The notes under the pieces: model-generated | The model's database searches: none | Told to the model about the DNA's origin: nothing | What the model saw: only the letters and a program-made list of their open reading frames with translations | Shown: one piece after another, positions 1 to 64,000 of the stretch | How positions within the stretch are numbered: the stretch's first letter is position 1 | Layout: every line of letters starts with the position of its first letter | NCBI RefSeq assembly: GCF_029395495.1 | Contig: NZ_CP113918.1 | Span: 2,356,001 to 2,420,000, forward strand | Direction of reading: 5' to 3' | Length of the DNA: 64,000 nucleotides | Source: Bifidobacterium sp. ESL0769 | GTDB taxonomy: Bacteria > Actinomycetota > Actinomycetes > Actinomycetales > Bifidobacteriaceae | Program-made: the position numbers and the translations under genes

Positions 1-83
1 GCCACGAAAATCGCAGCCACGATGGTGATGGGAAGCATTGGTACTTGCCGGCAGATGTCGCCGATTCTGCGAATAATCCGCAT
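1..83 (-). CDS. N-terminus of an unidentified membrane protein (runs off left edge)
   Basis: Only the first 27 or so codons are present. On the minus strand an AAGGAG box lies four bases before an ATG (complement of 81-83). The frame then stays open to the window edge and reads MRIIRRIGDICRQV followed by a hydrophobic run (MLPITIVAAIFV). A basic start followed by a hydrophobic segment is what an N-terminal transmembrane helix looks like. It lies about 220 bases downstream of the big adhesin gene and in the same direction; a TATACT-like -10 sits near 205-215 on the minus strand. The family cannot be named from this fragment. Confidence 0.6.
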   Translation of the reverse strand, partial: MRIIRRIGDICRQVPMLPITIVAAIFV

Positions 84-306
84 GATTCTCCTTGCGCGTG
101 TACTGCCCGGACGCACAAGTTGCGCGACCAAGCAAGTTGGTCACGCCTTGTTAACCCACCGGCGGCGCAAACCCCCGATACACGGCGTAAAGATAATGGA
201 ACACAGTATAGCGGAACCATGCCGACAATCAGTCCCAAAAACTCGTGCGGGTCGCAGGGCCGCAAGCCGAAGCCAACGGCCCAAGCACATCACTGGATTT
301 TCGTTG

Positions 307-3300
307 TCATGCGTTGTATCGCAACCTCTTGAGCCAGATAATCAGAATTCCCAAAGCCGCAGTCAGCAAGGCAACCGGTACAATCACAAACGTCTCGGTT
401 CCGGTCTTCGCCAGCGCCTTCTTCACCGGCCTCAACCGGGCAGAGGCACCGTTTCTGCGAACCGGATTCAGCGAAACCGGCCCATTGACACTGCCGAGCA
501 CCGGCTTAGACGGTATGAATCCGCCACCATTACCGTTGCCGGAGCCAAGTCCGTGCGTGCCGCCATTGCCGGAACCGGAACCAGGCCCAGGCACGCTAGG
601 CGCATGCCCGTTGCCGTTGCCGGAACCAGGCCCAGGCACACTGGGCGCATGGCCGCCGATACCCGGCCCAGACGAAGCCGGCGTGTACTTGTTGATGAAA
701 ACCGCGGTACGGACGCTGACGCCACTGGCATCGCTCAACGTCGCAGTGACATGACGGGTGAAATCGACGTAATCATCGTAGGTCACAATCGTCAGCACAT
801 ACTCGACGGGAGTGCCCGGAGCCGGAGTGACACGCGCATGATGATCCGTACTGTCCTCCGTGATCTTGTATCTGAACGTGTAGTGAGCCGTCGTTGGGAG
901 CGTGAACTTGGAAGCGTCGACGAGTACCGTCTTCCGCCCAGCAGCACTGCCCGAGCCTCCCACGCGGACGCTGGAAGGCACCGCTTGCCCCTCGCCCGTG
1001 GCCGGCGCGCCGCCGATGGGAGCGATATTGAACCGGTATTGCTCGCCAGGCAGCCAATCACGGCCCAGAAGCCTCTTGACGATGACGAATCCGGTTTCTC
1101 CGGCATCCAAGGGGCCGACGAGCCCTTCGTTCTCATAGTCATCTTCGTAAGTCGGGCTGACCATTCTCGCCAATGACGGTATGCCGGCGATGGCGATGGA
1201 GCCGTGCTCGTCGGCCTTGCTGTTGATGGTCCTGTCGCCACCAACATGAGCAGTGGTGGGCGTCAGGCCCCTCGGCCCATTGACGAGCACGCGATACCCT
1301 GACCCCGATGAGACATCGTCGAACCTATAGTTTCCATGGCTGTCGGTCACGCCCTGCAGCGGATGGCCACCCGTATCCGTCACGATATGGCCCGAACCAT
1401 CAACCAACTTCACCGAGGCGTTGGGGACGACGGGCTCGCCGGGATCGTTGAGGCCATTCCTGTTGGAGTCATACCACACCGTGCCGCTGACGATGCGGTT
1501 GCAGGTCTGGGTCAGCGCGATGACATTGTTGGCGCCATCGGCCCACTGCTGTTCGTAAAAATCTCCCGCCTTGTTGCTTTGGGGCTTCAACGTGGTATCA
1601 ATGAGCAGACTGGAGCCGGCAGGCAACGTCGGAAGCTCAAACGCCATAGCCGTAACACCGCTGGAAGGCATGCTAAGCGACCTGCTGAAATCGATGCGGA
1701 CCAAGTCGTCGGCACCGTCGGGAACGGCATCAGCCGTCTTCCAAACATCCGCATGCGTATCGATCTGCGTACGAGTGATGTCTTCCGGGCTCACGCCTGC
1801 TCCCTGCAGGCTCGTATCGGTGGAATAGCGCACCACCAAGCCGCTCAGCGAAGCGCTGCCTTGCGCCTTGATGCGCACACTCTGGATCTGGTAGGTGCCA
1901 TGGAAGGTGGATAGGCTATCGTTGCCGCCATGGTGCGGCATAATCTCCACGGAGAAGGGGTTGGCTTTGCCGCTCTGCGAATAATTGCCGAACATCGAGC
2001 GGTAGACGAACGGACGGCCGATTTCGTTAATCAGCGTCTTCGCTCGCGTGGCGAGTCCTGCCTCCCGGAGCTTGGAGACGCCCATGCTCGCCGAACTCAG
2101 AGTCCCCTTTTCGGTGTTCGGCGCGACACGGTAGCCGTCAGAGGAGATGGACGCACTGACCGTAAAGTGGTCATTGTTTTTCGCGTCCTGGCTGGAGTCA
2201 TCCTCATTGCCGATGGTGGTGCTGAAATGGATGGTCCGGTCACGGCTGTCCCGCGGAATATCCGGAACATGCCAGACGAGGGTGGTGGTGCCATTGGGGT
2301 TATTGGTAACGGTCGGCTCGAAGTCCGTGCCGCCGATCACCGTACCGGCGTCAGGCGTATGCTCCGTGTATATACCGTCGAGCTTGGATGAATTCGCCAG
2401 GTAATGCAGGCCAACCGGCAAGGTGGCGGTGACAATGGCGTTGCTGGTGCCTCTTCCGCTGATACTGCGGATTCTGGCGCCAATCTTCCAATCCACGGTA
2501 CGCTGCCGATTGTCGAGATCGAACTCGTCTTTGGGATGCCCGCCAGTTTTCTGTGCGACGGAGATGTCGACCGCCGGCTGCTCGCCCGCCACATAAAGCG
2601 CATCGCCCCACTGACGTTCGTGGGTGCCGGAGCCTGCCTGATAGCCAGCGGCGGTGTACGACGGCTTTACATATGGCTTCCGCTGGAATATATCGGTATC
2701 GACGGCACCCTGCAGATGGTCGTTGAAATACCAATCCATGGGGTTTTGAGTCATGGCCCAATCGTTCCAATCGGAGTCCTGACCTTCGACGGAAAAGGAC
2801 AGGCCCTTCGCGGTCTTCATCTGTTGACGCGTATACATATAGCTGATGGCGCTGAGCTGAGCTACCGAGCCGTCCGGAGCGTCCCTGCGAACCGTCGCAC
2901 GGATATTGCCCATACTGAATTTGGTCTCGATGCCTGCGCTACGGCTGTATGCCGGCTGGTTGGAAGCGAGCAGGACGCCGACGATAGTGCCGTGACTCTG
3001 GGCCTCGGCTTTGGAATTGTAATACCTAAGATCGCCGAGCACGGCGGTACGTTCCTCAGTATCGTTAGCCCATCCCGAACCATTCGGCTTGACCGCGTAT
3101 TTGGCTTTGACCGAAGTGGCCCGGTTGAAGAAGGGATCGGGATCATTCCAACTGTGGAAGAACCCGGTTTTCCCCGTATCCGCTCCCGAACCGCCGGAAC
3201 CTCCGGCATCGAGATGGTTTTCATCCGCCAGATCGATGACCGTTGGATCGATCTTGATAAGCATCATGTGCCCGACAGGCAGTTTCGCATCGGGTTGCTG

Positions 3301-5472
3301 GAATACGTATGTGGCCGAAATACGGATGGGATCGCCCGGCGTGGCCACATCAGTGTCTTTGCGGTTGTCGTCGCCCGTCCACCCTGCACAATCGAGGCCG
3401 TTCTCCTCATAGGCACGATCGGTAGAGCAGGCATAGGCATAGAACGGCGCGACGGAACCCGGCACGACGAGGCTGAACCTGTCCGGCCGCCAGTTGTCGT
3501 TATTGACCGTGCTGCCGTCGGTATTGTGGTCGTTGACCGCCTGATTGCTGCGATCAGAGCCGGAGGTATTGGAAGCCACGCCGCTGACATCGGTGTAGCT
3601 CATGCCGCCTTCGTCGGCGGTAAGGGTCACGGTGACGCCGGATCCATAGGCCGCCTGGAGTTGGCTGTCGCTCTTGTTTACTGGATGGAAAAGATAGAGA
3701 TAACCAGTGGAAATCTCGCCGATATTCTGGACGTTGCAATTGTTGCCCATGAACTCATCGCTGCATGACGAGCCGGCTTGGGGAGAGCTCCCCTGCTTTG
3801 GCCAAAACGGGCCGATGGCGTAACCGCTGAGCGTGAAATGGTAGGCGGTGTAGTCGGCACCGATCTCCTGGGTGACCTGGTAGTCGCCGTTGTCATAGGT
3901 CCTGTTGTGGTCCCTGCTGTCGGTATGGGAGCGGAAGCCACCGGCGATTTTATAGTTGTCCGAGCGCGGCACATAGTTCTGTGTGTCGTTGTTGAGTTCT
4001 CTGCCCGGCGTCGACGGCGTCGCCTGTTGCGCGGCCGCGTCCGCATGGCTCATGGTCGGCGTCGTCACCGGTGCCAGGCCCCAAAATCTGGATTGCACGT
4101 CCGCTCCGGCATCGGCGACGTCTCCGTTGTCCTTGTTCCACTTGTCGGTGGTGCTCAGGTTGAAGGTGATCGGCCCTTGCGGGGCTTCCAATCCTTTCAT
4201 CCCCTTGCCGCGGACGATATCGGCGTTGGGCCAGCGCAGATCGACGGCCCAAGGCATGCCGGTGATGTAGCCGCGCTTCTTGCCCAGACCGTAGTTGAGC
4301 TGACCTGCCGCATCGGGCTTGTCAAAATCGAATTTCCTGATGGGCGAGGCCTGGGTGACGGTGGAATCACCGGCGAAATTGCCAATACGAATATCAAGGC
4401 TCGTCTTGGCGCTGATGGTCAGCGTGCGCGGCGTATCGGTTTTGCCGACGGTGTCACCGGTATATTCGGAACGCGCGTTGACGCTCGGTGCAAGCGTCTG
4501 GCCGTTGAGCATGACGTTGATCTTAAGGACGATGGTCACCGTGGCGGTGCCCGGCGCGACGTAGGTGCCCGGCCGGGAGGCGGTGGTGTGGCGCCAGAAG
4601 ACGTAGTCCTGCGAGCCGTCGGGATTGTCCGTATGGGTGCTGGGATATTGCGGATTCTGGTCGATCCAGCTCATGTCATCGGTGTCCAGAACCGCCTTGT
4701 TCTTATCGACCGGGATGTGGACGTCGAAACGCACACGAGCGTCGCGATAATAGTCCATCGGGGACTGCGGGGTGAGCGTGTAATTGTAATCGTAGGTGAC
4801 TTTGTCAAAAGAGCGGACGATGGCATTGCTGGCGCTGGAATCATCGCCAGGGTTGTCGTCGGAGTCGAAGGGCGCCTGCCCGGTGTGCATGCTGTCGAGG
4901 CTGAGCCTGCTGACGGTGATGTTGTCGGCAGCGGTGGCGACGTCATGGGAAACGATAGTGCCGTCTCTGACCAATGGCACGCCTGCCTTGGAGCCGCCAT
5001 CGGCTTGTTTGGCCGAGGAGTTGCCGCTGCGGGTAATGTCAGGATTCGATACCGATGAACCGCCGTTCTGCTGCGAAACCGCCGACTTGTTGCTCAGCGA
5101 ACCGCGAATCAGTTGACTGCTGGCGGCGGAACCCGAACCTTGCTGTTGCGCATTCTGGGAATCAACGACGATCCGGCCTCCCGTCTGCGACGAAACCTGC
5201 TGCGAAGAAACCTGGGACGTTTCACTGCCAGACGACGGATTGGACGGCGACGACACCGACGCTTCCTCGCCATTGTTCCCAATCGTATTCGGAGCACAGA
5301 CCGCAGAAGGAGCGAACATTCCCAACACGATGACACCGCTGACCACACTAATTAAAATATGCACAAATTTAAAGCGCGACAAAATAAATTCAGTCTTTCT
5401 AAATTCCCCAATTTTGCCAAAGGTTGCATTACCTTTAAGCAGCGGCTGAATTATATATTCAAAATACGACAT
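307..5472 (-). CDS. Very large cell-wall-anchored adhesin with SdrD/Cna-type domains and LAKTG sorting signal
   Basis: A surface protein of up to 1721 residues. Residues about 35-60 form the hydrophobic core of a signal peptide ending near SAVCA. A Ser/Gln-rich low-complexity stretch follows (about 60-150), then a long beta-rich adhesin body. Near residue 1370 is an SdrD/SpaA-like B domain (SGTVWYDSNRNG), then an FctA-like pilin-type domain ending VFINKY. A Gly/Pro/Ser tandem repeat built on APSVPGPGSGNGNG precedes the C-terminal LAKTG, hydrophobic helix and basic tail (WLKRLRYNA), which is a sortase anchor with Ala in place of Pro. No ribosome binding site stands before the first ATG, so the true start may be an alternative codon nearer the signal peptide. 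Ligand unknown; adhesion to host or neighbouring cells is inferred from family architecture. Confidence 0.85.
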   Translation of the reverse strand: MSYFEYIIQPLLKGNATFGKIGEFRKTEFILSRFKFVHILISVVSGVIVLGMFAPSAVCAPNTIGNNGEEASVSSPSNPSSGSETSQVSSQQVSSQTGGRIVVDSQNAQQQGSGSAASSQLIRGSLSNKSAVSQQNGGSSVSNPDITRSGNSSAKQADGGSKAGVPLVRDGTIVSHDVATAADNITVSRLSLDSMHTGQAPFDSDDNPGDDSSASNAIVRSFDKVTYDYNYTLTPQSPMDYYRDARVRFDVHIPVDKNKAVLDTDDMSWIDQNPQYPSTHTDNPDGSQDYVFWRHTTASRPGTYVAPGTATVTIVLKINVMLNGQTLAPSVNARSEYTGDTVGKTDTPRTLTISAKTSLDIRIGNFAGDSTVTQASPIRKFDFDKPDAAGQLNYGLGKKRGYITGMPWAVDLRWPNADIVRGKGMKGLEAPQGPITFNLSTTDKWNKDNGDVADAGADVQSRFWGLAPVTTPTMSHADAAAQQATPSTPGRELNNDTQNYVPRSDNYKIAGGFRSHTDSRDHNRTYDNGDYQVTQEIGADYTAYHFTLSGYAIGPFWPKQGSSPQAGSSCSDEFMGNNCNVQNIGEISTGYLYLFHPVNKSDSQLQAAYGSGVTVTLTADEGGMSYTDVSGVASNTSGSDRSNQAVNDHNTDGSTVNNDNWRPDRFSLVVPGSVAPFYAYACSTDRAYEENGLDCAGWTGDDNRKDTDVATPGDPIRISATYVFQQPDAKLPVGHMMLIKIDPTVIDLADENHLDAGGSGGSGADTGKTGFFHSWNDPDPFFNRATSVKAKYAVKPNGSGWANDTEERTAVLGDLRYYNSKAEAQSHGTIVGVLLASNQPAYSRSAGIETKFSMGNIRATVRRDAPDGSVAQLSAISYMYTRQQMKTAKGLSFSVEGQDSDWNDWAMTQNPMDWYFNDHLQGAVDTDIFQRKPYVKPSYTAAGYQAGSGTHERQWGDALYVAGEQPAVDISVAQKTGGHPKDEFDLDNRQRTVDWKIGARIRSISGRGTSNAIVTATLPVGLHYLANSSKLDGIYTEHTPDAGTVIGGTDFEPTVTNNPNGTTTLVWHVPDIPRDSRDRTIHFSTTIGNEDDSSQDAKNNDHFTVSASISSDGYRVAPNTEKGTLSSASMGVSKLREAGLATRAKTLINEIGRPFVYRSMFGNYSQSGKANPFSVEIMPHHGGNDSLSTFHGTYQIQSVRIKAQGSASLSGLVVRYSTDTSLQGAGVSPEDITRTQIDTHADVWKTADAVPDGADDLVRIDFSRSLSMPSSGVTAMAFELPTLPAGSSLLIDTTLKPQSNKAGDFYEQQWADGANNVIALTQTCNRIVSGTVWYDSNRNGLNDPGEPVVPNASVKLVDGSGHIVTDTGGHPLQGVTDSHGNYRFDDVSSGSGYRVLVNGPRGLTPTTAHVGGDRTINSKADEHGSIAIAGIPSLARMVSPTYEDDYENEGLVGPLDAGETGFVIVKRLLGRDWLPGEQYRFNIAPIGGAPATGEGQAVPSSVRVGGSGSAAGRKTVLVDASKFTLPTTAHYTFRYKITEDSTDHHARVTPAPGTPVEYVLTIVTYDDYVDFTRHVTATLSDASGVSVRTAVFINKYTPASSGPGIGGHAPSVPGPGSGNGNGHAPSVPGPGSGSGNGGTHGLGSGNGNGGGFIPSKPVLGSVNGPVSLNPVRRNGASARLRPVKKALAKTGTETFVIVPVALLTAALGILIIWLKRLRYNA

Positions 5473-5535
5473 ATGAATAATAAATATCTTATTATTTCTA
5501 AGTTAAATGCGCCTCATCGCCCACAAAATACGAAT

Positions 5536-5575
5536 GGTTCCAGGCTATCCCAAAAATGCGGAATAACCCGGAACC
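5536..5575 (-). terminator. Imperfect hairpin downstream of the HtrA-like gene
   Basis: GGTTCC at 5536-5541 pairs with GGAACC at 5570-5575 and the stem continues inward with G-T pairs around a loop containing AAAAA. It lies about 70 bases past the protease stop codon and before the adhesin gene. There is no clean T-tract, so termination is likely but not certain. Confidence 0.4.
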
Positions 5576-5642
5576 AATCACAAACTCCGGCACTGCACAT
5601 CAGCCGGCAGGCCGAATGCATATGCCGATCAACAGCCTCGCT

Positions 5643-7661
5643 TTACCAGAAACCGAAGGGATCGAAGAGACCGCCGCCGTCTCCGTTGCTGTTGCCGCCT
5701 TGGCCGTTTTGGCCCTGACCGTTCTGGCCATTGCTGTTCTGCTTCTGGTTTTCTGAACGGTTGCTGCCCTTGACGCTGCTTTCCTTCTGGTCGAGGGTGA
5801 CGTCGACGTCCATGGTCTTGTGGTCGCGCACAATGGTGAGCTTCACCTTGTCGCCAAGGCTCGCCGCGCGGACGTAGCCGAGCAATGCGGAGCTGCTGCC
5901 GACCGCCTGACCGTTGAAGGCCACCACGGTGTCGTTGGCCTTGAGGCCGGCCTTGTCTGCCGGGCTGCCCTTGACGACGGCCGAGCCGCCGCCGGTAGGC
6001 GAGGTAATCTGCGCGCCGCCGCGGGTGATGCCGTCGGATTCGGCGTTCGCGGACTTGATGGTCACGCCGAGCATGGCGTGATCGACGGAGCCCTTCGAGA
6101 CGATCTGGTCGGCCACGCGCTTGACGAGGTTCGACGGGATTGCGAAGCCGATGCCGATGGAGCCGGACTGGCCGGACGACGAAGAAGCGGAGGCAATCGA
6201 GGAATTGATGCCGATGACCTGGCCGGCCACGTTGAAGGTCGGGCCGCCTGAGTTGCCGGGGTTGATGGCCGCGTCAATCTGCACCGCGTTGGTCACGATT
6301 TCGGAATTGTTGTCGTCCATCACGGAGACCGGGCGATTCAACGCCGAGACAATGCCGGTGGTGGCAGTGTCGTCGTAACCCAGCGGGTTGCCGACTGCCA
6401 TCACGTTCTCGCCGACCGCAAGCTTGCTGGAATCTGCGAATTGCACCGGCTTAAGACCGCTCGGAGCGCCTTCCAATTGGATTACGGCGAGATCGGTGGT
6501 GTTGTCTGAGCCGACGACATCGGCCTTATACATCTGGCCGTTGGAAAGCGTGACCTGGATGTTGGATCCGCCGGATACAACGTGGTTGTTGGTGACGACG
6601 TGGCCCTTGTCGTCAATAATCGCGCCGGAGCCCTTGGCTATGCCCTGGCTGACCTGCGTGGTAATGGAGACCACGGAATTGGAGACCTGCGAGGAGACGG
6701 CGGCCCAGTCCGGGGCCTGGCCGCCCTTGACGGTGGCGGAGCCGGATCCGGATTTGTTGGAAGTGATGCCGGACATGGTGCTGGAGGCCGGAATCGTGAC
6801 CCATCCCTTGGAAATCCCGAGGTAGCCGATTCCCAAACACAGCGCCGCGGTCACCACGGCCGCGACGACGGCAGTGATGATATTGTTGTGCGACTTGGGT
6901 TCCGCGTAACCGTTTCCATAGCCGCCGCCCTGCACATTCGGCCCGCCGAAGTTGCCGCCATTGGGGCCATCGGGCCTGCCGGGACCACCGTTGTAGGGAC
7001 CGCCGTTGCCGTTCTGGCTGTTGCCGTCGTTGCCACCGTTCTGGCCGACGTTCGGGTTCTGGCCGGCGCTGCCGAAAATACCGTTCCACGGCATGCTCGG
7101 GCCGTTGGCGCCCGGGACGTTCGAGGAAGAGGCATTACCCGCACCGAACGGCGCGTTTCCATTGCCGAAGTTACCGCCGTTGTCATTATTGCCGATGTGG
7201 TCAGGCAGCGGACCATAGGCGCCATATTCCGGCGCCGGACGGTACGCACTGGCATCGCTGTTAGGGTTGCTCGCGTTGCCGAAATTCACCAGGTCGGAAG
7301 TCTCGTAGGGATTGTCCGAAGGGGTGTTTGCGGAGGCGACATCCGTTGAATTGGTGGTGTCAGGCCGGTACCCGGTCGAGAACACTTCCGTCGACGTGCC
7401 ATTGGAGGCACTGCCGGATGAGCTGCTGGAATCCGCGTCCGGTTCGCTATTGAAGCCCTGCGTATCTTGCACGGGCTGCGTCGGTTGCGTGGCATCCGTC
7501 TGGTTCTCGCCCGATGCAGCCGCGTCATTGCCGTTCCCCGCCGCTTCATCCGTGTGAGCGCTGCCGGGAAAGTCCGGCAAATCCGGCGTTATATTCATAT
7601 TGTCTTGATTGGGACGTGCAGGCTGACCGCTGCTCCACTCGTCTTTATTGTCTTCAGCCAT
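5643..7661 (-). CDS. htrA: HtrA/DegP-family membrane-anchored serine protease with PDZ domain
   Basis: Trypsin-fold quality-control protease facing the outside of the membrane. The 672-residue protein starts at an ATG preceded by AAGGAGCAGCA. Residues 1-255 are a long Asn/Gly/Pro-rich, presumably disordered cytoplasmic arm, unusually long for the family. A single transmembrane helix follows at about 260-283. The catalytic triad is readable as His in TNNHVV (about 357), Asp in TTDLAV (about 390) and Ser in GNSGGP (about 470). One PDZ domain (about 540-630) precedes a Gln/Asn/Gly-rich tail ending DPFGFW. It would degrade or refold misfolded exported proteins, which fits a region full of giant secreted proteins, although no operon link is visible. 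Confidence in the family is high; the substrate is unknown. Confidence 0.95.
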   Translation of the reverse strand: MAEDNKDEWSSGQPARPNQDNMNITPDLPDFPGSAHTDEAAGNGNDAAASGENQTDATQPTQPVQDTQGFNSEPDADSSSSSGSASNGTSTEVFSTGYRPDTTNSTDVASANTPSDNPYETSDLVNFGNASNPNSDASAYRPAPEYGAYGPLPDHIGNNDNGGNFGNGNAPFGAGNASSSNVPGANGPSMPWNGIFGSAGQNPNVGQNGGNDGNSQNGNGGPYNGGPGRPDGPNGGNFGGPNVQGGGYGNGYAEPKSHNNIITAVVAAVVTAALCLGIGYLGISKGWVTIPASSTMSGITSNKSGSGSATVKGGQAPDWAAVSSQVSNSVVSITTQVSQGIAKGSGAIIDDKGHVVTNNHVVSGGSNIQVTLSNGQMYKADVVGSDNTTDLAVIQLEGAPSGLKPVQFADSSKLAVGENVMAVGNPLGYDDTATTGIVSALNRPVSVMDDNNSEIVTNAVQIDAAINPGNSGGPTFNVAGQVIGINSSIASASSSSGQSGSIGIGFAIPSNLVKRVADQIVSKGSVDHAMLGVTIKSANAESDGITRGGAQITSPTGGGSAVVKGSPADKAGLKANDTVVAFNGQAVGSSSALLGYVRAASLGDKVKLTIVRDHKTMDVDVTLDQKESSVKGSNRSENQKQNSNGQNGQGQNGQGGNSNGDGGGLFDPFGFW

Positions 7662-8192
7662 TGCTGCTCCTTATTTCCTCCAACGGGTATGCCATCGGCG
7701 ACATCCGTCACGAAAGCCACCCCTGAGCCTTAATAATGAGTAAAGACACCCGGTCTGGATGTTTCCTGAACATTTCTTGAAAGAATAATCCCAGCACTAC
7801 GAAACATCACCGTTATGTCCACTAAATCGGCATCAGTTAGACATAATAACCGTTGCCATAAACCGATTCCGAGCGCTTTTTCTTGGTTATTCATGCCAAG
7901 TTTTCTGCCGAAAGCAAAATTCTATGAGATATCAAACCATAAAACCGGATTCGAGAAGACACCTTCACTGCGCATAATCAGAGTTATTCTTTTGTGTTAT
8001 ATTCCCGCTTATCTCACGGATTTTTGCTGCATCAAACCATAAAAACAGACGAAGAATTCAAACGATTATTTATCGATAATTACGCAGTAAAAGCCATTTT
8101 TTCAGGTTACGTCTAACGTTCTAATTGCACTACGTCATGATAGAATAATTACTATCATTCATAACAAAAATGGTAGTAGAGAGCTAGAAATT
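7662..8192. promoter_or_regulatory. AT-rich divergent intergenic region between htrA and the LRR gene
   Basis: About 530 bases without a convincing gene; it must hold the promoters of both divergent genes. The minus side has GGAGGAAATAAGGAG just before htrA. Towards the LRR gene the composition drops to strongly AT-rich, and ATGATAG (8137-8143) is an inverted repeat of CTATCAT (8152-8158), about 35 bases before the LRR start, a possible operator. No clear -35/-10 pair could be assigned with confidence. Confidence 0.45.
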
Positions 8193-10979
8193 ATGCGGAA
8201 TTCGAAGTTGAACAGTCCGGCGCGACTTCTGACTGGTATAACAGCAGCCGTTGCCGCAATGGCATTAACGTTGTCGCCTGCAATAGCCATGGCCGACACT
8301 CCAACCACATCTGCGCCGAAAGAACCGGCAGCGGGCCAAAGTGCCACGCAAAAGCCGGCCCCCGGCCAGCAAACCCTGCGGCAGGAGCCCACGACGCCAG
8401 AAACGCGGACGTCTGCACCTGCAGCACCAGCCGCGCCAAGCGCTCAGGGTGAGACGCCCTACGCCTGCACCGAGGGCACAAGCACCTTCAAAGACTGCTT
8501 CCCCGACGCAGCTTTCCGCGCCTACCTGGCCAGGGCGTATCCATTCGACAGCAACTCGTCGAACAGCAATAATCCAGGCAATAAATTCGATAACTCTGTC
8601 GTAACGGCGGCTTGGGCCGGCAGAGTGAACAAGATCGACGGCAGTGGCCTCGGCGCGTACGGACTCGGCGGAGCAACCCAGATCAGCGACATCCGTGGCA
8701 TCCAGCTGTTCACCAACCTTCGTACATTCACCGCCGCAAGCCGCGTAGACCATGGGTTCTCGGCCGTTACCGACTACTCCCCCATGTCGCACCTGGCCAA
8801 TCTCACCACGGTCAATCTCGCCTATATCGGCAATAACGTTCCTGGTGACGTCAACAACGCCAAGCTTTCGACCTGGACTTCAGCAAACATGCCTGCTCTG
8901 ACTTCGCTGAACCTCGAGGAATCCTCCTTCTGGGACGCCTCCCAGCTCGCAGGCCTTTCAAATCTCACCAGCCTCAATCTCAACAGGAATCTGTTCGGCA
9001 GGAGCGGCGCCACCGCCGGAGCCCCCGACGACAAGGGCGCGTTCAGGAACTTCAACACGATGTTCCCGAACCTGCAGCAACTCGACGTCGGCAATGACGA
9101 AGCGCTGCACGAAGACACCAATTTCGATGTACTGACGCTTTTGCCGCATCTGACCGACCTCGACGCGAGCGGTATCGGCATCGGTATCCACGGCAAGATC
9201 CCCGCAGGTATTGCACACATGACGCAACTTCACATTCTCAAGATGCATGATGACCGGCTCAGTGACGTGACAAGCCTTGCAGGTCTTACCAACCTGACCA
9301 CACTCGATCTGGGCTGGAACGGCCTCGATGACATCAGCCCGCTTTCCACGCTGACGAACCTCACCAAGCTGGACGCCAATGACCAGCAGATGAAAACCGG
9401 CGATTACGTCGCGAATCCGGACGTGACCATTCCTTCCGGAACCGTCGCCAACACCCGCCAGTCCCCGTCCATCACGTTCGGCAGGTCGGCGTGCTTCTAT
9501 TACAAGAACGAAACGAAGCCGGCTTGCCTCGACCCGGGCAGCGTGTCCATCAGCGGCGACTCGGTCAAGCTGACCGACCCCCATGTGGATGTCCCTAGCG
9601 ATTTACCTGCTTCCGAGCTCGGCAACGTAGTAAACAACCAGCTGCGCGACGGCCTTGTCGCCATCCCCTTCTCGGCACCCATCACTGATGCCAGTGGCCG
9701 GTTAATCGGCAATTTCAATGGGCTTTTCGCTCCCATAGTGCGCGCGCCACGAGTGGTGATTGACATGCGCGGTGGCACACTCGATGGAAATCCCAACCCC
9801 CCAGCCAGGCAGATGGTCTACGGCAGTTCGTTGAAGGGTATGCACGATGGTATGCGTAACGGCGACACCTTCCGAGGCTGGAGAGCCTGCATCACCGGAA
9901 CCAGTAATCAAAGCTCCACCCACTGCACTTTCAACAATGCGCCGAAATTCTATCTCGATACTGACCTGATTACTGATGACATGACAATCTATGCCTTCTG
10001 GCAAAGCGATAACGAACATGACGTCATATTCAACCCCGGTGGCAACCAAGCCACATGGACCGTTAGCGTACCTGTCGGCACCACTCTCGAAAGGCCGGTG
10101 AGGCAGCCAAGAAATCCAGGCCATGCTTTCTTGGGATGGTACACGAATCCTAGTGGAGGAGAGTTATACGAGTTCGGACACGAGATTGACCATAACTTCA
10201 GCCTTTATGCTCATTGGGGGCCGGACGGTTCTGCACCCGAGAACCTCGCAACGAAATATATGGTCTACTTCGACCATCGCAACGGTCAGCCTGGCACGCA
10301 GGAAAACGTTCCAGCCGGCAACACGGTCAAACAGCCGTCTACCCCGGTAAGGGCAGGCTTCGATTTCAAGGGCTGGTCCACCACGCCAGACGAAGGTACC
10401 GCCTATAACTTCGAAAACTCCGTCAACTCGGACTTGGTGCTCTACGCCCTGTGGACGCCAAAGAGCTCCAGCTCGGCACAGGTCACCACACCGGCGCCCT
10501 CCTCCCCTTCAAGCCAGATTGTCAACCGCTATGTGACCATTCAGAACTACGCTGCTAACAACGCAGGCAATGCACGCGCTGCGAACGCCGGTAACGCAAT
10601 CGGCAGCGGCAAGGACACGATGGCGCCCAATGGCAACGGCTTCAACTTCCTGCGTAGCAACGGAAGCGCGAACGATTCAAAGAAACAGACGACACCGGGC
10701 AGGCAAGGTGGCCAGAAGGTCTGCAAGGCCAACACCATCAGCACGACGACCCCGTCCTCCATGCGCAACGACGGTACATTCGGCAGCGTCCAGTCCATCG
10801 CCGATTACGACGCACAGTGCGTGGCAACCGCGCCGGCTGCCGCTGGGGTTGAGCATCACTCGAATCTCGGCTGGCTCTGGTTGCTGCTCCTCGTGTTCCT
10901 GCTTCTGCCGCTGCTGCTCTTCTCCCGTGACCACTTGCCGAATATCGGCCAGCACAAGTCTGCAGAGATCTACAAGTAA
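8193..10979 (+). CDS. Leucine-rich-repeat (internalin-like) surface protein, C-terminal membrane anchor without LPXTG
   Basis: A 928-residue exported protein. The signal peptide is residues 1-32, ending AIAMA. A Pro/Ala/Thr-rich stretch leads to a Cys-containing cap (YACTEGT...KDCFPD), then leucine-rich repeats (about 165-400) with units like LTNLTTLDLGWNGLDDISPL. Next come three InlB/Listeria-Bacteroides-type repeats (about 515-755), each with an FxGW motif and ending LYAxW. The tail has a hydrophobic segment (LGWLWLLLLVFLLLPLLLF, about 890-911) and about 17 more residues, but no LPXTG-like motif before it, so it is probably a tail-anchored rather than sortase-linked protein. It shares cap and domain order with the LRR protein at 33834-36764. 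Role inferred: protein-protein adhesion at the surface. Confidence 0.85.
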   Translation: MRNSKLNSPARLLTGITAAVAAMALTLSPAIAMADTPTTSAPKEPAAGQSATQKPAPGQQTLRQEPTTPETRTSAPAAPAAPSAQGETPYACTEGTSTFKDCFPDAAFRAYLARAYPFDSNSSNSNNPGNKFDNSVVTAAWAGRVNKIDGSGLGAYGLGGATQISDIRGIQLFTNLRTFTAASRVDHGFSAVTDYSPMSHLANLTTVNLAYIGNNVPGDVNNAKLSTWTSANMPALTSLNLEESSFWDASQLAGLSNLTSLNLNRNLFGRSGATAGAPDDKGAFRNFNTMFPNLQQLDVGNDEALHEDTNFDVLTLLPHLTDLDASGIGIGIHGKIPAGIAHMTQLHILKMHDDRLSDVTSLAGLTNLTTLDLGWNGLDDISPLSTLTNLTKLDANDQQMKTGDYVANPDVTIPSGTVANTRQSPSITFGRSACFYYKNETKPACLDPGSVSISGDSVKLTDPHVDVPSDLPASELGNVVNNQLRDGLVAIPFSAPITDASGRLIGNFNGLFAPIVRAPRVVIDMRGGTLDGNPNPPARQMVYGSSLKGMHDGMRNGDTFRGWRACITGTSNQSSTHCTFNNAPKFYLDTDLITDDMTIYAFWQSDNEHDVIFNPGGNQATWTVSVPVGTTLERPVRQPRNPGHAFLGWYTNPSGGELYEFGHEIDHNFSLYAHWGPDGSAPENLATKYMVYFDHRNGQPGTQENVPAGNTVKQPSTPVRAGFDFKGWSTTPDEGTAYNFENSVNSDLVLYALWTPKSSSSAQVTTPAPSSPSSQIVNRYVTIQNYAANNAGNARAANAGNAIGSGKDTMAPNGNGFNFLRSNGSANDSKKQTTPGRQGGQKVCKANTISTTTPSSMRNDGTFGSVQSIADYDAQCVATAPAAAGVEHHSNLGWLWLLLLVFLLLPLLLFSRDHLPNIGQHKSAEIYK

Positions 10980-11017
10980 GCCCTGCAGGCGCTGAAACTA
11001 GCGACTGCTCACCGAAA

Positions 11018-11055
11018 TTGACGCCCTCCGACCTTTACGGGTTGGAGGGCGTCAA
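11018..11055. terminator. Perfect 12-bp inverted repeat after the LRR gene
   Basis: TTGACGCCCTCC at 11018-11029 pairs perfectly with GGAGGGCGTCAA at 11044-11055 around a 14-base loop. It lies 40 bases past the LRR stop codon. There is no T-tract on the plus strand; on the minus strand the stem is followed by TTTC. Best read as a transcription end signal, possibly for both strands. Confidence 0.6.
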
Positions 11056-11178
11056 TGCGTTTCGGACCTTTGCAGCCGTGCCTTTTGCGAATTTCGAATG
11101 TCGTGCTTTCCGCCAGTTTCTGGCCATTTCATTTCGGAGCGCTTCAGCAGCTTTACGTTTGATGAGTCTTGAGGCCAT
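11035..11178 (-). CDS. Candidate small basic protein (47 residues)
   Basis: A short minus-strand frame beginning MASRLIKRKAAEALR and ending ALTPSNP. It is rich in Lys, Arg and Ala, with two Trp/Asn-Trp-Arg-type positions and no rare-codon clusters, so it reads more like coding than random sequence. An in-frame GTG at 11200-11202 would add eight residues. The nearest purine-rich box (AAGGAAG) suits neither start perfectly. The stop codon falls inside the loop of the 11018-11055 hairpin, which could serve as its terminator. No family recognised; it may be a gene remnant or chance frame. Confidence 0.3.
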   Translation of the reverse strand: MASRLIKRKAAEALRNEMARNWRKARHSKFAKGTAAKVRNALTPSNP

Positions 11179-11794
11179 CAGGGGACTTACTTCCTTCCCC
11201 ACTCATGTTGCCCCATTGTTTACTTCGATCGCCTCCAGGCTTTACACCGTTGTATAGCCCCGCACAACCTTGTTCAAGAGCTTTGCTAACAACAACTTTC
11301 CACGAAAAGATATATATAACAGTTTGTTTTCAGAGAACCGCTCCAGAGCAATACCGACCCCAGCTATATCGTTCCTCTGCTATCGTTCCATCTACCAAAA
11401 AGCCGCGTAGCCCGCCTTCACGCATAGATCTATAGACTTGTTAAGCTCAGTAGATAAGTCCTTATATATAGTCCTTTATGTGCGTCTGAGACGTTAGTTT
11501 ATGACACAGTATGTTATAAAACATCATAGATGACAGATCAACCTGTCTATCTGCTTCATCACCATTGAATCTTCGATCACCCAGGTCCACATCGACCTAA
11601 ACACACAACAGCAAGGACCCACCAGACTTATAGCCGCGCCCCTATGGGCCCCACACAACCAACGCAACAAATAAGGACGGCCACCCTGCTTGTGCAGAGT
11701 AACCGTCCTTATTATTGAACCTTCTTGCTGTTACCAGATAGCTATCAGACCGCTACCACATAGCGACTAGCTGATGCCATCTGGCCACAAGCCA
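11179..11794. other. Intergenic stretch with no convincing gene
   Basis: About 600 bases between the LRR protein and the pilus cluster. The centre (about 11260-11560) is AT-rich with several TATATA runs. Nothing on either strand reads as protein. The only clear structure is the hairpin at 11670-11716. Confidence 0.5.
11670..11716 (-). terminator. Terminator of the pilus-associated gene cluster
   Basis: AATAAGGACGG (11670-11680) pairs perfectly with CCGTCCTTATT (11703-11713), about 80 bases past the stop of the LPITG protein. The stem ends are A/T-rich on both sides, so it can work in either direction. Confidence 0.75.
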
Positions 11795-14700
11795 TTAGAT
11801 CGTGTGCCTCGGGCCACTGTTGGAAATGCTGTGACGACCAGCCGACGCGCTTTGCAGCTGCGCATTCTTCTTGTAGCGACGGTAGACGAAATCAGCCGTT
11901 GCAAGCACAGCAATCGCCAGCAGCAACCACAGTAACCAGGAACCGGTTATCGGCAGCTGCCGAACCATCGGTGCGAGCGGAACCTTGGCCTTTACAATAG
12001 CAGATTCATTGGTGGCTTGGTCGGTGGCAAAGGCCCTTACGATGCCGCTGTGAACGTCCGAAGGCGGAACCAGCGACCAATTGCCGGCAGCATCAGCCGT
12101 GGTCTCGGAGGTCTTGCAATCGCCAGCCGCTCCGGCCGTGGGATCACCAGTCACCGGAATCCGGCAGGTACCGGACGTATCGCTCGAATCCCAAATCACC
12201 GTCACCTTGGTACCGGTGAGGTCGGTGTGCGAATCACGGGCCGTCAGCTTGCCGCTTACCTTGCGGTAAGTGGTCGTGTCAAAGGTCAGCGCAGGGGAAG
12301 TAACATCGACGGACCAATCCTTCGGGCCGGCGGTTGCCTGACCCTGAGTACTGGTGAGCACGGCTTCAAAGGTATAGGTATCACCCTTCGCCACGTTTGC
12401 CGGAACCTTGAAGTTGGAAATCGGGATATCCACGCTCCAGGGAGTGTCGCCAGGTGACACCACCGAAATGGGTGCGCCAATCTTGGTGGTGTCCGCAACG
12501 ATGTCGCCGGAGGTGGATGCCGAAGGATCCTTGAACTTCATGTATAGCTGGACGCTCGCGGTGCCATAACCAACGGTCTTCGCGGTGCCGCTGACCTTGA
12601 CCTTGGCATTGTCGCCATCGGTAAGCTCGCCGTTCGCTTCCTTCTTGGTGTGAGGAATATCGATGCCATCGACGGAAACCGCCGGCGACTCGAGACCTGA
12701 CTTGTAGGTGAAGTTGTCATATACCGTGTCGACGGTCCAACCCTTGTCAATCAGCGATTGCGCGTTAGACTGGTCGGTGGCGGCCATGTTGGTGCTGACG
12801 CCCTTGGCATCATTCGCCTGATCAATCAGCGGATTGTAGACATCCTTCAACGCCTGGGTTGCGGAGCACGACGCCGCGGCAGGGTTGCCGGACGAAGTCG
12901 TCGAGACAGGCCAAGTGACCAACTTGTAGTAACCGTCAAATTCAGGCTGGTCTGCCTTCACCTTGCCGAAATCAATCGACCCATCCTGATTCTGGGCAGC
13001 CGCAAGGCTTCCATCGGCGTTCCTGGCCATCAATCCACCGGGTTCGTTGAGCTTCGCGTTCGGAGCCCACAGCGGAATAATGGTACCGTCGGCAGCCTGA
13101 TTCGTGGATTGCGCCTGAGGCGTCAGCGACGTCACTGGCTTCCAATCGCGTCCGTTGACAAGCCCGAACCACTGGAAGTAATACTTCGTGACCTTGCTGC
13201 AGACATTACTGTTGGCCCTGCCGAGATCCGGGTTGACCCAACGCAGGAAGAACGAATCCTTCGGAGCCGTCTGCGTGACATTGTCCGGGGACTTGTTCTG
13301 CCCGTAATTCGGCAGGCCGGAATAGGCAGGTGCACCGGTATCGGTTATCAGACCCCAGTTGGCCTGGCCATTGCTCCACAGGTGTGGGTGCGTCTCATCG
13401 TAACCGACGAAGGCGAACGGGCCATCGCATTGGCTGGAATCGTTCCTTCCGTTGCATCCCCTGCGATAGGTGCGCAACGGGTAGTTCTTGGAGCTGACTT
13501 CGACCTGAGCACCGTCATTGCCCGTGGACTTATTGCGTGTCTTCGCGTAAATATACAGGGGCTGAGGGGTGCCGCCAAGTCGGTTGGATGTTCCCCAATC
13601 GCCACTATTCGGATAATCGACATCGGCTTCGACCGAAACCGTCAGGTAATCGTAGGCACCTTTCGTCGTTACGTCACGGATGGTGTAGTAGTTGAACTCG
13701 CCGTCGCCGACGTCCCTCGCCCACCAATAGGCGGCGATGGACTGGGCGGTCTTGGTGTTCTGGGCCTGGTTGTCGCTCTTCCACGTATTGAGGTAGTGAA
13801 GCGGCCTCTGCGTGCCGGCACCGTTATAGCTATAGCTCAGCTTCAACCCGCAGTTATCCTGCTTGTCAATGCCTTGCACAACGCCGTCAACAGTCCAGAG
13901 CATCGTGCCCTTATCCCAGTAATTCGTCATGGCCGTGCAGCCAGGATCGACGTCTCCATGCGCTACACGCAGTACGAAGTCGGCGCGCAACTCGTCGTCA
14001 TCTGCACTGACCTTGTTGTTGTAGCCAAGCATCTTTTCGATTTTCGGAGTATGTGCCGGGTCGTTGGCCGCAGGCACGATTCCGCCGGAAGTATCAGCCG
14101 GATTCGTGGGAGTGGTGGCGACCGGAGTGGTCGGGTTGAAGCCCTTGTAGTCATAGCCTTCGTAAGCCGTGTCGACGGTCCAGCCGAGGTTCATCAGGTA
14201 CTGGGCGTTGTCAGGATGGTTGTCGGCCATGTCTTGGGTGACACCAAGGTTCTCGTTGCCGCCGCCGTAAAGCGGGTTGTAGACCTCGCGCATGCTCAGT
14301 CCGTTCGGGCCTTGCTTTTTAGTGGAAAGGCAGGAGGAGATATTGCCGCTGCCGTCACCGCTGGTAGGCCAAGTGACGAGCTTGAAGTAGCCGTCAAGAC
14401 CTTGGTCCGCCTTGGCTTTGGCGAAGTTGATGGAACCGTCCGCGTTTTGGGCAGGACCATCACCCATGATCGTACGGTCCGCGTTGTCGCCATCCGGATC
14501 GTTGTACGAAGCGTAATTCTGGTCTGAACCGCTCCTGAACTGGCCGGTATTCGGATCGTACTTATAGCTGTTGGGAGAAGTGCCGGGGTTCGTTGGATTC
14601 TGACCGTTCGAGGCTAGCGCGTGCGAGGTGATGGAGGTCGCGGGCACCCACTTGCCGTCCTTGAGGCCGAACCATTCGTAATAGAAGCTGGCGGTATAGG

Positions 14701-16006
14701 CGCAAGGATCATTGTTTGGCCCGGGGTTGTTCCACATCGTAAAGAACGATTGCTTCGGAGCCGTGCCCGCAGGGGTCTTATTGACAAAATCCTGCCCGTT
14801 GAAACCGTTGTCGGGACGCAGGCCCCAATTGGCTTGGCCTCTGGTCCAGAGCTTCGCGGTATCGTCGTAGCCGACGTAGGCGATGGGCCCGGAACAACTG
14901 CCGCCAGGGCAACCGGTGTTGTAAAGGTATACCGGATAATCCGCAGCGATATTCGTCACGTGTGCAGTGTCTTGAACAAGCGCCTGCGTATTCGTATAGC
15001 ATCCGTTGTTGAGACTGTTGGAGCACCAGCCGAGATCGACGGCCTTCTTCGGGTTCACCACGGCGTAGACGCCACGCGCATACTTAAGGCCACCGAGCTG
15101 GTTGGAACCGCTGGGGTTATCCGGGTAGTCCTGGTCGCCTTCCAAGGAGATGGTCAGATAATCATACTTGCCATCGTCCGAGGTCTTGAGATTCTCGATG
15201 GTGAAATACTCATCGACGTTCCAGGCCCATTCGGTAGCCGCGGCCTTGTAGTCGGAAGGCTTGGAACTGGCATTGCCGAACTGCGTGTTCATATAGGAAA
15301 GACGCCGAAGGCTGGAAGCGTTGTGGTTACCGTCAAAGCTGTAAGTGTAGAAGAACTGGAGTCCGCACTGACCGGTGCCGTCACGACCCGCGTTTTTGGC
15401 GGTGTTCCTGTTGTTGGCATTGTTATACGGCTTTGCCAGCGGTACGCAATCGGGTCTGACATCGCCATGGCCGACACGTAACACGAAGTCCATACGCAGC
15501 TCGTCGGTGACACTGTCGACGCGATCGTTGTCGCTCAGCATGGCCTGCAGCTGCGGCTTATGAACATCGTCATCGCCTTGCGGGCCTACGCCGGAGTCCT
15601 GCGGGGTCACAGCCTTGTTGCTACTGTCGCCCTTAGTGCCCGACGTGCCCGGCTGAGGCGCAGCTTCATTGCCTGCGGCGCCTTGCGAACCGACAGATCC
15701 CTGATTAGTCGCGCCTGCGCTACTGCCGCCACCCAACGTCTGCGAAGGGTTCTGCGGGTTCACACTGTTCGACTGCCCTGATTGGCCGGAACTCTGATTG
15801 CCGTTGATCTGAGCGGAGCCTTGGTCCGTGCTCGCCTGAACGCTTGACTGCGCCTGAGCGTTGTTCTCGCCTGACTGGGGCTGCACGGTGTCAGCCGTCG
15901 TAATCATCGGGACAACCATCAGCACCGCAGTCAAGGCAACACCCGCTACAAGAAGCAGGCGACGACCACCACGCGGAGACCGATTTCCTTGGTCTGACTT
16001 GTTCAT
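11795..16006 (-). CDS. Large LPITG-anchored protein with duplicated ~500-residue module; candidate pilus tip or accessory adhesin
   Basis: A 1403-residue exported protein starting at ATG after GAGGATGAGGCAAC. The signal peptide core is RLLLVAGVALTAVLMVVPM. A Gln/Ser/Asn-rich linker (about 35-140) leads to two homologous modules. The first begins near residue 155 with DELRMDFVLRVGHGDV, the second near 657 with DELRADFVLRVAHGDV. Both contain QANWGL, a KxSFF-W-NP stretch and a (Y/F)xWFGL motif, so they arose by internal duplication. An Ig-like region follows, then LPITG (about 1350), a hydrophobic helix and a basic tail. It is the last gene after the pilin and sortase, which suggests it is incorporated into or displayed with the pilus; whether it is the tip protein is inference. 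Confidence 0.85.
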   Translation of the reverse strand: MNKSDQGNRSPRGGRRLLLVAGVALTAVLMVVPMITTADTVQPQSGENNAQAQSSVQASTDQGSAQINGNQSSGQSGQSNSVNPQNPSQTLGGGSSAGATNQGSVGSQGAAGNEAAPQPGTSGTKGDSSNKAVTPQDSGVGPQGDDDVHKPQLQAMLSDNDRVDSVTDELRMDFVLRVGHGDVRPDCVPLAKPYNNANNRNTAKNAGRDGTGQCGLQFFYTYSFDGNHNASSLRRLSYMNTQFGNASSKPSDYKAAATEWAWNVDEYFTIENLKTSDDGKYDYLTISLEGDQDYPDNPSGSNQLGGLKYARGVYAVVNPKKAVDLGWCSNSLNNGCYTNTQALVQDTAHVTNIAADYPVYLYNTGCPGGSCSGPIAYVGYDDTAKLWTRGQANWGLRPDNGFNGQDFVNKTPAGTAPKQSFFTMWNNPGPNNDPCAYTASFYYEWFGLKDGKWVPATSITSHALASNGQNPTNPGTSPNSYKYDPNTGQFRSGSDQNYASYNDPDGDNADRTIMGDGPAQNADGSINFAKAKADQGLDGYFKLVTWPTSGDGSGNISSCLSTKKQGPNGLSMREVYNPLYGGGNENLGVTQDMADNHPDNAQYLMNLGWTVDTAYEGYDYKGFNPTTPVATTPTNPADTSGGIVPAANDPAHTPKIEKMLGYNNKVSADDDELRADFVLRVAHGDVDPGCTAMTNYWDKGTMLWTVDGVVQGIDKQDNCGLKLSYSYNGAGTQRPLHYLNTWKSDNQAQNTKTAQSIAAYWWARDVGDGEFNYYTIRDVTTKGAYDYLTVSVEADVDYPNSGDWGTSNRLGGTPQPLYIYAKTRNKSTGNDGAQVEVSSKNYPLRTYRRGCNGRNDSSQCDGPFAFVGYDETHPHLWSNGQANWGLITDTGAPAYSGLPNYGQNKSPDNVTQTAPKDSFFLRWVNPDLGRANSNVCSKVTKYYFQWFGLVNGRDWKPVTSLTPQAQSTNQAADGTIIPLWAPNAKLNEPGGLMARNADGSLAAAQNQDGSIDFGKVKADQPEFDGYYKLVTWPVSTTSSGNPAAASCSATQALKDVYNPLIDQANDAKGVSTNMAATDQSNAQSLIDKGWTVDTVYDNFTYKSGLESPAVSVDGIDIPHTKKEANGELTDGDNAKVKVSGTAKTVGYGTASVQLYMKFKDPSASTSGDIVADTTKIGAPISVVSPGDTPWSVDIPISNFKVPANVAKGDTYTFEAVLTSTQGQATAGPKDWSVDVTSPALTFDTTTYRKVSGKLTARDSHTDLTGTKVTVIWDSSDTSGTCRIPVTGDPTAGAAGDCKTSETTADAAGNWSLVPPSDVHSGIVRAFATDQATNESAIVKAKVPLAPMVRQLPITGSWLLWLLLAIAVLATADFVYRRYKKNAQLQSASAGRHSISNSGPRHTI

Positions 16007-16056
16007 GTTGCCTCATCCTCAATCGTTTGTTTTATGACTTAACATTGCAAAAATTT

Positions 16057-17076
16057 TCAAATAATATGTCGCCCGCCACCTTGGCTACGGAATGTTCCAT
16101 CCGAATGCCATGGCCATGGGTAGATACGATGGCGGTAATACCGTATCTGGAGCAACAACCCACCTAAAATAACCGCGATGACAAATGCCAAAACCCCTGG
16201 GAAGAGACCATCCCGCTGATGTTCCTCATCTGGTGAAACCGTGGTGCGCTCGGCCGTCAATATCAGGCGACTGGTGTTGATCCCGTACGGCGTACAGGTC
16301 ATCAACGTCACCAGGTCACGGCCAGGAACCACCCGGTACAAATGGGTATCGGACGGGTTAATGACATGGATGCCAACAACCCGATATGCCATCTTTTGTT
16401 TTAAAACGTTGAGAAAGAAGACATCACCCTTGTGCATCCTGTCGAGACGTGTAAACAGCAAAGCCGATGGAAGCCCGCGATGCCCTGAAAGCACCACATT
16501 CGTCGAGGCCCCTCCCACTGGAAGGCTCGTTCCCCGCAAATGCCCAACTCCCTTGGCAAGCACATTCTGTGACGTGCCGTGGTAGATTGGCAGGTTCACC
16601 GATATCTTGGGGATAGTTATGCTCCCCATGATGCCGTCTTCGACATTCAGCAACCGCTCGTACGTGCTGTTGCGCAGTATGGGCGGAACATAATCTTCAT
16701 TCTCTGCATCTTCGTCTTTGTCGCCGCTAGCCTTGCCACCCGAACCGAACGGATCACTTAACTCACCCAAATCGTTCTGCCCGGATTGAGCAATGGCTAC
16801 GTTATATTGCCGCGCCGCACTGATTTCACTGCTTATTCGCGCAGGCGACCAATCGTCGACCGTCCTAGCGACGGAATCCGTGACCTTCGCTTCCTGTTGC
16901 ATGTTGTATGTCTGTATCGCAGGAATCCACAACAGAGCTATCAGCAATGCCACTGCAAGCAGATTGTGGATGACGTGGATTGCCACGCCATAGAAATCGT
17001 GCTTTTGCGATGGGCCATCATGCTCGAAGAACGAATAGAAATCCGCATTAAGGGTTTCTTCAACGCTCTTCTCCAT
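16057..17076 (-). CDS. srtC: Class C (pilin-polymerising) sortase
   Basis: A transpeptidase of 339 residues that joins pilin subunits through their LPXTG motifs. It has an N-terminal membrane helix (LLAVALLIALLWIPA, about 37-55) and a second one near the C-terminus (PGVLAFVIAVILGGLLL), the layout of class C enzymes. The active site is readable: His in LSGHRG (about 197), Cys in TLMTCTP (about 258) and Arg in NTSRL (about 268). A DPF motif (in LSDPFGSG) upstream of the catalytic domain matches the 'lid' of pilin sortases, followed by an odd acidic insert (DKDEDAENED). The start is an ATG behind GAGGAG. It sits between the pilin gene and the LPITG protein gene, its likely substrates. Confidence 0.93.
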   Translation of the reverse strand: MEKSVEETLNADFYSFFEHDGPSQKHDFYGVAIHVIHNLLAVALLIALLWIPAIQTYNMQQEAKVTDSVARTVDDWSPARISSEISAARQYNVAIAQSGQNDLGELSDPFGSGGKASGDKDEDAENEDYVPPILRNSTYERLLNVEDGIMGSITIPKISVNLPIYHGTSQNVLAKGVGHLRGTSLPVGGASTNVVLSGHRGLPSALLFTRLDRMHKGDVFFLNVLKQKMAYRVVGIHVINPSDTHLYRVVPGRDLVTLMTCTPYGINTSRLILTAERTTVSPDEEHQRDGLFPGVLAFVIAVILGGLLLQIRYYRHRIYPWPWHSDGTFRSQGGGRHII

Positions 17077-17197
17077 GCCTGCACACTCCTCATGAACTCA
17101 ACCGATGCAAGGCCAACATAACAATTCTGCGGAAGGTTTAAGCCAAGTTTCCGACGTTTCGTCTAGTCGATCTTTGACGACAAAAAGTCTTTTTTAA

Positions 17198-17238
17198 AGG
17201 TTTCCGACGCAACGCCTTTCAACGAGCACCGGAAACCT
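17198..17238 (-). terminator. T-rich hairpin between pilin and sortase genes
   Basis: On the minus strand AGGTTTCCG (17230-17238 side) pairs with CGGAAACCT (17198-17206 side) and is followed by TTTAAAAAAGACTTTTTG. This is a good intrinsic terminator 70-110 bases past the pilin stop codon, and would make the pilin message more abundant than the sortase message. Confidence 0.65.
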
Positions 17239-17252
17239 TCGGAGATTGCACC

Positions 17253-17292
17253 TGGGGAGGAACTTGCTTACTGCTTAATTAGTCCCTCCCCA
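17253..17292 (-). terminator. First hairpin after the pilin gene
   Basis: TGGGGAGG (minus-strand copy at 17285-17292) pairs with CCTCCCCA (17253-17260) directly past the pilin stop. It stands in tandem with the stronger T-rich hairpin at 17198-17238. Confidence 0.5.
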
Positions 17293-17307
17293 AATGCGAT
17301 CTATGAA

Positions 17308-19233
17308 TCACGCATGGCGACGGGTCGTCTCGTGACGACGCTTGAGGACCACGGTTCCGCCGAATGCAAGAGCGAGAACGAGGACCACAGCGACGGCCAG
17401 GATGATGCCCATGCCACCGGTAAGAGGCAGCTGAACAACGGACGCCACGTTGTTGACGGTGACGACTGCATTGCTCACCGTGCCATCAACCAAGCCCCAA
17501 GCATCCTGCTTGACGCTGACGGTAGCAGCGCTAGCGGTGCCATCAGCAGCGATCGGGCCGCTGGCGGCAAGGGTGACATGGAAGTGAGGCAGCATCACAC
17601 CACGAAGGTTCGGGGTGGAAGCAGCGCCGGTCTGAACGACGTCATAGGTGCCCAGCGGCAAACCAGTGACAGTGATGGTGCCCGGATCACCGGTCGAGTC
17701 GGCAACCTTCAGCGTGGGATTGGTTCCGTTGACGGCCGAATAGACGCCATTGGAGCCAGTGAAGTTAATCTTAGCGCCGGCAGTGCCATCAGCGTTAAGA
17801 GGCGCGATGGTGAAGGTGGAGCCCTGCAGACGAGTGCTCTGGCCGCGAAGGACGTTCTTGATCGTGAAGCCGAAGCTGTGCAGCTTGACGGTGTTGGAAG
17901 GAACGACACCGGTGGTATGGCAGTTCGGATCAGTGGTCGGATCGCAAGGGGTCGTACCAGGAACCGTAGGATGAGTCAGGTCTGCGGTGTTGGACGGGGT
18001 ATCCTCACGGGCGTTCTTCTGCAAGCCGTAAGTGATTTCAATCGTGTAACCAAGCGGGAATGCAGTCGGGTGCTCAACAAGGTTGTTGCCGAAATCAACA
18101 ACAATCTTGCCGCCAGCTTCGTCGGTGCTTTGCGTGTAGGTCGCAGTGTAGTAATCCGACGAGAGCTTGTTGGAGCTGCTGTTCGCAGTGCTTGCATTCT
18201 CCTTGACATAAACCTTCACAGCATTGTCGGGATCGCTGGCCGTCGGCACGGTGTAGCCCTTGGTCGGGTTATCAACGATCTTGAAAGGATACTGCGCATA
18301 ACCAGTGGTCAACGGCACGTTGGTCCGCAGAGTGAAGTGACCCCACTGACCGTCAGGTATGGAGCTCTCCGCGAGCGTCTTGGTGAGGCTCAGCACATCG
18401 TCCTTCACATCAACATTGCCGAGCTCAACGCCGGACTGGTTGTTGGAGAAGCGAGTGTAAGGAGTCGAATCGCCGGACGCGTAAACGCCGGTGCCAACGA
18501 TCATAGGAATGGCCAGCTGCGAATTCGCCGGAATGGTATCAGCGGGGCTCATATCCTTGATGATGTAGAGGCCCTGCTTCAGACCGGTGAAGCTGACCGT
18601 CGTGCTGGAACCGTCCGAAGCACCCGTTGCCGTAGGCGTTGCGGAGTCGGCGAACTTGGAATTCAGGGTACCGTCCGTATTGTTTCCGAGCTTCTGAGCG
18701 AAGTTGCGCAGAGCGCCGGTGTACGGCTTGTTGCCGGACGTCGTATCCGTATTCTGAGCTGCAATATCAGCATCGGGATCAGTAGAAGTGAGACCAAGCA
18801 TCGTGGCAGCGACCTGGCCGACAGGATTGCCGGTGTACTCGGTGCTCAGCGAATTATTGCCTGAAACAGACTTATACGCAGAATCAACTGCGTCATAAAT
18901 GCTGCCCGTGCCACTGTGATCAACCGTGCCGACGGCAAGGCCAGTCAGCATATGATAATCAGAAGCGGTGGCAGCGCTTGTCGTCTTCGCAGCCTTGTCG
19001 TAGGTGCCGAGGCGAACAGCCGCGAACTTATGACCCTTGATGTAGCTGTTGGCGCTCGCGTGAATGGTCAGCGAAGCACCAGAGAAGGTGCTGTCGTCCT
19101 CAAGCGCAACATGCGAGCTATCCGGAACGCTATCCGCATTGGCCATCGAAGCGCCAAGCGGCATAAACGCAAGCAGAGTGGCTGCGGATATCGCAACCCC
19201 CAAAGCCTTGCGTAAAGAAGTATGTACTTCCAT
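17308..19233 (-). CDS. Major pilin subunit (isopeptide D2-type, LPLTG)
   Basis: A 641-residue fimbrial shaft protein. A strong AAGGAGAG box stands eight bases before ATG. The signal peptide is residues 1-34 (core VAISAATLLAFMPLGASMANA). The middle has a fimbrial isopeptide-forming D2-like region (about 270-420; GQWGHFTLRTNVPLTTGYAQ, then GYTIEITYGL) and a SpaA/Cna-like domain (about 455-570; GSTFTIAPL, then LPLGTYDVVQTG). The C-terminus carries LPLTG, a hydrophobic helix and KRRHETTRRHA. It is the first gene of a minus-strand cluster with the class C sortase, which would polymerise it. The canonical YPK pilin motif is not obvious; VKVYVKEN is the nearest candidate. High confidence for pilin, moderate for its being the only shaft subunit. 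Confidence 0.88.
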   Translation of the reverse strand: MEVHTSLRKALGVAISAATLLAFMPLGASMANADSVPDSSHVALEDDSTFSGASLTIHASANSYIKGHKFAAVRLGTYDKAAKTTSAATASDYHMLTGLAVGTVDHSGTGSIYDAVDSAYKSVSGNNSLSTEYTGNPVGQVAATMLGLTSTDPDADIAAQNTDTTSGNKPYTGALRNFAQKLGNNTDGTLNSKFADSATPTATGASDGSSTTVSFTGLKQGLYIIKDMSPADTIPANSQLAIPMIVGTGVYASGDSTPYTRFSNNQSGVELGNVDVKDDVLSLTKTLAESSIPDGQWGHFTLRTNVPLTTGYAQYPFKIVDNPTKGYTVPTASDPDNAVKVYVKENASTANSSSNKLSSDYYTATYTQSTDEAGGKIVVDFGNNLVEHPTAFPLGYTIEITYGLQKNAREDTPSNTADLTHPTVPGTTPCDPTTDPNCHTTGVVPSNTVKLHSFGFTIKNVLRGQSTRLQGSTFTIAPLNADGTAGAKINFTGSNGVYSAVNGTNPTLKVADSTGDPGTITVTGLPLGTYDVVQTGAASTPNLRGVMLPHFHVTLAASGPIAADGTASAATVSVKQDAWGLVDGTVSNAVVTVNNVASVVQLPLTGGMGIILAVAVVLVLALAFGGTVVLKRRHETTRRHA

Positions 19234-20219
19234 TATCTATTCTCTCCTTTCGCCTGCGGATTGCGCAACCACACAAATTCCGCAGAAAACGTGTCCCGAC
19301 CAGGAACTCCACCAGCCCCGGCAAGAATCCTCTCACCGGCGTTACGGTCTTGTCTCTAGCCGCTTATCTACCCGTATGCGATTTATTCATTCGCATACGA
19401 CCCGCACCCCCTCTTTCAAAGACGTGCGAAACGACAGTCGCTTTCAAACCCAACAGCGAATCGCCATTCATGTGTTGTAAAACACAATAATTATCAGTCT
19501 AGTAGAAAACGAGTTGCGCTCCGTGCTTTGAGCCCGCGCAACGCTCTTGAAAACGACAGGGTTTAGCGGCGAAAAGTAAACTTCCCCAAGCCACGATTTT
19601 TTCGCGAAACGTCTCACAAAACGTGGCATTTTCAAGCTTTGAAAAGCAGGATTTTTACATAAGGAAATAAACTCTCAAAAGAGGTTAAAAAAGTTCTGAA
19701 ATTCTTCTACTGGCTTAATAACGAATGAAACGAGTCGCGTTTCTTGCTGTGCTTTTATCTTTTGACGTGATTTCTCATCGCTTTTTCGCCGGTTTTCCCT
19801 ATTGCATAAATCTGCCCAAAACTCTGGAATTATAGGGAATTGTTGACTGAATAATGATCATTTCCTGTCAATAATTACTATTAATTATCCCTTTATAAAA
19901 TATCAATTCAAACGTTCTTATAAAGGCATCTTTTAACGCCATTGTCAGAGGATTGTAAGACGTTTTTGAACAATTCCTGAATACAAACTGGGCGTAAGCA
20001 GGAAAGTTCACCTCAAGACCGCCGAACCTCATCAAACATTCGCCAACCGACTGCAGGGTGGGAACTCCGCGGATGGGCGCAAGATACACAGGGCACATCC
20101 GCCTCATGAATGAACTAGGGCTCCCTCTAAAATCGGAGGCATAACGGCCTTCGTCGCGCACCGGCATCAGCACGGTGCAGCGAAGCAGACACTACGGAAT
20201 TGCGGTAACGGAAACGGAT
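19234..20219. other. Long AT-rich divergent intergenic region upstream of the pilin and tgt genes
   Basis: Almost one kilobase. The part at 19500-19930 is strongly AT-rich with repeated TTTTT and GAAA runs. The part at 19950-20175 is more balanced in composition but reads as no recognisable protein on either strand. It should hold the promoters of the pilin cluster (minus) and of tgt (plus). No riboswitch fold was identified by eye. Confidence 0.4.
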
Positions 20220-21812
20220 ATGAATATTTCTTCAGACAAGCCAACAGAGTCAGCAACTACAGCGCCACCCACGCCAAACCACGGCAACGCAGCTTCAGGC
20301 AAGACCTCAAACACACCCAAACAGAGCGACGCCGCTTCAGGCCACACAGCCAGCATTCGTAACAAAAGCTCCGAACGCCAAAACCAAAATGAACCCTCTA
20401 CCCATGGGAACACGCAGAATCACATCCCCGGTCAGAAGGACGTCGCTTCGGAAGCCACTGCATATGCACAGACCCGTTCTGCGACAACGATTTCGCAGCT
20501 GGCCGCGAGCGCGTCCGGACTCTTGGAACACCCTCTCGGGGCCGAGGCCGGCAAGCCCGGCGACCGCAGCAAGTTCTACTTCGAGCAGCGTACGCGGCTT
20601 TCGGATTCAGCGCGCGGCTTGGGGCACGGCGGTGCACGTTACGGCCGGACCGGGGTCATACATACTCCACATGGAGATATTCGTACTCCGGCTTTCGTTC
20701 CCGTCGCTACACAAGCGGCCATGAAGGGCGTGCTGCCCGAGACCATGAAATCGCTCGGCGCACAATGCCTGCTTTCCAACGCGTTCCACTTGTTTGAACG
20801 CCCCGGCGAAGATGTGCTTGACGAAGCCGGCGGACTTGCACGCTTCGAGAACTGGGACGGGCCGACTTTTACCGACTCCGGCGGGTTCCAGGTACTTTCG
20901 CTTGGTGCCGGGTTCAAGAAGACACTGGCGATGGACGTCACCGGCATGAAATCGGACGACGTCATCGCGCCCGGCCGCGAGCGCAAGGCCTTCGTCGACG
21001 AGGACGGCGTCACCTTCAAGTCCCCGCTCGACGGCTCCAAACACCGCTTCTCAGCCGAAATCTCCATGGGAATCCAGCACAAGATCGGCGCTGACATCAT
21101 GTTCTCCTTCGACGAGCTGACCACGCTGATGAATACGCGCGGCTATCAGGAACGCTCCGTCGAACGCACCTTCCGCTGGGCGAAGCGCTGCGTTGCCGAG
21201 CACAAGCGGCTTACCGAGGCGCGGGTCGGCAAACCGTATCAGGCGCTATACGGCGTGGTGCAGGGCGCGAACTATGAAGATTTGCGGCGACGCGCGGCCT
21301 CCGAGATCGCCTCGCTCGACTTCGACGGCGTCGGTATCGGCGGGGCCATCGAAAAGCGAGTCATCGGCGACACCTGCGCATGGATCTGCGACGAGATGCC
21401 GGAATCACGGCCACGACACGTCTTGGGGATTGCAGCCGTCGATGACATCTTCGCGTGCGTCGAAAACGGCGGCGACACCTTCGATTGCGTGGCCCCCGCC
21501 CGCTGCGCCCGCAACGGTGCCATCTACACGCGTGATGGCCGATACAACATCAAGCGCGCCGCCAACAAGCACGACTTTGGTCCGCTGGAGGTTGGCTGCG
21601 ACTGCTATACGTGCACGCACTATTCGCGCGCCTACGTCGACCACATGCTTCGCGCCCACGAAATCAACGGCGCGACGCTGGCCACCATCCACAACGAGCG
21701 CTTCTTCATCCGCTTGCTCGACGACATCCGCTCCTCCATCGACGGCGGCTACTTCGACGAGTTCCGCAACGAGACCCTAGCCCGTTACTACGCCCACGGT
21801 TCCAAAGGATGA
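20220..21812 (+). CDS. tgt: Queuine/preQ1 tRNA-guanine transglycosylase
   Basis: Exchanges guanine for a queuosine precursor at position 34 of GUN-anticodon tRNAs. The TIM-barrel domain starts about 130 residues in, at FYFEQRTRLSDSARG. Readable marks are NAFHL, TDSGGFQ (substrate-binding and first catalytic Asp), the QxALYGVVQG region, and the zinc site CDCYTC-H with a later His in YVDHML. The catalytic domain is about normal size. Ahead of it is a 120-residue Ser/Thr/Asn/Gln-rich tail with no resemblance to the enzyme. The ATG at 20220 is chosen because GGAAACGG precedes it; a GTG at 20175 is also in frame, and a start closer to the domain (TTG near 20524) cannot be excluded. Confidence 0.92.
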   Translation: MNISSDKPTESATTAPPTPNHGNAASGKTSNTPKQSDAASGHTASIRNKSSERQNQNEPSTHGNTQNHIPGQKDVASEATAYAQTRSATTISQLAASASGLLEHPLGAEAGKPGDRSKFYFEQRTRLSDSARGLGHGGARYGRTGVIHTPHGDIRTPAFVPVATQAAMKGVLPETMKSLGAQCLLSNAFHLFERPGEDVLDEAGGLARFENWDGPTFTDSGGFQVLSLGAGFKKTLAMDVTGMKSDDVIAPGRERKAFVDEDGVTFKSPLDGSKHRFSAEISMGIQHKIGADIMFSFDELTTLMNTRGYQERSVERTFRWAKRCVAEHKRLTEARVGKPYQALYGVVQGANYEDLRRRAASEIASLDFDGVGIGGAIEKRVIGDTCAWICDEMPESRPRHVLGIAAVDDIFACVENGGDTFDCVAPARCARNGAIYTRDGRYNIKRAANKHDFGPLEVGCDCYTCTHYSRAYVDHMLRAHEINGATLATIHNERFFIRLLDDIRSSIDGGYFDEFRNETLARYYAHGSKG

Positions 21813-21931
21813 GCAGACCTAAAAATAGTGTCATTCGTCACTTTCCAGGGTCTACGAAGTGCGTGTGACCACACAATCCTTAGCCAATCGGTATGATGGA
21901 AATGTTCATTGAAGACAGGCAGAGGGGCAAG

Positions 21932-22807
21932 ATGAATCTGAACGAGGCGATGACGGAGCGCCATTCCGTGCGTATATATACCGACGAACCGGTCAGCAAG
22001 ACCCTGCTCGATGACATCGCCGCCGAAGTCGAACGCTGCAACGCCGCCTCAAGTCTGCATTTCCAGATAACCTCTGGGCTTGAAGACGCTTTCTGCGGCT
22101 ACAAAACGCATTATGGAAGGTTCAGCGGCGTACACAATGCCATTGCGTTGATTACCCCAATCGACAAACCTTACGATTTGCATCCAGCTAAGAAATCTCC
22201 GAATACAAACATCCCGGCTGCCGACCCGATTCCACCTGAGGAAGCCGAAATCGAGGAAAAAGTTGGTTATTACGGCGAGCAGTTGGCGCTAAAACTCGTA
22301 CAACTCGGGCTTGTGACCTCGTGGGCCGTGCTCGACGATGCTGCGGCCGGCTGGTGGAAGCTCGAACCCGGCGAACGCGTGGTGTGGATTCTCGCCTTCG
22401 GGCATCCCGCCCGGCCCGGCGCCAAGCACCACAGCAAACCCTTGGATTCGTTTTGCTCATTGCCCGCGGCCCTCAGCCCAGACGCAACACTTACCGATGC
22501 CCCCGATTGGTTCCAGCGCGGAATCGCCGCGGCTTCCCTTGCCCCAACATCGCTCAGCCAGCAGCCGTTCCACTTCACACTCGAAGACACTCAAATCAAC
22601 ACTACGCAGAATGCCAATGACACAAACAGCTCAGACGGATCGGACAGTTCAGGCGTCTCAGACGGTTCCGAAATAACTTGTGCAAAACCATTACCCACCG
22701 TTAGTGCCCAGGTAACCCCAGGGTTATTCGCTCACGTCGGCCTAGGCTGTGCCAAGCGCAACTTCGAAATCGGCGCCGGCACCAGCAATTTCAAGTGGGC
22801 CAGATAA
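21932..22807 (+). CDS. Nitroreductase-family-like protein
   Basis: A 291-residue protein starting at the ATG behind GAGGGGCAAG; upstream in-frame ATGs at 21893 and 21902 lack a binding site. The opening MNLNEAMTERHSVRIYTDEP is the typical nitroreductase start (R-S/H-x-R FMN-phosphate contact). The rest follows the 'putative TM nitroreductase' pattern: GYYGEQLALKLVQLGL in the middle and QQPFHFTL, then VGLGCAKRNFEIG at the end. An acidic Ser/Asp insert (about 245-265) is unusual. It probably binds FMN and reduces an unknown electron acceptor. It is 120 bases after tgt with no obvious terminator between them. Confidence 0.8.
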   Translation: MNLNEAMTERHSVRIYTDEPVSKTLLDDIAAEVERCNAASSLHFQITSGLEDAFCGYKTHYGRFSGVHNAIALITPIDKPYDLHPAKKSPNTNIPAADPIPPEEAEIEEKVGYYGEQLALKLVQLGLVTSWAVLDDAAAGWWKLEPGERVVWILAFGHPARPGAKHHSKPLDSFCSLPAALSPDATLTDAPDWFQRGIAAASLAPTSLSQQPFHFTLEDTQINTTQNANDTNSSDGSDSSGVSDGSEITCAKPLPTVSAQVTPGLFAHVGLGCAKRNFEIGAGTSNFKWAR

Positions 22808-22888
22808 CCAAGAACGATACGGGGCAACACGCATTGCCGCGAACCCCTTGCGCTCGTCGCCACTGAGCAGTAACCTTATTATTTGTCT

Positions 22889-22974
22889 GCGAGTATGGCG
22901 GAATGGTAGACGCGCTGTCTTCAGGTGGCAGTGAGCGTATGCTCGTGGGGGTTCAACTCCCCCTACTCGCACCA
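22889..22974 (+). tRNA. tRNA-Leu (anticodon CAG), CCA encoded
   Basis: The acceptor stem GCGAGTA pairs perfectly with TACTCGC; discriminator A and CCA end the gene at 22974. The anticodon stem CTGTC/GGCAG holds the loop TTCAGGT, giving anticodon CAG (reads CUG). The long variable arm TGAGCGTATGCTCG and T-arm GGGGGTTCAACTCCCCC fit a class II leucine tRNA. Confidence 0.96.
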
Positions 22975-22978
22975 TCAA

Positions 22979-23030
22979 CTTGAGGTTCTGAAAACGTTAA
23001 ATTGCAACGATTCTAGAACCTCAAGTTTTA
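22979..23030 (+). terminator. Rho-independent terminator of tRNA-Leu
   Basis: CTTGAGGTTCT (22979-22989) pairs perfectly with AGAACCTCAAG (23015-23025), followed by TTTTA. It begins four bases after the tRNA CCA end. Confidence 0.85.
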
Positions 23031-23174
23031 TGCAAATCTCAAAATATAACGACGTATATAACAATTTGCATTCATATGGCCCCATATCCGCAGCCAACCT
23101 GCACGAAAACACTCCGCCGATAGTCGAATTTTGTGTTTATACGACGTAGTATTCACAGCCAACCATTACGTCCT

Positions 23175-23183
23175 TGCTAAACT
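23175..23183 (+). promoter_or_regulatory. Extended -10 promoter giving a probable leaderless message
   Basis: TGCTAAACT ends only six bases before the ATG at 23190, so transcription should begin at or next to the start codon. No ribosome binding site is present. Confidence 0.6.
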
Positions 23184-23189
23184 GGTCCC

Positions 23190-23669
23190 ATGCTGCCAAC
23201 ATCGTTGTCGTCGTTCTTAGTCGCCGCAAAAGCCGCCACCTACGCCGCAGAGAGACCGGTCGCCTTCGAACCCACATTCCCGGGATCGCACGAGTTCAGG
23301 TTCGCGAAAGACAATCTGCATTACCGTGATGTTTACTTCGGTAGTCTCCGTTTTGCCGGTCAGGAAATCGTAGTAGACGAATCGCACGTAATCTGGTCAA
23401 TGGTTTATTCGGGCGGAATACTGGAAAATAACATGAGCCAAAACACCGAAGATGACAATGCGACAGAAATTTATCGGTTCTTGAAACTTGCGCTTCGGAA
23501 GGTAGATCCAGAAGCACCTTATCGGGGGCCGAAATCATTTGTGTCCGGCCAATACCGCTATACAAACCAATACGCAGGCGACATAACAGATTTCAATGGT
23601 GAGGAAATGATATATGCCGACGCATTGCCCGTTTATCGCCTCCACTATTCCGGTGGTTACCTGAGATAA
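23190..23669 (+). CDS. DUF5680-like protein of unknown function
   Basis: A 159-residue soluble protein with no signal peptide or membrane segment. The N-terminus (SLSSFLVAAKAATYA) and the middle motif (YRDVYFGSLRFAGQEIV, then IWSMVYSGG) match my recollection of the DUF5680 family, found alone or fused to XRE-type DNA-binding domains. The C-terminal part ends with paired aromatic motifs (YRLHYSGGYL). No fused regulator is present here. The gene appears leaderless (TAAACT six bases before ATG). It is the first gene after tRNA-Leu and begins a short accessory stretch. Function unknown. Confidence 0.7.
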   Translation: MLPTSLSSFLVAAKAATYAAERPVAFEPTFPGSHEFRFAKDNLHYRDVYFGSLRFAGQEIVVDESHVIWSMVYSGGILENNMSQNTEDDNATEIYRFLKLALRKVDPEAPYRGPKSFVSGQYRYTNQYAGDITDFNGEEMIYADALPVYRLHYSGGYLR

Positions 23670-23732
23670 CGGGCAGTGCATCCCCTCCCAAGCACACGCG
23701 CGGACTTAGAAGACGGGCAAATGTTCACGGCG

Positions 23733-23819
23733 TCATGCCACCTTGAGTGCTTTGTAAAGCGTTGGGCGGGAGACGACGCCGAACGCTGAAGTCAGCGGAC
23801 CCGGATTATCGGATATGAT
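23733..23819 (-). pseudogene. C-terminal remnant of a serine recombinase/resolvase
   Basis: Read on the minus strand, the last codons before a TGA at 23733-23735 give SAFGVVSRPTLYKALKVA. This is the helix-turn-helix end of Hin/Tn3-type resolvases (family pattern A-FGVSRPTLYRAL). Further upstream the frame holds only about ten more residues (DNPGPLT) before it merges into the promoter of the toxin-antitoxin-like cassette, with no catalytic serine domain. So only about 28 codons remain: the scar of an old mobile element. Confidence 0.75.
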
Positions 23820-23835
23820 ATGATTCATATCATAT
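23813..23835 (+). promoter_or_regulatory. Perfect 23-bp palindromic operator
   Basis: ATATGATATGA, one T, then TCATATCATAT: eleven matched bases on each side of a single-base centre. It ends three bases before AAGGAGG (23838-23844) and overlaps any plausible -10 region. A dimeric antitoxin of the downstream cassette binding here would repress its own promoter. Confidence 0.8.
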
Positions 23836-23848
23836 AGAAGGAGGTCGG

Positions 23849-24109
23849 ATGAGCGCCATCGGTATACATCCCAGGATCATGCAACGGCACCCCGAGGTGA
23901 CCGAGGCCGACGTGGTCGCGGCCATGCGGGGGATGATCCGCTACCAGCAGCGGCCCACCGGCGAGTGGCTCGCGGTCGGGGTGGACGGCAGGAACCGGCT
24001 GGTGGAACTGGTCTACCAGTACGACGAGGACGAGGACTACTTTTTCGTGTACCACGGCATGACCCCGCCGACCGGCAGGACATACAAGGAACTTGGATTG
24101 GAGCAATGA
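23849..24109 (+). CDS. Small toxin-like protein, first gene of a coupled cassette
   Basis: An 86-residue protein with a strong AAGGAGG site. Pattern: HPRIMQRHPEVTEADVVAAM, then a beta-rich half (WLAVGVDGRNRLVELVYQY; YFFVYHGMTPPT) ending GRTYKELGLEQ. Size and strand pattern resemble BrnT/RelE-fold toxins, where a helix is followed by three or four strands, but I do not see catalytic residues I could assign with confidence. Its stop codon overlaps the next start (ATGA). The palindrome upstream and the DNA-binding-like second gene support a toxin-antitoxin module with the toxin first, an order known for BrnT-BrnA and HigB-HigA. The role is inferred from context. Confidence 0.6.
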   Translation: MSAIGIHPRIMQRHPEVTEADVVAAMRGMIRYQQRPTGEWLAVGVDGRNRLVELVYQYDEDEDYFFVYHGMTPPTGRTYKELGLEQ

Positions 24110-24381
24110 ACATGGACATCAACGAATACATGAACAAGCACCACCTCACCGACAAGGCGCTGGACGCCATGGCGGACGTCTACGAACACGGCAAGCAGGC
24201 ACATTCCGACGCCCCCGTGCACGGCGGGTCGCATCTCGACGCGGTGGGCAAGAAGCGGGTCACCGTCGTCTACGACGCCAGCGACACCCAACGGGTGGCC
24301 GCTCTCGCCCGCGAGAGGGGCGTGAAACCCTCGAACATCTACCGTGCCGCGCTGAACCGCTATCTCGCCACGCAGTCATGA
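24106..24381 (+). CDS. Ribbon-helix-helix antitoxin-like protein, second gene of the cassette
   Basis: A 91-residue protein (89 if it starts at the second ATG, 24112, which is better spaced from GGAG). The N-terminal half is acidic/His-rich (INEYMNKHHLTDKALDAMA), the likely toxin-contacting part. The C-terminal 43 residues read KKRVTVVYDASDTQRVAALA followed by RERGVKPSNIYRAALNRYL: one strand, then two helices, the CopG/RHH DNA-binding pattern. It overlaps the first gene by four bases and the third by four, so the three are translated together. It is the best candidate to bind the 23-bp palindrome. Confidence 0.65.
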   Translation: MNMDINEYMNKHHLTDKALDAMADVYEHGKQAHSDAPVHGGSHLDAVGKKRVTVVYDASDTQRVAALARERGVKPSNIYRAALNRYLATQS

Positions 24382-24536
24382 GACGCATTCCGACGGAGAA
24401 ACGCCTCGCCCTGCCCGAATACGAGTACGCTATCGCCGCCGAAGCGGAACAAGCACGCAAAGGTGAGATACCCACCTATAACCTCAACGAGACCTTGGAT
24501 CGCCTCGGACTGGAACGCGAAGATGTTGACGCGTGA
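24378..24536 (+). CDS. Very small third gene of the cassette (52 residues)
   Basis: Starts with ATGA overlapping the stop of the RHH-like gene. The sequence runs MRRIPTEKRLALPEYEYA, then AAEAEQARKGEIPTYNLNET and ends with an acidic tail (LGLEREDVDA). The second half resembles the C-terminal part of RelB/Phd-type antitoxins (an AE-ARAG-IPTYSLDE-like pattern), so it may be a second antitoxin element or stabiliser. Translational coupling is the main reason to believe it is a real gene. Function unassigned. Confidence 0.5.
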   Translation: MRRIPTEKRLALPEYEYAIAAEAEQARKGEIPTYNLNETLDRLGLEREDVDA

Positions 24537-24695
24537 ACGACTGGGCTGAGAACGCCACACAAACCAAAAAGGCAACGACACAAACCACTGCCATAGAATC
24601 CAAGTTGCAATGGACAGGGCCGGGGCGCCTTCTATGGCATCCCGCGTCGATACCATTGGATTCGATGCTCGAAACACATTCGGAGCTACGTGAAT

Positions 24696-25268
24696 TTACT
24701 TCCGCTCGGGGAAGGTGCGAATCTTTGGGGGCTGGTAGGTGGCAGCCCAGCGAGTGATTTCGTCGTAGGAATCGGTGAAGAGAAGCTTGGCACGGTCCGG
24801 AGCGGTGAGGAAGCCGGCGGCGGTCATGCTGTCGAACATCTGGGCCATCGGTTGCCAGTAACCGTCGAAATCAAAGAAAACACAAGGTTTGTTGTTTAGG
24901 CCGATTCGCGCCCACGAGAAGGCTTCCGCAATCTCCTCCAACGTGCCAGGACCACCAGGGAACGCGATGAGCACGTCGCCGAGTTCCATCATCCGGCGCT
25001 TGCGCTCGTCCATATCGTCGACGACCTCCATAGTGGTGAGACCCTTCGCGGCGGCATTGCGGTCAATCAGCATCTGCGGCATGATGCCGTGCACCCTGCC
25101 GCCGCCATCGAGCACTGCCTGCGCAACGATGCCCATCAGCCCGACACCGCCACCACCGTAGACCAGCTCGTCGTCGTTCGCCGCAATCCATTCCCCGAGC
25201 CGCTTCGCCGCAGCCGCATACTTCGGATCGTCCCCACTCGCCGCGCCGCAATACACCGTGATCTTCAT
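24696..25268 (-). CDS. LOG-family cytokinin-riboside-phosphate phosphoribohydrolase
   Basis: A 190-residue Rossmann-fold enzyme that removes ribose-5-phosphate from nucleoside monophosphates. The start is an ATG behind AAGGAGAACGGC, giving MKITVYCGAASG; in-frame codons further upstream lack a binding site. Nucleotide-binding and catalytic motifs are YGGGGVGLMG (about 38-47) and FPGGPGTLEE (about 93-102; the PGGxGTxxE signature). The WARIGLNNKPCVFFDFDGYW stretch is also typical of the family. In bacteria it usually serves nucleotide housekeeping rather than hormone synthesis. It stands alone, pointing towards the toxin-antitoxin-like cassette. Confidence 0.93.
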   Translation of the reverse strand: MKITVYCGAASGDDPKYAAAAKRLGEWIAANDDELVYGGGGVGLMGIVAQAVLDGGGRVHGIMPQMLIDRNAAAKGLTTMEVVDDMDERKRRMMELGDVLIAFPGGPGTLEEIAEAFSWARIGLNNKPCVFFDFDGYWQPMAQMFDSMTAAGFLTAPDRAKLLFTDSYDEITRWAATYQPPKIRTFPERK

Positions 25269-25689
25269 GCCGTTCTCCTTTGTACCTGTTCGCTCGCACA
25301 TACCGATAAACTTAAATCTCACTATATCGGCATACCGATAATTGCGGCTATCACATTCCCGGAAACCGGATAAAAGCAGCCGTTTCAAACACCTGACGCA
25401 TCATTGAAAAACTTTAAAATTCCCGATATCAACTGGCATTGGTCGAAGTGGAAACAAGCCAATATCACGACGATAGATGGATAAAATTAGACATTATTAT
25501 TTTTAATACTTATTTAACGAATTATCTCAAAAACACGACAAAAATCGTCCACATTACGGAACAAACCTTGTGAAACCCTACTGCCGTCAAGCATACTGCA
25601 ACTTACCGGCAATGCCGCATGATGTTGTCCACAAGATTGTTGCGGCACTCGCCGCGCCACCCACAAGGGACAAAAAGAAGGGAAACATC
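25269..25689. promoter_or_regulatory. Divergent promoter region with a TCCACAAGAT element
   Basis: About 420 bases, AT-rich at 25400-25560. TCCACAAGAT at 25628-25637 is repeated ahead of the neighbouring paralogue at 26944-26953 (53 and about 61-67 bases before each start). Extended by TTG (TTGTCCACA) it also matches an actinobacterial DnaA box. AGAAGGGAAAC is the binding site for the gene at 25690. Confidence 0.4.
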
Positions 25690-26703
25690 ATGAAATACGG
25701 AATCATCGGCGCCGGAGCCATGGGATTCAGATACGGCGTGCTGCTGCAGGAGTTGGCGCACCAGCCGGTGGATTACGTTGAGATTTGGGAGCCGAACCTC
25801 AAGAAAGTCAAGGAGCAGGGCGGCGTCTACGTTTCCCGCGACCACGAAGGCCGTCACCTCGTCAAGGCCGATATCTACTCGCCGGAAGAGTACGCGGCCA
25901 AGGGTGGTGACCCAGACCTGTGGATCATCATGGTCAAGCAAATGGATCTGCAGAATTACCTCACCCGCTGCGCCGACGCGGGCCTCTTCAAGGATCACCA
26001 GGTCGTCTTCAGCGCCATGAACGGCTGGGGCCACTTCGAAAAGATCCTCAAATACTTCCCCAAGGAACGCATCTACGGCGGTACCGCGATGGTCGCGAGC
26101 GCCTTCAACGGCCCGGGTGACGTCGATTTCATCGGTAAGCCGGGCGCCGGCACGATGCACATCTGCGCGATGACCGAAGAGGTCACGCCAGTCGAGAAGG
26201 AATTCGTCGCCGACCTCGACAAGACCGGTTTCAATCCGCAGATCACGCAGAACTTCCGCGGCACCTGCATGGCCAAGGTCATTTTCAATTCAGTCATTAA
26301 TTCGCTGTGCACAATGTACCAGATCACGATGGGCCAGTTCGTTTCCTACCCCGGCTACAAAGACATGGCCACGCAGCTGATCAACGAGGCCTACGATGCG
26401 CTCGAACGCTCCGGTTTCCAGCCGATTCAGACCCGCGCCAAAGCCATCGAGGAAATCGATTACGTCAGCCGCGTCGCCAACCCACTGCACTATCCGTCGA
26501 TGTATCAGGACATGTCGAAGGGCCGCAAGACCGAGGTCGACTACATCAACGGCTACCTCGCCAAGGTCGGCCGCGAGAACGACTGCCCCTGCCGCGTTCA
26601 GGAATTCCTGACCCACGGTGTCCATGTCGCCGAACTCGCCTTCCAAGTCCACAAGAAGGAAGCCGAGGAAAAAGCCAAAGCTGAGGTCGCCATAGCCAAG
26701 TAA
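25690..26703 (+). CDS. Ketopantoate-reductase-like (PanE/ApbA family) dehydrogenase, copy 1
   Basis: A 337-residue NAD(P)H-dependent reductase. The Rossmann motif GIIGAGAMG is at the N-terminus. The C-terminal helical domain has the family's Lys/Asn pattern (MAKVIFNSVINSLCT) and GRKTEVDYINGYLAKVG, the (R)xTEx--NG motif of PanE proteins. The start is chosen by homology with the next gene and by AGAAGGG; the frame is open further upstream without a binding site. In pathways with PanB and PanC it makes pantoate, but neither gene is near, so a different 2-keto acid substrate is possible. Roughly three quarters of residues match the next gene by eye, so the pair is a tandem duplication. Confidence 0.85.
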   Translation: MKYGIIGAGAMGFRYGVLLQELAHQPVDYVEIWEPNLKKVKEQGGVYVSRDHEGRHLVKADIYSPEEYAAKGGDPDLWIIMVKQMDLQNYLTRCADAGLFKDHQVVFSAMNGWGHFEKILKYFPKERIYGGTAMVASAFNGPGDVDFIGKPGAGTMHICAMTEEVTPVEKEFVADLDKTGFNPQITQNFRGTCMAKVIFNSVINSLCTMYQITMGQFVSYPGYKDMATQLINEAYDALERSGFQPIQTRAKAIEEIDYVSRVANPLHYPSMYQDMSKGRKTEVDYINGYLAKVGRENDCPCRVQEFLTHGVHVAELAFQVHKKEAEEKAKAEVAIAK

Positions 26704-26760
26704 CCGATTCCGATAACCAATCGCTAACCTTTGGTTAGCCAATCAGCCTATCTCAAGGCC

Positions 26761-26794
26761 GGTCGGGGCTCTCAGTGCACTGAAAGCCCCGACC
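26761..26794 (+). terminator. Hairpin after ketopantoate-reductase-like copy 1
   Basis: GGTCGGGGCT (26761-26770) pairs with AGCCCCGACC (26785-26794), and the loop TCAGTGCACTGA is itself palindromic, so a near-continuous stem forms. No T-tract follows. A smaller GCTAACC/GGTTAGC hairpin lies just before it (26723-26739). Confidence 0.6.
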
Positions 26795-27019
26795 GAAATC
26801 ACGCATTGTCACAACTTTGCCTGTCCATAACCGCCTTATTTTTGTCTCAAAAAACGCTAGTATTTTGTCCGCTATCTGACCATTTAGTACCCGGTCCAAG
26901 CTTTCTCGTTTAAATCTATATCTGGGGGAAAATCGCTTACATATCCACAAGATTTAGCGACACACCCTTGTACCCAAAAGGCGTAGAGACAACAGAATTC
27001 CAAGACGGAAAGAATGATT

Positions 27020-28018
27020 ATGAAATACGGGATTATTGGCGCAGGATCTATGGGCTTCAGGTTTGGGGTACTATTCCACAACCTGGTGGGCCGCGACGTC
27101 GATTACATCGATATCTGGGAGCCGAATCTGAAGGCAATCAAGGAGCAGGGCGGCGTCTACGTTTCCCGCGATTACGAAAACCGTCATCTGGAGAAAGTCA
27201 ACGTCTACACGCCAGAAGAATACGCGGCCAAGGGCGGCGACCCGGACATGTGGATCATCATGGTCAAGCAGATGCAGCTGCAGGACTACCTCACCCGCTG
27301 CGCCGACGCCGGCCTTTTCAAAGACCATCAGGTCGTCTTCAGCGCGATGAACGGCTGGGGCCACTTCGAAAAGATCCTCAAATACTTCCCCAAAGACCGC
27401 GTCTATGGCGGCACCGCAATGCTCGGAAGCTCCTTCATCGGACCCGGCGAAGTCGATTTCCAAGGCAAGCTCGGCGGCGGCAGCATGCATATCTGCTCGA
27501 TGAGCGGCGAGGTGACGCCGGTGGAGCAAGAGCTGGTCGATGACTTCGAAAAGGCCCATTTCAACCCGATAATTTCGCACGACCTGCAAGGCACCTGCCT
27601 GGCAAAAATCATCTTCAATTCCGTGGTCAACTCGCTGTGCACGATGTATCAGATTCGCATGGGCCAGTTCATTTCCTACCCAGGCGCGATGGACATGACC
27701 ACGCAACTGGTCAACGAGGCTTACGACGCGCTGGAACGCGGCGGAATCCAGCCGATCCAGACTCGCGCCGAGGCCATTCACGAAGTCGAGAATTCCAGCA
27801 AGGTCGTCATGCCGCTGCACTATCCGTCGATGTATCAGGACATGGTCGCCGGTCGCAAGACCGAAGTTGACTACATCAATGGTTACATTGCTCGCGTCGG
27901 CCGCGAGAACGACTGCCCCTGCCGCGTGCACGAATTCGTAACCAACGGCGTCCACGTCGCCGAACTCGCCTTCCAGATTCACAAGAAGGAAGCCGCCGAA
28001 AAGGCCGCCGCCAAGTAA
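27020..28018 (+). CDS. Ketopantoate-reductase-like dehydrogenase, copy 2
   Basis: A 332-residue paralogue of the preceding gene. It has the same Rossmann start (MKYGIIGAGSMGFR) and the same LAKIIFNSVVNSLCT and GRKTEVDYINGY motifs. The blocks EYAAKGGDP, WIIMVKQM and CADAGLFKDHQVVFSAMNGW are essentially identical in both; differences cluster in the segment between the Rossmann core and the hinge and in the C-terminal helices. The start at 27020 matches copy 1; an ATG two codons earlier (27014) is also possible. Two separate terminators and two upstream TCCACAAGAT elements suggest that each copy has its own promoter. The copies may have diverged in substrate. Confidence 0.85.
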   Translation: MKYGIIGAGSMGFRFGVLFHNLVGRDVDYIDIWEPNLKAIKEQGGVYVSRDYENRHLEKVNVYTPEEYAAKGGDPDMWIIMVKQMQLQDYLTRCADAGLFKDHQVVFSAMNGWGHFEKILKYFPKDRVYGGTAMLGSSFIGPGEVDFQGKLGGGSMHICSMSGEVTPVEQELVDDFEKAHFNPIISHDLQGTCLAKIIFNSVVNSLCTMYQIRMGQFISYPGAMDMTTQLVNEAYDALERGGIQPIQTRAEAIHEVENSSKVVMPLHYPSMYQDMVAGRKTEVDYINGYIARVGRENDCPCRVHEFVTNGVHVAELAFQIHKKEAAEKAAAK

Positions 28019-28072
28019 TTTGTTTCGATAGACGGCAGTTAAATCGGTTAAAGTTTGATTAAACCTGCTTGC

Positions 28073-28130
28073 ACGTTGAAAATGGCGATTGAGATTCTCA
28101 AAACACCACTTTCAACGTACTTTTTTATAT
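28073..28130 (+). terminator. Rho-independent terminator after copy 2
   Basis: ACGTTGAAA (28073-28081) pairs with TTTCAACGT (28110-28118), followed by ACTTTTTTATAT. Confidence 0.8.
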
Positions 28131-28178
28131 CCACAAGAGAAGACCTAAACAACTTTTACGATTTAGCGACGCAGGCTT

Positions 28179-28631
28179 TTAGCCAATAAAGACCAAAGCG
28201 CCAAGGCTCAGGGCGAAAACGAGGCAAACTGGTGTGTATAGCCTCGTGTCCCAGTAGGCGAAAACCGTGTCGCGCTCGCGCTTGAAGATGCCGACCACGT
28301 TCGTTTCACCGATGAAACGGACGAAGAACACAAGCGTCGCGACGCCGAGCAGCACGCGCACCACAATGTTGGGACTCGCCCAGTCCCACACAAGCAGCGC
28401 AATCTGCACAACAAAGCAGAAGACCACTCCCCACGCGGCCCATGCCGGCGGCTGGTCGCCTGCCTTGACATGCATCAGATGCGGCTTGTAATTGTGCTTG
28501 TAGGCCGGCAGCACGTATTCGGTCAGTTTCGTCCCGCCGCAGCCCCAGTAGGCGTGTACCAAAAGGATGGCCACGCTCATCACGATGTCGAGCACGATGA
28601 GGATATGTTTCAGCAATTCCATGCGTTCCAT
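28179..28631 (-). CDS. DUF3995-family integral membrane protein
   Basis: 150 residues with four predicted membrane helices (about 8-27, 62-82, 86-105 and 130-149). The family signature is visible at both ends: helix 1 followed by HAYWGCGGT, and the end ERDTVFAYWDTRLYTPVCLV, which matches the conserved 'F-R-DTRLYSPLCL' close of DUF3995 proteins. The first ATG has no binding site; a second ATG three codons in (28622) has GGAACGC before it and may be the true start. Function unknown; the gene converges with the ketopantoate-reductase-like pair. Confidence 0.8.
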   Translation of the reverse strand: MERMELLKHILIVLDIVMSVAILLVHAYWGCGGTKLTEYVLPAYKHNYKPHLMHVKAGDQPPAWAAWGVVFCFVVQIALLVWDWASPNIVVRVLLGVATLVFFVRFIGETNVVGIFKRERDTVFAYWDTRLYTPVCLVFALSLGALVFIG

Positions 28632-28974
28632 GCTATCGTAATCGAAAATTCAGCTCTATCGTTTTCTGTGACAAAGTTGCCAAAACCTGTGAAGTATAAC
28701 AAAATTCCCAACAACTGAAAACCCTTCGTAACCCTTCTGCCATAAGGAATTAACGGGATTCCACACTTATCATTTTTAGCATTCACCCATTCACCAACTG
28801 CGATAAGTCTTTTGTGATAACACGAGTCGATTCAAACTTTGCCGATCAGAACACAGCGTATAAATAATCCACCAAAATCGGTCTGAAATTGGCGGATTAT
28901 CAATATGGAAATTGCTTCCAGATGGGTAGCTTAGAACGCCCTCAGGCGCTCAAAAGCCATCCCATCCCGAGCGT
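28632..28974. other. Intergenic stretch, no gene seen
   Basis: About 340 AT-rich bases between the DUF3995 gene and the aminotransferase gene. No coding frame, strong hairpin or repeat was recognised. It holds the promoter of the DUF3995 gene (TACGAT just before its start). Confidence 0.4.
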
Positions 28975-30186
28975 TCAGTCGACGAAAACGTACTTCGACA
29001 GGCGCTCCATCGCCTCTTGAACGCGGGAAAGCGGGAGGGCGACGTTCATGCGGATCGCGCACGGAGCCTTGAACTGGCGGCCGTCCTGCACGGCGACGCC
29101 GACGTTCCATGCTCGTTTCAGGAGCTCGTCGAGCGTGACGTTGTGCGCCTCGCACCAAGCGGAGCAGTCGAGGAAGATCATGTAGGTGCCTTCGGGATGA
29201 CCGAACGTGACCTCCGGGAAATGCTCGGTGAAGTAGTCGCAGACGTAATCGATGTTGCCGGTGAGCACCTGCCGCAGCTCGTCCACCCACTCGTGGCCTT
29301 CAGGCTTGTAGGCGCCGATCAGCGCATGCATCGAGAGCACGTTCATGGCGTTGTACTCGGGCTTCGCGCCCTTCGACGTGACGCGGTCGCGCAGGTACTT
29401 GTTGTAGATGATATGGTACGAACCCACGAGTCCGGCCAGATTGAAGGTCTTGCTCGGCGCATACATCGCGGCGACACGGTTGCGCGCGTCCTCGCTCACC
29501 GACTGAGTCGGGATGTGCTTGTGATCGCCAAGAATGATATCAGACCAAATTTCATCGGAAATGACTATGCAATCGTTTTCGCGGTAAACCTCCATCGCCT
29601 TTTCGATCTCCCAACGCTCCCAGACGCGGCCGCAGGGGTTGTGCGGGCTGCAGAAGACGGCGACGTGGATGTTGTTTTCCTTGAGCTTTTTATCCATATC
29701 CTCGAAATCCATGCGCCATACACCGTTTTCGTCGCGCTTGAGCAGCGAGTGAACGATGTGGTAGCCGTTGGATTCGATGGCATTGGTGAAGCCGACATAG
29801 GTCGGGCTATGCAGCAACACGGAATCACCGGGCGCCGCGAACGAAGTAACAGTGGAAACAACCCCGCCCAAAACGCCGTTTTCATAACCGATATCTTCCG
29901 GCTTCAAGTTAGTTACGCCGTTACGCGTTTTCTGCCAGTCGATAATCGAATTGAAGTACTCGTCAGTCGGGCGGAAATAGCCGAACGCAGGGTGCTTGGC
30001 GCGCTCGATAATCGCGTCCTGAATCGTGGGAACGGTGGGGAAATTCATGTCGGCCACCCACATCGGGATGACGTCAAACCCATCCTTCGGCGGATCCGGC
30101 GCAAATCCTGGCGCTGCGCCAAGTCCATCAACCGCAATCGCATCCTTGCCGTGCCGATCCATAATCGACGTGAAATCGTACTTCAT
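28975..30186 (-). CDS. MalY/PatB-family PLP-dependent aminotransferase / cystathionine beta-lyase
   Basis: A 403-residue fold-type I PLP enzyme that likely cleaves the C-S bond of cystathionine or cysteine, as MalY/PatB proteins do. The start MKYDFTSIMDRHGKDAI follows AAGGAGCAGAA. Motifs: MWVADMNFPTVP near the N-terminus (the family's DMDF-like signature), FCSPHNPCGRVW (about 170), ISDEIWSDI (PLP-binding Asp) and the Schiff-base lysine in APSKTFNLAGL (about 243). The C-terminal Arg in CAIRMNVALPLSR would bind the carboxylate. The gene stands alone. It could contribute to methionine/cysteine metabolism; the exact substrate cannot be read from sequence. Confidence 0.9.
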   Translation of the reverse strand: MKYDFTSIMDRHGKDAIAVDGLGAAPGFAPDPPKDGFDVIPMWVADMNFPTVPTIQDAIIERAKHPAFGYFRPTDEYFNSIIDWQKTRNGVTNLKPEDIGYENGVLGGVVSTVTSFAAPGDSVLLHSPTYVGFTNAIESNGYHIVHSLLKRDENGVWRMDFEDMDKKLKENNIHVAVFCSPHNPCGRVWERWEIEKAMEVYRENDCIVISDEIWSDIILGDHKHIPTQSVSEDARNRVAAMYAPSKTFNLAGLVGSYHIIYNKYLRDRVTSKGAKPEYNAMNVLSMHALIGAYKPEGHEWVDELRQVLTGNIDYVCDYFTEHFPEVTFGHPEGTYMIFLDCSAWCEAHNVTLDELLKRAWNVGVAVQDGRQFKAPCAIRMNVALPLSRVQEAMERLSKYVFVD

Positions 30187-30422
30187 TTCTGCTCCTTCTG
30201 CACAACGTCCCATTGCGGTACCGTGCCATACGCGTCATTACATTGGTATGCTGCCACTCTACAACTGCCAATTGCCATGAAATGCCACAATCTTATGTTC
30301 ATGAGACAGATAATCGATTATTCATGGTGTTTTGGCAGCCCGCTTAGCCGATTCTCAAAACATAGGATCGCACGCCGCCTTCGATCGTCCCATTCCTATC
30401 AAGCAGCTAAGTAAAATACGTC

Positions 30423-30530
30423 TTTCCCCGCAGTAAGTGGGGTTATTGTGCGGGTAAAAGCGCATTCTGCAATTTTAAATGCAACTTTTCCCGCACCTAT
30501 ACCCCATTTAGTGCGGGAAAAGACGCATTT
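30423..30530. repeat. Two tandem hairpin repeats (left flank of the AbiEi-like gene)
   Basis: Copy 1 (about 30423-30465) pairs TTTCCCCGCA with TGCGGGTAAA. Copy 2 (30478-30530) is AAATGC-AAC-TTTTCCCGCAC, a 14-base loop, then GTGCGGGAAAA-GAC-GCATTT, an almost perfect stem. The same core recurs on the far side of the neighbouring gene (31937-32047), so this is a dispersed, palindromic repeat family. Confidence 0.75.
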
Positions 30531-30577
30531 GTCAGTGACAGACTCCCAACTCTCTGAGCATGAGCCTAAAAGACAAC

Positions 30578-30702
30578 GCGTGGTGGCGCTCCGAGTCGAA
30601 TGGAAAGTAAGCGGCGGTGCACAAGTGCAACAAACAGCGCACAGTACTGTCCCGAGTCGAGTAGGAAGTGTGCTGAAGGCCATTCGAGACACACCACCAC
30701 GC
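30578..30702. repeat. 125-bp element bounded by imperfect inverted repeats
   Basis: GCGTGGTGG...TCGAATGG (30578-30602) is matched in inverse by CCATTCGA...CCACCACGC (30680-30702). Inside, CCGAGTCGA is repeated directly (30591-30599 and about 30653-30661). It resembles a short non-coding element or structured RNA; it begins about 48 bases after the hairpin pair and ends just short of the AbiEi-like stop codon. Confidence 0.4.
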
Positions 30703-30714
30703 ACAAGCCGGTGA

Positions 30715-31698
30715 TCACGATTCAAGCAGCCGAGACCCGCTATCCGCAAGCGGTATACCCGCAGCCAGAAGCTTATGCACCAAAACCGATTGCCCAAGCA
30801 CCTCACGATAGTTCGTGCGAATCAAATCCGTAACGCCGGCTCGCCGCAAGGCTGATTCGCGCAGCCGCTCCTCGTAAACAACCTGCTCAGTGCTCTGCAT
30901 CCGCGTCATTACGGGGTTGACATACTTCTCGTTGCCATCGAATTCAAGGACAATCACGCGCCCATCTGCAAACCGCCACGTAAAATCCGCCCGATATTCA
31001 TTCTGCGGGTTCGTGGGATCAACGAAAACCCTCTGCAATTGCGGAATCGCAAACCCATGCTCGATAATCACTGCCCTGCAAAGCGACTCGCCGCCATTCT
31101 CGCTGGCAGCATTGGCATAATGCATGAGCTTAAGCACCGGTCCAACGTCGGCACGCACCGTATCGCAAACTTCCAGCACGGAATCCTGGCTGATTGAGTA
31201 TTTGCGAAAAGCCGCGTCAAACATCGGCAAAACCGCACGGAAAGAATATCGCAGGGCACAATCGACCAACGTCCTTGCAACGCTGGTCACCTTCACACCA
31301 TGTATGGCCCACGTCTCTAAGTGGGCGACAAATATTCGCCGCAAATGTGAATCGCCCGAAGTATGAACGGATCCGGAAGTGGCAATCCAGACCAGCCCGT
31401 CGCGATGCAGATTCCACGAATGGTCAAGCTCCCAAACCACCGCCGCGCTGACACCGGCGAAAGTCCAAGTGGGCTCGATACGTGCCAAAGCCCTAATCAC
31501 ATGCATCGATTGCTGCTCGGGATTGAGCGCGCGCCAATAGTCGCCCCTCGCATACGTACGATGGTATGGACACACCAGTTCACCAGAAACCCGGCGACGG
31601 CGCATGGCATCGCGTTGAGCACGGCCGGTCGGCACTGCGCAACATTTCGCGGCTTCGGCTTGGGCAATCACCCCGGCGACATCTCGATAGGTTCCCAT
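30715..31698 (-). CDS. AbiEi/DUF559-like protein (type IV antitoxin-like regulator or nuclease-fold protein)
   Basis: 327 residues from the ATG that gives MGTYRDVAGVIAQAEA. The N-terminal half follows the bifidobacterial AbiEi-like pattern: winged-helix start, WTFAGVSAAVVWELDHSW and SVARTLVDCAL. The C-terminal part (about 235-290) is a DUF559/Vsr-like fold with the acidic pair RADFTW and VIVLEFDG, the D...E-x-D layout of PD-(D/E)XK-type sites. The frame stays open upstream for about 130 codons, but that part is built from the repeat units and is not credible as protein. No partner AbiEii nucleotidyltransferase is adjacent. It is flanked on both sides by the same hairpin repeats, which it may bind; that is inference. 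Confidence 0.65.
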   Translation of the reverse strand: MGTYRDVAGVIAQAEAAKCCAVPTGRAQRDAMRRRRVSGELVCPYHRTYARGDYWRALNPEQQSMHVIRALARIEPTWTFAGVSAAVVWELDHSWNLHRDGLVWIATSGSVHTSGDSHLRRIFVAHLETWAIHGVKVTSVARTLVDCALRYSFRAVLPMFDAAFRKYSISQDSVLEVCDTVRADVGPVLKLMHYANAASENGGESLCRAVIIEHGFAIPQLQRVFVDPTNPQNEYRADFTWRFADGRVIVLEFDGNEKYVNPVMTRMQSTEQVVYEERLRESALRRAGVTDLIRTNYREVLGQSVLVHKLLAAGIPLADSGSRLLES

Positions 31699-31829
31699 GT
31701 ATCCAGTCAAAACCGCTTTTCGCGGAAAGTCCAGCCGAAACGGGTTATGTGGTCGAATGCCCGGGGTTTCGGCGTGTTGTGGATAACTCGAGTTTGTCGG
31801 CATTCCAGCACCGGTATCTCGAACCTGCA

Positions 31830-31936
31830 GGAATGCGTTGCTTCCTGTACTAACGGAAGGATCTACCTCACCAAACCCGCGGGAATGCGACTTTCCTGCA
31901 CAAGCGACAGGATCCGCCTCACCAAACCCGCGGGAA
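31830..31936. repeat. Tandem direct repeats, 51-52 bp period
   Basis: Units begin with GGAATGCG at 31830, 31882 and 31933 and share ACCTCACCAAACCCGCG or CGCCTCACCAAACCCGCG at their ends; the second and third also share GGAATGCGACTTTCC. The third unit runs directly into the hairpin at 31937. Confidence 0.75.
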
Positions 31937-32047
31937 TGCGACTTTCCCCGCACTCCACACACATTTATGCGGGAAAAGTCGCAAATAGAAACGCTAAATG
32001 GGTTGTTTCCCGCACCTATATCCCACTTAGTGCGGGGAAAGTCGCAT
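31937..32047. repeat. Two hairpin repeats (right flank of the AbiEi-like gene)
   Basis: Copy 3: TGCGACTTTCCCCGCA (31937-31952) pairs with TGCGGGAAAAGTCGCA (31968-31983), one mismatch. Copy 4: TTTCCCGCAC (32006-32015) pairs with GTGCGGGGAAA (32030-32040), then GTCGCATTT. The loop of copy 4 (CTATATCCCACTTA) is nearly the loop of copy 2 on the other flank (CTATACCCCATTTA), so these are true relatives. Confidence 0.8.
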
Positions 32048-32340
32048 TTATCATCAATTACACAAAACTCATGGGACGCCGACCCCGAATCGCACATGGC
32101 TCACAGGTTATCAGTGCCGTCAAACCGCATCAGTAGCGCCACAAACAACGCAATCAAGAACCTGCCACATAGCAGGTACGACACAGGCAGAACGCATACA
32201 GGCACACACCATGCACACAACACGCATAGGTGCACACCCATAAGCAGAACACACAAGTCACACGATGGGTACCTCACCCCCACACAGCCGCACCATGGAT
32301 ACAACAGCAACGTTGTTATGCTACGGCCACAGTCCCCGCG
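32048..32340. other. Intergenic stretch rich in ACAC, no gene seen
   Basis: Low-complexity CACAC/GCACAC-rich sequence (about 32165-32300) downstream of the alpha/beta hydrolase gene. No coding frame or strong terminator recognised. Confidence 0.35.
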
Positions 32341-33660
32341 CTATTCCTCTTCTTCGGCGACCATGTCCTCCACGGATTCGCCGTAGAAGTCGATGATGCG
32401 ATCGACATAAGGACCGAGGATAGCGTTCGGCATGCTGAAGATCTCGTGGACGGCGGGCTCGACGCGTTCCAGCACCACGTCCCCGCTTTCGACGCGGACG
32501 CGCTCGACGAAACGGTTCTGGGCCGAATTGTGCACCCACGTGTCGCGGCCGGCCTGGAAGAGCAGGATCGGCGTCTCGATGCGCGAGCAGGCCTCGCGCG
32601 AAAGAATCGCGTGCGACATCTTGAGCGCTTGGTTCACCCAACCGAAAGTGGCGGCGTTCGTCTGGTAGTGCACGTCCTTTTTGCGAAGACTGAAATACCA
32701 TTGCACGCGCGACTGCTCGGCACCCTCGTAACCCTTGAGTTTCATGGTCGGTGAGAACTCCGTCTGGCCGGGCGCACGATGCCGCGAAAGCCCGACGGCG
32801 CTGGCGAGCGCGGTGGCGGGGCCGGCGATGGAATTGGGCATGCCCGTCACCGGCTCAATCATCGGCGAAGACAGTACGGCACGGTTGAAGAGCATCGGGA
32901 AACTTTCGAGCATCGCCGCCCCGATGCCGCCGCCCATCGAATGCGAATACAGGTGCATTGGCTGGTCGCCCGCGTACTGCCGCCCGATGGTCTGCGAGAA
33001 TTTGGCCAGATCCGCGACATATCGCCGCCAATCGTCAATCCAAACCAGCGAGGGATTCGAGACGTCACGCACCGAATAGCCGTGTCCGCGATGCTCCAGA
33101 ATACAAACGGAGTAGCCCGCAAGCAGGAAATACCATGTCATCTCGGCGTGCTTGGCCGCGAATTCCGTGAACCCGAACGAGAAAACGATGGCCCCACGGA
33201 ACTTGGCGCTGGCACCATCGATATTAAGGGCGTCGAACTTGTGCGCATCAAAACAAACGTAATGCAATTTGCCGGGCGTGGGCGGAGCTGCCAGCGACGA
33301 GATGCCAAAGAGCTTGCTGCGCATGATCCGCTGCTCGTCCTCGTCGTCCGGTCCGGTGTCGATGCCGGCTCCGCTGATGCCGATTCCTGCGTCACCCATA
33401 CCGACGTGGGTGGCGCCGCTTGCGATATTCGCAGAAGCCGAATCTGTAGAACGGGAATTGACATTGACGCTGTTACCACCATTGGCTACATCTGCGCTAG
33501 CCGCTGGCGCCAAACCTTGCGCTGGAGCTGAAGCAGCAGCGGTATCGGCCACGCCGGCAGGCGACATCCAGCCTTCCTCGCGACATTTCGCGAGCGCCGG
33601 CAGCACGGTATCGCGCATCACCTCGGCGTAATGGTTCTCGTCAATCAACGGCATATGCAT
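32341..33660 (-). CDS. Alpha/beta hydrolase (lysophospholipase / serine aminopeptidase S33 type)
   Basis: A 439-residue hydrolase. The core reads AIVFSFGFTEFAAKHAEMTW, LEHRGHGYSV, then the nucleophile elbow LYSHSMGGGIG (Ser about 240), Asp in LLFQAGRDTWV (about 371) and His in PAVHEIFSMPN (about 403), a complete triad in monoacylglycerol-lipase-like order. Residues about 40-115 form an Ala/Ser/Asp-rich low-complexity insert ahead of the hydrolase domain, not usual for the family. It ends in an acidic tail (MVAEEEE). No signal peptide, so it is cytoplasmic. The substrate is probably a lipid or other ester; not deducible here. Confidence 0.88.
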   Translation of the reverse strand: MHMPLIDENHYAEVMRDTVLPALAKCREEGWMSPAGVADTAAASAPAQGLAPAASADVANGGNSVNVNSRSTDSASANIASGATHVGMGDAGIGISGAGIDTGPDDEDEQRIMRSKLFGISSLAAPPTPGKLHYVCFDAHKFDALNIDGASAKFRGAIVFSFGFTEFAAKHAEMTWYFLLAGYSVCILEHRGHGYSVRDVSNPSLVWIDDWRRYVADLAKFSQTIGRQYAGDQPMHLYSHSMGGGIGAAMLESFPMLFNRAVLSSPMIEPVTGMPNSIAGPATALASAVGLSRHRAPGQTEFSPTMKLKGYEGAEQSRVQWYFSLRKKDVHYQTNAATFGWVNQALKMSHAILSREACSRIETPILLFQAGRDTWVHNSAQNRFVERVRVESGDVVLERVEPAVHEIFSMPNAILGPYVDRIIDFYGESVEDMVAEEEE

Positions 33661-33768
33661 ACCGCCAGTCTATCTGCACCCGCTGGCACGTTTAGCATCG
33701 GTTTCACTTACGTCAAACACCATATTTAATTGGCCGATAAGGAATATAAAGGTATTCGATACAGATAA

Positions 33769-33811
33769 GACGACCCGGCATCAGAAGAATATGGCTCCGT
33801 GCCGGGTCGTC
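33769..33811 (-). terminator. Terminator after the LSKTG LRR gene
   Basis: GACGACCCGGCA (33769-33780) pairs perfectly with TGCCGGGTCGTC (33800-33811), 22 bases past the stop codon of the minus-strand gene, with TTATCT following on that strand. Confidence 0.75.
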
Positions 33812-33833
33812 AGATGGCTAGCGCATCAATGGC

Positions 33834-36764
33834 TTATTCTTCGCGTCGGCGAAAAACCATGAGGCCAAACCCAAGCGCGACCGAGAGCACCAACGCCGCT
33901 ATCATCGCGATTGCAACAGGCTCGATGCCAACGCCGGTCTTTGACAAGGTCTGCGAAGCGGGCTTGGAGCCCGTGTTCGGAGCTGGTGATGAAGACGGAT
34001 CGGACGACGAAGATGCGGAAGACGAAGGCGGCACAGACGACGAGAGCGACACCCACTTCGGACGCACGGTGAAATCAGAACCCGGCACCGCCGTCGGGTT
34101 CGCGGAACCTGCAAACTCGAAGTCATGCCAAGTCGTACCATCAACCGAGTATTCCCAACCGGAGAGCCGTTCATGGCTCGGCGCCACCAAACCGGAGACG
34201 GAAGCAGGCTGCGCAACCGTATCGCCTTCGTTCACCGTACCCGGCGCAGGCATACCCGGCCAGGTTCCTCCATTGTTGCTATACGTCAGCTGGTGCGTAC
34301 TCCTCGTCCAGACCGGGCGGACGGTGATGTCGGCATCAGGCATGTGCGTGCCGGAAGCCGAAGGGCCGAACTTGAACGGAGCCCACGCGCCGCCGGCTAC
34401 TTGATATTCCCAGCCCGAAAGATGGTAGTTCACAGGAACCGCCAAACCAGCCGTCGAAGGCGCGTTCGCGATAGTCAAATCATAGGCGACCGGAGCCGGT
34501 GTGGCGGGCCTGTCAGTCCATGCGACCCCATGCGGATCGTAAGTCACGTTATGCATATTTCGCGCCCAGATCACCTTCAAATTCAAGTCCCTGAGAACGG
34601 CCGGCGAGACGCCCGAGGTGAAGGGATAGGTGGTGCCGCTGGGAACCTCAATCCAATGGTCGACGTGCCAGCCCGCTTTCGTGGTCTGCGGCTCGTTGAA
34701 CGTATCGCCGTCGCTCAGATTTTCGGACGGCACGGCCGAACCACCGTCCGTGTCGAAAGTCACCTCGTGATCGGTCAACGTTCCTATGCCGCGGGTCACC
34801 TTGCCGCTGTAAGGAAAAGCCGCGGAGCCGAGGGAGACCGATTGCGCGGAGAACCCAGCCTTCACGGAAGACATCGACGCAGGGATGTTCGCCCAAGTCA
34901 CCGTGCCGCTCGGCGCATCGAACGTGTACCCGCTCGCCGGCACCACCGATCCCGCCGCGGTGTCGAGCGGAGCGTACGAACCGTCCGGCAATTTGCCGGT
35001 CTGCACTCTGACATGGTGGAGCGAATGCCCGTCGTCAAGCTGCCAGGTCTGGCCGCTGATATCAACGTTGCTGGTTTCCACATTCGACAGAAGATTTGTC
35101 ATACCAGACATCGGAGTCAGGTCGGCGACGTGGTTGTTGACCAGATGAAGCGAATTCATGGCGGTCAGCGGTCTTAAAGCCGAGATATCGGAAATGTTGT
35201 CGTAGTCGAGGTTCAGCGTCGTGAGCCTTACCAGGCCGCTGAGCGGGGTGAGATTGGAAATCTGCGCATTGCGGTCGGCCTTGAGAACATTCAGGTTGTT
35301 CAGCACACTGAGCTTGCCGAGCTGGGTATTGGTGAGGCCGTCATTTGTCAGATACAGCTCGGTCAGAGTCGGCAGGCTTTGTAACGGCGTGAGGTCCGTG
35401 AGCGTGTGTAGATTCTCCATATGCAGTACCCCAAGATGCGTGAAGGGAAGCAATTGGTTGAGGTTCGTGCACGTGTTGCCACCGCTATTGGTATACCATT
35501 CGTTGCCTGCATGCAGCTCATAAAGTTGGGTCATGCCCGACAGCAGCGCAAGAGAGGAAATATTGTTATCGCAGGCATACAACGTCTGCATCTCAGTCAA
35601 ACCCGATATCGGAGTAAGATCCGATATGCCGCAATCGGCAATATCCAGAACGGTCAAGTGAGTGAAAAGCGATAAGGTCGAGAAATTGGTCAGATGATCC
35701 GCTCGTATGCTCAGGAACAGGAGATTCGTCAACGGCGCGAGCGCTGAGATATCGGTGATTGGATTGAACTGAACATCCAAAAACTTCACCTGCGTAAGTA
35801 CGCTTAGCGGAGATAGATTGGTGATTCGGTTGCCGCCGAGATCCAGGTGAAGGAAATTCGGATTCGTCCGTAGCGTCGACAGCGCAGATACGTCGCTAAT
35901 CTGGTTGTCCATAATATAAAGTGCTTGAAGATTCAGAAAACTTGATGTGCTGAAAAACCCTACGCTCGAAATGCCATTGCCATCCATTCCGATGACCTGA
36001 AGAGAATGCCAGCTGCTGATCGGCGACAAATCACTGACTCTGTTGTAATCCATCAGGATTGTGCTCACGTTGGGAAGCGAGGAAAGAGAAGCGATGCTTG
36101 AGATGCTAGGCAAACCGGCAACGCTCCTGTCGTGAGCCAAGTCAATCCTAGTGAGATTGTTGAGATTGGCCAGCGGCGTCACATCAGTGATGCTCTGGTT
36201 GTGCAATACCAGAGAGTTGAGATTGGTGAGTACCTCCAAACCAGTCAGGTCGGTAATCCTGGGCGCGGTGCTGGTCATCTTATCCGAGCCAATGGCCTGC
36301 AAGGACGTGGTATTGGTGACCATGGCCGGAGTAAGCAAAGCACCTACCGTGGTCGAGTTCGCGGACGCGACGAGCTGGGCCAACACCGGGTCCGGGAAAC
36401 AGGCCGATATGGTGGTCGAGCCGACTATGCATCCGGAACGGGGCGCGATGCCGCCGCCCTGTGGAGCCGGTGCAGGAGTATGGCCAGCCTGAGCAGCACT
36501 CGGATTAATACGGGGCATGAGCGGCACTGGCTGAGCCGCTGCCTTGCCATGACTTGCGGCCGCTTGCGACTGACGCTGAGCTGTGGGGGCTTGCGACTGG
36601 TGCTCACCAGCAATAGCCATGCCGCCGCCAGACAGCAACAGTGCCGTCCCCGCCAGCATGGCAGCCAGCGAAACGAACAGTTTCTTTGCAGACACTTTTA
36701 TATGCGAAATGCGTTCAGAACGCTTCGGCTTATTCCCCAAACCCGACAAAGACTTTCCCCTCAA
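33834..36764 (-). CDS. Internalin-like LRR adhesin with LSKTG sorting signal
   Basis: 976 residues. The signal-peptide core (LFVSLAAMLAGTALLLSGGG) follows a basic N-terminus, cut near AIAG. A Cys cap (SGCIVGSTTISACFPD) precedes about 17 leucine-rich repeats (about 165-560) of 21-22 residues, e.g. LTNLNSLVLHNQSITDVTPL. Then an Ig-like inter-repeat region and three InlB-type repeats (about 660-890). The wall anchor is LSKTG (about 940), a helix (IAMIAALVLSVALGFGLMVF) and RRREE. Sorting signal LSKTG deviates from LPXTG at position 2. The first ATG has no good binding site; a start a few codons inside is possible. Shares architecture with the protein at 8193-10979 but differs in its anchor. Confidence 0.9.
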   Translation of the reverse strand: MRGKSLSGLGNKPKRSERISHIKVSAKKLFVSLAAMLAGTALLLSGGGMAIAGEHQSQAPTAQRQSQAAASHGKAAAQPVPLMPRINPSAAQAGHTPAPAPQGGGIAPRSGCIVGSTTISACFPDPVLAQLVASANSTTVGALLTPAMVTNTTSLQAIGSDKMTSTAPRITDLTGLEVLTNLNSLVLHNQSITDVTPLANLNNLTRIDLAHDRSVAGLPSISSIASLSSLPNVSTILMDYNRVSDLSPISSWHSLQVIGMDGNGISSVGFFSTSSFLNLQALYIMDNQISDVSALSTLRTNPNFLHLDLGGNRITNLSPLSVLTQVKFLDVQFNPITDISALAPLTNLLFLSIRADHLTNFSTLSLFTHLTVLDIADCGISDLTPISGLTEMQTLYACDNNISSLALLSGMTQLYELHAGNEWYTNSGGNTCTNLNQLLPFTHLGVLHMENLHTLTDLTPLQSLPTLTELYLTNDGLTNTQLGKLSVLNNLNVLKADRNAQISNLTPLSGLVRLTTLNLDYDNISDISALRPLTAMNSLHLVNNHVADLTPMSGMTNLLSNVETSNVDISGQTWQLDDGHSLHHVRVQTGKLPDGSYAPLDTAAGSVVPASGYTFDAPSGTVTWANIPASMSSVKAGFSAQSVSLGSAAFPYSGKVTRGIGTLTDHEVTFDTDGGSAVPSENLSDGDTFNEPQTTKAGWHVDHWIEVPSGTTYPFTSGVSPAVLRDLNLKVIWARNMHNVTYDPHGVAWTDRPATPAPVAYDLTIANAPSTAGLAVPVNYHLSGWEYQVAGGAWAPFKFGPSASGTHMPDADITVRPVWTRSTHQLTYSNNGGTWPGMPAPGTVNEGDTVAQPASVSGLVAPSHERLSGWEYSVDGTTWHDFEFAGSANPTAVPGSDFTVRPKWVSLSSSVPPSSSASSSSDPSSSPAPNTGSKPASQTLSKTGVGIEPVAIAMIAALVLSVALGFGLMVFRRREE

Positions 36765-36912
36765 AAAAGACTATATATATTGCTTTTAGACTAATATGCT
36801 TTGTCAAGCAAATCAAATTTCCGATAATATTTATCGCTTTATAACAATAGCAACTAGCGAACCACCAACAACACGCGGTTTACTTCCTAATATTTCATAC
36901 AAAAGAGCCATG

Positions 36913-36944
36913 AGCGAGGTTCCGAGAAAAGAACCTCGCTTTTT
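36913..36944 (+). terminator. Intrinsic terminator hairpin
   Basis: AGCGAGGTTC (36913-36922) pairs with GAACCTCGCT (36931-36940), then TTTTAG on the plus strand. Both neighbours are transcribed from the minus strand, so its T-tract faces the opposite direction; the hairpin probably still ends the S9 peptidase message. Confidence 0.6.
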
Positions 36945-37023
36945 AGCTTATTACTGTCCGACCAAACGGCGCAACTAATTTAAGCGTTCAAGCTCAGGAA
37001 GAAAGCACACGGTGAAATTCCAA

Positions 37024-39846
37024 TTATTTCTTCATTCCCAGTGCATCGTAGAGGAAGTCGCGCTGGAGAGTAAGCAGATTTTCAGCGACCTTGGGGTCAT
37101 TGGTCATGTGGGTGATGCCCGTGAGCGGCAGGTAGGTGTGAGGGCGGCCGGCCTCCATCAAGGCCTTGGAGAGGCGGAGCGAATTGGCGATGCTGACGTT
37201 GTCGTCGGCAAACCCGTGGATGAGCATGAGCGGGCGGGTGAGCTTCGGGGCATCGGCAACGATGGAGTTGCGTTCATAGACCGCCGGATCGAGGCCGAGG
37301 TAACGCTCGGTATAATGCGTATCGTAAAGCGTCCATTCCGTCGGCGGCGCACCGGCGCAGGCCACATGGATGACGTCAGGAGCATCGAGCACCGCGAGCG
37401 CCGAAAGGAACCCGCCGTACGACCAACCGATCATCGCCACGCGATTGAGGTCGGCGTCTGGCACGACGCTTGGCAACGCACGCACCGCTTCGACCTGGTC
37501 GGCCAAGGTCACATCCTTCATGTTTTCGAAAATCTCGCGATCCCACTTCGGCCCGCGACCGGTGGTGCCACGACCATCCGCTGTGACCACGATGAAGCCT
37601 TGATCGGCCCACCATTGCGATTCGGCGTAACCGGCCTGAGAGAAAGTGACCTGCTGAAACCCGGGACCGCCGTACGGCTTCAGCAACACTGGCAGCTTGG
37701 CCGCTCCGGCGAACTTACTCGAAGCGCTCGGCCTTGTAATGGCGGTAAACATGCGATGCTCGCCCAGCCGTACAAACTCGGTATTCGGCGTGAAACCGGG
37801 GGTTTCGGCATAGCTGGCGATAGCAGCTTCCGTAACGTAACCGGAGTCTTTCGTGAGTACGTTGTCAGCACGATTATTTTCGGATATATTGGTCAACGCG
37901 TGCACCATTACCGAACCGGGATGAACCATATCGTGACCGGAGATGACGATGCCATTGCCAGCGCGGCTGGCCGTCCACACACCCGGACCAGCGGTCACTG
38001 GCGTGATGTTTCCGTCAAAATCAATAGTCACCACATCATAGCTGCGGGCGTCGTGCAGCGCTTCGCCACCCTGCCAAGCCGCGGGAACAGCCGGAAGCGA
38101 GCCGCGTTCCGAAGCAATCTCCATAGCTGCACATCTAGAGTCCGCCACCGTGCTTTCATTTGCCGAGCCAGAAACCTCGTGCGGCGTGCGTTGCACGACC
38201 GCAAGCACGTTCTCATCACTGACGTCGAGCACAGTTCGTACCTGCCAATCGACTGGCGTAAACGGCTTCCCGTCAACGGTCAACCGGTTGGTATCAGCAT
38301 CCATATCGTTCAAAGCGCAGACCAAGCGGCCGTCCGGCGTGAAGGCCGGAGTACCAAGCACGAGATCAATCCACTGGTCGTTGGCATGCTCTTCCAGAAC
38401 GTGGGTGCGCCCGTCAGACTGAACTTCCAACACCTGATCGCGCGTCTGCCGACGGTTCTGCACCAGCACCAACGGCCTGTGACCCGCCTTCCAGCTCACT
38501 GCCGCCACATATTCGTAACCTTCGCGGTCCCACGAAACGTTCTGCACATCGCAACCGACGTAATGCGTTGCGCCAGTTTTGTCGCCACTTTTGGCTTGTT
38601 CGCTGGCATTGGCGCTTTCGTCGCTATAGCCATTTCCGCAATTCCCGTCATTGTCGCAGTTATCGTTATAACCGTCATCGCCGTTGCCAATTCCATTACC
38701 CGCAATATCATTCGGTTCCTCGAATTCAAGATGGGCCAACATGAGCCGCACGATGGCGTTCTTAGTGAGCGCCCGCGCGTAACGGCGGCCAGTTGCGGAC
38801 TTGGTTGGATTGGCCGGATCGCTGATATACCACATTGGTTCCGGCGAACTGTCGTACATTTCAAACAGCAGGCCACGCGAATCCGGAGCCCACCAGAAGC
38901 CGTCGTAGCGGTCCATTTCCTCACCCGCTACAAATTCGGCCAATCCGATTTTGAGCGTCTCGCTCGGGTCATTGCCAACGCTCCAGACCGTGCTGAACCT
39001 GTCGCCGGAAGCGTTGGTATCGTTGACATCTCCAGTAGCTTCGTAAGCGTCTTGCATCTCGGCCGCACAAGTGTGCGGATGCGCATGATTATGAGACCGA
39101 CGAGCCGCATCATCAAATCCTGTATCATCCCAATCAGCGATATCCACCATCACCAGCCGGGTACCCGTCGTATAAACAATATGCCGCCCATCCGGCGAAA
39201 TCCGCGGATTCAGCACCGGCAACCACTTGCTGCTAGACGATGAAGCCTTCGAATCGGCAACCGTTCCATCGCCGCCATCATGAGAATTTGTAACATCGCT
39301 GAGATGATTTTCGCCGCCATCATCAGCACCCCCAATCGCAATCTGCCGCGTACGAGCGCCGTCGCCGTCCTCGTCAATCTCGCTGACAAATAGCTGGCCG
39401 TTAATCGTAAAGGCCACACGTCGCCCAGCCAAATCCACGGAATACGAAACGATTCCCTGTCCGCCTTCGCGCGCACGTTCACGCCGCGCCTTCTCCTCCG
39501 CCGGCACGTCCTCGTTGTCGGCATCGGCGAGGAGCTCTCGAGGATCTGCCAACAGTACTTCGCGATGCGAATCGTTACCCTCGTCTTCCTTAACACTCAG
39601 CCCATTCTCGACGTTGTCTTTGCCAATTTTGCTCGAATCGATAACGCTCATCCAAAGCGAAGTAACCAGATCCTCCGATCCGTCCGAACGCAGAAACAGC
39701 GCCCGCGACCCGTCGCCAATCACCTGTACGGCCCGCGGCGCCCCACCCGTAAACCGCAACGTCCGCGCCTTCCGCCCCGGAAACTCCGCAACCGCCTTTG
39801 CCTGCGCATCCAAATCCATGTTATTTTCAGTCTTGCCCAAAGTCAT
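37024..39846 (-). CDS. S9-family (prolyl oligopeptidase / acylaminoacyl peptidase type) serine peptidase
   Basis: 940 residues beginning MTLGKTENNMDLD, chosen because TGGAAAC stands right before this ATG. The N-terminal two thirds is a beta-propeller-like region with several long Asp/Asn/Gly-rich inserts (about 100-135, 185-215 and 395-430), making it longer than the usual 650-750. The catalytic domain holds VVTADGRGTTGRGPKWD, the nucleophile in IGWSYGGFLS (Ser about 807), Asp in LIHGFADDNV (about 880) and His in GITHMTN (about 912). It has no signal peptide and should cleave short peptides in the cytoplasm. Preceded by a GGTTACC operator-like motif. Confidence 0.92.
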   Translation of the reverse strand: MTLGKTENNMDLDAQAKAVAEFPGRKARTLRFTGGAPRAVQVIGDGSRALFLRSDGSEDLVTSLWMSVIDSSKIGKDNVENGLSVKEDEGNDSHREVLLADPRELLADADNEDVPAEEKARRERAREGGQGIVSYSVDLAGRRVAFTINGQLFVSEIDEDGDGARTRQIAIGGADDGGENHLSDVTNSHDGGDGTVADSKASSSSSKWLPVLNPRISPDGRHIVYTTGTRLVMVDIADWDDTGFDDAARRSHNHAHPHTCAAEMQDAYEATGDVNDTNASGDRFSTVWSVGNDPSETLKIGLAEFVAGEEMDRYDGFWWAPDSRGLLFEMYDSSPEPMWYISDPANPTKSATGRRYARALTKNAIVRLMLAHLEFEEPNDIAGNGIGNGDDGYNDNCDNDGNCGNGYSDESANASEQAKSGDKTGATHYVGCDVQNVSWDREGYEYVAAVSWKAGHRPLVLVQNRRQTRDQVLEVQSDGRTHVLEEHANDQWIDLVLGTPAFTPDGRLVCALNDMDADTNRLTVDGKPFTPVDWQVRTVLDVSDENVLAVVQRTPHEVSGSANESTVADSRCAAMEIASERGSLPAVPAAWQGGEALHDARSYDVVTIDFDGNITPVTAGPGVWTASRAGNGIVISGHDMVHPGSVMVHALTNISENNRADNVLTKDSGYVTEAAIASYAETPGFTPNTEFVRLGEHRMFTAITRPSASSKFAGAAKLPVLLKPYGGPGFQQVTFSQAGYAESQWWADQGFIVVTADGRGTTGRGPKWDREIFENMKDVTLADQVEAVRALPSVVPDADLNRVAMIGWSYGGFLSALAVLDAPDVIHVACAGAPPTEWTLYDTHYTERYLGLDPAVYERNSIVADAPKLTRPLMLIHGFADDNVSIANSLRLSKALMEAGRPHTYLPLTGITHMTNDPKVAENLLTLQRDFLYDALGMKK

Positions 39847-39880
39847 GTTTCCAGTATAAAGAATGAGCCTCACACGAATG

Positions 39881-39935
39881 CATGGTTACCAAAAGTAACC
39901 ACTTGAGCTTTGTGCGGTATCTTTTAGTAACCATG
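39881..39935 (-). promoter_or_regulatory. GGTTACC operator-like repeats upstream of the S9 peptidase
   Basis: GGTTAC (39884-39889) pairs with GTAACC (39895-39900) over five bases, and CATGGTTAC (39881-39889) is also a perfect inverse of GTAACCATG (39927-39935). That makes three half-sites within 55 bases, 35-90 bases upstream of the peptidase start; typical of a repressor-bound region. Confidence 0.5.
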
Positions 39936-40004
39936 AACTTGTGCGGCAATGAGCCTATTTACACAACACTTTTGAAATTTAGGTCCCGTTCTCGTCCACA
40001 GAGG

Positions 40005-40086
40005 TGCTAAACTGACTATCAATGGACTATTAAGTAGTTTGGTCCACCCTGAGGCGGGGTTCGTCCCCGCCTCAATTCTTTTCTCC
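40005..40086 (+). ncRNA. Short transcript candidate: extended -10 promoter plus strong terminator
   Basis: TGCTAAACT (40005-40013) is an extended -10. A TGGAC...GTCCA hairpin follows (about 40023-40046), then TGAGGCGGGG (40050-40059) pairing perfectly with CCCCGCCTCA (40065-40074) and a T-rich tail ATTCTTTTCTCC. No start codon with a binding site lies between. A message begun here would stop after about 65 bases, 20 bases before the DUF3800 gene. It is either a small RNA or a leader that controls read-through into that gene. Confidence 0.5.
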
Positions 40087-40106
40087 TTGTTATATATAAT
40101 TAGGCT

Positions 40107-40913
40107 ATGCAACGTGAATTGAGCATATTTATTGACGAATCAGGCAATGAAGATTTGCCACAGGGGGTTCGTCTCTTTACTAATGCCCATTACATTGTTG
40201 CTCTTGTCTTCCATGATCAAGCCATCAATATAAACCCGTATATAACAAAGCTCGAAGAATCAATCGATACTCTTTCCGGAATAGCCCCAGTTGAGGCGAG
40301 CTGGGCCATTCATTCCGCACCGTTGATCAGAGGAGATGAAATATTCAATCAGATTGCAATGAAGCGACGCAGACAGCTTTTCGACGCTATGCTCAATTTT
40401 ATGCACTGCTGCGGATTGGCTGGAGTAAAAGCCCGAAGTATCAATGTCGACAAACGACTATATTGCTCTACTCCAAAAGGTGGCTCAAATTACCTAAACA
40501 AGAACGCTATCCGAGATGCGGTTGCCAACCATCTCACTAACTTTATCCGCGAAAATCGTGAATATTTTTCTAATTTCCAGCAAATAAAAATTTACTACGA
40601 TTTTGGCCAACGAAACCTTGGTAGCATTATTCACGATGTCTTTGAACAAGAGCTGAGCGCGAGCATCGTCCTTTTTAAGGCACATGTCAAACCAGAAAAT
40701 TATAAGCTGTTCCAAGCTGCAGACATGGTTTGCACCTTATCCTTATTAAATTTGAAACTGAGCGAAAACTTGCTTACCAATTCGGACAAAACCTTTTTCA
40801 AAGGCAAAAAGGCTAAGACCGAAGACAAATTAGCCGTAGAATTCAACAAAGTCCATAGTATGTTCGTTCTTCCAACACCTTCACCTACAGGCTATTATCA
40901 AGAACCATTGTAA
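40107..40913 (+). CDS. DUF3800-family protein (RNase-H-fold-like)
   Basis: 268 residues. The family's two marks are present: the N-terminal acidic motif IFIDESGNEDL (Asp10, Glu11) and a C-terminal QAAD motif (LFQAADMVCTLSLL, about 202). The middle carries IRENREYFSN and IKIYYDFGQRNLGSI. These proteins are uncharacterised but often seen in phage, plasmid and defence surroundings. Codon use here is clearly AT-richer than in flanking genes, suggesting recent transfer. It follows a promoter-terminator leader (40005-40086) and has its own terminator at 40997. Function not deducible. Confidence 0.85.
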   Translation: MQRELSIFIDESGNEDLPQGVRLFTNAHYIVALVFHDQAININPYITKLEESIDTLSGIAPVEASWAIHSAPLIRGDEIFNQIAMKRRRQLFDAMLNFMHCCGLAGVKARSINVDKRLYCSTPKGGSNYLNKNAIRDAVANHLTNFIRENREYFSNFQQIKIYYDFGQRNLGSIIHDVFEQELSASIVLFKAHVKPENYKLFQAADMVCTLSLLNLKLSENLLTNSDKTFFKGKKAKTEDKLAVEFNKVHSMFVLPTPSPTGYYQEPL

Positions 40914-40996
40914 GCAATCCGCTTGTTTAAAAATAAGAATATTCCTTCATTATCATTTGCGAATTTGCATATGGACCTGCGGGTCCACCGAAGTGA

Positions 40997-41020
40997 CGAG
41001 GGAGAACCTCGCCGATTTTT
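40997..41020 (+). terminator. Terminator after the DUF3800 gene
   Basis: CGAGG (40997-41001) pairs with CCTCG (41007-41011), followed by CCGATTTTT. A GGACC-TGCG-GGTCC hairpin stands about 10 bases before it. Confidence 0.55.
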
Positions 41021-41130
41021 CAACAGCAATCTTTACAACGCACATAACTGTGTGACATTTTTGGTATGGGGAGTCGTACCATATATATGTAACAGAGCTG
41101 TTTTGGAGAGAAAACGAAAAAGAGAAAACG

Positions 41131-43509
41131 ATGAAGTTCTGCAACAAATGTGGGCATAAGCTCGATGACGATCAGAAATTCTGCACCAAATGCGGGGCAC
41201 CTACGCCTTCTGCGAGTGCAGGCAGCGACGTGCACATACCCCCGCGCAACAATGCACCGCAACCCTCCGACACGGTCCACGTACCAATGCCGCAAAATGT
41301 GCCGCAACCACAGGGAAGTACAGCGAACTCAGGAACGCCGGCAGTGCCAGACACAAATGCTGCAATCCCGGCACCGCCAGAGGTAACAACAACAGCTCCG
41401 ACAGCAGCAACCACAGCCGTCAAAACAACTAGCAAAAAGCGTCTCATCATTATCATCGCGGCCATCGTAGCGGTCGCGCTGGTAGCGGTAGGGGCGGGCT
41501 TCGGCACATACAAAGCCCAACTTTGGGGTGGCAAAACCGTCCCAAACCCAGCCGATCTCGGAGTAGTCAAGTCCAGCAAAACCCACGAATTCACCGCCGC
41601 CGACGTCGAAGCTTCATTACATAAACGCGGTTTCAAGACCACCATCAAGCAGACCTTCTCGGCAAAGCCCAAAGGCAGTTTCATCGGATATAACAATATC
41701 CAGGCGAACAAGCGCTACAGCACCGGCAATCCGATCACCGTCTTCGCCTCAAACGGCCCCGGCGTACCGCAAGGGACCCACGGCCAGTCCGTACGCAAAA
41801 TCCAAAAATCCGTCGCCAGCATGGGTGTTCCCGTTCATTATTATAAAGTGATAGTCACCGATCAGAAGACCCCGGCCGACACCGTCATCGCCTCCTACCC
41901 TGCCGACGGCCAAGCCGTCTCCGACACCAAAACCGGCATCAACATCGGCGTCGCCGAGCAAGGCAACGGCGTGGGCTACGACATCGTGGGTCAGGACAAG
42001 AACCAGGCCCAACAGCAGTATGCGAGCGCCGGCTTCAATGTCACGTTGAAGCCCCGATTCTCATCAAAGGCACGAATCGGCAAAATCGTAGACTCCAACC
42101 CCAAGCCCGGCAGCGAGGCCAACGGCGGCAACCTCACCCTCTACTACGGCATCGACGCCAGCGGCTTCAAGGACGCTGTGAGCGGTAAAAACGCATACCC
42201 GAATGACTCATACGCTCCAGCCGACGGCCTCGTGGGATCAGCAGCACCCGTGACAGGAAAATACTGCACCACCGGCAGCGATTGCATTGACTTCACCGAC
42301 AACTCCAGCAGCCCCGGGGAAATGCCGACCACCGTAAGCTCCGAATTCCCCGCTCAGAAAAGCAAAGATTTCGGTAAAACGTTGCTATTCTGCGGGTCAA
42401 CACAACAGGCGTACTGCCCAACAGAAGATGGCCGGCTTCAATCCCTTTACACGAAGGGTTCCGGCGCGATTGAGCTCGCACCTTATCAGACGGCTATCGG
42501 ATACGAATGCGGCGGCGTTTGGCAAGAGGACGGCGGATGCGTCAACGGCAAATTCGTCGGATTGGACGAGCCAGGCGGTCTAGGCCAAATGTCTGGGGCC
42601 ACCTATGATATGGGCCCGCTATACATCTACTTCCCAGTCGGTTCCGATATGTCCAAAGTAACCGGCGCAAATTATTTCGATAAGGATGCGCTTGCACAAG
42701 CGCAGAAAAAGAAAGCCGTCGACACCTCACGCCCGTTCTTCATCAGACGCGATAAAAAGCTCTACGACAAGACCAGCATACCGATGACCTCGTTCAGCAC
42801 ACTCAATCCCTTCGCTCCGACGTTTGCCGCTCTCAGCAGTCAGAAGCTGGAACCATTCAAACCCGCACCCAGCGACGAGACTGCGTATTATCTAGTCGAG
42901 GGCCCTCAGCTTGACTGGGGCTCGTTGCCGGAGTATGTCATCGGCGGTGACAACAGCAGTAAAGACACAGCGAAAGGCAACGATAACGACAAAGCCGCTC
43001 AACCCACCACCAAAGACCCGACGCCTGACGACATTGTGGCAGCCACGACCAAGGGCGACTTTTCGCCGATTGCCGGCAACTATTGCAACGAAAGCAACGA
43101 ATGCATTGCATTAGATAAAACCGGGTTACTCACCGGCAACCAAAATGAAAAAATCCCCAACGGCAAGAGTCAGCTCATTCTTTCGACCCCGGAAAACACC
43201 AATAACACCTGGGGATCGTATGCGTACCCGGCCAAGCCCAATGCGCCCTTCGTGCACTTCCACGGGTCAGACAGCGAAGCGGTGGGTTCTACTCCGACCA
43301 ACATCATCTACGTCTTCAAAGGTTCGGACACGTCCGGGTGGTACACGGAAGGCGAATCGTCGATACCGAATCCGGACTTCAACTACAACGCGGCCGACGG
43401 TATCACCCCTGCGCCCACCGACAGGCCGTACCTGACCTTCCTCAACGGCCATAGCACCACGTTGATAACCCCACCTTCAAAGGAAGGCGTCTTCTATCTG
43501 CAACAATGA
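41131..43509 (+). CDS. Zinc-ribbon, membrane-anchored protein with PASTA-like repeats and paired cysteine domains, copy 1
   Basis: 792 residues. It opens with a zinc ribbon (C4-x2-C7, C18-x2-C21; MKFCNKCGHKL), a Thr/Pro-rich linker (25-100) and one membrane helix (about 104-126, IIIIAAIVAVALVAVGAGF), placing the ribbon in the cytoplasm. Outside come three PASTA-like repeats (about 137-370), e.g. VGQDKNQAQQQYASAGFNVT. Two Cys-motif domains follow: the first from GKYCTTGSDCIDF (about 376) to YYLVEGPQLDW, the second from GNYCNESNECIALDKTG (about 650) to the end GVFYLQQ. The second looks like a shortened repeat of the first. Copy 2 follows after 110 bases with the same architecture. Role inferred: wall-facing sensor with cytoplasmic zinc-ribbon contact; no known family name assigned. 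Confidence 0.75.
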   Translation: MKFCNKCGHKLDDDQKFCTKCGAPTPSASAGSDVHIPPRNNAPQPSDTVHVPMPQNVPQPQGSTANSGTPAVPDTNAAIPAPPEVTTTAPTAATTAVKTTSKKRLIIIIAAIVAVALVAVGAGFGTYKAQLWGGKTVPNPADLGVVKSSKTHEFTAADVEASLHKRGFKTTIKQTFSAKPKGSFIGYNNIQANKRYSTGNPITVFASNGPGVPQGTHGQSVRKIQKSVASMGVPVHYYKVIVTDQKTPADTVIASYPADGQAVSDTKTGINIGVAEQGNGVGYDIVGQDKNQAQQQYASAGFNVTLKPRFSSKARIGKIVDSNPKPGSEANGGNLTLYYGIDASGFKDAVSGKNAYPNDSYAPADGLVGSAAPVTGKYCTTGSDCIDFTDNSSSPGEMPTTVSSEFPAQKSKDFGKTLLFCGSTQQAYCPTEDGRLQSLYTKGSGAIELAPYQTAIGYECGGVWQEDGGCVNGKFVGLDEPGGLGQMSGATYDMGPLYIYFPVGSDMSKVTGANYFDKDALAQAQKKKAVDTSRPFFIRRDKKLYDKTSIPMTSFSTLNPFAPTFAALSSQKLEPFKPAPSDETAYYLVEGPQLDWGSLPEYVIGGDNSSKDTAKGNDNDKAAQPTTKDPTPDDIVAATTKGDFSPIAGNYCNESNECIALDKTGLLTGNQNEKIPNGKSQLILSTPENTNNTWGSYAYPAKPNAPFVHFHGSDSEAVGSTPTNIIYVFKGSDTSGWYTEGESSIPNPDFNYNAADGITPAPTDRPYLTFLNGHSTTLITPPSKEGVFYLQQ

Positions 43510-43619
43510 CGACCCCAGCCGTGCCTGCGAATCTCAACCGATTCATCGTTGATCCGCTTGGGACGCACAAGGCACGGCTTCATATCACCAGACAGGAATT
43601 GGCCTAACGAGGAGCGAAC

Positions 43620-45992
43620 ATGAAATTCTGCAACAGCTGCGGGCACCGCATGGACGACGACGATGTGTTCTGCCCCGAGTGCGGGAGCCCCACCCAACCG
43701 GCACCTTTGCAACCGGCACCTCCGCAACCCGCACAAGGTTCAACTTCCTCCGTACCCCTACCTAACGGGCAAGGCGAATCACCATTCAATGCGTCAGCCG
43801 CCACAACCGCTAACACTGCCGTGGCGACCGCAGCACAAGTCCACGCTAAGAAAACCTTGATTATCATCATCGCCTCCATCGTCGCCGTTGCGCTGGTCGC
43901 CACAGGAATCGGCTTCGGCACTTACAAAGCCCAGCTCTGGGGCGGTAAAACCGTGCCGAACCCGGCCGACCTTGGCATCGCCAAGTCAAACAAGACCCAC
44001 GAATTCACCGCCGCCGACGTCGAGGCATCACTGCACAAACGCGGCTTCAAAACCATCACCAAACAAACGTTCTCTGCCAAACCGCAAGGCAGCTTCCTCA
44101 ACTACCGTGGCATCGACCCCGGCAAACGCTACGGAACGAACAACAATCCGGTGACCATCATCGCCTCGCTCGGCCCCGGCATACCCAAAGGCACCAGCGG
44201 CCAGCCCGCACAAAACGTCACCGCTAGCCTAGAATCAATGGGCGTCCCCGTCCATTATCGCAAAGTGATAGTCTCCGACAAAGGCCCCAAAGAGGGCACC
44301 GTCGTCGCCTCCTACCCCACCGATGGCCAAGCCGTCACCGACACCAATGCCGGCATCAACGTCGGCGTCGCCGAACACGGCGAGGACGGTATCGGCTATG
44401 ACATCGTCGGTCTTGAGAAAAATCAAGCCCAGCAACAATACGCCGGTAAGGGCTTCAATGTCATCATGATGCCGCGATTCTCCAGCAAGAAAATGCTCGG
44501 CAAAATCGTGGACTCCGATCCAAAGCCAGGCACTCCAGCAAACGGCGGCAACCTCGTGCTGTTCTACGGCATCGACGCCAGCGGCATGGACGATGCCGCG
44601 ATTGACCGTGCGGATTACACCTCATCAGGAGTCCCGCCCACACTGTTCGCTACCAACGCACCCGTCGGTGGAAAATATTGCACGAACTCAGGAAAATGCA
44701 TTACTTTCAACGAAAAAGTCGACGTATCGGGAGGCCGCGGATACACCACCGTGACCAGCTCAGAAATCTCAGACCAGTACAGCTTCCTCGCTTTTTGCCA
44801 TAGCGGCGGAGACCCGGGCTGCCCGACCGGCTCCCAATACGGCGAGCGCGGCGAACTCTATTACAAGCATCTTGGCGCATTCGAGCTGATGGATTCGACG
44901 GCGATGAATGCCATCACCTGCGGCACAGATTCCGTGGGGCGCTCGGCTGGAGACGAAAGATGCGTCAACGGCCAGGTCGTCCAGCTCGACGGTTCGGGCG
45001 ACACCTCAATGAGCGGCGCTACTTACAACATGGGCCCGTTATACGCCTATTTCCCGGTCAATGCGAAAATCAAAAACGTGGTCGATTCCGGCTATTTCGA
45101 CAAAGATTACGTGGCCGAAGCCGGCAAACAGAAGCCCGTGTACACCTCACGCCCATTCCTAATCAGCCGCGACAAGAGCCTGTACAAGACGACAAGCGTC
45201 AACGTGCCGGATCTCAAGACTCCCAACCCCTTCATCCCCGAATCGCTGAAGAAAGACAACGGAACGTTGGTCCCGATGAAACCGGCACCCAGCGACCAAA
45301 CCGCTTATTACCTGATCGAAGACCCGCTGGATTGGAACAGTTTGCCGGAATTCACCATCGAGAAGAATGGCGGAAATAGCGGCAACAAGAGCGACAAGTC
45401 GGATGCAGGGAACTCGTCAAAAGCGGACGCGCAACCTCAGGTCACCCCGCAAAACGCGACGCCCGACCAGATCACCGCAGCCGCCGAAAAGGGCGATGAC
45501 TCATTGATCGCCGGCAAATACTGCACCAACGACGGCCACTGCCTCGACCTGAGCAAAACAGGCCAGCTTACCGGAGGGGCCCAAGAATCGATGCTGGGAA
45601 TTGATTCGACGCAGCTGACCCTTTCCACGGCATCCGAGGGTGCGACCAGCGCCCGTAACGTCAAGCCGGACTCGCAGTTCCTTGAATTCCGGGGCTCGGT
45701 CAATGACTACCTCTGCAAGAACGGAACCTCGGGGCAAGCATGTAAAAATAGCTACCATACCACCCCTGAGGTCGACCGGTGGCCGGCTCATATCCTCTAT
45801 GTTTTCAAAGGATCCGACACATCGAGCTGGTACGCGCCTAACGCCACGCCACCCGTTCAAGGATTCACGCCCAATTACTCAGACAGATACGACAGAACGC
45901 CGGCCAAGACCGACAGAGCGTACATCTATCCGGTAGGCTGGCACATGACGGTTTCCCCGTTCGACGACGGCGCATACTACTTCCAAGGCTAA
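43620..45992 (+). CDS. Zinc-ribbon, membrane-anchored protein with PASTA-like repeats and paired cysteine domains, copy 2
   Basis: 790 residues, a close paralogue of the preceding protein. Zinc ribbon C4/C7 and C18/C21 (MKFCNSCGHRM), linker, helix at about 79-102 (IIIIASIVAVALVATGIGF), then KAQLWGGKTVPNPADLG, identical to copy 1. Three PASTA-like repeats follow, then two Cys domains starting GGKYCTNSGKCITF (about 352) and GKYCTNDGHCLDLSKTG (about 632), ending GAYYFQG. The extracellular domains differ most between copies (an extra Cys-containing insert NDYLCKNGTSGQAC in this one). A GGAGCGAAC site stands before ATG. The pair probably arose by tandem duplication followed by divergence of the exposed half. 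Confidence 0.75.
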   Translation: MKFCNSCGHRMDDDDVFCPECGSPTQPAPLQPAPPQPAQGSTSSVPLPNGQGESPFNASAATTANTAVATAAQVHAKKTLIIIIASIVAVALVATGIGFGTYKAQLWGGKTVPNPADLGIAKSNKTHEFTAADVEASLHKRGFKTITKQTFSAKPQGSFLNYRGIDPGKRYGTNNNPVTIIASLGPGIPKGTSGQPAQNVTASLESMGVPVHYRKVIVSDKGPKEGTVVASYPTDGQAVTDTNAGINVGVAEHGEDGIGYDIVGLEKNQAQQQYAGKGFNVIMMPRFSSKKMLGKIVDSDPKPGTPANGGNLVLFYGIDASGMDDAAIDRADYTSSGVPPTLFATNAPVGGKYCTNSGKCITFNEKVDVSGGRGYTTVTSSEISDQYSFLAFCHSGGDPGCPTGSQYGERGELYYKHLGAFELMDSTAMNAITCGTDSVGRSAGDERCVNGQVVQLDGSGDTSMSGATYNMGPLYAYFPVNAKIKNVVDSGYFDKDYVAEAGKQKPVYTSRPFLISRDKSLYKTTSVNVPDLKTPNPFIPESLKKDNGTLVPMKPAPSDQTAYYLIEDPLDWNSLPEFTIEKNGGNSGNKSDKSDAGNSSKADAQPQVTPQNATPDQITAAAEKGDDSLIAGKYCTNDGHCLDLSKTGQLTGGAQESMLGIDSTQLTLSTASEGATSARNVKPDSQFLEFRGSVNDYLCKNGTSGQACKNSYHTTPEVDRWPAHILYVFKGSDTSSWYAPNATPPVQGFTPNYSDRYDRTPAKTDRAYIYPVGWHMTVSPFDDGAYYFQG

Positions 45993-46149
45993 AAATCATT
46001 CAGCCCAATAAATGGGAGCGAAACCAATCTTTACGTCTTTATCCCGATTTCTAAACAGAACCAAAACCACTAAATTGACCGGACTTTCCAAACCAACAGC
46101 ACGCTAGAACCCACGGCGGAACGCCCGTAGGAGACAGAGCGCGAACCTC

Positions 46150-46310
46150 TGCAAAAGTTCAGGAACAGGCACTGTTAAATTTATGGAGTAGACCCTGCAA
46201 AAGTTCGGGAATGGACCATGTTAAATCTATGGAATAGACCCTGCTAAAGTTCGGGAGTAGATACTGCTAAAGTTCGGGAGTAGAGATATCAAAATCTATG
46301 GAGTAGCATA
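46150..46310. repeat. Seven tandem 23-bp direct repeats (iteron-like)
   Basis: Exactly seven 23-base units fit from 46150. Odd and even early units alternate between TGCAAAAGTTCGGGAATGG-like and TGTTAAATCTATGGAATAG-like versions; the fifth and sixth are TGCTAAAGTTCGGGAGTAGA; the seventh is degenerate. The array ends 28 bases before the ATPase start codon. The spacing (about two helix turns) suits repeated protein binding. Confidence 0.8.
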
Positions 46311-46338
46311 CGGAAAACCGCAGAATACGAGGCAAACG

Positions 46339-47508
46339 ATGATACCACGGACAATCAGCGACAAAATCCGCGACATGGCCACCAAATTCCCAATTATCTC
46401 GCTGACCGGAACGAGGCAAAGCGGAAAGACAACATTGCTACGCGAGCTATTCCCTGATTTCCGTTACGTCTCCATGGAGGACCCGGACGTCAACCGTCTG
46501 GCCAAGCAAGACATGCGCGGGTTCCTAGACGTTTACGACGACCACGTCATTTTCGACGAAGCCCAGCGCACCCCGGAACTGTTCTCATACCTGCAAGGCA
46601 TCGTAGACGACAGACGGCAACGCCCCGGGCAATTCATTCTTTCCGGATCGCAGAATTTCCTCCTGCTCAACAGCATCTCGCAATCATTGGCCGGCCGCGT
46701 CGCGGTGCTTTACCTGCTCCCTCTCTCCTACGCCGAACTCGCTGCCGCCGGGGACACCCCCCAAACCATGGACGCATGGACGTGGCAAGGCGGATACCCG
46801 CGCCTTTACGACAAGAACATCGAACCGCCCGACTACTTCCCCAGCTATATCGACACCTACGTCGAACGCGACGTGCGCGACGAACTCGGAGTACGCAAAC
46901 TCTCCGCGTTCCGCAGGTTCCTGACCCAGTGCGCTTCACGAGCCGGTGAGATGCTGAGCGTCAACTCGCTTGCCACGGACTCCGGAATCGACTACAAAAC
47001 GACGCAGGATTGGCTTTCGATTCTGGAATCGAGCTTCATCGCCTTCCGTCTGTATCCGTATTATAAAAATTACGGCAAGCGGCTCGTCAAGACGCCTAAA
47101 CTCTACTTCTACGACAGCGGGCTGGCCGCTTATCTGCTCAATATCGACAGCCCTGGTGCATTGCTGCTGAGCCAACGGCGGGGCGCCTTGTTCGAAAATG
47201 CGGTGGTCAGCGAAATCCTCAAACGCTACTACGCAATCGGCCGCACGCCGATGCTCTATTATTGGCGGGACTATTCGCGCACCGAAATCGACCTCATCAC
47301 CGAAAAGGGCGGGGAGATCGAATACGCCATAGAAATCAAAGCCTCCGCCACTTATGATTCACACGCATTCGCCAATATCGCCAAGCTCGCAGACGACCTC
47401 GGCGTCGACAGGGACCACCGCATCGTGGTCTACGGCGGCGACCAATCATTCAACACCAAATGGGGCCGGCTGCTCTCCCTGCACGACCTGCAGCAGATCA
47501 TCGACTAA
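46339..47508 (+). CDS. AAA_14/DUF4143-family ATPase
   Basis: 389 residues. Walker A GTRQSGKTTLL (about 23-33), Walker B HVIFDEAQRTPELF (about 72-85), sensor-type SGSQNFLL (about 110). Then the DUF4143 half with YPRLYDK and YIDTYVERDVRDELG (about 170-190), RTEIDLI and EYAIEIKASAT (a PD-(D/E)XK-like D...E-x-K pattern, about 313-335), and a short C-terminus. This class is widespread and often present in many copies per genome; function is unclear, with a transfer- or defence-related role suggested by distribution. A GAGG site precedes the ATG. It is bracketed by different repeat arrays (46150-46310 and 47507-47668). Confidence 0.88.
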   Translation: MIPRTISDKIRDMATKFPIISLTGTRQSGKTTLLRELFPDFRYVSMEDPDVNRLAKQDMRGFLDVYDDHVIFDEAQRTPELFSYLQGIVDDRRQRPGQFILSGSQNFLLLNSISQSLAGRVAVLYLLPLSYAELAAAGDTPQTMDAWTWQGGYPRLYDKNIEPPDYFPSYIDTYVERDVRDELGVRKLSAFRRFLTQCASRAGEMLSVNSLATDSGIDYKTTQDWLSILESSFIAFRLYPYYKNYGKRLVKTPKLYFYDSGLAAYLLNIDSPGALLLSQRRGALFENAVVSEILKRYYAIGRTPMLYYWRDYSRTEIDLITEKGGEIEYAIEIKASATYDSHAFANIAKLADDLGVDRDHRIVVYGGDQSFNTKWGRLLSLHDLQQIID

Positions 47509-47668
47509 AGTGCATGTTTTTGGCACTACCGTCAAAAACATGCAAGCTAACTCACCCAAAGTGCACAATTTTGACGCCACCATCACAAAAGTGCACTTTG
47601 CCACTCTCAAAATGCACTATTCTGGCACTGGCGTAAGAAACATGGACTTTGCCGCTTCTCACCTTTCC
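47507..47668. repeat. Degenerate direct repeats after the ATPase gene, with a perfect 12-bp hairpin
   Basis: About six units of 22-29 bases, each beginning AAAGTGCA or a variant (AAAATGCA, AAACATGG) and most containing TTTTGGC/TTTGCC-AC. The first two form a perfect inverted repeat: TGCATGTTTTTG (47511-47522) with CAAAAACATGCA (47533-47544), which begins three bases after the stop codon and may end transcription. Confidence 0.6.
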
Positions 47669-47764
47669 AATCCCCCACAATGAAGAAATTGCACGGATTG
47701 AGGGAAAAATCGCAACTCGTTTGCGGCCTCGCGTAAGATGGTGCCTGATAAGAAAGGGGCTACG

Positions 47765-48466
47765 ATGAGCGTTTTTGATCGTTTTGAGAAAAGCGTTGAG
47801 GGAGCCGTGAACGGCGTATTCTCGAAATTCGGCTCGAAAGACCTTCAGCCGGTCGACCTCTCAAGCGCGCTTGAACGCGAAATCGACAACGAGGCCATGC
47901 CGGTCGGCCGCGACCGCACCGTCGCCCCGAACGAATACCGCTTCAAGCTGAGCACGCCTGATTTCGACCGCATTGAGCAGTGGGGCAGCGAGACGCTTGC
48001 CAACGAGCTCGCGGACAACCTCACGCAATACGCCAAAAGCCAGCATTACGCTTTCGTCGGCCCCGTCGTCGTGATTTTCGAGGAAGACCTCGACCTAAGC
48101 AAGGGCAACTTCAAGCTCACCAGCGAATCCGTGCAGGGCAACGCCGTTCCGGTGACCACCGAGAACCAGTCCGAAGACAGCCCGATGCTCGAAATCAACG
48201 GCAACCAATACCTTCTGACCAAAGAGAAGACCATCGTCGGCCGCGGCTCAGGCTGCGACATTGTCATCGACGACCCTGGCATCTCCCGTAACCACCTTGA
48301 AATCGACATCACTCCGAACGGCACCATCGCCCGCGATTTGGGCTCCACCAACGGAACCTACGTGGAAGGGCACCAAGTGCCGGCCGCGACTTTGCTCGAC
48401 GGCAACACCATCACCATCGGTCATACCCGCATCCTCTATTGGGCTTCACCGCAGGATCAGGAATAA
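47765..48466 (+). CDS. fhaA: FHA-domain protein FhaA (DUF3662 + FHA)
   Basis: 233 residues from the ATG after AAGAAAGGGGCTACG; an in-frame ATG nine codons earlier lacks a site. The N-terminal DUF3662 domain (about 1-115; MSVFDRFEKSVEGAVNGVFS) precedes a C-terminal FHA domain (about 150-225) with VGRGSGCDIVIDDPGISRNH and LGSTNGTYV, the phosphothreonine-binding loops. FhaA binds kinase-phosphorylated partners at the septum and pole and coordinates peptidoglycan synthesis in actinobacteria. It is the first gene of the shape/phosphorylation operon; fhaB follows after 25 bases. Confidence 0.95.
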   Translation: MSVFDRFEKSVEGAVNGVFSKFGSKDLQPVDLSSALEREIDNEAMPVGRDRTVAPNEYRFKLSTPDFDRIEQWGSETLANELADNLTQYAKSQHYAFVGPVVVIFEEDLDLSKGNFKLTSESVQGNAVPVTTENQSEDSPMLEINGNQYLLTKEKTIVGRGSGCDIVIDDPGISRNHLEIDITPNGTIARDLGSTNGTYVEGHQVPAATLLDGNTITIGHTRILYWASPQDQE

Positions 48467-48491
48467 CGGCCAGACGCCAGGTACATCCTTT

Positions 48492-49055
48492 ATGATCACC
48501 GAACTTACCTTTGCGATTCTCAAGTATGGCTTTCTCGCCCTGCTCTGGGTTTTCGTATGGCTTGCGGTCCGTTCGCTTAAGCGCGACGTCGACACGCTGA
48601 GCCCGCACAAATCGTGGTCGCACCGCAAGAGCGCCCGCCGCGCGCGCAAGGCCGCCGAATCCAGCCCGATGCCGGCCGCAGCCAATGCGCCCGTAGCCAT
48701 TTCGCATCGCGGCAACCCCGGCATGCAGATGGGCAGCGCTGGCGGGGTCAATATCAACACTAAGCCGACGCTTCTGACCATTATCGACGGGCCGCTTGCC
48801 GGTTCTTCCGTCCCGTTGAGCAACGGCACCATCACGCTCGGCCGTTCCAGCTCGAATACTGTCGTGCTTGACGACGAGTTTGTCTCTTCCCAGCATGCAC
48901 GCGTTTATGCCGACCCGGCCTCCGGTTCGTGGGCCATCGAAGATCTCGGCAGCACAAACGGCACCATCGTCAATCACCGCCGCATCACCTCGCCCGTGGT
49001 CCTGCCCGCGCGCGTTCCCGTGCGTATCGGCGCCACGACGTTCGAATTGAGGTGA
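48492..49055 (+). CDS. fhaB: FHA-domain protein FhaB (membrane-anchored)
   Basis: 187 residues starting MITELTFAILKYG, with an N-terminal membrane helix (about 8-26, FAILKYGFLALLWVFVWLAV). The FHA domain (about 95-180) has LGRSSSNTVVLDDEFVSSQH and LGSTNGTIVNHRRI. A basic linker (KSARRARKAAE) separates helix and domain. In actinobacteria FhaB (FipA partner) is a target of the PknA/PknB kinases and helps cell division. It is seven bases ahead of the phosphatase gene. Confidence 0.93.
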   Translation: MITELTFAILKYGFLALLWVFVWLAVRSLKRDVDTLSPHKSWSHRKSARRARKAAESSPMPAAANAPVAISHRGNPGMQMGSAGGVNINTKPTLLTIIDGPLAGSSVPLSNGTITLGRSSSNTVVLDDEFVSSQHARVYADPASGSWAIEDLGSTNGTIVNHRRITSPVVLPARVPVRIGATTFELR

Positions 49056-49062
49056 CCGCCAT

Positions 49063-51255
49063 ATGCCAGATACCTCAGATATTTCAAATTCCGCAGACCA
49101 TTCCGCGCAGCAATATCCTTCAGAACAGCGTCCTTCGGCAGAGCATCTTTCAGCTCAATACCCTTCAACACAAGGGGATAATTCCGATTCTGCGATGCCA
49201 CCTTCGATTCCCGTGACGTCACCAAACGGAAGCGGCAAAAACACCAGAAACATCACAAGCACGTCGAATACGCAACGCATTGCCATCGCTCCAGGAAATA
49301 CGGGGCAAATGGCTCAAATCACGTCGGCCGCTGCGGACCCTGCCGGCAAAGCGGACAGTAATCAGCTTTTCCTTTACTCCACAACGGTTTCCGATGTGGG
49401 CACGGTACGCCAGAACAACCAGGATTCGTCGTTCGCCGGCGAGCGCCTTATCGCCATCTGCGACGGCATGGGCGGCCATGCGGGCGGCGACACCGCCTCC
49501 ACCATCGCCATTCGCTCGCTGGCGCATATCGAGCAGAGCGACGCCAAAAGCGACGTGGCCTCCATCGCCTCAATGATGGAAACCAGCGTGATGGCCGCAC
49601 ACGACGCCATCGTCGGCAAGGCCAAGCGCGAGCGCGGTTTGGCGGGTATGGGCACCACGGTCACCGCCGTCGCCCTCGTTTCGGGTCACTGGGTCATCAC
49701 TCATATCGGCGATTCGCGCGCTTACCTGCTGCGCGACGGCAAGATTCGCCGCATGACGCAAGATCACAGCTACGTTCAACACCTAATCGACACCGGACGT
49801 ATTACAGAAGCGGAAGCCCGCAACCATCCTCAGCGTAATGTCGTGATGCGCGTGCTGGGTGATTTTGACATCGATCCGCACCCTGATATCGCGGTATTCC
49901 AAGCAAAACCGACCGACCGTTGGCTGCTGTGCTCCGACGGACTCTGCGGCGTGCTGGAAGATGACACGCTCGAGCAGATGCTCGCCACGGTTTCCGACGA
50001 AGAGGAATGCGCCCAACAGCTGGTAGCGATGGCGCTCAAAGCCGGCAGCACCGACAACGTCACGGCGGTTATCGCCGATGCCACGCTTGCGCTCGACGCC
50101 GATTCCTTCGACCTACCTCATCAGACCCCGCTGATCGGCGGCGCGGCGAGCTCGAACCTCGAAGCCATCGCCGACATCATCAAGGAACCAGTCGCTTCCT
50201 CGCCCGTCCTGCGCTTGGGCAAGCAGTCGCCCGCGCAACGAGCCGCCGCCTTGACCCACAGCGATTACAGCGAAGATGGTGGCAACAATGAAGGCACTGC
50301 GAACGCCAAGAGCCAATACCCTCCGAGCACCGATACCGCGATTTCAGACAACACCTATACGGCGGACAGCATCGGCGATTTAGCCTCCGTCGCAGACGAC
50401 CCGTCCGACCAGTCCGGTCAGAAAAGTCGCCATCGAAAGAACAAGCATATCGACGATGCCGCGCAAGCCGATTCGGCCGCCGAAGATGACGCAACTAGTA
50501 ACACCGGCAATATCGTCCATGTCGCCCAGCCCTCGGCCGTGCGCGACGAGAACGACAGCAATGCCAATATGGACACCGGCGAGATTCCGGTGGTCAAGAA
50601 AAAGAACGGTCGCATTTCCGCCGACCCCAACGACCCCGAAGTGGCCCGGGCCATCCGCCGTGAGCACCAGCGCCGTCGCAAGGAAGAGCACCGTAAACAC
50701 AATCGTGGCCGTATAGCAGTTATCGTCGCCCTCGTGATCGCTCTGGGCGCTTTGTTCGGCGTCGGGTTCGGAGCGTATCGCTGGAGCCAGTCGAAGTATT
50801 ACATTGGTACCAGCGACGGGTCCGTGGCCATTTACCAAGGTGTCAACACCAATCTTTTCGGTTACGCACTTTCGCACAAAGTCGAATCCACCGACATCGA
50901 GACTTCGCAGCTGCCACAGTCCTGGAACGACGAGCTGGACCAAGGCATCACCGTGGACTCGTTCGAGGAAGCGGAAAGCCATGTCGCGATCATCAAGAAA
51001 GAGGCCAGAAACCTCGACAAATCCAAGAGTAAGGACGCACCTTGGCCTTGGTCGAGCGAGGCTTCGGACGGCTCTGCATCGCCTGCGCCAAGCGCCGCGG
51101 GTGCTGCAAACGATGTAAACGTCGCGGACGCGGCAGTCGGCTCCGGCCCCAGTTCCGCTAGCCCCAGTTCCGCTAGCCCCAGCTCCAGCAGCCCTGGCTC
51201 AAGTGCGACACCGAAAACGATAACGACCGTCTACCGCAAGGTGGCGAGCGCATGA
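49063..51255 (+). CDS. pstP: PP2C-type Ser/Thr protein phosphatase (PstP/Stp)
   Basis: 730 residues. A 100-residue Ser/Gln/Asn-rich head precedes the PP2C domain (about 105-345). The metal and phosphate motifs are VRQNNQDSSF, ICDGMGGHAGGD, GMGTTVTAV, HIGDSRAYLLRDG, LCSDGLCG and STDNVTAVIAD. Then a long acidic, disordered region (about 350-540), one membrane helix (about 550-572) and an extracytoplasmic tail ending in Ser/Pro repeats (SPSSASPSSASPSSSS). It reverses PknA/PknB phosphorylation. It overlaps rodA by four bases. It is much longer than the roughly 500 residues common in actinobacteria, mainly from the disordered parts. An AGGTGA site precedes the first ATG. Confidence 0.94.
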   Translation: MPDTSDISNSADHSAQQYPSEQRPSAEHLSAQYPSTQGDNSDSAMPPSIPVTSPNGSGKNTRNITSTSNTQRIAIAPGNTGQMAQITSAAADPAGKADSNQLFLYSTTVSDVGTVRQNNQDSSFAGERLIAICDGMGGHAGGDTASTIAIRSLAHIEQSDAKSDVASIASMMETSVMAAHDAIVGKAKRERGLAGMGTTVTAVALVSGHWVITHIGDSRAYLLRDGKIRRMTQDHSYVQHLIDTGRITEAEARNHPQRNVVMRVLGDFDIDPHPDIAVFQAKPTDRWLLCSDGLCGVLEDDTLEQMLATVSDEEECAQQLVAMALKAGSTDNVTAVIADATLALDADSFDLPHQTPLIGGAASSNLEAIADIIKEPVASSPVLRLGKQSPAQRAAALTHSDYSEDGGNNEGTANAKSQYPPSTDTAISDNTYTADSIGDLASVADDPSDQSGQKSRHRKNKHIDDAAQADSAAEDDATSNTGNIVHVAQPSAVRDENDSNANMDTGEIPVVKKKNGRISADPNDPEVARAIRREHQRRRKEEHRKHNRGRIAVIVALVIALGALFGVGFGAYRWSQSKYYIGTSDGSVAIYQGVNTNLFGYALSHKVESTDIETSQLPQSWNDELDQGITVDSFEEAESHVAIIKKEARNLDKSKSKDAPWPWSSEASDGSASPAPSAAGAANDVNVADAAVGSGPSSASPSSASPSSSSPGSSATPKTITTVYRKVASA

Positions 51256-53090
51256 TCGCCACTCGCTTCCGTCAGATCGGCCTGCTGCTGTTCGCCATCG
51301 CGATCAGCGGCATTGCCTTTTTCCAGCTTTTCGCGCGCGTCTACAACGGTTTTCCGGCCAACCTCGTCACCGTCCTCGTGGTGGTCGCCGTACTCTTCAT
51401 CGTGCTATGGGCGCTGCTTTTGAAATTCCAGCCCTACGCCAGCCAGGAAATCCTGCCCTGCGTAATGTTGCTGACGGCAATCGGCACCATGATGATCGCG
51501 CGCATCGATTACGCCAAAAACACCGACGTGGCTTTCCGCCAGCTGATCTGGGCATGCGTGGCGCTGGTTTTGACCTGTATTTTCATCATCGCCTTACGCG
51601 ATTACCGTGTATTACGTCGCTTTTCGTATGTGAGCATGGTGGTTGGCCTGGCACTGCTGCTCTCCCCCATGGTTCCAGGCATCGGCAAAGAAATAGGCGG
51701 CGCACGCATCTGGATTGGCTTTGGCTCGCACACCCTGCAGCCCGGCGAATTCGCTAAGCTCTTCCTCGCCTTCTTCTTCGCGGCCTATCTCTTCAACCAC
51801 CGCGACCAGCTGGCCGTCGGCGGCAAAAAAGTGGTCGGCCTGCAGCTGCCGCGGATGCGCGACATGGGTCCGTTGATCCTCATCTGGTTCGCATCCATCG
51901 GCGTCTTGGTGGTCCAGCACGACCTCGGCACCTCGCTGATGTTCTTCGCCATGTTCGTCTCGATGCTATACGTTGCCACCGGCCGCGGCAGCTGGCTGAT
52001 TATCGGCGGCATCGCCTTCGTCGTCGCGGCGGTCTTCTCGGTCAAGGTCTTCGCGCACGTCGGCTATCGCGTCGACGGTTGGCTCCACCCCTTCGATGCG
52101 GCGGTCTACAACCGCAAATACGGCAGCTCCTACCAGTTGGTCACCGGCCTCTTCGGCCTGGCTTCCGGCGGCCTGCTTGGCACCGGCATCGGCCAGGGAC
52201 ATCCGGGGCTGACCCCGCTTGGCAATTCCGATTTCATCTATTCGTCGCTCGGCGAGGAACTTGGCCTGACCGGCCTGTTGGCAATTCTGATGCTTTACCT
52301 GATCATCATTACTTCCGGCTTACTTACGGCTATGAAAATCAAGGACGGTTTCGGCAAACTTCTCGCTTCCGGCCTTGTTTTCACCATGGCCTTCCAAGTT
52401 TTCACGGTGGTCGGCGGCCTGACGCTGGTCATTCCGATGACAGGCCTGACGATGCCTTATATGGCGGCAGGCGGTTCGTCGCTGGTGGCGAACTATATCC
52501 TTGCGGCGCTTCTCATCGTCATTTCCAACGAAGCCAACAAGCCCGAGCCCGACGGCAAACTTTCCAACACAATGCAATATGAGGCGATGGAGGCACTCAA
52601 CCAACGCAGTGCGCAGAAAAAGCGCAGCGAAGCCGAACATTCCCGCGCCCGCACCCGTTTCCGTACGGCCAACACCGAGCCCGCAACTTCCAGCTTCCCG
52701 GCAACCATGCCACCCATGCCATCGCCATCTTCGCCACGATCCACGGCTTCGGCCACACAAACAGGCCCCGAAATCGATTATTCACCTTCACAGGCATCGT
52801 CAAATCCTCTATCAGATTCCATGTCGCAGGAGACCGCTTCGATTTTGCAGCCCACACAACAACCGCCAAATGCCCAATCCGGTCCGCGCGTAGCTTCCAG
52901 CTCGACTTCGGGAATGCTGCCGCAAACGCCGAGCCCAGACTATGGCCCTAACGATGCAAGCCCCTCGACGCAAACACCCGGCCCAGCCTCAGGCGGTACT
53001 GATACCAACTTTGCCGGTAATTCCACGAATTTGGATAATCCGGAAATCCCGAATCTAAGCTTTGACGACCTGATGGGAGGCAAACAATGA
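51252..53090 (+). CDS. rodA: RodA/FtsW-family peptidoglycan glycosyltransferase
   Basis: 612 residues. Residues 1-425 have about ten membrane helices with SEDS marks: PGIGKEIGGARIWIGFGSHT, LQPGEFAKLFL, VQHDLGTSLMFF, and the GIGQGHPGLTPLGNSDFIYS loop followed by SSLGEELGLTG. It polymerises lipid II with its partner PbpA, whose gene overlaps it by four bases. The C-terminal 185 residues are a cytoplasmic Ser/Pro/Gln/Asn-rich tail (from about 430), absent from typical RodA proteins; it may be a phosphorylation target of the kinases encoded next door, which is inference. Confidence 0.94.
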   Translation: MIATRFRQIGLLLFAIAISGIAFFQLFARVYNGFPANLVTVLVVVAVLFIVLWALLLKFQPYASQEILPCVMLLTAIGTMMIARIDYAKNTDVAFRQLIWACVALVLTCIFIIALRDYRVLRRFSYVSMVVGLALLLSPMVPGIGKEIGGARIWIGFGSHTLQPGEFAKLFLAFFFAAYLFNHRDQLAVGGKKVVGLQLPRMRDMGPLILIWFASIGVLVVQHDLGTSLMFFAMFVSMLYVATGRGSWLIIGGIAFVVAAVFSVKVFAHVGYRVDGWLHPFDAAVYNRKYGSSYQLVTGLFGLASGGLLGTGIGQGHPGLTPLGNSDFIYSSLGEELGLTGLLAILMLYLIIITSGLLTAMKIKDGFGKLLASGLVFTMAFQVFTVVGGLTLVIPMTGLTMPYMAAGGSSLVANYILAALLIVISNEANKPEPDGKLSNTMQYEAMEALNQRSAQKKRSEAEHSRARTRFRTANTEPATSSFPATMPPMPSPSSPRSTASATQTGPEIDYSPSQASSNPLSDSMSQETASILQPTQQPPNAQSGPRVASSSTSGMLPQTPSPDYGPNDASPSTQTPGPASGGTDTNFAGNSTNLDNPEIPNLSFDDLMGGKQ

Positions 53091-54556
53091 ACAAATACCT
53101 CCGTCAGCTGTTCACCGCCGTCGTCGTCCTTTTCGCGATTCTCGGCCTTTCCAGCACGATGATCACCGCCATCAACGCCAACAAACTCAACAACGACCCG
53201 CGCAACCAACGCGGCCTCTACCACGAGTTCAACGCCCCACGCGGCTCGATTCTCGCCTCCGACGGCACCGTAATGGCCAAATCCGACCCGGTCAACGACC
53301 CGTTCGCCTACCAGCGCTCGTACTCCAACGGCCCGCTATACGCGCCCGTAACCGGTTACTTCTCCATCAGCCAACGCGCTGACCGCGGCATCGAGGACTC
53401 GCGCAACAAGCTTTTGACTGGGGAATCCAATCAGCTTTTCTGGCAACAATTCAAGTCGCTCTTCACCGGTTCGGCCAACAAGGGCGCGTCCATCGAGACC
53501 TCCATCGACCCGAAGCTGCAGGCCACCGCCTATGAACAATTAGGCAATAACAGTGGTTCTGTGGTCGTTCTTGAGCCCAAGACCAACCGCATTCTGGCCA
53601 TGGTTTCGACCCCAAGTTACGACCCGAATGTGCTCGCCAGCCACGACACGGCGAAAGTCAATAAGGCTTATTCGAATTTGACCAGCGATAACTCGAACCC
53701 GATGTTGAACCGCGCGATTTCCGAGCTCTACCCGCCAGGGTCCAGCTTCAAGACCGTCGTGGCCACCGCAGCTTTGGAAAGCGGCAAATACCAGACCAAC
53801 AGCGAGGTTCCGGCCGGCGCGAGCTATACGCTGCCCAACACCAACACCCAGCTGACCAACGCCACTTTCTCCGGCAACGGCGGCCCGGACGGCAAGATAT
53901 CGTTGGAAGACGCGTTCGCCTATTCCTCCAATACCGCATTCGCCCAGCTTGGCGGGGCACTCGGCTCGCAGGCCATCCAGGACACGGCCAAGAAGTTCGG
54001 CTTCGGCTCCTCGATTCCCATCGACGGCTCCAATTCGACCGGCGACCCCATGCAGGCCATCGCCTCGAAGTTCCCGGACAACCCGGCCCCCGACCGCCTT
54101 GCGCTGGCTTCAATTGGCCAGGGAGACACTCAGGAGACCCCGCTGCAGAACGCGATGATCGCCTCGACCGTCGCCAACGGCGGAACGTTGATGCGCCCAA
54201 CGCTGGTCGACCGCGTGCGTTCCAGCGACCTCACGGTCATCTCGCAGACCACGCCGAGCGTGATGAGCCAGCCGATGAGCAAGGATACGGCCAATAAACT
54301 CACCGAAATGATGAAGGCCGTCATCACCAAGGAAGACCCGCAACTTGCGATTCCCGGGGTCTCCGTCGCGGCAAAAACCGGAACCGCGCAGATCGGCGTG
54401 GGCAATCAGGCCAACGACGGCTGGATCATGGGCTTCGCACCTGCCGAAGACCCGAAAATCGCGGTCGCCGTGGTCGTTCATAATACTGATATGGCAGGCG
54501 GCGACGCAGCCGGACCAATCATGAAGGCGATAATGAGGGAGGCACTGGGCAAATGA
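53087..54556 (+). CDS. pbpA: Penicillin-binding protein PbpA (transpeptidase)
   Basis: 489 residues, a class B PBP. One N-terminal membrane helix (about 8-28), then HEFNAPRGSILASDG, the PBP-dimer start. The transpeptidase has S219-x-x-K (PPGSSFKTVV), SSN (AYSSNTAFAQLG, about 280) and KTG (AAKTGTAQIG, about 429), with the closing GWIMGFAPA. It cross-links peptides in new wall made by RodA. It overlaps rodA and pknA by four bases each. Confidence 0.96.
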   Translation: MNKYLRQLFTAVVVLFAILGLSSTMITAINANKLNNDPRNQRGLYHEFNAPRGSILASDGTVMAKSDPVNDPFAYQRSYSNGPLYAPVTGYFSISQRADRGIEDSRNKLLTGESNQLFWQQFKSLFTGSANKGASIETSIDPKLQATAYEQLGNNSGSVVVLEPKTNRILAMVSTPSYDPNVLASHDTAKVNKAYSNLTSDNSNPMLNRAISELYPPGSSFKTVVATAALESGKYQTNSEVPAGASYTLPNTNTQLTNATFSGNGGPDGKISLEDAFAYSSNTAFAQLGGALGSQAIQDTAKKFGFGSSIPIDGSNSTGDPMQAIASKFPDNPAPDRLALASIGQGDTQETPLQNAMIASTVANGGTLMRPTLVDRVRSSDLTVISQTTPSVMSQPMSKDTANKLTEMMKAVITKEDPQLAIPGVSVAAKTGTAQIGVGNQANDGWIMGFAPAEDPKIAVAVVVHNTDMAGGDAAGPIMKAIMREALGK

Positions 54557-56253
54557 AGCTCGTTGAGGGTCAACTGATTCATAACCGGTACCGTCTCGAT
54601 CGCCGGCTCGCACAAGGCGGAATGGGCGAAGTCTGGAAGGGTTACGATATCCAGCTCAACCGCGTGGTCGCCATCAAGGCGTTGCGCGGCGACCTCACCG
54701 ACGTGGAGGCCAAGCGGCGCAGGCTGCGCATCGAAGCGCATAATTCCGCAGATCTGGCCCACCCGAACATCGCCGCATTGTTCGATTACTACGAGCACGA
54801 CGGCATCGGCTTTTTGATTATGGAGTTCGTCGACAGCGAGTCGTTGGCCGATCTTTACCACGAAAAAGGCGCGATGGACCCGCTTGAGCTGCTGCCGATT
54901 CTGGTGCAGGTGGCACGCGGTCTTTACGTGGCACATTCCCATGGAGTAATACATCGTGACGTGAAACCCGCCAATATCATGGTCTCCAAGGACGGCCAAG
55001 TCAAGATCACTGATTTCGGCGTCTCTTATTCCACCAACCAGGCGCAGATTACGCAGGACGGCATGGTCGTGGGCACCGCTCAATACATTTCGCCGGAGCA
55101 GGCGCAGGGCAAGAAGGCGACGCCGCAGTCCGACATCTATTCGCTGGGCGTGGTGGCCTACGAAGGCCTGTGTGGGGAACGCCCGTTCACTGGGACCACG
55201 CCGGTTGACATCGCCGCCGCTCACGTCAACGATGCCGTGCCTCCGATGCCGGACACCATCGACGTGCAGCTCAAGCAGTTCGTGATGTCGATGCTCGCCA
55301 AGGACCCGCGCGACCGGCCGAAAGATGCGCTGGTCGTCTCCCGTACGCTTTCGCATATCGAACGCCGCCTTTTCGACCAGGAGGCATCGTTCAGCGAGAC
55401 CACGATGGTCTCCCGCGACGGCCGCATCGCGCGCCGCGTGGTCAGTGCCCCGTATGCTTCCGACGGTTCGGTGTCGGCAAGTCCCGCCGTCACGCCGCTA
55501 CACGAGACGGCAGTAGAGAAAAAGAACGGTAGCCGGGCACGCGTTGTCGAAAGCACTCACCATGTCGATATCGACAACGACGAAATAGACGACAGCACGT
55601 TGGGCAGCAAAACCCGCAATGTCATCATCAACGGCGCCGCCACCGATGAAAATGCCGAATCCGCGAAACAGGCCGAAACTGAAACCGACGACGTCAACAA
55701 AGTCGATACCAGCGACACTTCAAGCAACGCTTCCAAAGGCACTTCCGAGAATACTTCTGGCACCATCACCGAGACCACCGACGAAACCGATACCGTTAGC
55801 GAAACCGGCGAAAAATCGCGCAATCAAGCCGATACCGGCACAGGTGCCAAAGATGAAGCAGACGCTGAAGCGAAAGCCGAATCTGCACCTGAAAACGGCA
55901 CCGGGACCGAAGCGAAAATCAGCAACGATATCATGAGCGAATTTTCACCGGCGGCCCAAGCTGCTATACAGACGATGACACAGACGTTGCGGGCAATCAC
56001 GGATTATCAGATTCCCGCCATACGAACCGACGGCAGCGTTTCCATAGAAGACAAGCCGCCTCAATCGCCTCCGCAAGACAAACCTATAACTTCAAACACA
56101 GATACCACGAATCCAAGCAGCGACTCCGCCGAGCACACGGCCGCCGCAAGCGATTCGTCAAAATCCTCTTCAGACGCTGCCGAGACGAATGTTCCGGCCA
56201 CCGAAGCCAACGGCCGAGCAGCGAACACTGAAAACCGGAAGGAGCAGCAATGA
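54553..56253 (+). CDS. pknA: Ser/Thr protein kinase PknA, with long disordered acidic tail and no membrane helix
   Basis: 566 residues. The kinase domain (about 12-275) has the glycine loop LAQGGMGEVW, Lys in VVAIKAL (about 41), catalytic HRDVKPANIM (about 133-142), DFGVSY, and SPEQAQG in place of APE. Its activation loop contains ITQDGMVVGTAQY with the usual Thr. The rest is low complexity, rich in Asp, Glu, Ser, Thr and Asn, except for a short helical patch (FSPAAQAAIQTMTQTLRAIT, about 465-485). No transmembrane helix or PASTA domains are visible, unlike mycobacterial PknA. It regulates growth and division. pknB follows with a four-base overlap. Confidence 0.94.
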   Translation: MKLVEGQLIHNRYRLDRRLAQGGMGEVWKGYDIQLNRVVAIKALRGDLTDVEAKRRRLRIEAHNSADLAHPNIAALFDYYEHDGIGFLIMEFVDSESLADLYHEKGAMDPLELLPILVQVARGLYVAHSHGVIHRDVKPANIMVSKDGQVKITDFGVSYSTNQAQITQDGMVVGTAQYISPEQAQGKKATPQSDIYSLGVVAYEGLCGERPFTGTTPVDIAAAHVNDAVPPMPDTIDVQLKQFVMSMLAKDPRDRPKDALVVSRTLSHIERRLFDQEASFSETTMVSRDGRIARRVVSAPYASDGSVSASPAVTPLHETAVEKKNGSRARVVESTHHVDIDNDEIDDSTLGSKTRNVIINGAATDENAESAKQAETETDDVNKVDTSDTSSNASKGTSENTSGTITETTDETDTVSETGEKSRNQADTGTGAKDEADAEAKAESAPENGTGTEAKISNDIMSEFSPAAQAAIQTMTQTLRAITDYQIPAIRTDGSVSIEDKPPQSPPQDKPITSNTDTTNPSSDSAEHTAAASDSSKSSSDAAETNVPATEANGRAANTENRKEQQ

Positions 56254-58307
56254 GCACCAATATGCCAACATCACTGGCAGATGGCCGTTATCAGCTGGGG
56301 CAACTAATCGGACGCGGCGGCATGGCCGAGGTCCACATCGCCCAAGATACCCGTCTGGGACGCGTTGTCGCAATCAAGATCATGCGCTCCGACCTGGCCA
56401 ACGACGACATCTTCCTCAAGCGGTTCGCGCGTGAGGCGCATTCCGTCGCGCAGATGAACAACGTCAACATCGTCAACATCTACGATTCCGGCGAAGAGGC
56501 CATCACCACCGAAGACGGCAACACCGAGCGCGTGCCGTACATCGTCATGGAGTACGTCAAGGGTCAGACCCTGCGCGACATCATCAAGGCGAACGGGCCG
56601 CTGAGCCAGCGCGACGCCGAACAGGTGATGCTAGGCGTCCTCAACGCGCTTGATTATTCACATCGGATGGGAATCATCCACCGCGATATCAAGCCTGGCA
56701 ACATCATGATCAGTGAACAGGGCATGGTCAAGGTCATGGACTTCGGCATTGCCCGCGCGCTCGACGATTCCGTGGCCACGATGACCCAGTCGCAAGGTGT
56801 GGTCGGCACCGCGCAATACCTCTCCCCCGAGCAGGCTCGCGGCGAGTCCGTCGATATGCGTTCCGACCTTTATTCCGCCGGTTGCGTGCTCTACGAAATG
56901 CTCACCGGACGTGCGCCCTTCACCGGTGATTCGGCTGTGGCCATCGCCTATCAGCACGTTTCGGAAGTCGCCACCCCGCCCAGCGCCATTGTGCCTGGCC
57001 TGCCCAAGATGTGGGATCAGATCTGCGCGAAGGCAATGGCCAAGGACCGGCAGAACCGTTACGCCACGGCTTCCGAGTTCCGCAACGATATTCTGACTTA
57101 CATGAACGGTGGCATCCCTGTCGCCGCAGCGTTCAACCCGCTTACCGACCTCGCCAATATGAAGGAACGCAAGCAGGCCGAGCAGACCGCCGCCACCGAG
57201 GCGATGAACCCCATCGAAACCACCGCAACGCAGGCCTTCGACCCGCTGACCGGCACCTACGGAGGCCCTGCGGGCGAACTTTCGCAAGGCGGCAACACCG
57301 CGCTTAAATCCCGCGCCGAAAAGGCGGCCGAGGAAAAGGCGAAAAAGAAAAAGAAAATCATCATCGGCTCGATCATCGGCGCCGTTGTGGCCATCCTCGC
57401 CATCGCAGGCATCGCTTACGGCGTCACCCACATGAAGAAGCCGGAGATGGTGACCGTTCCGACCTTCAATTCCACCACCACCCAGGCCCGCGCCGAGGAA
57501 CAGCTCGACGAGGTCGGGCTCAAGATGAAGGTGGAGCAGGATACGGACTCGAGCGAGCCCAAGGGCACGTTCACCAAGCAAAGCCCGTCCGGCAACGCCA
57601 AGGCTCCCAAGGGTTCCACCGTCAAGGTCTGGTTCTCCGCCGGCCCGCAGGCAGGCCAGGTGCCCAATGTCAAGGGCAAATCGGTGGAAGAGGCCAAGGC
57701 GGTCTTGAGAAAGGCCGGTTTCAAGGTCTCTCCGGCCACGCAGACCGAAGACAGCCCCGACGTGGCCCAAGGTATGGTCACGCGCACCGATCCGGCAGCC
57801 GGCTCAGCCGCAGACAAGGGCACGTCGCTGATGCTCTACGTCTCCTCCGGTCTGGCCAAGGTCCCTGACGTCACCGGCCAGCAGCAGGATCAGGCGCTCA
57901 ACCAGCTCAAGGCGTTCACCGTCGTCGTGCAGCAGGAGGCTTCCGACACCGTCAACCAAGGCCTCGTCACCCGCACCGACCCTGCAGCCGGCACCAGCCT
58001 CGCACAGCGCAGCAACATCACTGTCTACGTCTCCTCCGGCAAGCCAAAGGTGAATGTGCCGAACGTCGACACCAGTGGTAATTCCACGGTCGCCCAAGTG
58101 CGTGAGCAACTTAAGGCCGCCGGCTTCAACGTCAATCCCGCCACTGGCAACGACGAATTGAAGGTGATTGGCATCTCGCCTTCCGCCGGTTCACAGGCCA
58201 CGAAGGGCGACACCATCACCCTGAGCACGCAGGCTCCGGCCCCGACCACCAGCAACAATACCGGCACTGGCAGCACCAATGGCAATGCCACAAAGCCAAC
58301 CAACTAG
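56250..58307 (+). CDS. pknB: Ser/Thr protein kinase PknB with four PASTA domains
   Basis: 685 residues. The kinase domain (about 12-275) has LIGRGGMAEVHIAQD, Lys in VVAIKIMR (about 43), HRDIKPGNIMI (about 144), DFGIARAL, TMTQSQGVVGTAQY (two-threonine activation loop) and SPEQARGE. A juxtamembrane stretch with EKKKK-type basics leads to one helix (about 369-392). Outside are four PASTA domains (about 398-660), the second starting VPNVKGKSVEEAKAVLRKAG. They bind muropeptides or lipid II, coupling wall state to phosphorylation. Ends with an NTGTGSTNGNATKP tail. Last gene of the operon; hairpins at 58317 and 58480 follow. Confidence 0.97.
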   Translation: MSTNMPTSLADGRYQLGQLIGRGGMAEVHIAQDTRLGRVVAIKIMRSDLANDDIFLKRFAREAHSVAQMNNVNIVNIYDSGEEAITTEDGNTERVPYIVMEYVKGQTLRDIIKANGPLSQRDAEQVMLGVLNALDYSHRMGIIHRDIKPGNIMISEQGMVKVMDFGIARALDDSVATMTQSQGVVGTAQYLSPEQARGESVDMRSDLYSAGCVLYEMLTGRAPFTGDSAVAIAYQHVSEVATPPSAIVPGLPKMWDQICAKAMAKDRQNRYATASEFRNDILTYMNGGIPVAAAFNPLTDLANMKERKQAEQTAATEAMNPIETTATQAFDPLTGTYGGPAGELSQGGNTALKSRAEKAAEEKAKKKKKIIIGSIIGAVVAILAIAGIAYGVTHMKKPEMVTVPTFNSTTTQARAEEQLDEVGLKMKVEQDTDSSEPKGTFTKQSPSGNAKAPKGSTVKVWFSAGPQAGQVPNVKGKSVEEAKAVLRKAGFKVSPATQTEDSPDVAQGMVTRTDPAAGSAADKGTSLMLYVSSGLAKVPDVTGQQQDQALNQLKAFTVVVQQEASDTVNQGLVTRTDPAAGTSLAQRSNITVYVSSGKPKVNVPNVDTSGNSTVAQVREQLKAAGFNVNPATGNDELKVIGISPSAGSQATKGDTITLSTQAPAPTTSNNTGTGSTNGNATKPTN

Positions 58308-58316
58308 GCGAATTTG

Positions 58317-58359
58317 CCGTTTGGTCTAGCCTGAACCAGAGTCGGGCTAGACCAAACGG
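58317..58359 (+). terminator. Hairpin closing the kinase operon
   Basis: CCGTTTGGTCTAGCC (58317-58331) pairs perfectly over 15 bases with GGCTAGACCAAACGG (58345-58359), ten bases past the pknB stop codon. No T-tract follows, so the hairpin may act with the second one at 58480. Confidence 0.6.
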
Positions 58360-58479
58360 TTGAGCTGAATCTGCAGTTAGGCTGAACCTATCGTTGGGCT
58401 GAACAAGCCGTTCGACCTGAACTAACAGTTGAGCCGAACCGATAGTTGGGCGCGAACAAACAGTCAGACTGCACTAACA
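58359..58479. repeat. Seven tandem 17-18-bp repeats
   Basis: Units start with GTT or GTC at 58359, 58376, 58393, 58410, 58428, 58445 and 58463 and share a GTTGGGCTGAACNAACA-like core. The array lies between the two hairpins downstream of pknB. No coding frame covers it. Confidence 0.75.
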
Positions 58480-58523
58480 GAAATGGCCTTCTCGAAACGT
58501 TACGATTTCGGGAAGGCCATTTC
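58480..58523 (+). terminator. Second terminator hairpin after the kinase operon
   Basis: GAAATGGCCTTC-CGAAA pairs with TTTCG-GAAGGCCATTTC around CGTTACGA, one mismatch, with ATTTC at the 3' end. Confidence 0.65.
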
Positions 58524-58573
58524 ATATGCGCGCTTTACCTACGCTTTGCCCGCACGTCGCTTATACATCTTCA

Positions 58574-58825
58574 CTACTTCGGACCGCTGCTATGCGTTTG
58601 AGTGACGTGCTTGGGATGAGCGGGAATTTCGCCCATCGGCGGCAGGCCACGGCGATCCGGGCGATGAGGCAGCAGACGCCAACGCGGAATCGGCGTGCCA
58701 TCGTAGTGCCAGGGCAGCTGCACGGGCGGTGGCATGGCGGCAATTTGCGATGGACATAACTCTATATATTCTTCCTTGCCTGTGTCCCAGTAATTGATAT
58801 ACAAACAGATTGAACCGTTAAACAT
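58574..58825 (-). CDS. Small hypothetical protein (up to 83 residues)
   Basis: A minus-strand frame starting MFNGSICLYINYWDTGKEEY, followed by a Pro/Arg/His-rich half (WHYDGTPIPRWRLLPHRP, GEIPAHPKH). Its composition, with Trp, Tyr and Pro in a sensible pattern, reads like coding sequence, but no binding site precedes the ATG, which overlaps the terminator at 58825-58866. It might be a conserved small protein or a gene remnant. No family recognised. Confidence 0.35.
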   Translation of the reverse strand: MFNGSICLYINYWDTGKEEYIELCPSQIAAMPPPVQLPWHYDGTPIPRWRLLPHRPDRRGLPPMGEIPAHPKHVTQTHSSGPK

Positions 58826-58866
58826 GTTTGGGGCCTACCAATCGACAGATTGGCAGGCCCCAAACA
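58825..58866 (-). terminator. Terminator of the BspA-like gene
   Basis: TGTTTGGGGCCT (58825-58836) pairs perfectly with AGGCCCCAAACA (58855-58866), with an inner stem CCAATC/GATTGG. It lies about 35 bases past the stop codon of the minus-strand gene. Confidence 0.8.
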
Positions 58867-58900
58867 ATGAATCAGCTCAGATTTTCAAGCTGAACTGCAG

Positions 58901-61900
58901 TCAGCGCTTCGACTGTGCATGGTGCGCATTGTTCGCGTACTTGCGGCTCAGCCAGAAGGCCGTTTGCGCTCCTACAAGCATCAGTGCCGCAAACAATGCG
59001 ATTGCCGTAACACCGACACCCGTCGCCACCAACTTCTTCTTGCCGACAGCGGATGTGTTCCCATCCTTATGGGCAAGTGGCGCAGATTTCTTCGCCTTGC
59101 CGAGCTGCATCTCCACAGGAATCGAGGAGTTGCCTGCGGCATCATAGGCGACTACGGAAACGGTACCGCCTTGCTCCCATGACGGATCCCAATCAATACT
59201 GAACGTACCATCGGAATCCACGGTTCCAGAAGCCGATGAGACACCGTCCTTTACCAATGGCGAAACCTGATCGACTTGTTTGGCGAATCCACGCAACAAC
59301 GAATTGTCACCAACACCGGTATCGGTATAAGAGACGGAACGCACGTCTGCAGAGGGCTCATCCATGTTGACATCAGCCGCACCCTGAACTTTCGGGGCCT
59401 CAGTGAGATCCTGAGCCTGGGCAGACAATGGCGTATAGCTGACAACCACCTTGGCTCCTACTTCAGGCTGGCGCGCAGTCACGTCACTCGAAGTGTAGAC
59501 CTTTCCGAATACCTTTCCGGCCTTGCCGTTATTGGGGAGCCTGTACTCCATACCCGCCTTCGGCAACGATGGTGCCACAAGATCGATAAGTGCCGGCTCA
59601 TGTGCATATCCCGAATTCATGTCTCCACGAACGAGACGGACATAGAAGGTATAATCACGCCCCTTACCGACGCTATCAACCGGGGTGGTGAAAGCTGAGG
59701 TAGCGAACTGAGCGCTCCAGCTTCCATCCGGATTAATCGTGAAGGAAGTAGCACGTGTATTCGGCGTGGTCGGATCGCTTGTGGAGAGATCACCCTTGAC
59801 AACCACAGCTTCGAGAGTATCTCCCGCATTGTAGTTGTAGTCGGCGATGATACCAGAGAGCTTGACGAAACCGGTAAGCGAAGAACCATTAACATGCGGG
59901 ATGTCGATAGTCGTGTTCAATGTCGGGTCAGGCAATGTGAAGTTCACCGTCTGGGTTGCCGAAGTATTACCCGCGGCATCCGTGGCCTGCACACTGACCT
60001 TACGAGCTTCCTTCGCTGCAGCCGGGGTCAAAGCGCTGAAGTTGCCCAAAGCATCCCCTGATTCACTGGAGGTGGTGGAGGTTGCCAACGATGTTCCATC
60101 AGCCTTCATCCAGTTGAAATCGAGTCGGACACTGGCTTCTTTGGCAAGCTTTGCAGTCGAGGACCACACGACACCATTTACCTTGCCCGCGGTTTGCATC
60201 GGCTTAGCAGGCACCACATCCGGCGCGACCAAGTCAATGGACTGGTCGGCCAAAGTGGCAGTCGCATCACCGGCAGCATTCCTTATAGTCACAACAAATG
60301 TGTAATTCTTAGCCGTGGCATTAGTGAATGTCGCCGCTGGGAAACTTGCCGTCACGCTGCTGCCCGAGACAACAGGCGTTAGCGTATCAATCACGGTACC
60401 GCTCGCATTCTTCACGCTGGCAGATATAGTGCCACCTGCGATGGTAGTGGGATCGATAGTGGCATCAAGTATCACAGGAGCGGTAACAGGCGCGCCATTG
60501 AGCGACTTCGGTAGCGTTTCCAAAGCCATATGGGTCGGATCAGAAGCGACATGGATAATCCCGCTCTTGGTCTGCTTCGCGGAAGTGTTGCCTGCAGCAT
60601 CCTTGACCTGGACCCTCACCTTCGTGACATCTCTGGACGAAGGAACTGTTGCGGTGAAGTTGCCTGCCGCATCACTGGACACCGTCGCATCGAGACCCAC
60701 CTGAGTATTGGAGGAATCAAGCCATTGCAAAATGACGTTATTCGTACCCGACTCGGAAGTACTGGAACCAGTCTGCGCAATCACTTTGCCGGTTACGGTA
60801 TGTGCGGCATTATTGACCGTCAGAGTCGTCAGATCCGGAGCAATCACATCGACAAACGCATTCGTCAAGGTTGCCGTAGACGCAGAACCACCTGAAATGC
60901 TGCGCGAGGCAGTGAAGGTGTAATGCTCACCGGAACCTACCGGATCTGCAGCGGCAGCCGCAAAATCGGAGGCGTGGAACGTCACGGACCAGTTATTGCC
61001 GGACCATGTTGTGGAACCGTACGAATTGATAGGACTGCTCATGCCTGCACGCGTGGCAGTGGCGGTAATAACATCGCCGGAGATCGCATGGTCGGAGACA
61101 GTGCCTTTCAGCACGATGTCACCGGTGACAGCGGCGCCCAAAGTCGCATGAGGCATCGGAGAAGCCAATTCCAATCCAGTGGGGGCCGAAGGACTATAGA
61201 CAATGCCGGTTTGGGTGACATATGCGGAAGTGTTGCCCGCCGCATCCTTGACCTGGACTTTCACCTTGGCGATATTCGTGTGACCAGTAGGTATGGTGGC
61301 AGAGAAATTGCCGCTGGCATCGCTTGAAGCGGTGGTGTCAGCGACACCGCCGATGGCCGCGCCTGCGGAGTCAAGCCATTTCAGAGTGACATTGTTGGTG
61401 CCAGATTCCGCCTCACGACTGGACTGTGCCGTCGCATTCGCAGATGAACGAACCTTGCCGGTCACTGTGGTGTGATGTGTCGCTGTATCCACGGCGAGGT
61501 CATACACCTCAGGTGCCACGACATCGATGGTCTGACCAGTGAGGTCAGCTGTGGAGGCAGGGCTTCCTGAAATCGAACGCGATGCAGTGAAGGTATACGT
61601 CTGCCCCTTACCAACGGAATCCGCCGAATTAGTTGCGAAATCAGAAGCATGGAAGGTTACCGACCAATTGCTGCCACTCCATGCAGTTGAGCCATACGAG
61701 TTGATGGTCACACCGCCACGGGTAGCCGTCGCGGTGATGACGTCACCGGTCGGGACATGGCCTGACGCAGCGCCTTTAAGCACGATGTCGCCGGATGGGG
61801 TAACACCAAGTGCAGCGTGAGGCAGAGGCGTATCAAGTGCAAGACCCGTAGGCGTCGCTGGGGTATGAGCTGAGAACGTGATGGTCTTGTCCAACTTGTT

Positions 61901-64000
61901 GCCCGCGTCATCGGTGACGACGACTTCGGCCTTGCTAGGCCGTACCGCCGTGGGCCAGTTGATGGTGAACGTACCGCTACCATCGGTGGTCGCAGTATCA
62001 TCCGGATCTGCCGTACCGCCTGAAGCATTTTGCCAATGAATGGTGACCGTAGCGCCTACAAGCTTCGTGCGATTAGACTGGGCTACAGCGTCGCCGGAAG
62101 TATAAAGCGTACCAGAAAGCGTACCATTGGAACCGGTTTCCTCAGGAGTCTGGTAATCCAGTTTCTCCGAGCCCACGCCGAACGCCGGAGCCACGATATC
62201 GAGAGTGTTGCCATGCTTGAAGGCATAGTTCGTTTCCTGCGTATCGTCATGGTTCACTCGACGAACACGGAACGAATAATCTGTGCCCGTGCCGACATCG
62301 TCGAGAGTGAACGCCGAAGTCGGGAACGTGGCCGTCCACTTGCCATCCATATCAAGCGAAACACTCGTTGCGGCGACACCGTCACCTGGAGCGGTGGAAG
62401 TGCTCCCGGCGGTGTTCATGAGGTCAACCTCAATCTTATCGCGGTTGCTATCGGTGACCGACGTACCCAAAGTCGCATCAGGAGCCGTGCCCGAAACGGT
62501 AACCGTGCTCGAAGTGAGACCCGCATCGCCGTTCACATGAGGCTTCTGCGTGATGCCGGTGATAGTCGGTTCGGTATTGGTGAAACTCAGCGGTGTCCAC
62601 TGCGCCACCAAAGTGCCATGAGTATCTGGATCCGCAGGATGGTTTCCATCGTTATGACTGCTCATGATGTCATACCAATTGTTCCACCGCTCCCAGTCGA
62701 AGCTGAACGTATCACCTCCGTGGTAAAGCTTCGGGGGGTTCACACCCACATTGGCACCGTCCTCCGTATCTTTCCAACCAGCAAAGGTGAAGTTGTTGCG
62801 ATGCGGTTCGGCAGTCGGCAACGTGACATCACAGGTATGGGTACTTGGCCAGCAACCGTTATGCGAAGCAGCCGTAAAACTAGGCATGCCGGTAGGCTGG
62901 TCCGGGTCACCCGGTCCCACACCCGACGTCATCGAATCAAGCGACATATTCGGCGCACTGCCATACCATTTGGCTGTGGGCGTTGGCGCTGCTATGCCGT
63001 TATCGGGAATAATGTTGGTGACGACACTGTCCTCGGAACTCCAATATCCTGTCCCTAGATCGTGCCAGTGCCAAACTACTGGCGACGACGAAATTAAATC
63101 CATCGTATACGGGCCACGGTGTAGTCCATTGCCACTTGGTAGCCTCGTGTGCGGCCCAAGCTTCAACATTTTGATTGGTGAATCCTGGAACATGAGTGTC
63201 GCGTTGAACCCCGGCGAATCAGTAGAGAAATTCGAAATATCAAGCCTTTGGAGACCACCACAACCGGCAAACATATATGAGGTATTAGTCAGCGCCGGTG
63301 TGTTCAAGTTCGAAAGATTCAGCTCCGAAGCATTCGTGTTTTGGAACATGAACGACATGTTCGTCACCGACTCCGTATGCCATCCATTGCTCGCTGTGAA
63401 CATATCTCGGGGGTATCGCATCATCTCTGTTCCCGCAAACATGCCCTCCATGCTGGTCACGCCGCTCGTCGACCAGTTACTGCCGAAGTTGATGGATTCC
63501 AACCTCTCGCAAGTCTCAAACATACTCTTCATACTGTTGCTGGGGATGCTTGTGAAATCAATCTTGCTTACATCGGCGCTCTCCAAATGCCGGTCGTCAT
63601 AAAACAGCATTTGAGTATTAGTAATGTCTTCAAAGGTCGCATTTGTCAAATCGATTTTCCATAAATTCGGCAAGCCACCAAACAATCCGCCAATATCTCC
63701 GCTCATAACAATGGGATCGGTGAATTCGATTTTCTGTATAGCCTGTTCATCCTCATAATTAAGCCACCTTATCCAGGGATGGTGTTCATCTCCTTTTCCA
63801 GGTGTCGGATCGAACGGATTTGCTATGCCAGATATCAACTTCCACTTGTTCTTTGTGGTCCAATCAGGACGCTTAAGACCTATCTGTAATACGCAAATCC
63901 CAGGCGAACTAGGAGAGCTAGTCGTGTATCGGAAAGAAACATTCGGTTTAGAAGCTGCGTCAGTATTGAAAGGCCCCATTGACCTCCAGTTAGTAAGAGA
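58901..64000 (-). CDS. Giant BspA-like (DUF285) surface protein with repeated Ig-like modules; 5' end outside window
   Basis: At least 1692 residues. No stop or signal peptide appears before the right edge; an ATG at 63977-63979 behind GGAGG is in frame, but the frame is still open upstream (LTNWRS), so the true start is probably outside. The N-terminal part has BspA/DUF285 repeats (SMKSMFETCERLESINFGS, VTSMEGMFAGTEMM, NTSYMFAGCGGLQRLDISNF), then an InlB-like FAGWKDTEDG repeat. The long remainder is repeating Ig-like modules containing VKDAAGNTSA or TDAAGNTSAT and GDVITATATR. The C-terminus is a basic KKSAPLAHKDG stretch, one helix (about 1655-1680) and KYANNAHHAQSKR, without LPXTG. Probably a wall/membrane-anchored adhesin. 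Confidence 0.85.
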   Translation of the reverse strand, partial: SLTNWRSMGPFNTDAASKPNVSFRYTTSSPSSPGICVLQIGLKRPDWTTKNKWKLISGIANPFDPTPGKGDEHHPWIRWLNYEDEQAIQKIEFTDPIVMSGDIGGLFGGLPNLWKIDLTNATFEDITNTQMLFYDDRHLESADVSKIDFTSIPSNSMKSMFETCERLESINFGSNWSTSGVTSMEGMFAGTEMMRYPRDMFTASNGWHTESVTNMSFMFQNTNASELNLSNLNTPALTNTSYMFAGCGGLQRLDISNFSTDSPGFNATLMFQDSPIKMLKLGPHTRLPSGNGLHRGPYTMDLISSSPVVWHWHDLGTGYWSSEDSVVTNIIPDNGIAAPTPTAKWYGSAPNMSLDSMTSGVGPGDPDQPTGMPSFTAASHNGCWPSTHTCDVTLPTAEPHRNNFTFAGWKDTEDGANVGVNPPKLYHGGDTFSFDWERWNNWYDIMSSHNDGNHPADPDTHGTLVAQWTPLSFTNTEPTITGITQKPHVNGDAGLTSSTVTVSGTAPDATLGTSVTDSNRDKIEVDLMNTAGSTSTAPGDGVAATSVSLDMDGKWTATFPTSAFTLDDVGTGTDYSFRVRRVNHDDTQETNYAFKHGNTLDIVAPAFGVGSEKLDYQTPEETGSNGTLSGTLYTSGDAVAQSNRTKLVGATVTIHWQNASGGTADPDDTATTDGSGTFTINWPTAVRPSKAEVVVTDDAGNKLDKTITFSAHTPATPTGLALDTPLPHAALGVTPSGDIVLKGAASGHVPTGDVITATATRGGVTINSYGSTAWSGSNWSVTFHASDFATNSADSVGKGQTYTFTASRSISGSPASTADLTGQTIDVVAPEVYDLAVDTATHHTTVTGKVRSSANATAQSSREAESGTNNVTLKWLDSAGAAIGGVADTTASSDASGNFSATIPTGHTNIAKVKVQVKDAAGNTSAYVTQTGIVYSPSAPTGLELASPMPHATLGAAVTGDIVLKGTVSDHAISGDVITATATRAGMSSPINSYGSTTWSGNNWSVTFHASDFAAAAADPVGSGEHYTFTASRSISGGSASTATLTNAFVDVIAPDLTTLTVNNAAHTVTGKVIAQTGSSTSESGTNNVILQWLDSSNTQVGLDATVSSDAAGNFTATVPSSRDVTKVRVQVKDAAGNTSAKQTKSGIIHVASDPTHMALETLPKSLNGAPVTAPVILDATIDPTTIAGGTISASVKNASGTVIDTLTPVVSGSSVTASFPAATFTNATAKNYTFVVTIRNAAGDATATLADQSIDLVAPDVVPAKPMQTAGKVNGVVWSSTAKLAKEASVRLDFNWMKADGTSLATSTTSSESGDALGNFSALTPAAAKEARKVSVQATDAAGNTSATQTVNFTLPDPTLNTTIDIPHVNGSSLTGFVKLSGIIADYNYNAGDTLEAVVVKGDLSTSDPTTPNTRATSFTINPDGSWSAQFATSAFTTPVDSVGKGRDYTFYVRLVRGDMNSGYAHEPALIDLVAPSLPKAGMEYRLPNNGKAGKVFGKVYTSSDVTARQPEVGAKVVVSYTPLSAQAQDLTEAPKVQGAADVNMDEPSADVRSVSYTDTGVGDNSLLRGFAKQVDQVSPLVKDGVSSASGTVDSDGTFSIDWDPSWEQGGTVSVVAYDAAGNSSIPVEMQLGKAKKSAPLAHKDGNTSAVGKKKLVATGVGVTAIALFAALMLVGAQTAFWLSRKYANNAHHAQSKR

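What the first reader, a model, noticed from the sequence alone, without database searches (positions are those of the whole stretch)
41131..45992. Twin zinc-ribbon / PASTA-like / cysteine-domain membrane proteins
Two adjacent paralogues combine a cytoplasmic zinc ribbon, one helix, three PASTA-like repeats and two copies of a cysteine-motif domain (YC-x6-C near 376 and 650 in copy 1, 352 and 632 in copy 2). The second domain looks like a shortened repeat of the first: both start G(K/N)YC and end in a YY/FY aromatic motif. I know no named family with this order. They lie 2 kb upstream of the operon for PknB, whose sensor also uses PASTA domains, so they could be non-kinase wall sensors or substrates. 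The exposed halves differ most between copies.
Basis: partly seen in the sequence, partly recalled or inferred. Interest (0 to 1): 0.7.

Follow-up and report, generated by a model that had tools for sequence, protein, structure and literature searches.

The report
PASTA-stalk proteins with swappable tips
Two neighbouring bifidobacterial genes encode membrane proteins with a wall-binding-type stalk and two unusual outer domains; the outer domains appear to be traded between species like interchangeable tips, which suggests they recognise something outside the cell and are under pressure to vary.

Summary
Both proteins have a zinc ribbon, a Pro/Ala/Thr-rich linker, one helix, three PASTA units (Pfam plus predicted fold) and two copies of one cysteine domain; these two are homologous (profile-profile 98.7%, E 2.4e-16). 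No Pfam or NCBIfam model reaches its cut-off on them, but they are distant kin of DUF6287. Predicted folds weakly resemble avidin/lipocalin-type barrels. Domain 1 was found in 71 of 189 Bifidobacteriaceae genomes and in 1 of 396 phylum genomes, the window's own.

The PknB link is local: in 9 of 34 family-bearing genomes the genes lie within 20 kb of pknB, while pknB occurs in 61 of 61.

New: the tips behave as exchangeable cassettes. Against its closest relative (FhaA 100%, RodA 96%), copy 1 is 94% identical in PASTA but 60% in domain 1 and 51% in domain 2. Other species pairs show one divergent tip between matching flanks, or tips closer than the stalk. Tip identities fall into two groups, PASTA's do not, and some segment trees conflict. 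Best reading: wall-docked surface recognition proteins diversified by domain exchange. Ligand and any inward signalling are unknown.

The parts
41131..43509 (+). copy 1 (q1), 792-aa zinc ribbon / TM / 3 PASTA / 2 cysteine-domain protein
41131..41208 (+). zinc ribbon of copy 1 (res 1-26)
   Evidence: PF13240 34.4 bits
41209..41430 (+). Pro/Ala/Thr-rich cytoplasmic linker of copy 1
   Evidence: basic residues just before the helix (N-in orientation inferred)
41431..41508 (+). transmembrane helix of copy 1 (res 101-126)
   Evidence: read from the sequence; no TM predictor was run
41530..42156 (+). three PASTA units of copy 1 (res 134-208, 212-276, 278-342)
42238..42951 (+). domain 1 (tip cassette 1) of copy 1, res 370-607, GKYC-x5-C ... 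AYYLV ... DW
   Evidence: cassette behaviour
43030..43506 (+). domain 2 (tip cassette 2) of copy 1, res 634-792, shortened homologue of domain 1, DUF6287-related
43620..45992 (+). copy 2 (q2), 790-aa paralogue with the same order
43620..43697 (+). zinc ribbon of copy 2
   Evidence: PF13240 29.0 bits
43854..43916 (+). transmembrane helix of copy 2 (about res 79-99)
   Evidence: read from the sequence
43938..44582 (+). three PASTA units of copy 2
   Evidence: by alignment to copy 1, (copy 2 was not folded)
44652..45368 (+). domain 1 of copy 2
45489..45989 (+). domain 2 of copy 2 (type shared with the copy-1 locus of genome G151, 78%)

Best explanation
These are single-pass cell-envelope recognition proteins. 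Shown by sequence or predicted structure: a zinc ribbon, a low-complexity linker, one helix, a three-PASTA stalk and one or two cysteine-rich, beta-rich tip domains distantly related to DUF6287. Shown by comparison: the tips are exchanged between species, and in one case between paralogous loci, as separate cassettes, on a stalk that for the window and its closest relative follows the flanking genes. Inferred: the cysteines form disulfides; the PASTA stalk holds the protein at peptidoglycan or its precursors; the tips bind a variable partner outside (phage, bacteriocin, competitor or host/diet molecule); selection for variety at that contact drives the exchange. The zinc ribbon probably docks a cytoplasmic partner, so the protein may also report binding inward; nothing here tests that.
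For: Architecture. Tip homology. Paired cysteines: even number outside the membrane in 55 of 60 sequences (window pair included); 379/385 both present in 60 of 60; 460/470 both in 47, one in 6, none in 7; 421/429 both in 31, one in 4, none in 25. Closest relative G048: FhaA 100%, PP2C 95%, RodA 96%, copy-1 PASTA 94%, but domain 1 60% and domain 2 51%. pS of that pair is 0.33 in PASTA (pknB linker+PASTA 0.29) and 0.66-0.69 in the tips, with the step at the PASTA3/domain-1 border. G048 vs G055: domain 1 pS 0.21, below PASTA 0.40 and pknB kinase 0.34. G050 vs G048 copy 1: divergent domain 1 (pS 0.77, pN 0.23) between similar PASTA and domain 2 (pS 0.38, 0.40). Copy-2 domain 2 of the window is 78% identical to domain 2 of G151's copy-1 locus, against 47-49% to five copy-2 homologues. 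Identities fall into two groups for the tips (copy-1 domain 2: 36-52 and 81-92) and not for PASTA. AU tests: copy-1 PASTA and domain 1 reject each other's best topology (PASTA rejects at p=0.016); in copy 2, domain 2 rejects domain 1's only accepted topology (p=0.015). Wider: of 28 pairs with PASTA 80% or more, 11 have domain 1 at least 20 points lower (3 of the 11 outside the window clade) and 6 have domain 1 above PASTA. The second tip is of three kinds in 60 sequences: 15 domain-1-like, 26 another domain, 19 absent.
Confidence: 0.5

Rival explanations
1. Non-kinase wall sensors or substrates of the PknB pathway: PASTA and tips sense muropeptides and the linker is phosphorylated and read by FhaA.
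For: Close to fhaA-pknB in the window clade; 9 of 34 genomes within 20 kb. TM plus PASTA1-3 align in line with PknB's (E 5e-5 and 3e-4), and unit 1 matches PknB unit 1 best. PASTA fold matches MtPknB.
Against: No nearness shown in 25 of 34 genomes (4 over 100 kb away, 21 on another contig, distance unknown). Unit 2 prefers PknB unit 3, so descent from PknB is not clean. No Thr motif conserved in the linker. Does not explain tip exchange.
Confidence: 0.2
2. The tips simply evolve fast under weak constraint; no recombination, only rate differences along the gene.
For: In five of six pairs at least one tip has higher pN than PASTA; the linker is fastest in five of six. Some segment trees are compatible.
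Against: Synonymous divergence also jumps at the domain border; some pairs have tips closer than the stalk (G048/G055 domain 1, G050/G055 and G050/G048 copy-2 domain 2); identities form two groups; topologies conflict for copy-1 PASTA vs domain 1 and copy-2 domain 1 vs domain 2; a tip type occurs at both loci.
Confidence: 0.12
3. A cell-wall homeostasis or antibiotic-tolerance protein that works like TcaA: a zinc-ribbon membrane protein modulating wall synthesis.
For: Zinc ribbon / TM / ectodomain plan; in many bifidobacterial loci the gene lies in a stretch with a class A PBP gene (14 of 43 loci hold that neighbour cluster, one representative named by Pfam).
Against: NCBIfam TcaA model 10.7 bits against a cut-off of 550 in copy 1, not listed for copy 2; patchy presence (71 of 189) argues against a core wall role.
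Confidence: 0.1

Closest known systems
PASTA kinases (PknB/PrkC ectodomains)
   Same: TM helix followed by in-line PASTA units; fold match to MtPknB PASTA (Foldseek E 2.9e-9)
   Different: no kinase domain; zinc ribbon instead; two extra tip domains
DUF6287 (PF19804) proteins
   Same: domain 2 begins with the same kind of GDFSxIAGxY/W stretch; the middle domain of a G034 protein is over the PF19804 cut-off (26.8 vs 26.3 bits) and matches copy-1 domain 2 (BLAST E 1.3e-8; its pair-profile vs domain 2 99.2%, vs domain 1 95.4%); one such protein (L115) has a zinc ribbon and a TM by eye
   Different: window proteins are far below the cut-off (11.7 bits); profile comparison with the GTW-type DUF6287 domains is weak (domain 2 12%, with the bridging domains 25%; domain 1 2.5%); the bridging domain's counterpart in G025 is itself below the cut-off (20.5 bits); PASTA was not searched for in those proteins
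TcaA of Staphylococcus aureus
   Same: zinc-ribbon protein; PMC10611510 calls it a 454-residue zinc ribbon domain protein (one passage seen); membrane topology recalled
   Different: fails the TcaA model; no PASTA in TcaA (recalled)
Avidin/streptavidin and lipocalin-type barrels
Mosaic surface antigens and receptors of other bacteria (recalled)
   Same: variable exposed modules exchanged on a conserved stem
   Different: PASTA stem, zinc ribbon inside and this domain are not part of any such system I can name

Membership tests
PASTA domain proteins | PF03793 over curated cut-off and PASTA fold | tested here: met
   37.8 and 36.1 bits vs 23.2; fold of copy 1
PASTA Ser/Thr kinases (PknB) | protein kinase domain | tested here: not met
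   no Pkinase among the 12 families listed at E<=10 for either protein; NF033483 67.2 and 44.5 bits vs cut-off 450
Zinc-ribbon membrane proteins | N-terminal CxxC...CxxC zinc ribbon | tested here: met
   PF13240 34.4 and 29.0 bits vs 25
TcaA | NF053815 over cut-off | tested here: not met
   10.7 bits vs 550 in copy 1, not listed for copy 2
DUF6287 | PF19804 over cut-off 26.3 bits | tested here: not met
   own genome: best place in this protein 11.7 bits; 2 of 15 domain-2 sequences match at E<=1, best E 0.012
DUF6287 superfamily (distant kinship only) | sequence link through an intermediate | tested here: met
   window domain 2 to G034 middle domain E 1.3e-8; that domain 26.8 bits, just over the cut-off, its G025 counterpart 20.5, below. 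14 of 28 sub-cut-off PF19804 places at E<=0.5 in 61 genomes fall in this family (my count)
Avidin/lipocalin-type barrels | shared barrel fold | tested here: inconclusive
Cassette-variable surface proteins | exchange of exposed modules on a conserved stem | tested here: met
   AU conflicts for copy-1 PASTA vs domain 1 and copy-2 domain 1 vs domain 2, other segment pairs compatible
Cassette-variable surface proteins | selection by phage, immunity or competitors | not testable with these tools
   needs experiments or strain-level sampling; dN/dS below 1
PknB pathway component | general genomic link or phosphorylation | tested here: inconclusive
   9 of 34 genomes within 20 kb of pknB; phosphorylation not testable; no conserved Thr motif

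The most novel reading that the evidence does not exclude
A bifidobacterial recognition system in which a PASTA stalk presents interchangeable tip receptors at the growing wall, and a cytoplasmic zinc ribbon passes the signal inside. Species draw from a shared pool of tip modules, traded between species and between paralogous loci, to vary what they bind, as in phage-receptor escape or strain (self/non-self) recognition.
Probability: 0.2. Interest if true: 0.78.

Novelty: new variant of a known kind. Interest (0 to 1): 0.6.

Why it matters
Bifidobacteria are major gut commensals, and little is known of what their phages, competitors and hosts recognise at their surface (recalled, not searched). 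A family with a conserved wall-docking-type stem and tips traded between species marks a place where outside pressure may act, and makes that testable by swapping tips in laboratory strains. It also gives DUF6287-type domains, known here only as a 34-position uncharacterised Pfam model, a structural and evolutionary frame, and shows PASTA used outside kinases and penicillin-binding proteins.

Tried and rejected
Descent of the PASTA tract from PknB: unit 1 prefers PknB unit 1 and unit 3 prefers unit 3, but unit 2 prefers unit 3 over 2, so not concluded. Recent gene conversion between the two window copies: no 30-codon stretch above 84% nucleotide identity. A relative in viral contigs: 26 pattern stretches, none a relative. 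DUF6287 proteins on plasmids, one query: no match. A wider spread of domain 1: 1 of 396 phylum genomes, the window's own. Profile link of the alternative tip domain (D2b) to domain 1 or 2: not supported (0.5% and 9%). Positive selection: dN/dS below 1 in all segments of six pairs. For domain 1 the Foldseek list has nothing at E 0.001 or better; this does not show the fold to be new. A paper search for the Lip3 DL-peptidase row found nothing on it.

Literature: ten searches. No listed paper describes this family, judged from titles and abstract openings of the rows shown, which are a part of the hits in most of these searches; 'Bifidobacterium + PASTA domain + zinc ribbon' gave 0 papers. Only open-licence PMC papers are held. 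Passages were read in four papers, no whole text.

Full report
WHAT IS THERE. Two adjacent same-strand genes, 41131-43509 and 43620-45992, 110 nt apart without a terminator-like site on their strand, encode 792- and 790-residue proteins that are 55% identical; the own genome holds no third copy. Both carry a Pfam zinc ribbon and PASTA over the curated cut-offs. No Pfam or NCBIfam model reaches its cut-off on the C-terminal domains, searched whole or in pieces. The cysteine motif is YC-x5-C rather than x6.

TIP DOMAINS. Domain 1 and domain 2 are homologous (hhalign 98.7%, E 2.4e-16, 154 columns; controls 0.5% and 9%); a domain-1 profile finds domain 2 of both window proteins. Extracellular cysteines are even in number in 55 of 60 sequences (window pair included). 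The pair 379/385 is present in 60 of 60; 460/470 together in 47, singly in 6; 421/429 together in 31, singly in 4. Disulfides are likely but not shown. In these 60 the second tip is domain-1-like in 15, another domain in 26 and absent in 19 (one row moved). A search of plasmids with that other domain found one record, a Streptococcus equinus plasmid protein, at E 8e-21.

KINSHIP. PF19804 (DUF6287) is over its cut-off in 7 of 61 genus genomes, in other proteins. Of the 28 places below the cut-off that the call lists (E<=0.5), I count 14 in this family. One protein (L114) has three such domains; its middle one is just over the cut-off (26.8 vs 26.3; the counterpart in G025 has 20.5, below) and matches copy-1 domain 2 (E 1.3e-8; also E 1.6e-5). 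Profile comparison with the GTW-type DUF6287 domains is weak (domain 2 12%, with the bridging domains 25%, domain 1 2.5%). Distant kinship, not membership. One passage each was seen in the two papers found for DUF6287: PMC12282319 lists a DUF6287 gene in one operon with an LD-carboxypeptidase gene, a faint hint of a wall role; PMC10376253 lists one only in a table of sequence changes.

SPREAD AND NEIGHBOURS. Domain 1: 71 of 189 Bifidobacteriaceae genomes, 4 of 16 genera, 36 of the 71 with more than one hit (my count; fragments and domain-2 hits included); four tandem copies in G029 and in L058. Across the phylum 1 of 396, the window's own; no relative in viral contigs. Named loci: 43, titled Bifidobacterium, Gardnerella or Bifidobacteriaceae. 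Neighbours differ: fhaA-pknB in the window clade, pknB about 4 kb away in two Gardnerella loci; in many others a stretch with DUF5701 (10 of 43 loci), a metallophosphoesterase (17 by BLAST), leuA (8) and a class A penicillin-binding protein (14), each named by Pfam from one representative. pknB is in 61 of 61 genus genomes. Of 34 of these with a domain-1 hit, 9 have the genes within 20 kb of pknB, 4 over 100 kb away and 21 on another contig (my count).

CASSETTES. A tree puts the copies in two starred sets, six rows with copy 1 and seven with copy 2, so the duplication predates these species. Flanking genes were located in fetched 20-kb regions. Copy 1 and its orthologue in the closest relative G048 (FhaA 100%, PP2C 95%, RodA 96%) are 94% identical in PASTA, 60% in domain 1 and 51% in domain 2; pS steps from 0.33 to 0.66-0.69 at the PASTA3/domain-1 border. 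G048 and G055 have domain 1 at pS 0.21 while PASTA is at 0.40 and the pknB kinase at 0.34. G050 and G048 have a divergent domain 1 (65%) between similar PASTA (90%) and domain 2 (92%). In copy 2, G050 and G055 have domain 2 at 97% (pS 0.16) while PASTA is at 78% (pS 0.45) and domain 1 at 66%. Domain 2 of the window's copy 2 is 78% identical to domain 2 of G151's copy-1 locus but 47-49% to the five copy-2 domains compared, so a tip type occurs at both loci; that link is old (pS 0.56). Identities among six copy-1 rows: PASTA 79-94, domain 1 56-65 and 79-93 (2 of 15 pairs in the upper group), domain 2 36-52 and 81-92 (6 of 15); copy 2: PASTA 71-90, domain 1 55-68 and 85-88, domain 2 47-57 and 82-97.

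TESTS AND LIMITS. Five-taxon AU tests, not corrected for multiple testing. Copy 1: PASTA's best topology is rejected by domain 1 (p below 1e-50, not to be read literally) and domain 1's only accepted one by PASTA (p 0.016); domain 2 allows 13 of 15 and conflicts with little. Copy 2: PASTA and domain 1 agree; domain 1's only accepted topology is rejected by domain 2 (p 0.015); but one topology fits both PASTA and domain 2. In 28 pairs with PASTA at 80% or more among 76 aligned sequences, 11 have domain 1 at least 20 points lower, 3 of them outside the window clade (e.g. L067/L060: PASTA 80, domain 1 46, domain 2 77), and 6 have it higher than PASTA; pairs share sequences and are not independent. 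dN/dS never exceeds 1. Genomes are one per species, so exchange within species is unseen.

INTERPRETATION. Conserved inside and stalk, exchanged outside: the pattern expected of a recognition protein under pressure to vary. PASTA docking at peptidoglycan follows from known PASTA biology (title and abstract opening of PMC3145798, seen: the PknB ectodomain binds specific muropeptides). Ligand, signalling and selection agent are inferred, not shown.

Noticed in passing
L114 3201-6146; L115 2777-4744; L116 2475-5018: Large bifidobacterial proteins with several DUF6287-type domains, a TM and in L115 a zinc ribbon (by eye); in L116 they lie beside a clpX-like gene (recalled from its sequence). The Pfam model seems to cover only the first strands of a longer domain.
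   Followed up: partly
L155 (CP020439.2): A large hypothetical Streptococcus equinus plasmid protein contains the alternative second-tip domain (34% identity, E 8e-21), so this domain crosses phyla.
   Followed up: no
L060, L067, L071, L072, L073, L077: Two copies of the family face each other around a calcineurin-like phosphoesterase gene.
   Followed up: partly
L070 9572-11476, L045, G029 copy 1, G022: Some copies are split or carry an in-frame stop in the search output, consistent with birth and death of copies.
   Followed up: no
window 33834-36764 (-): Leucine-rich-repeat protein with a Listeria-Bacteroides repeat, a likely surface protein, upstream of the pair on the other strand.
   Followed up: no
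window 46339-47508: AAA_14/DUF4143 ATPase gene sits between the pair and fhaA on the same strand.
   Followed up: no
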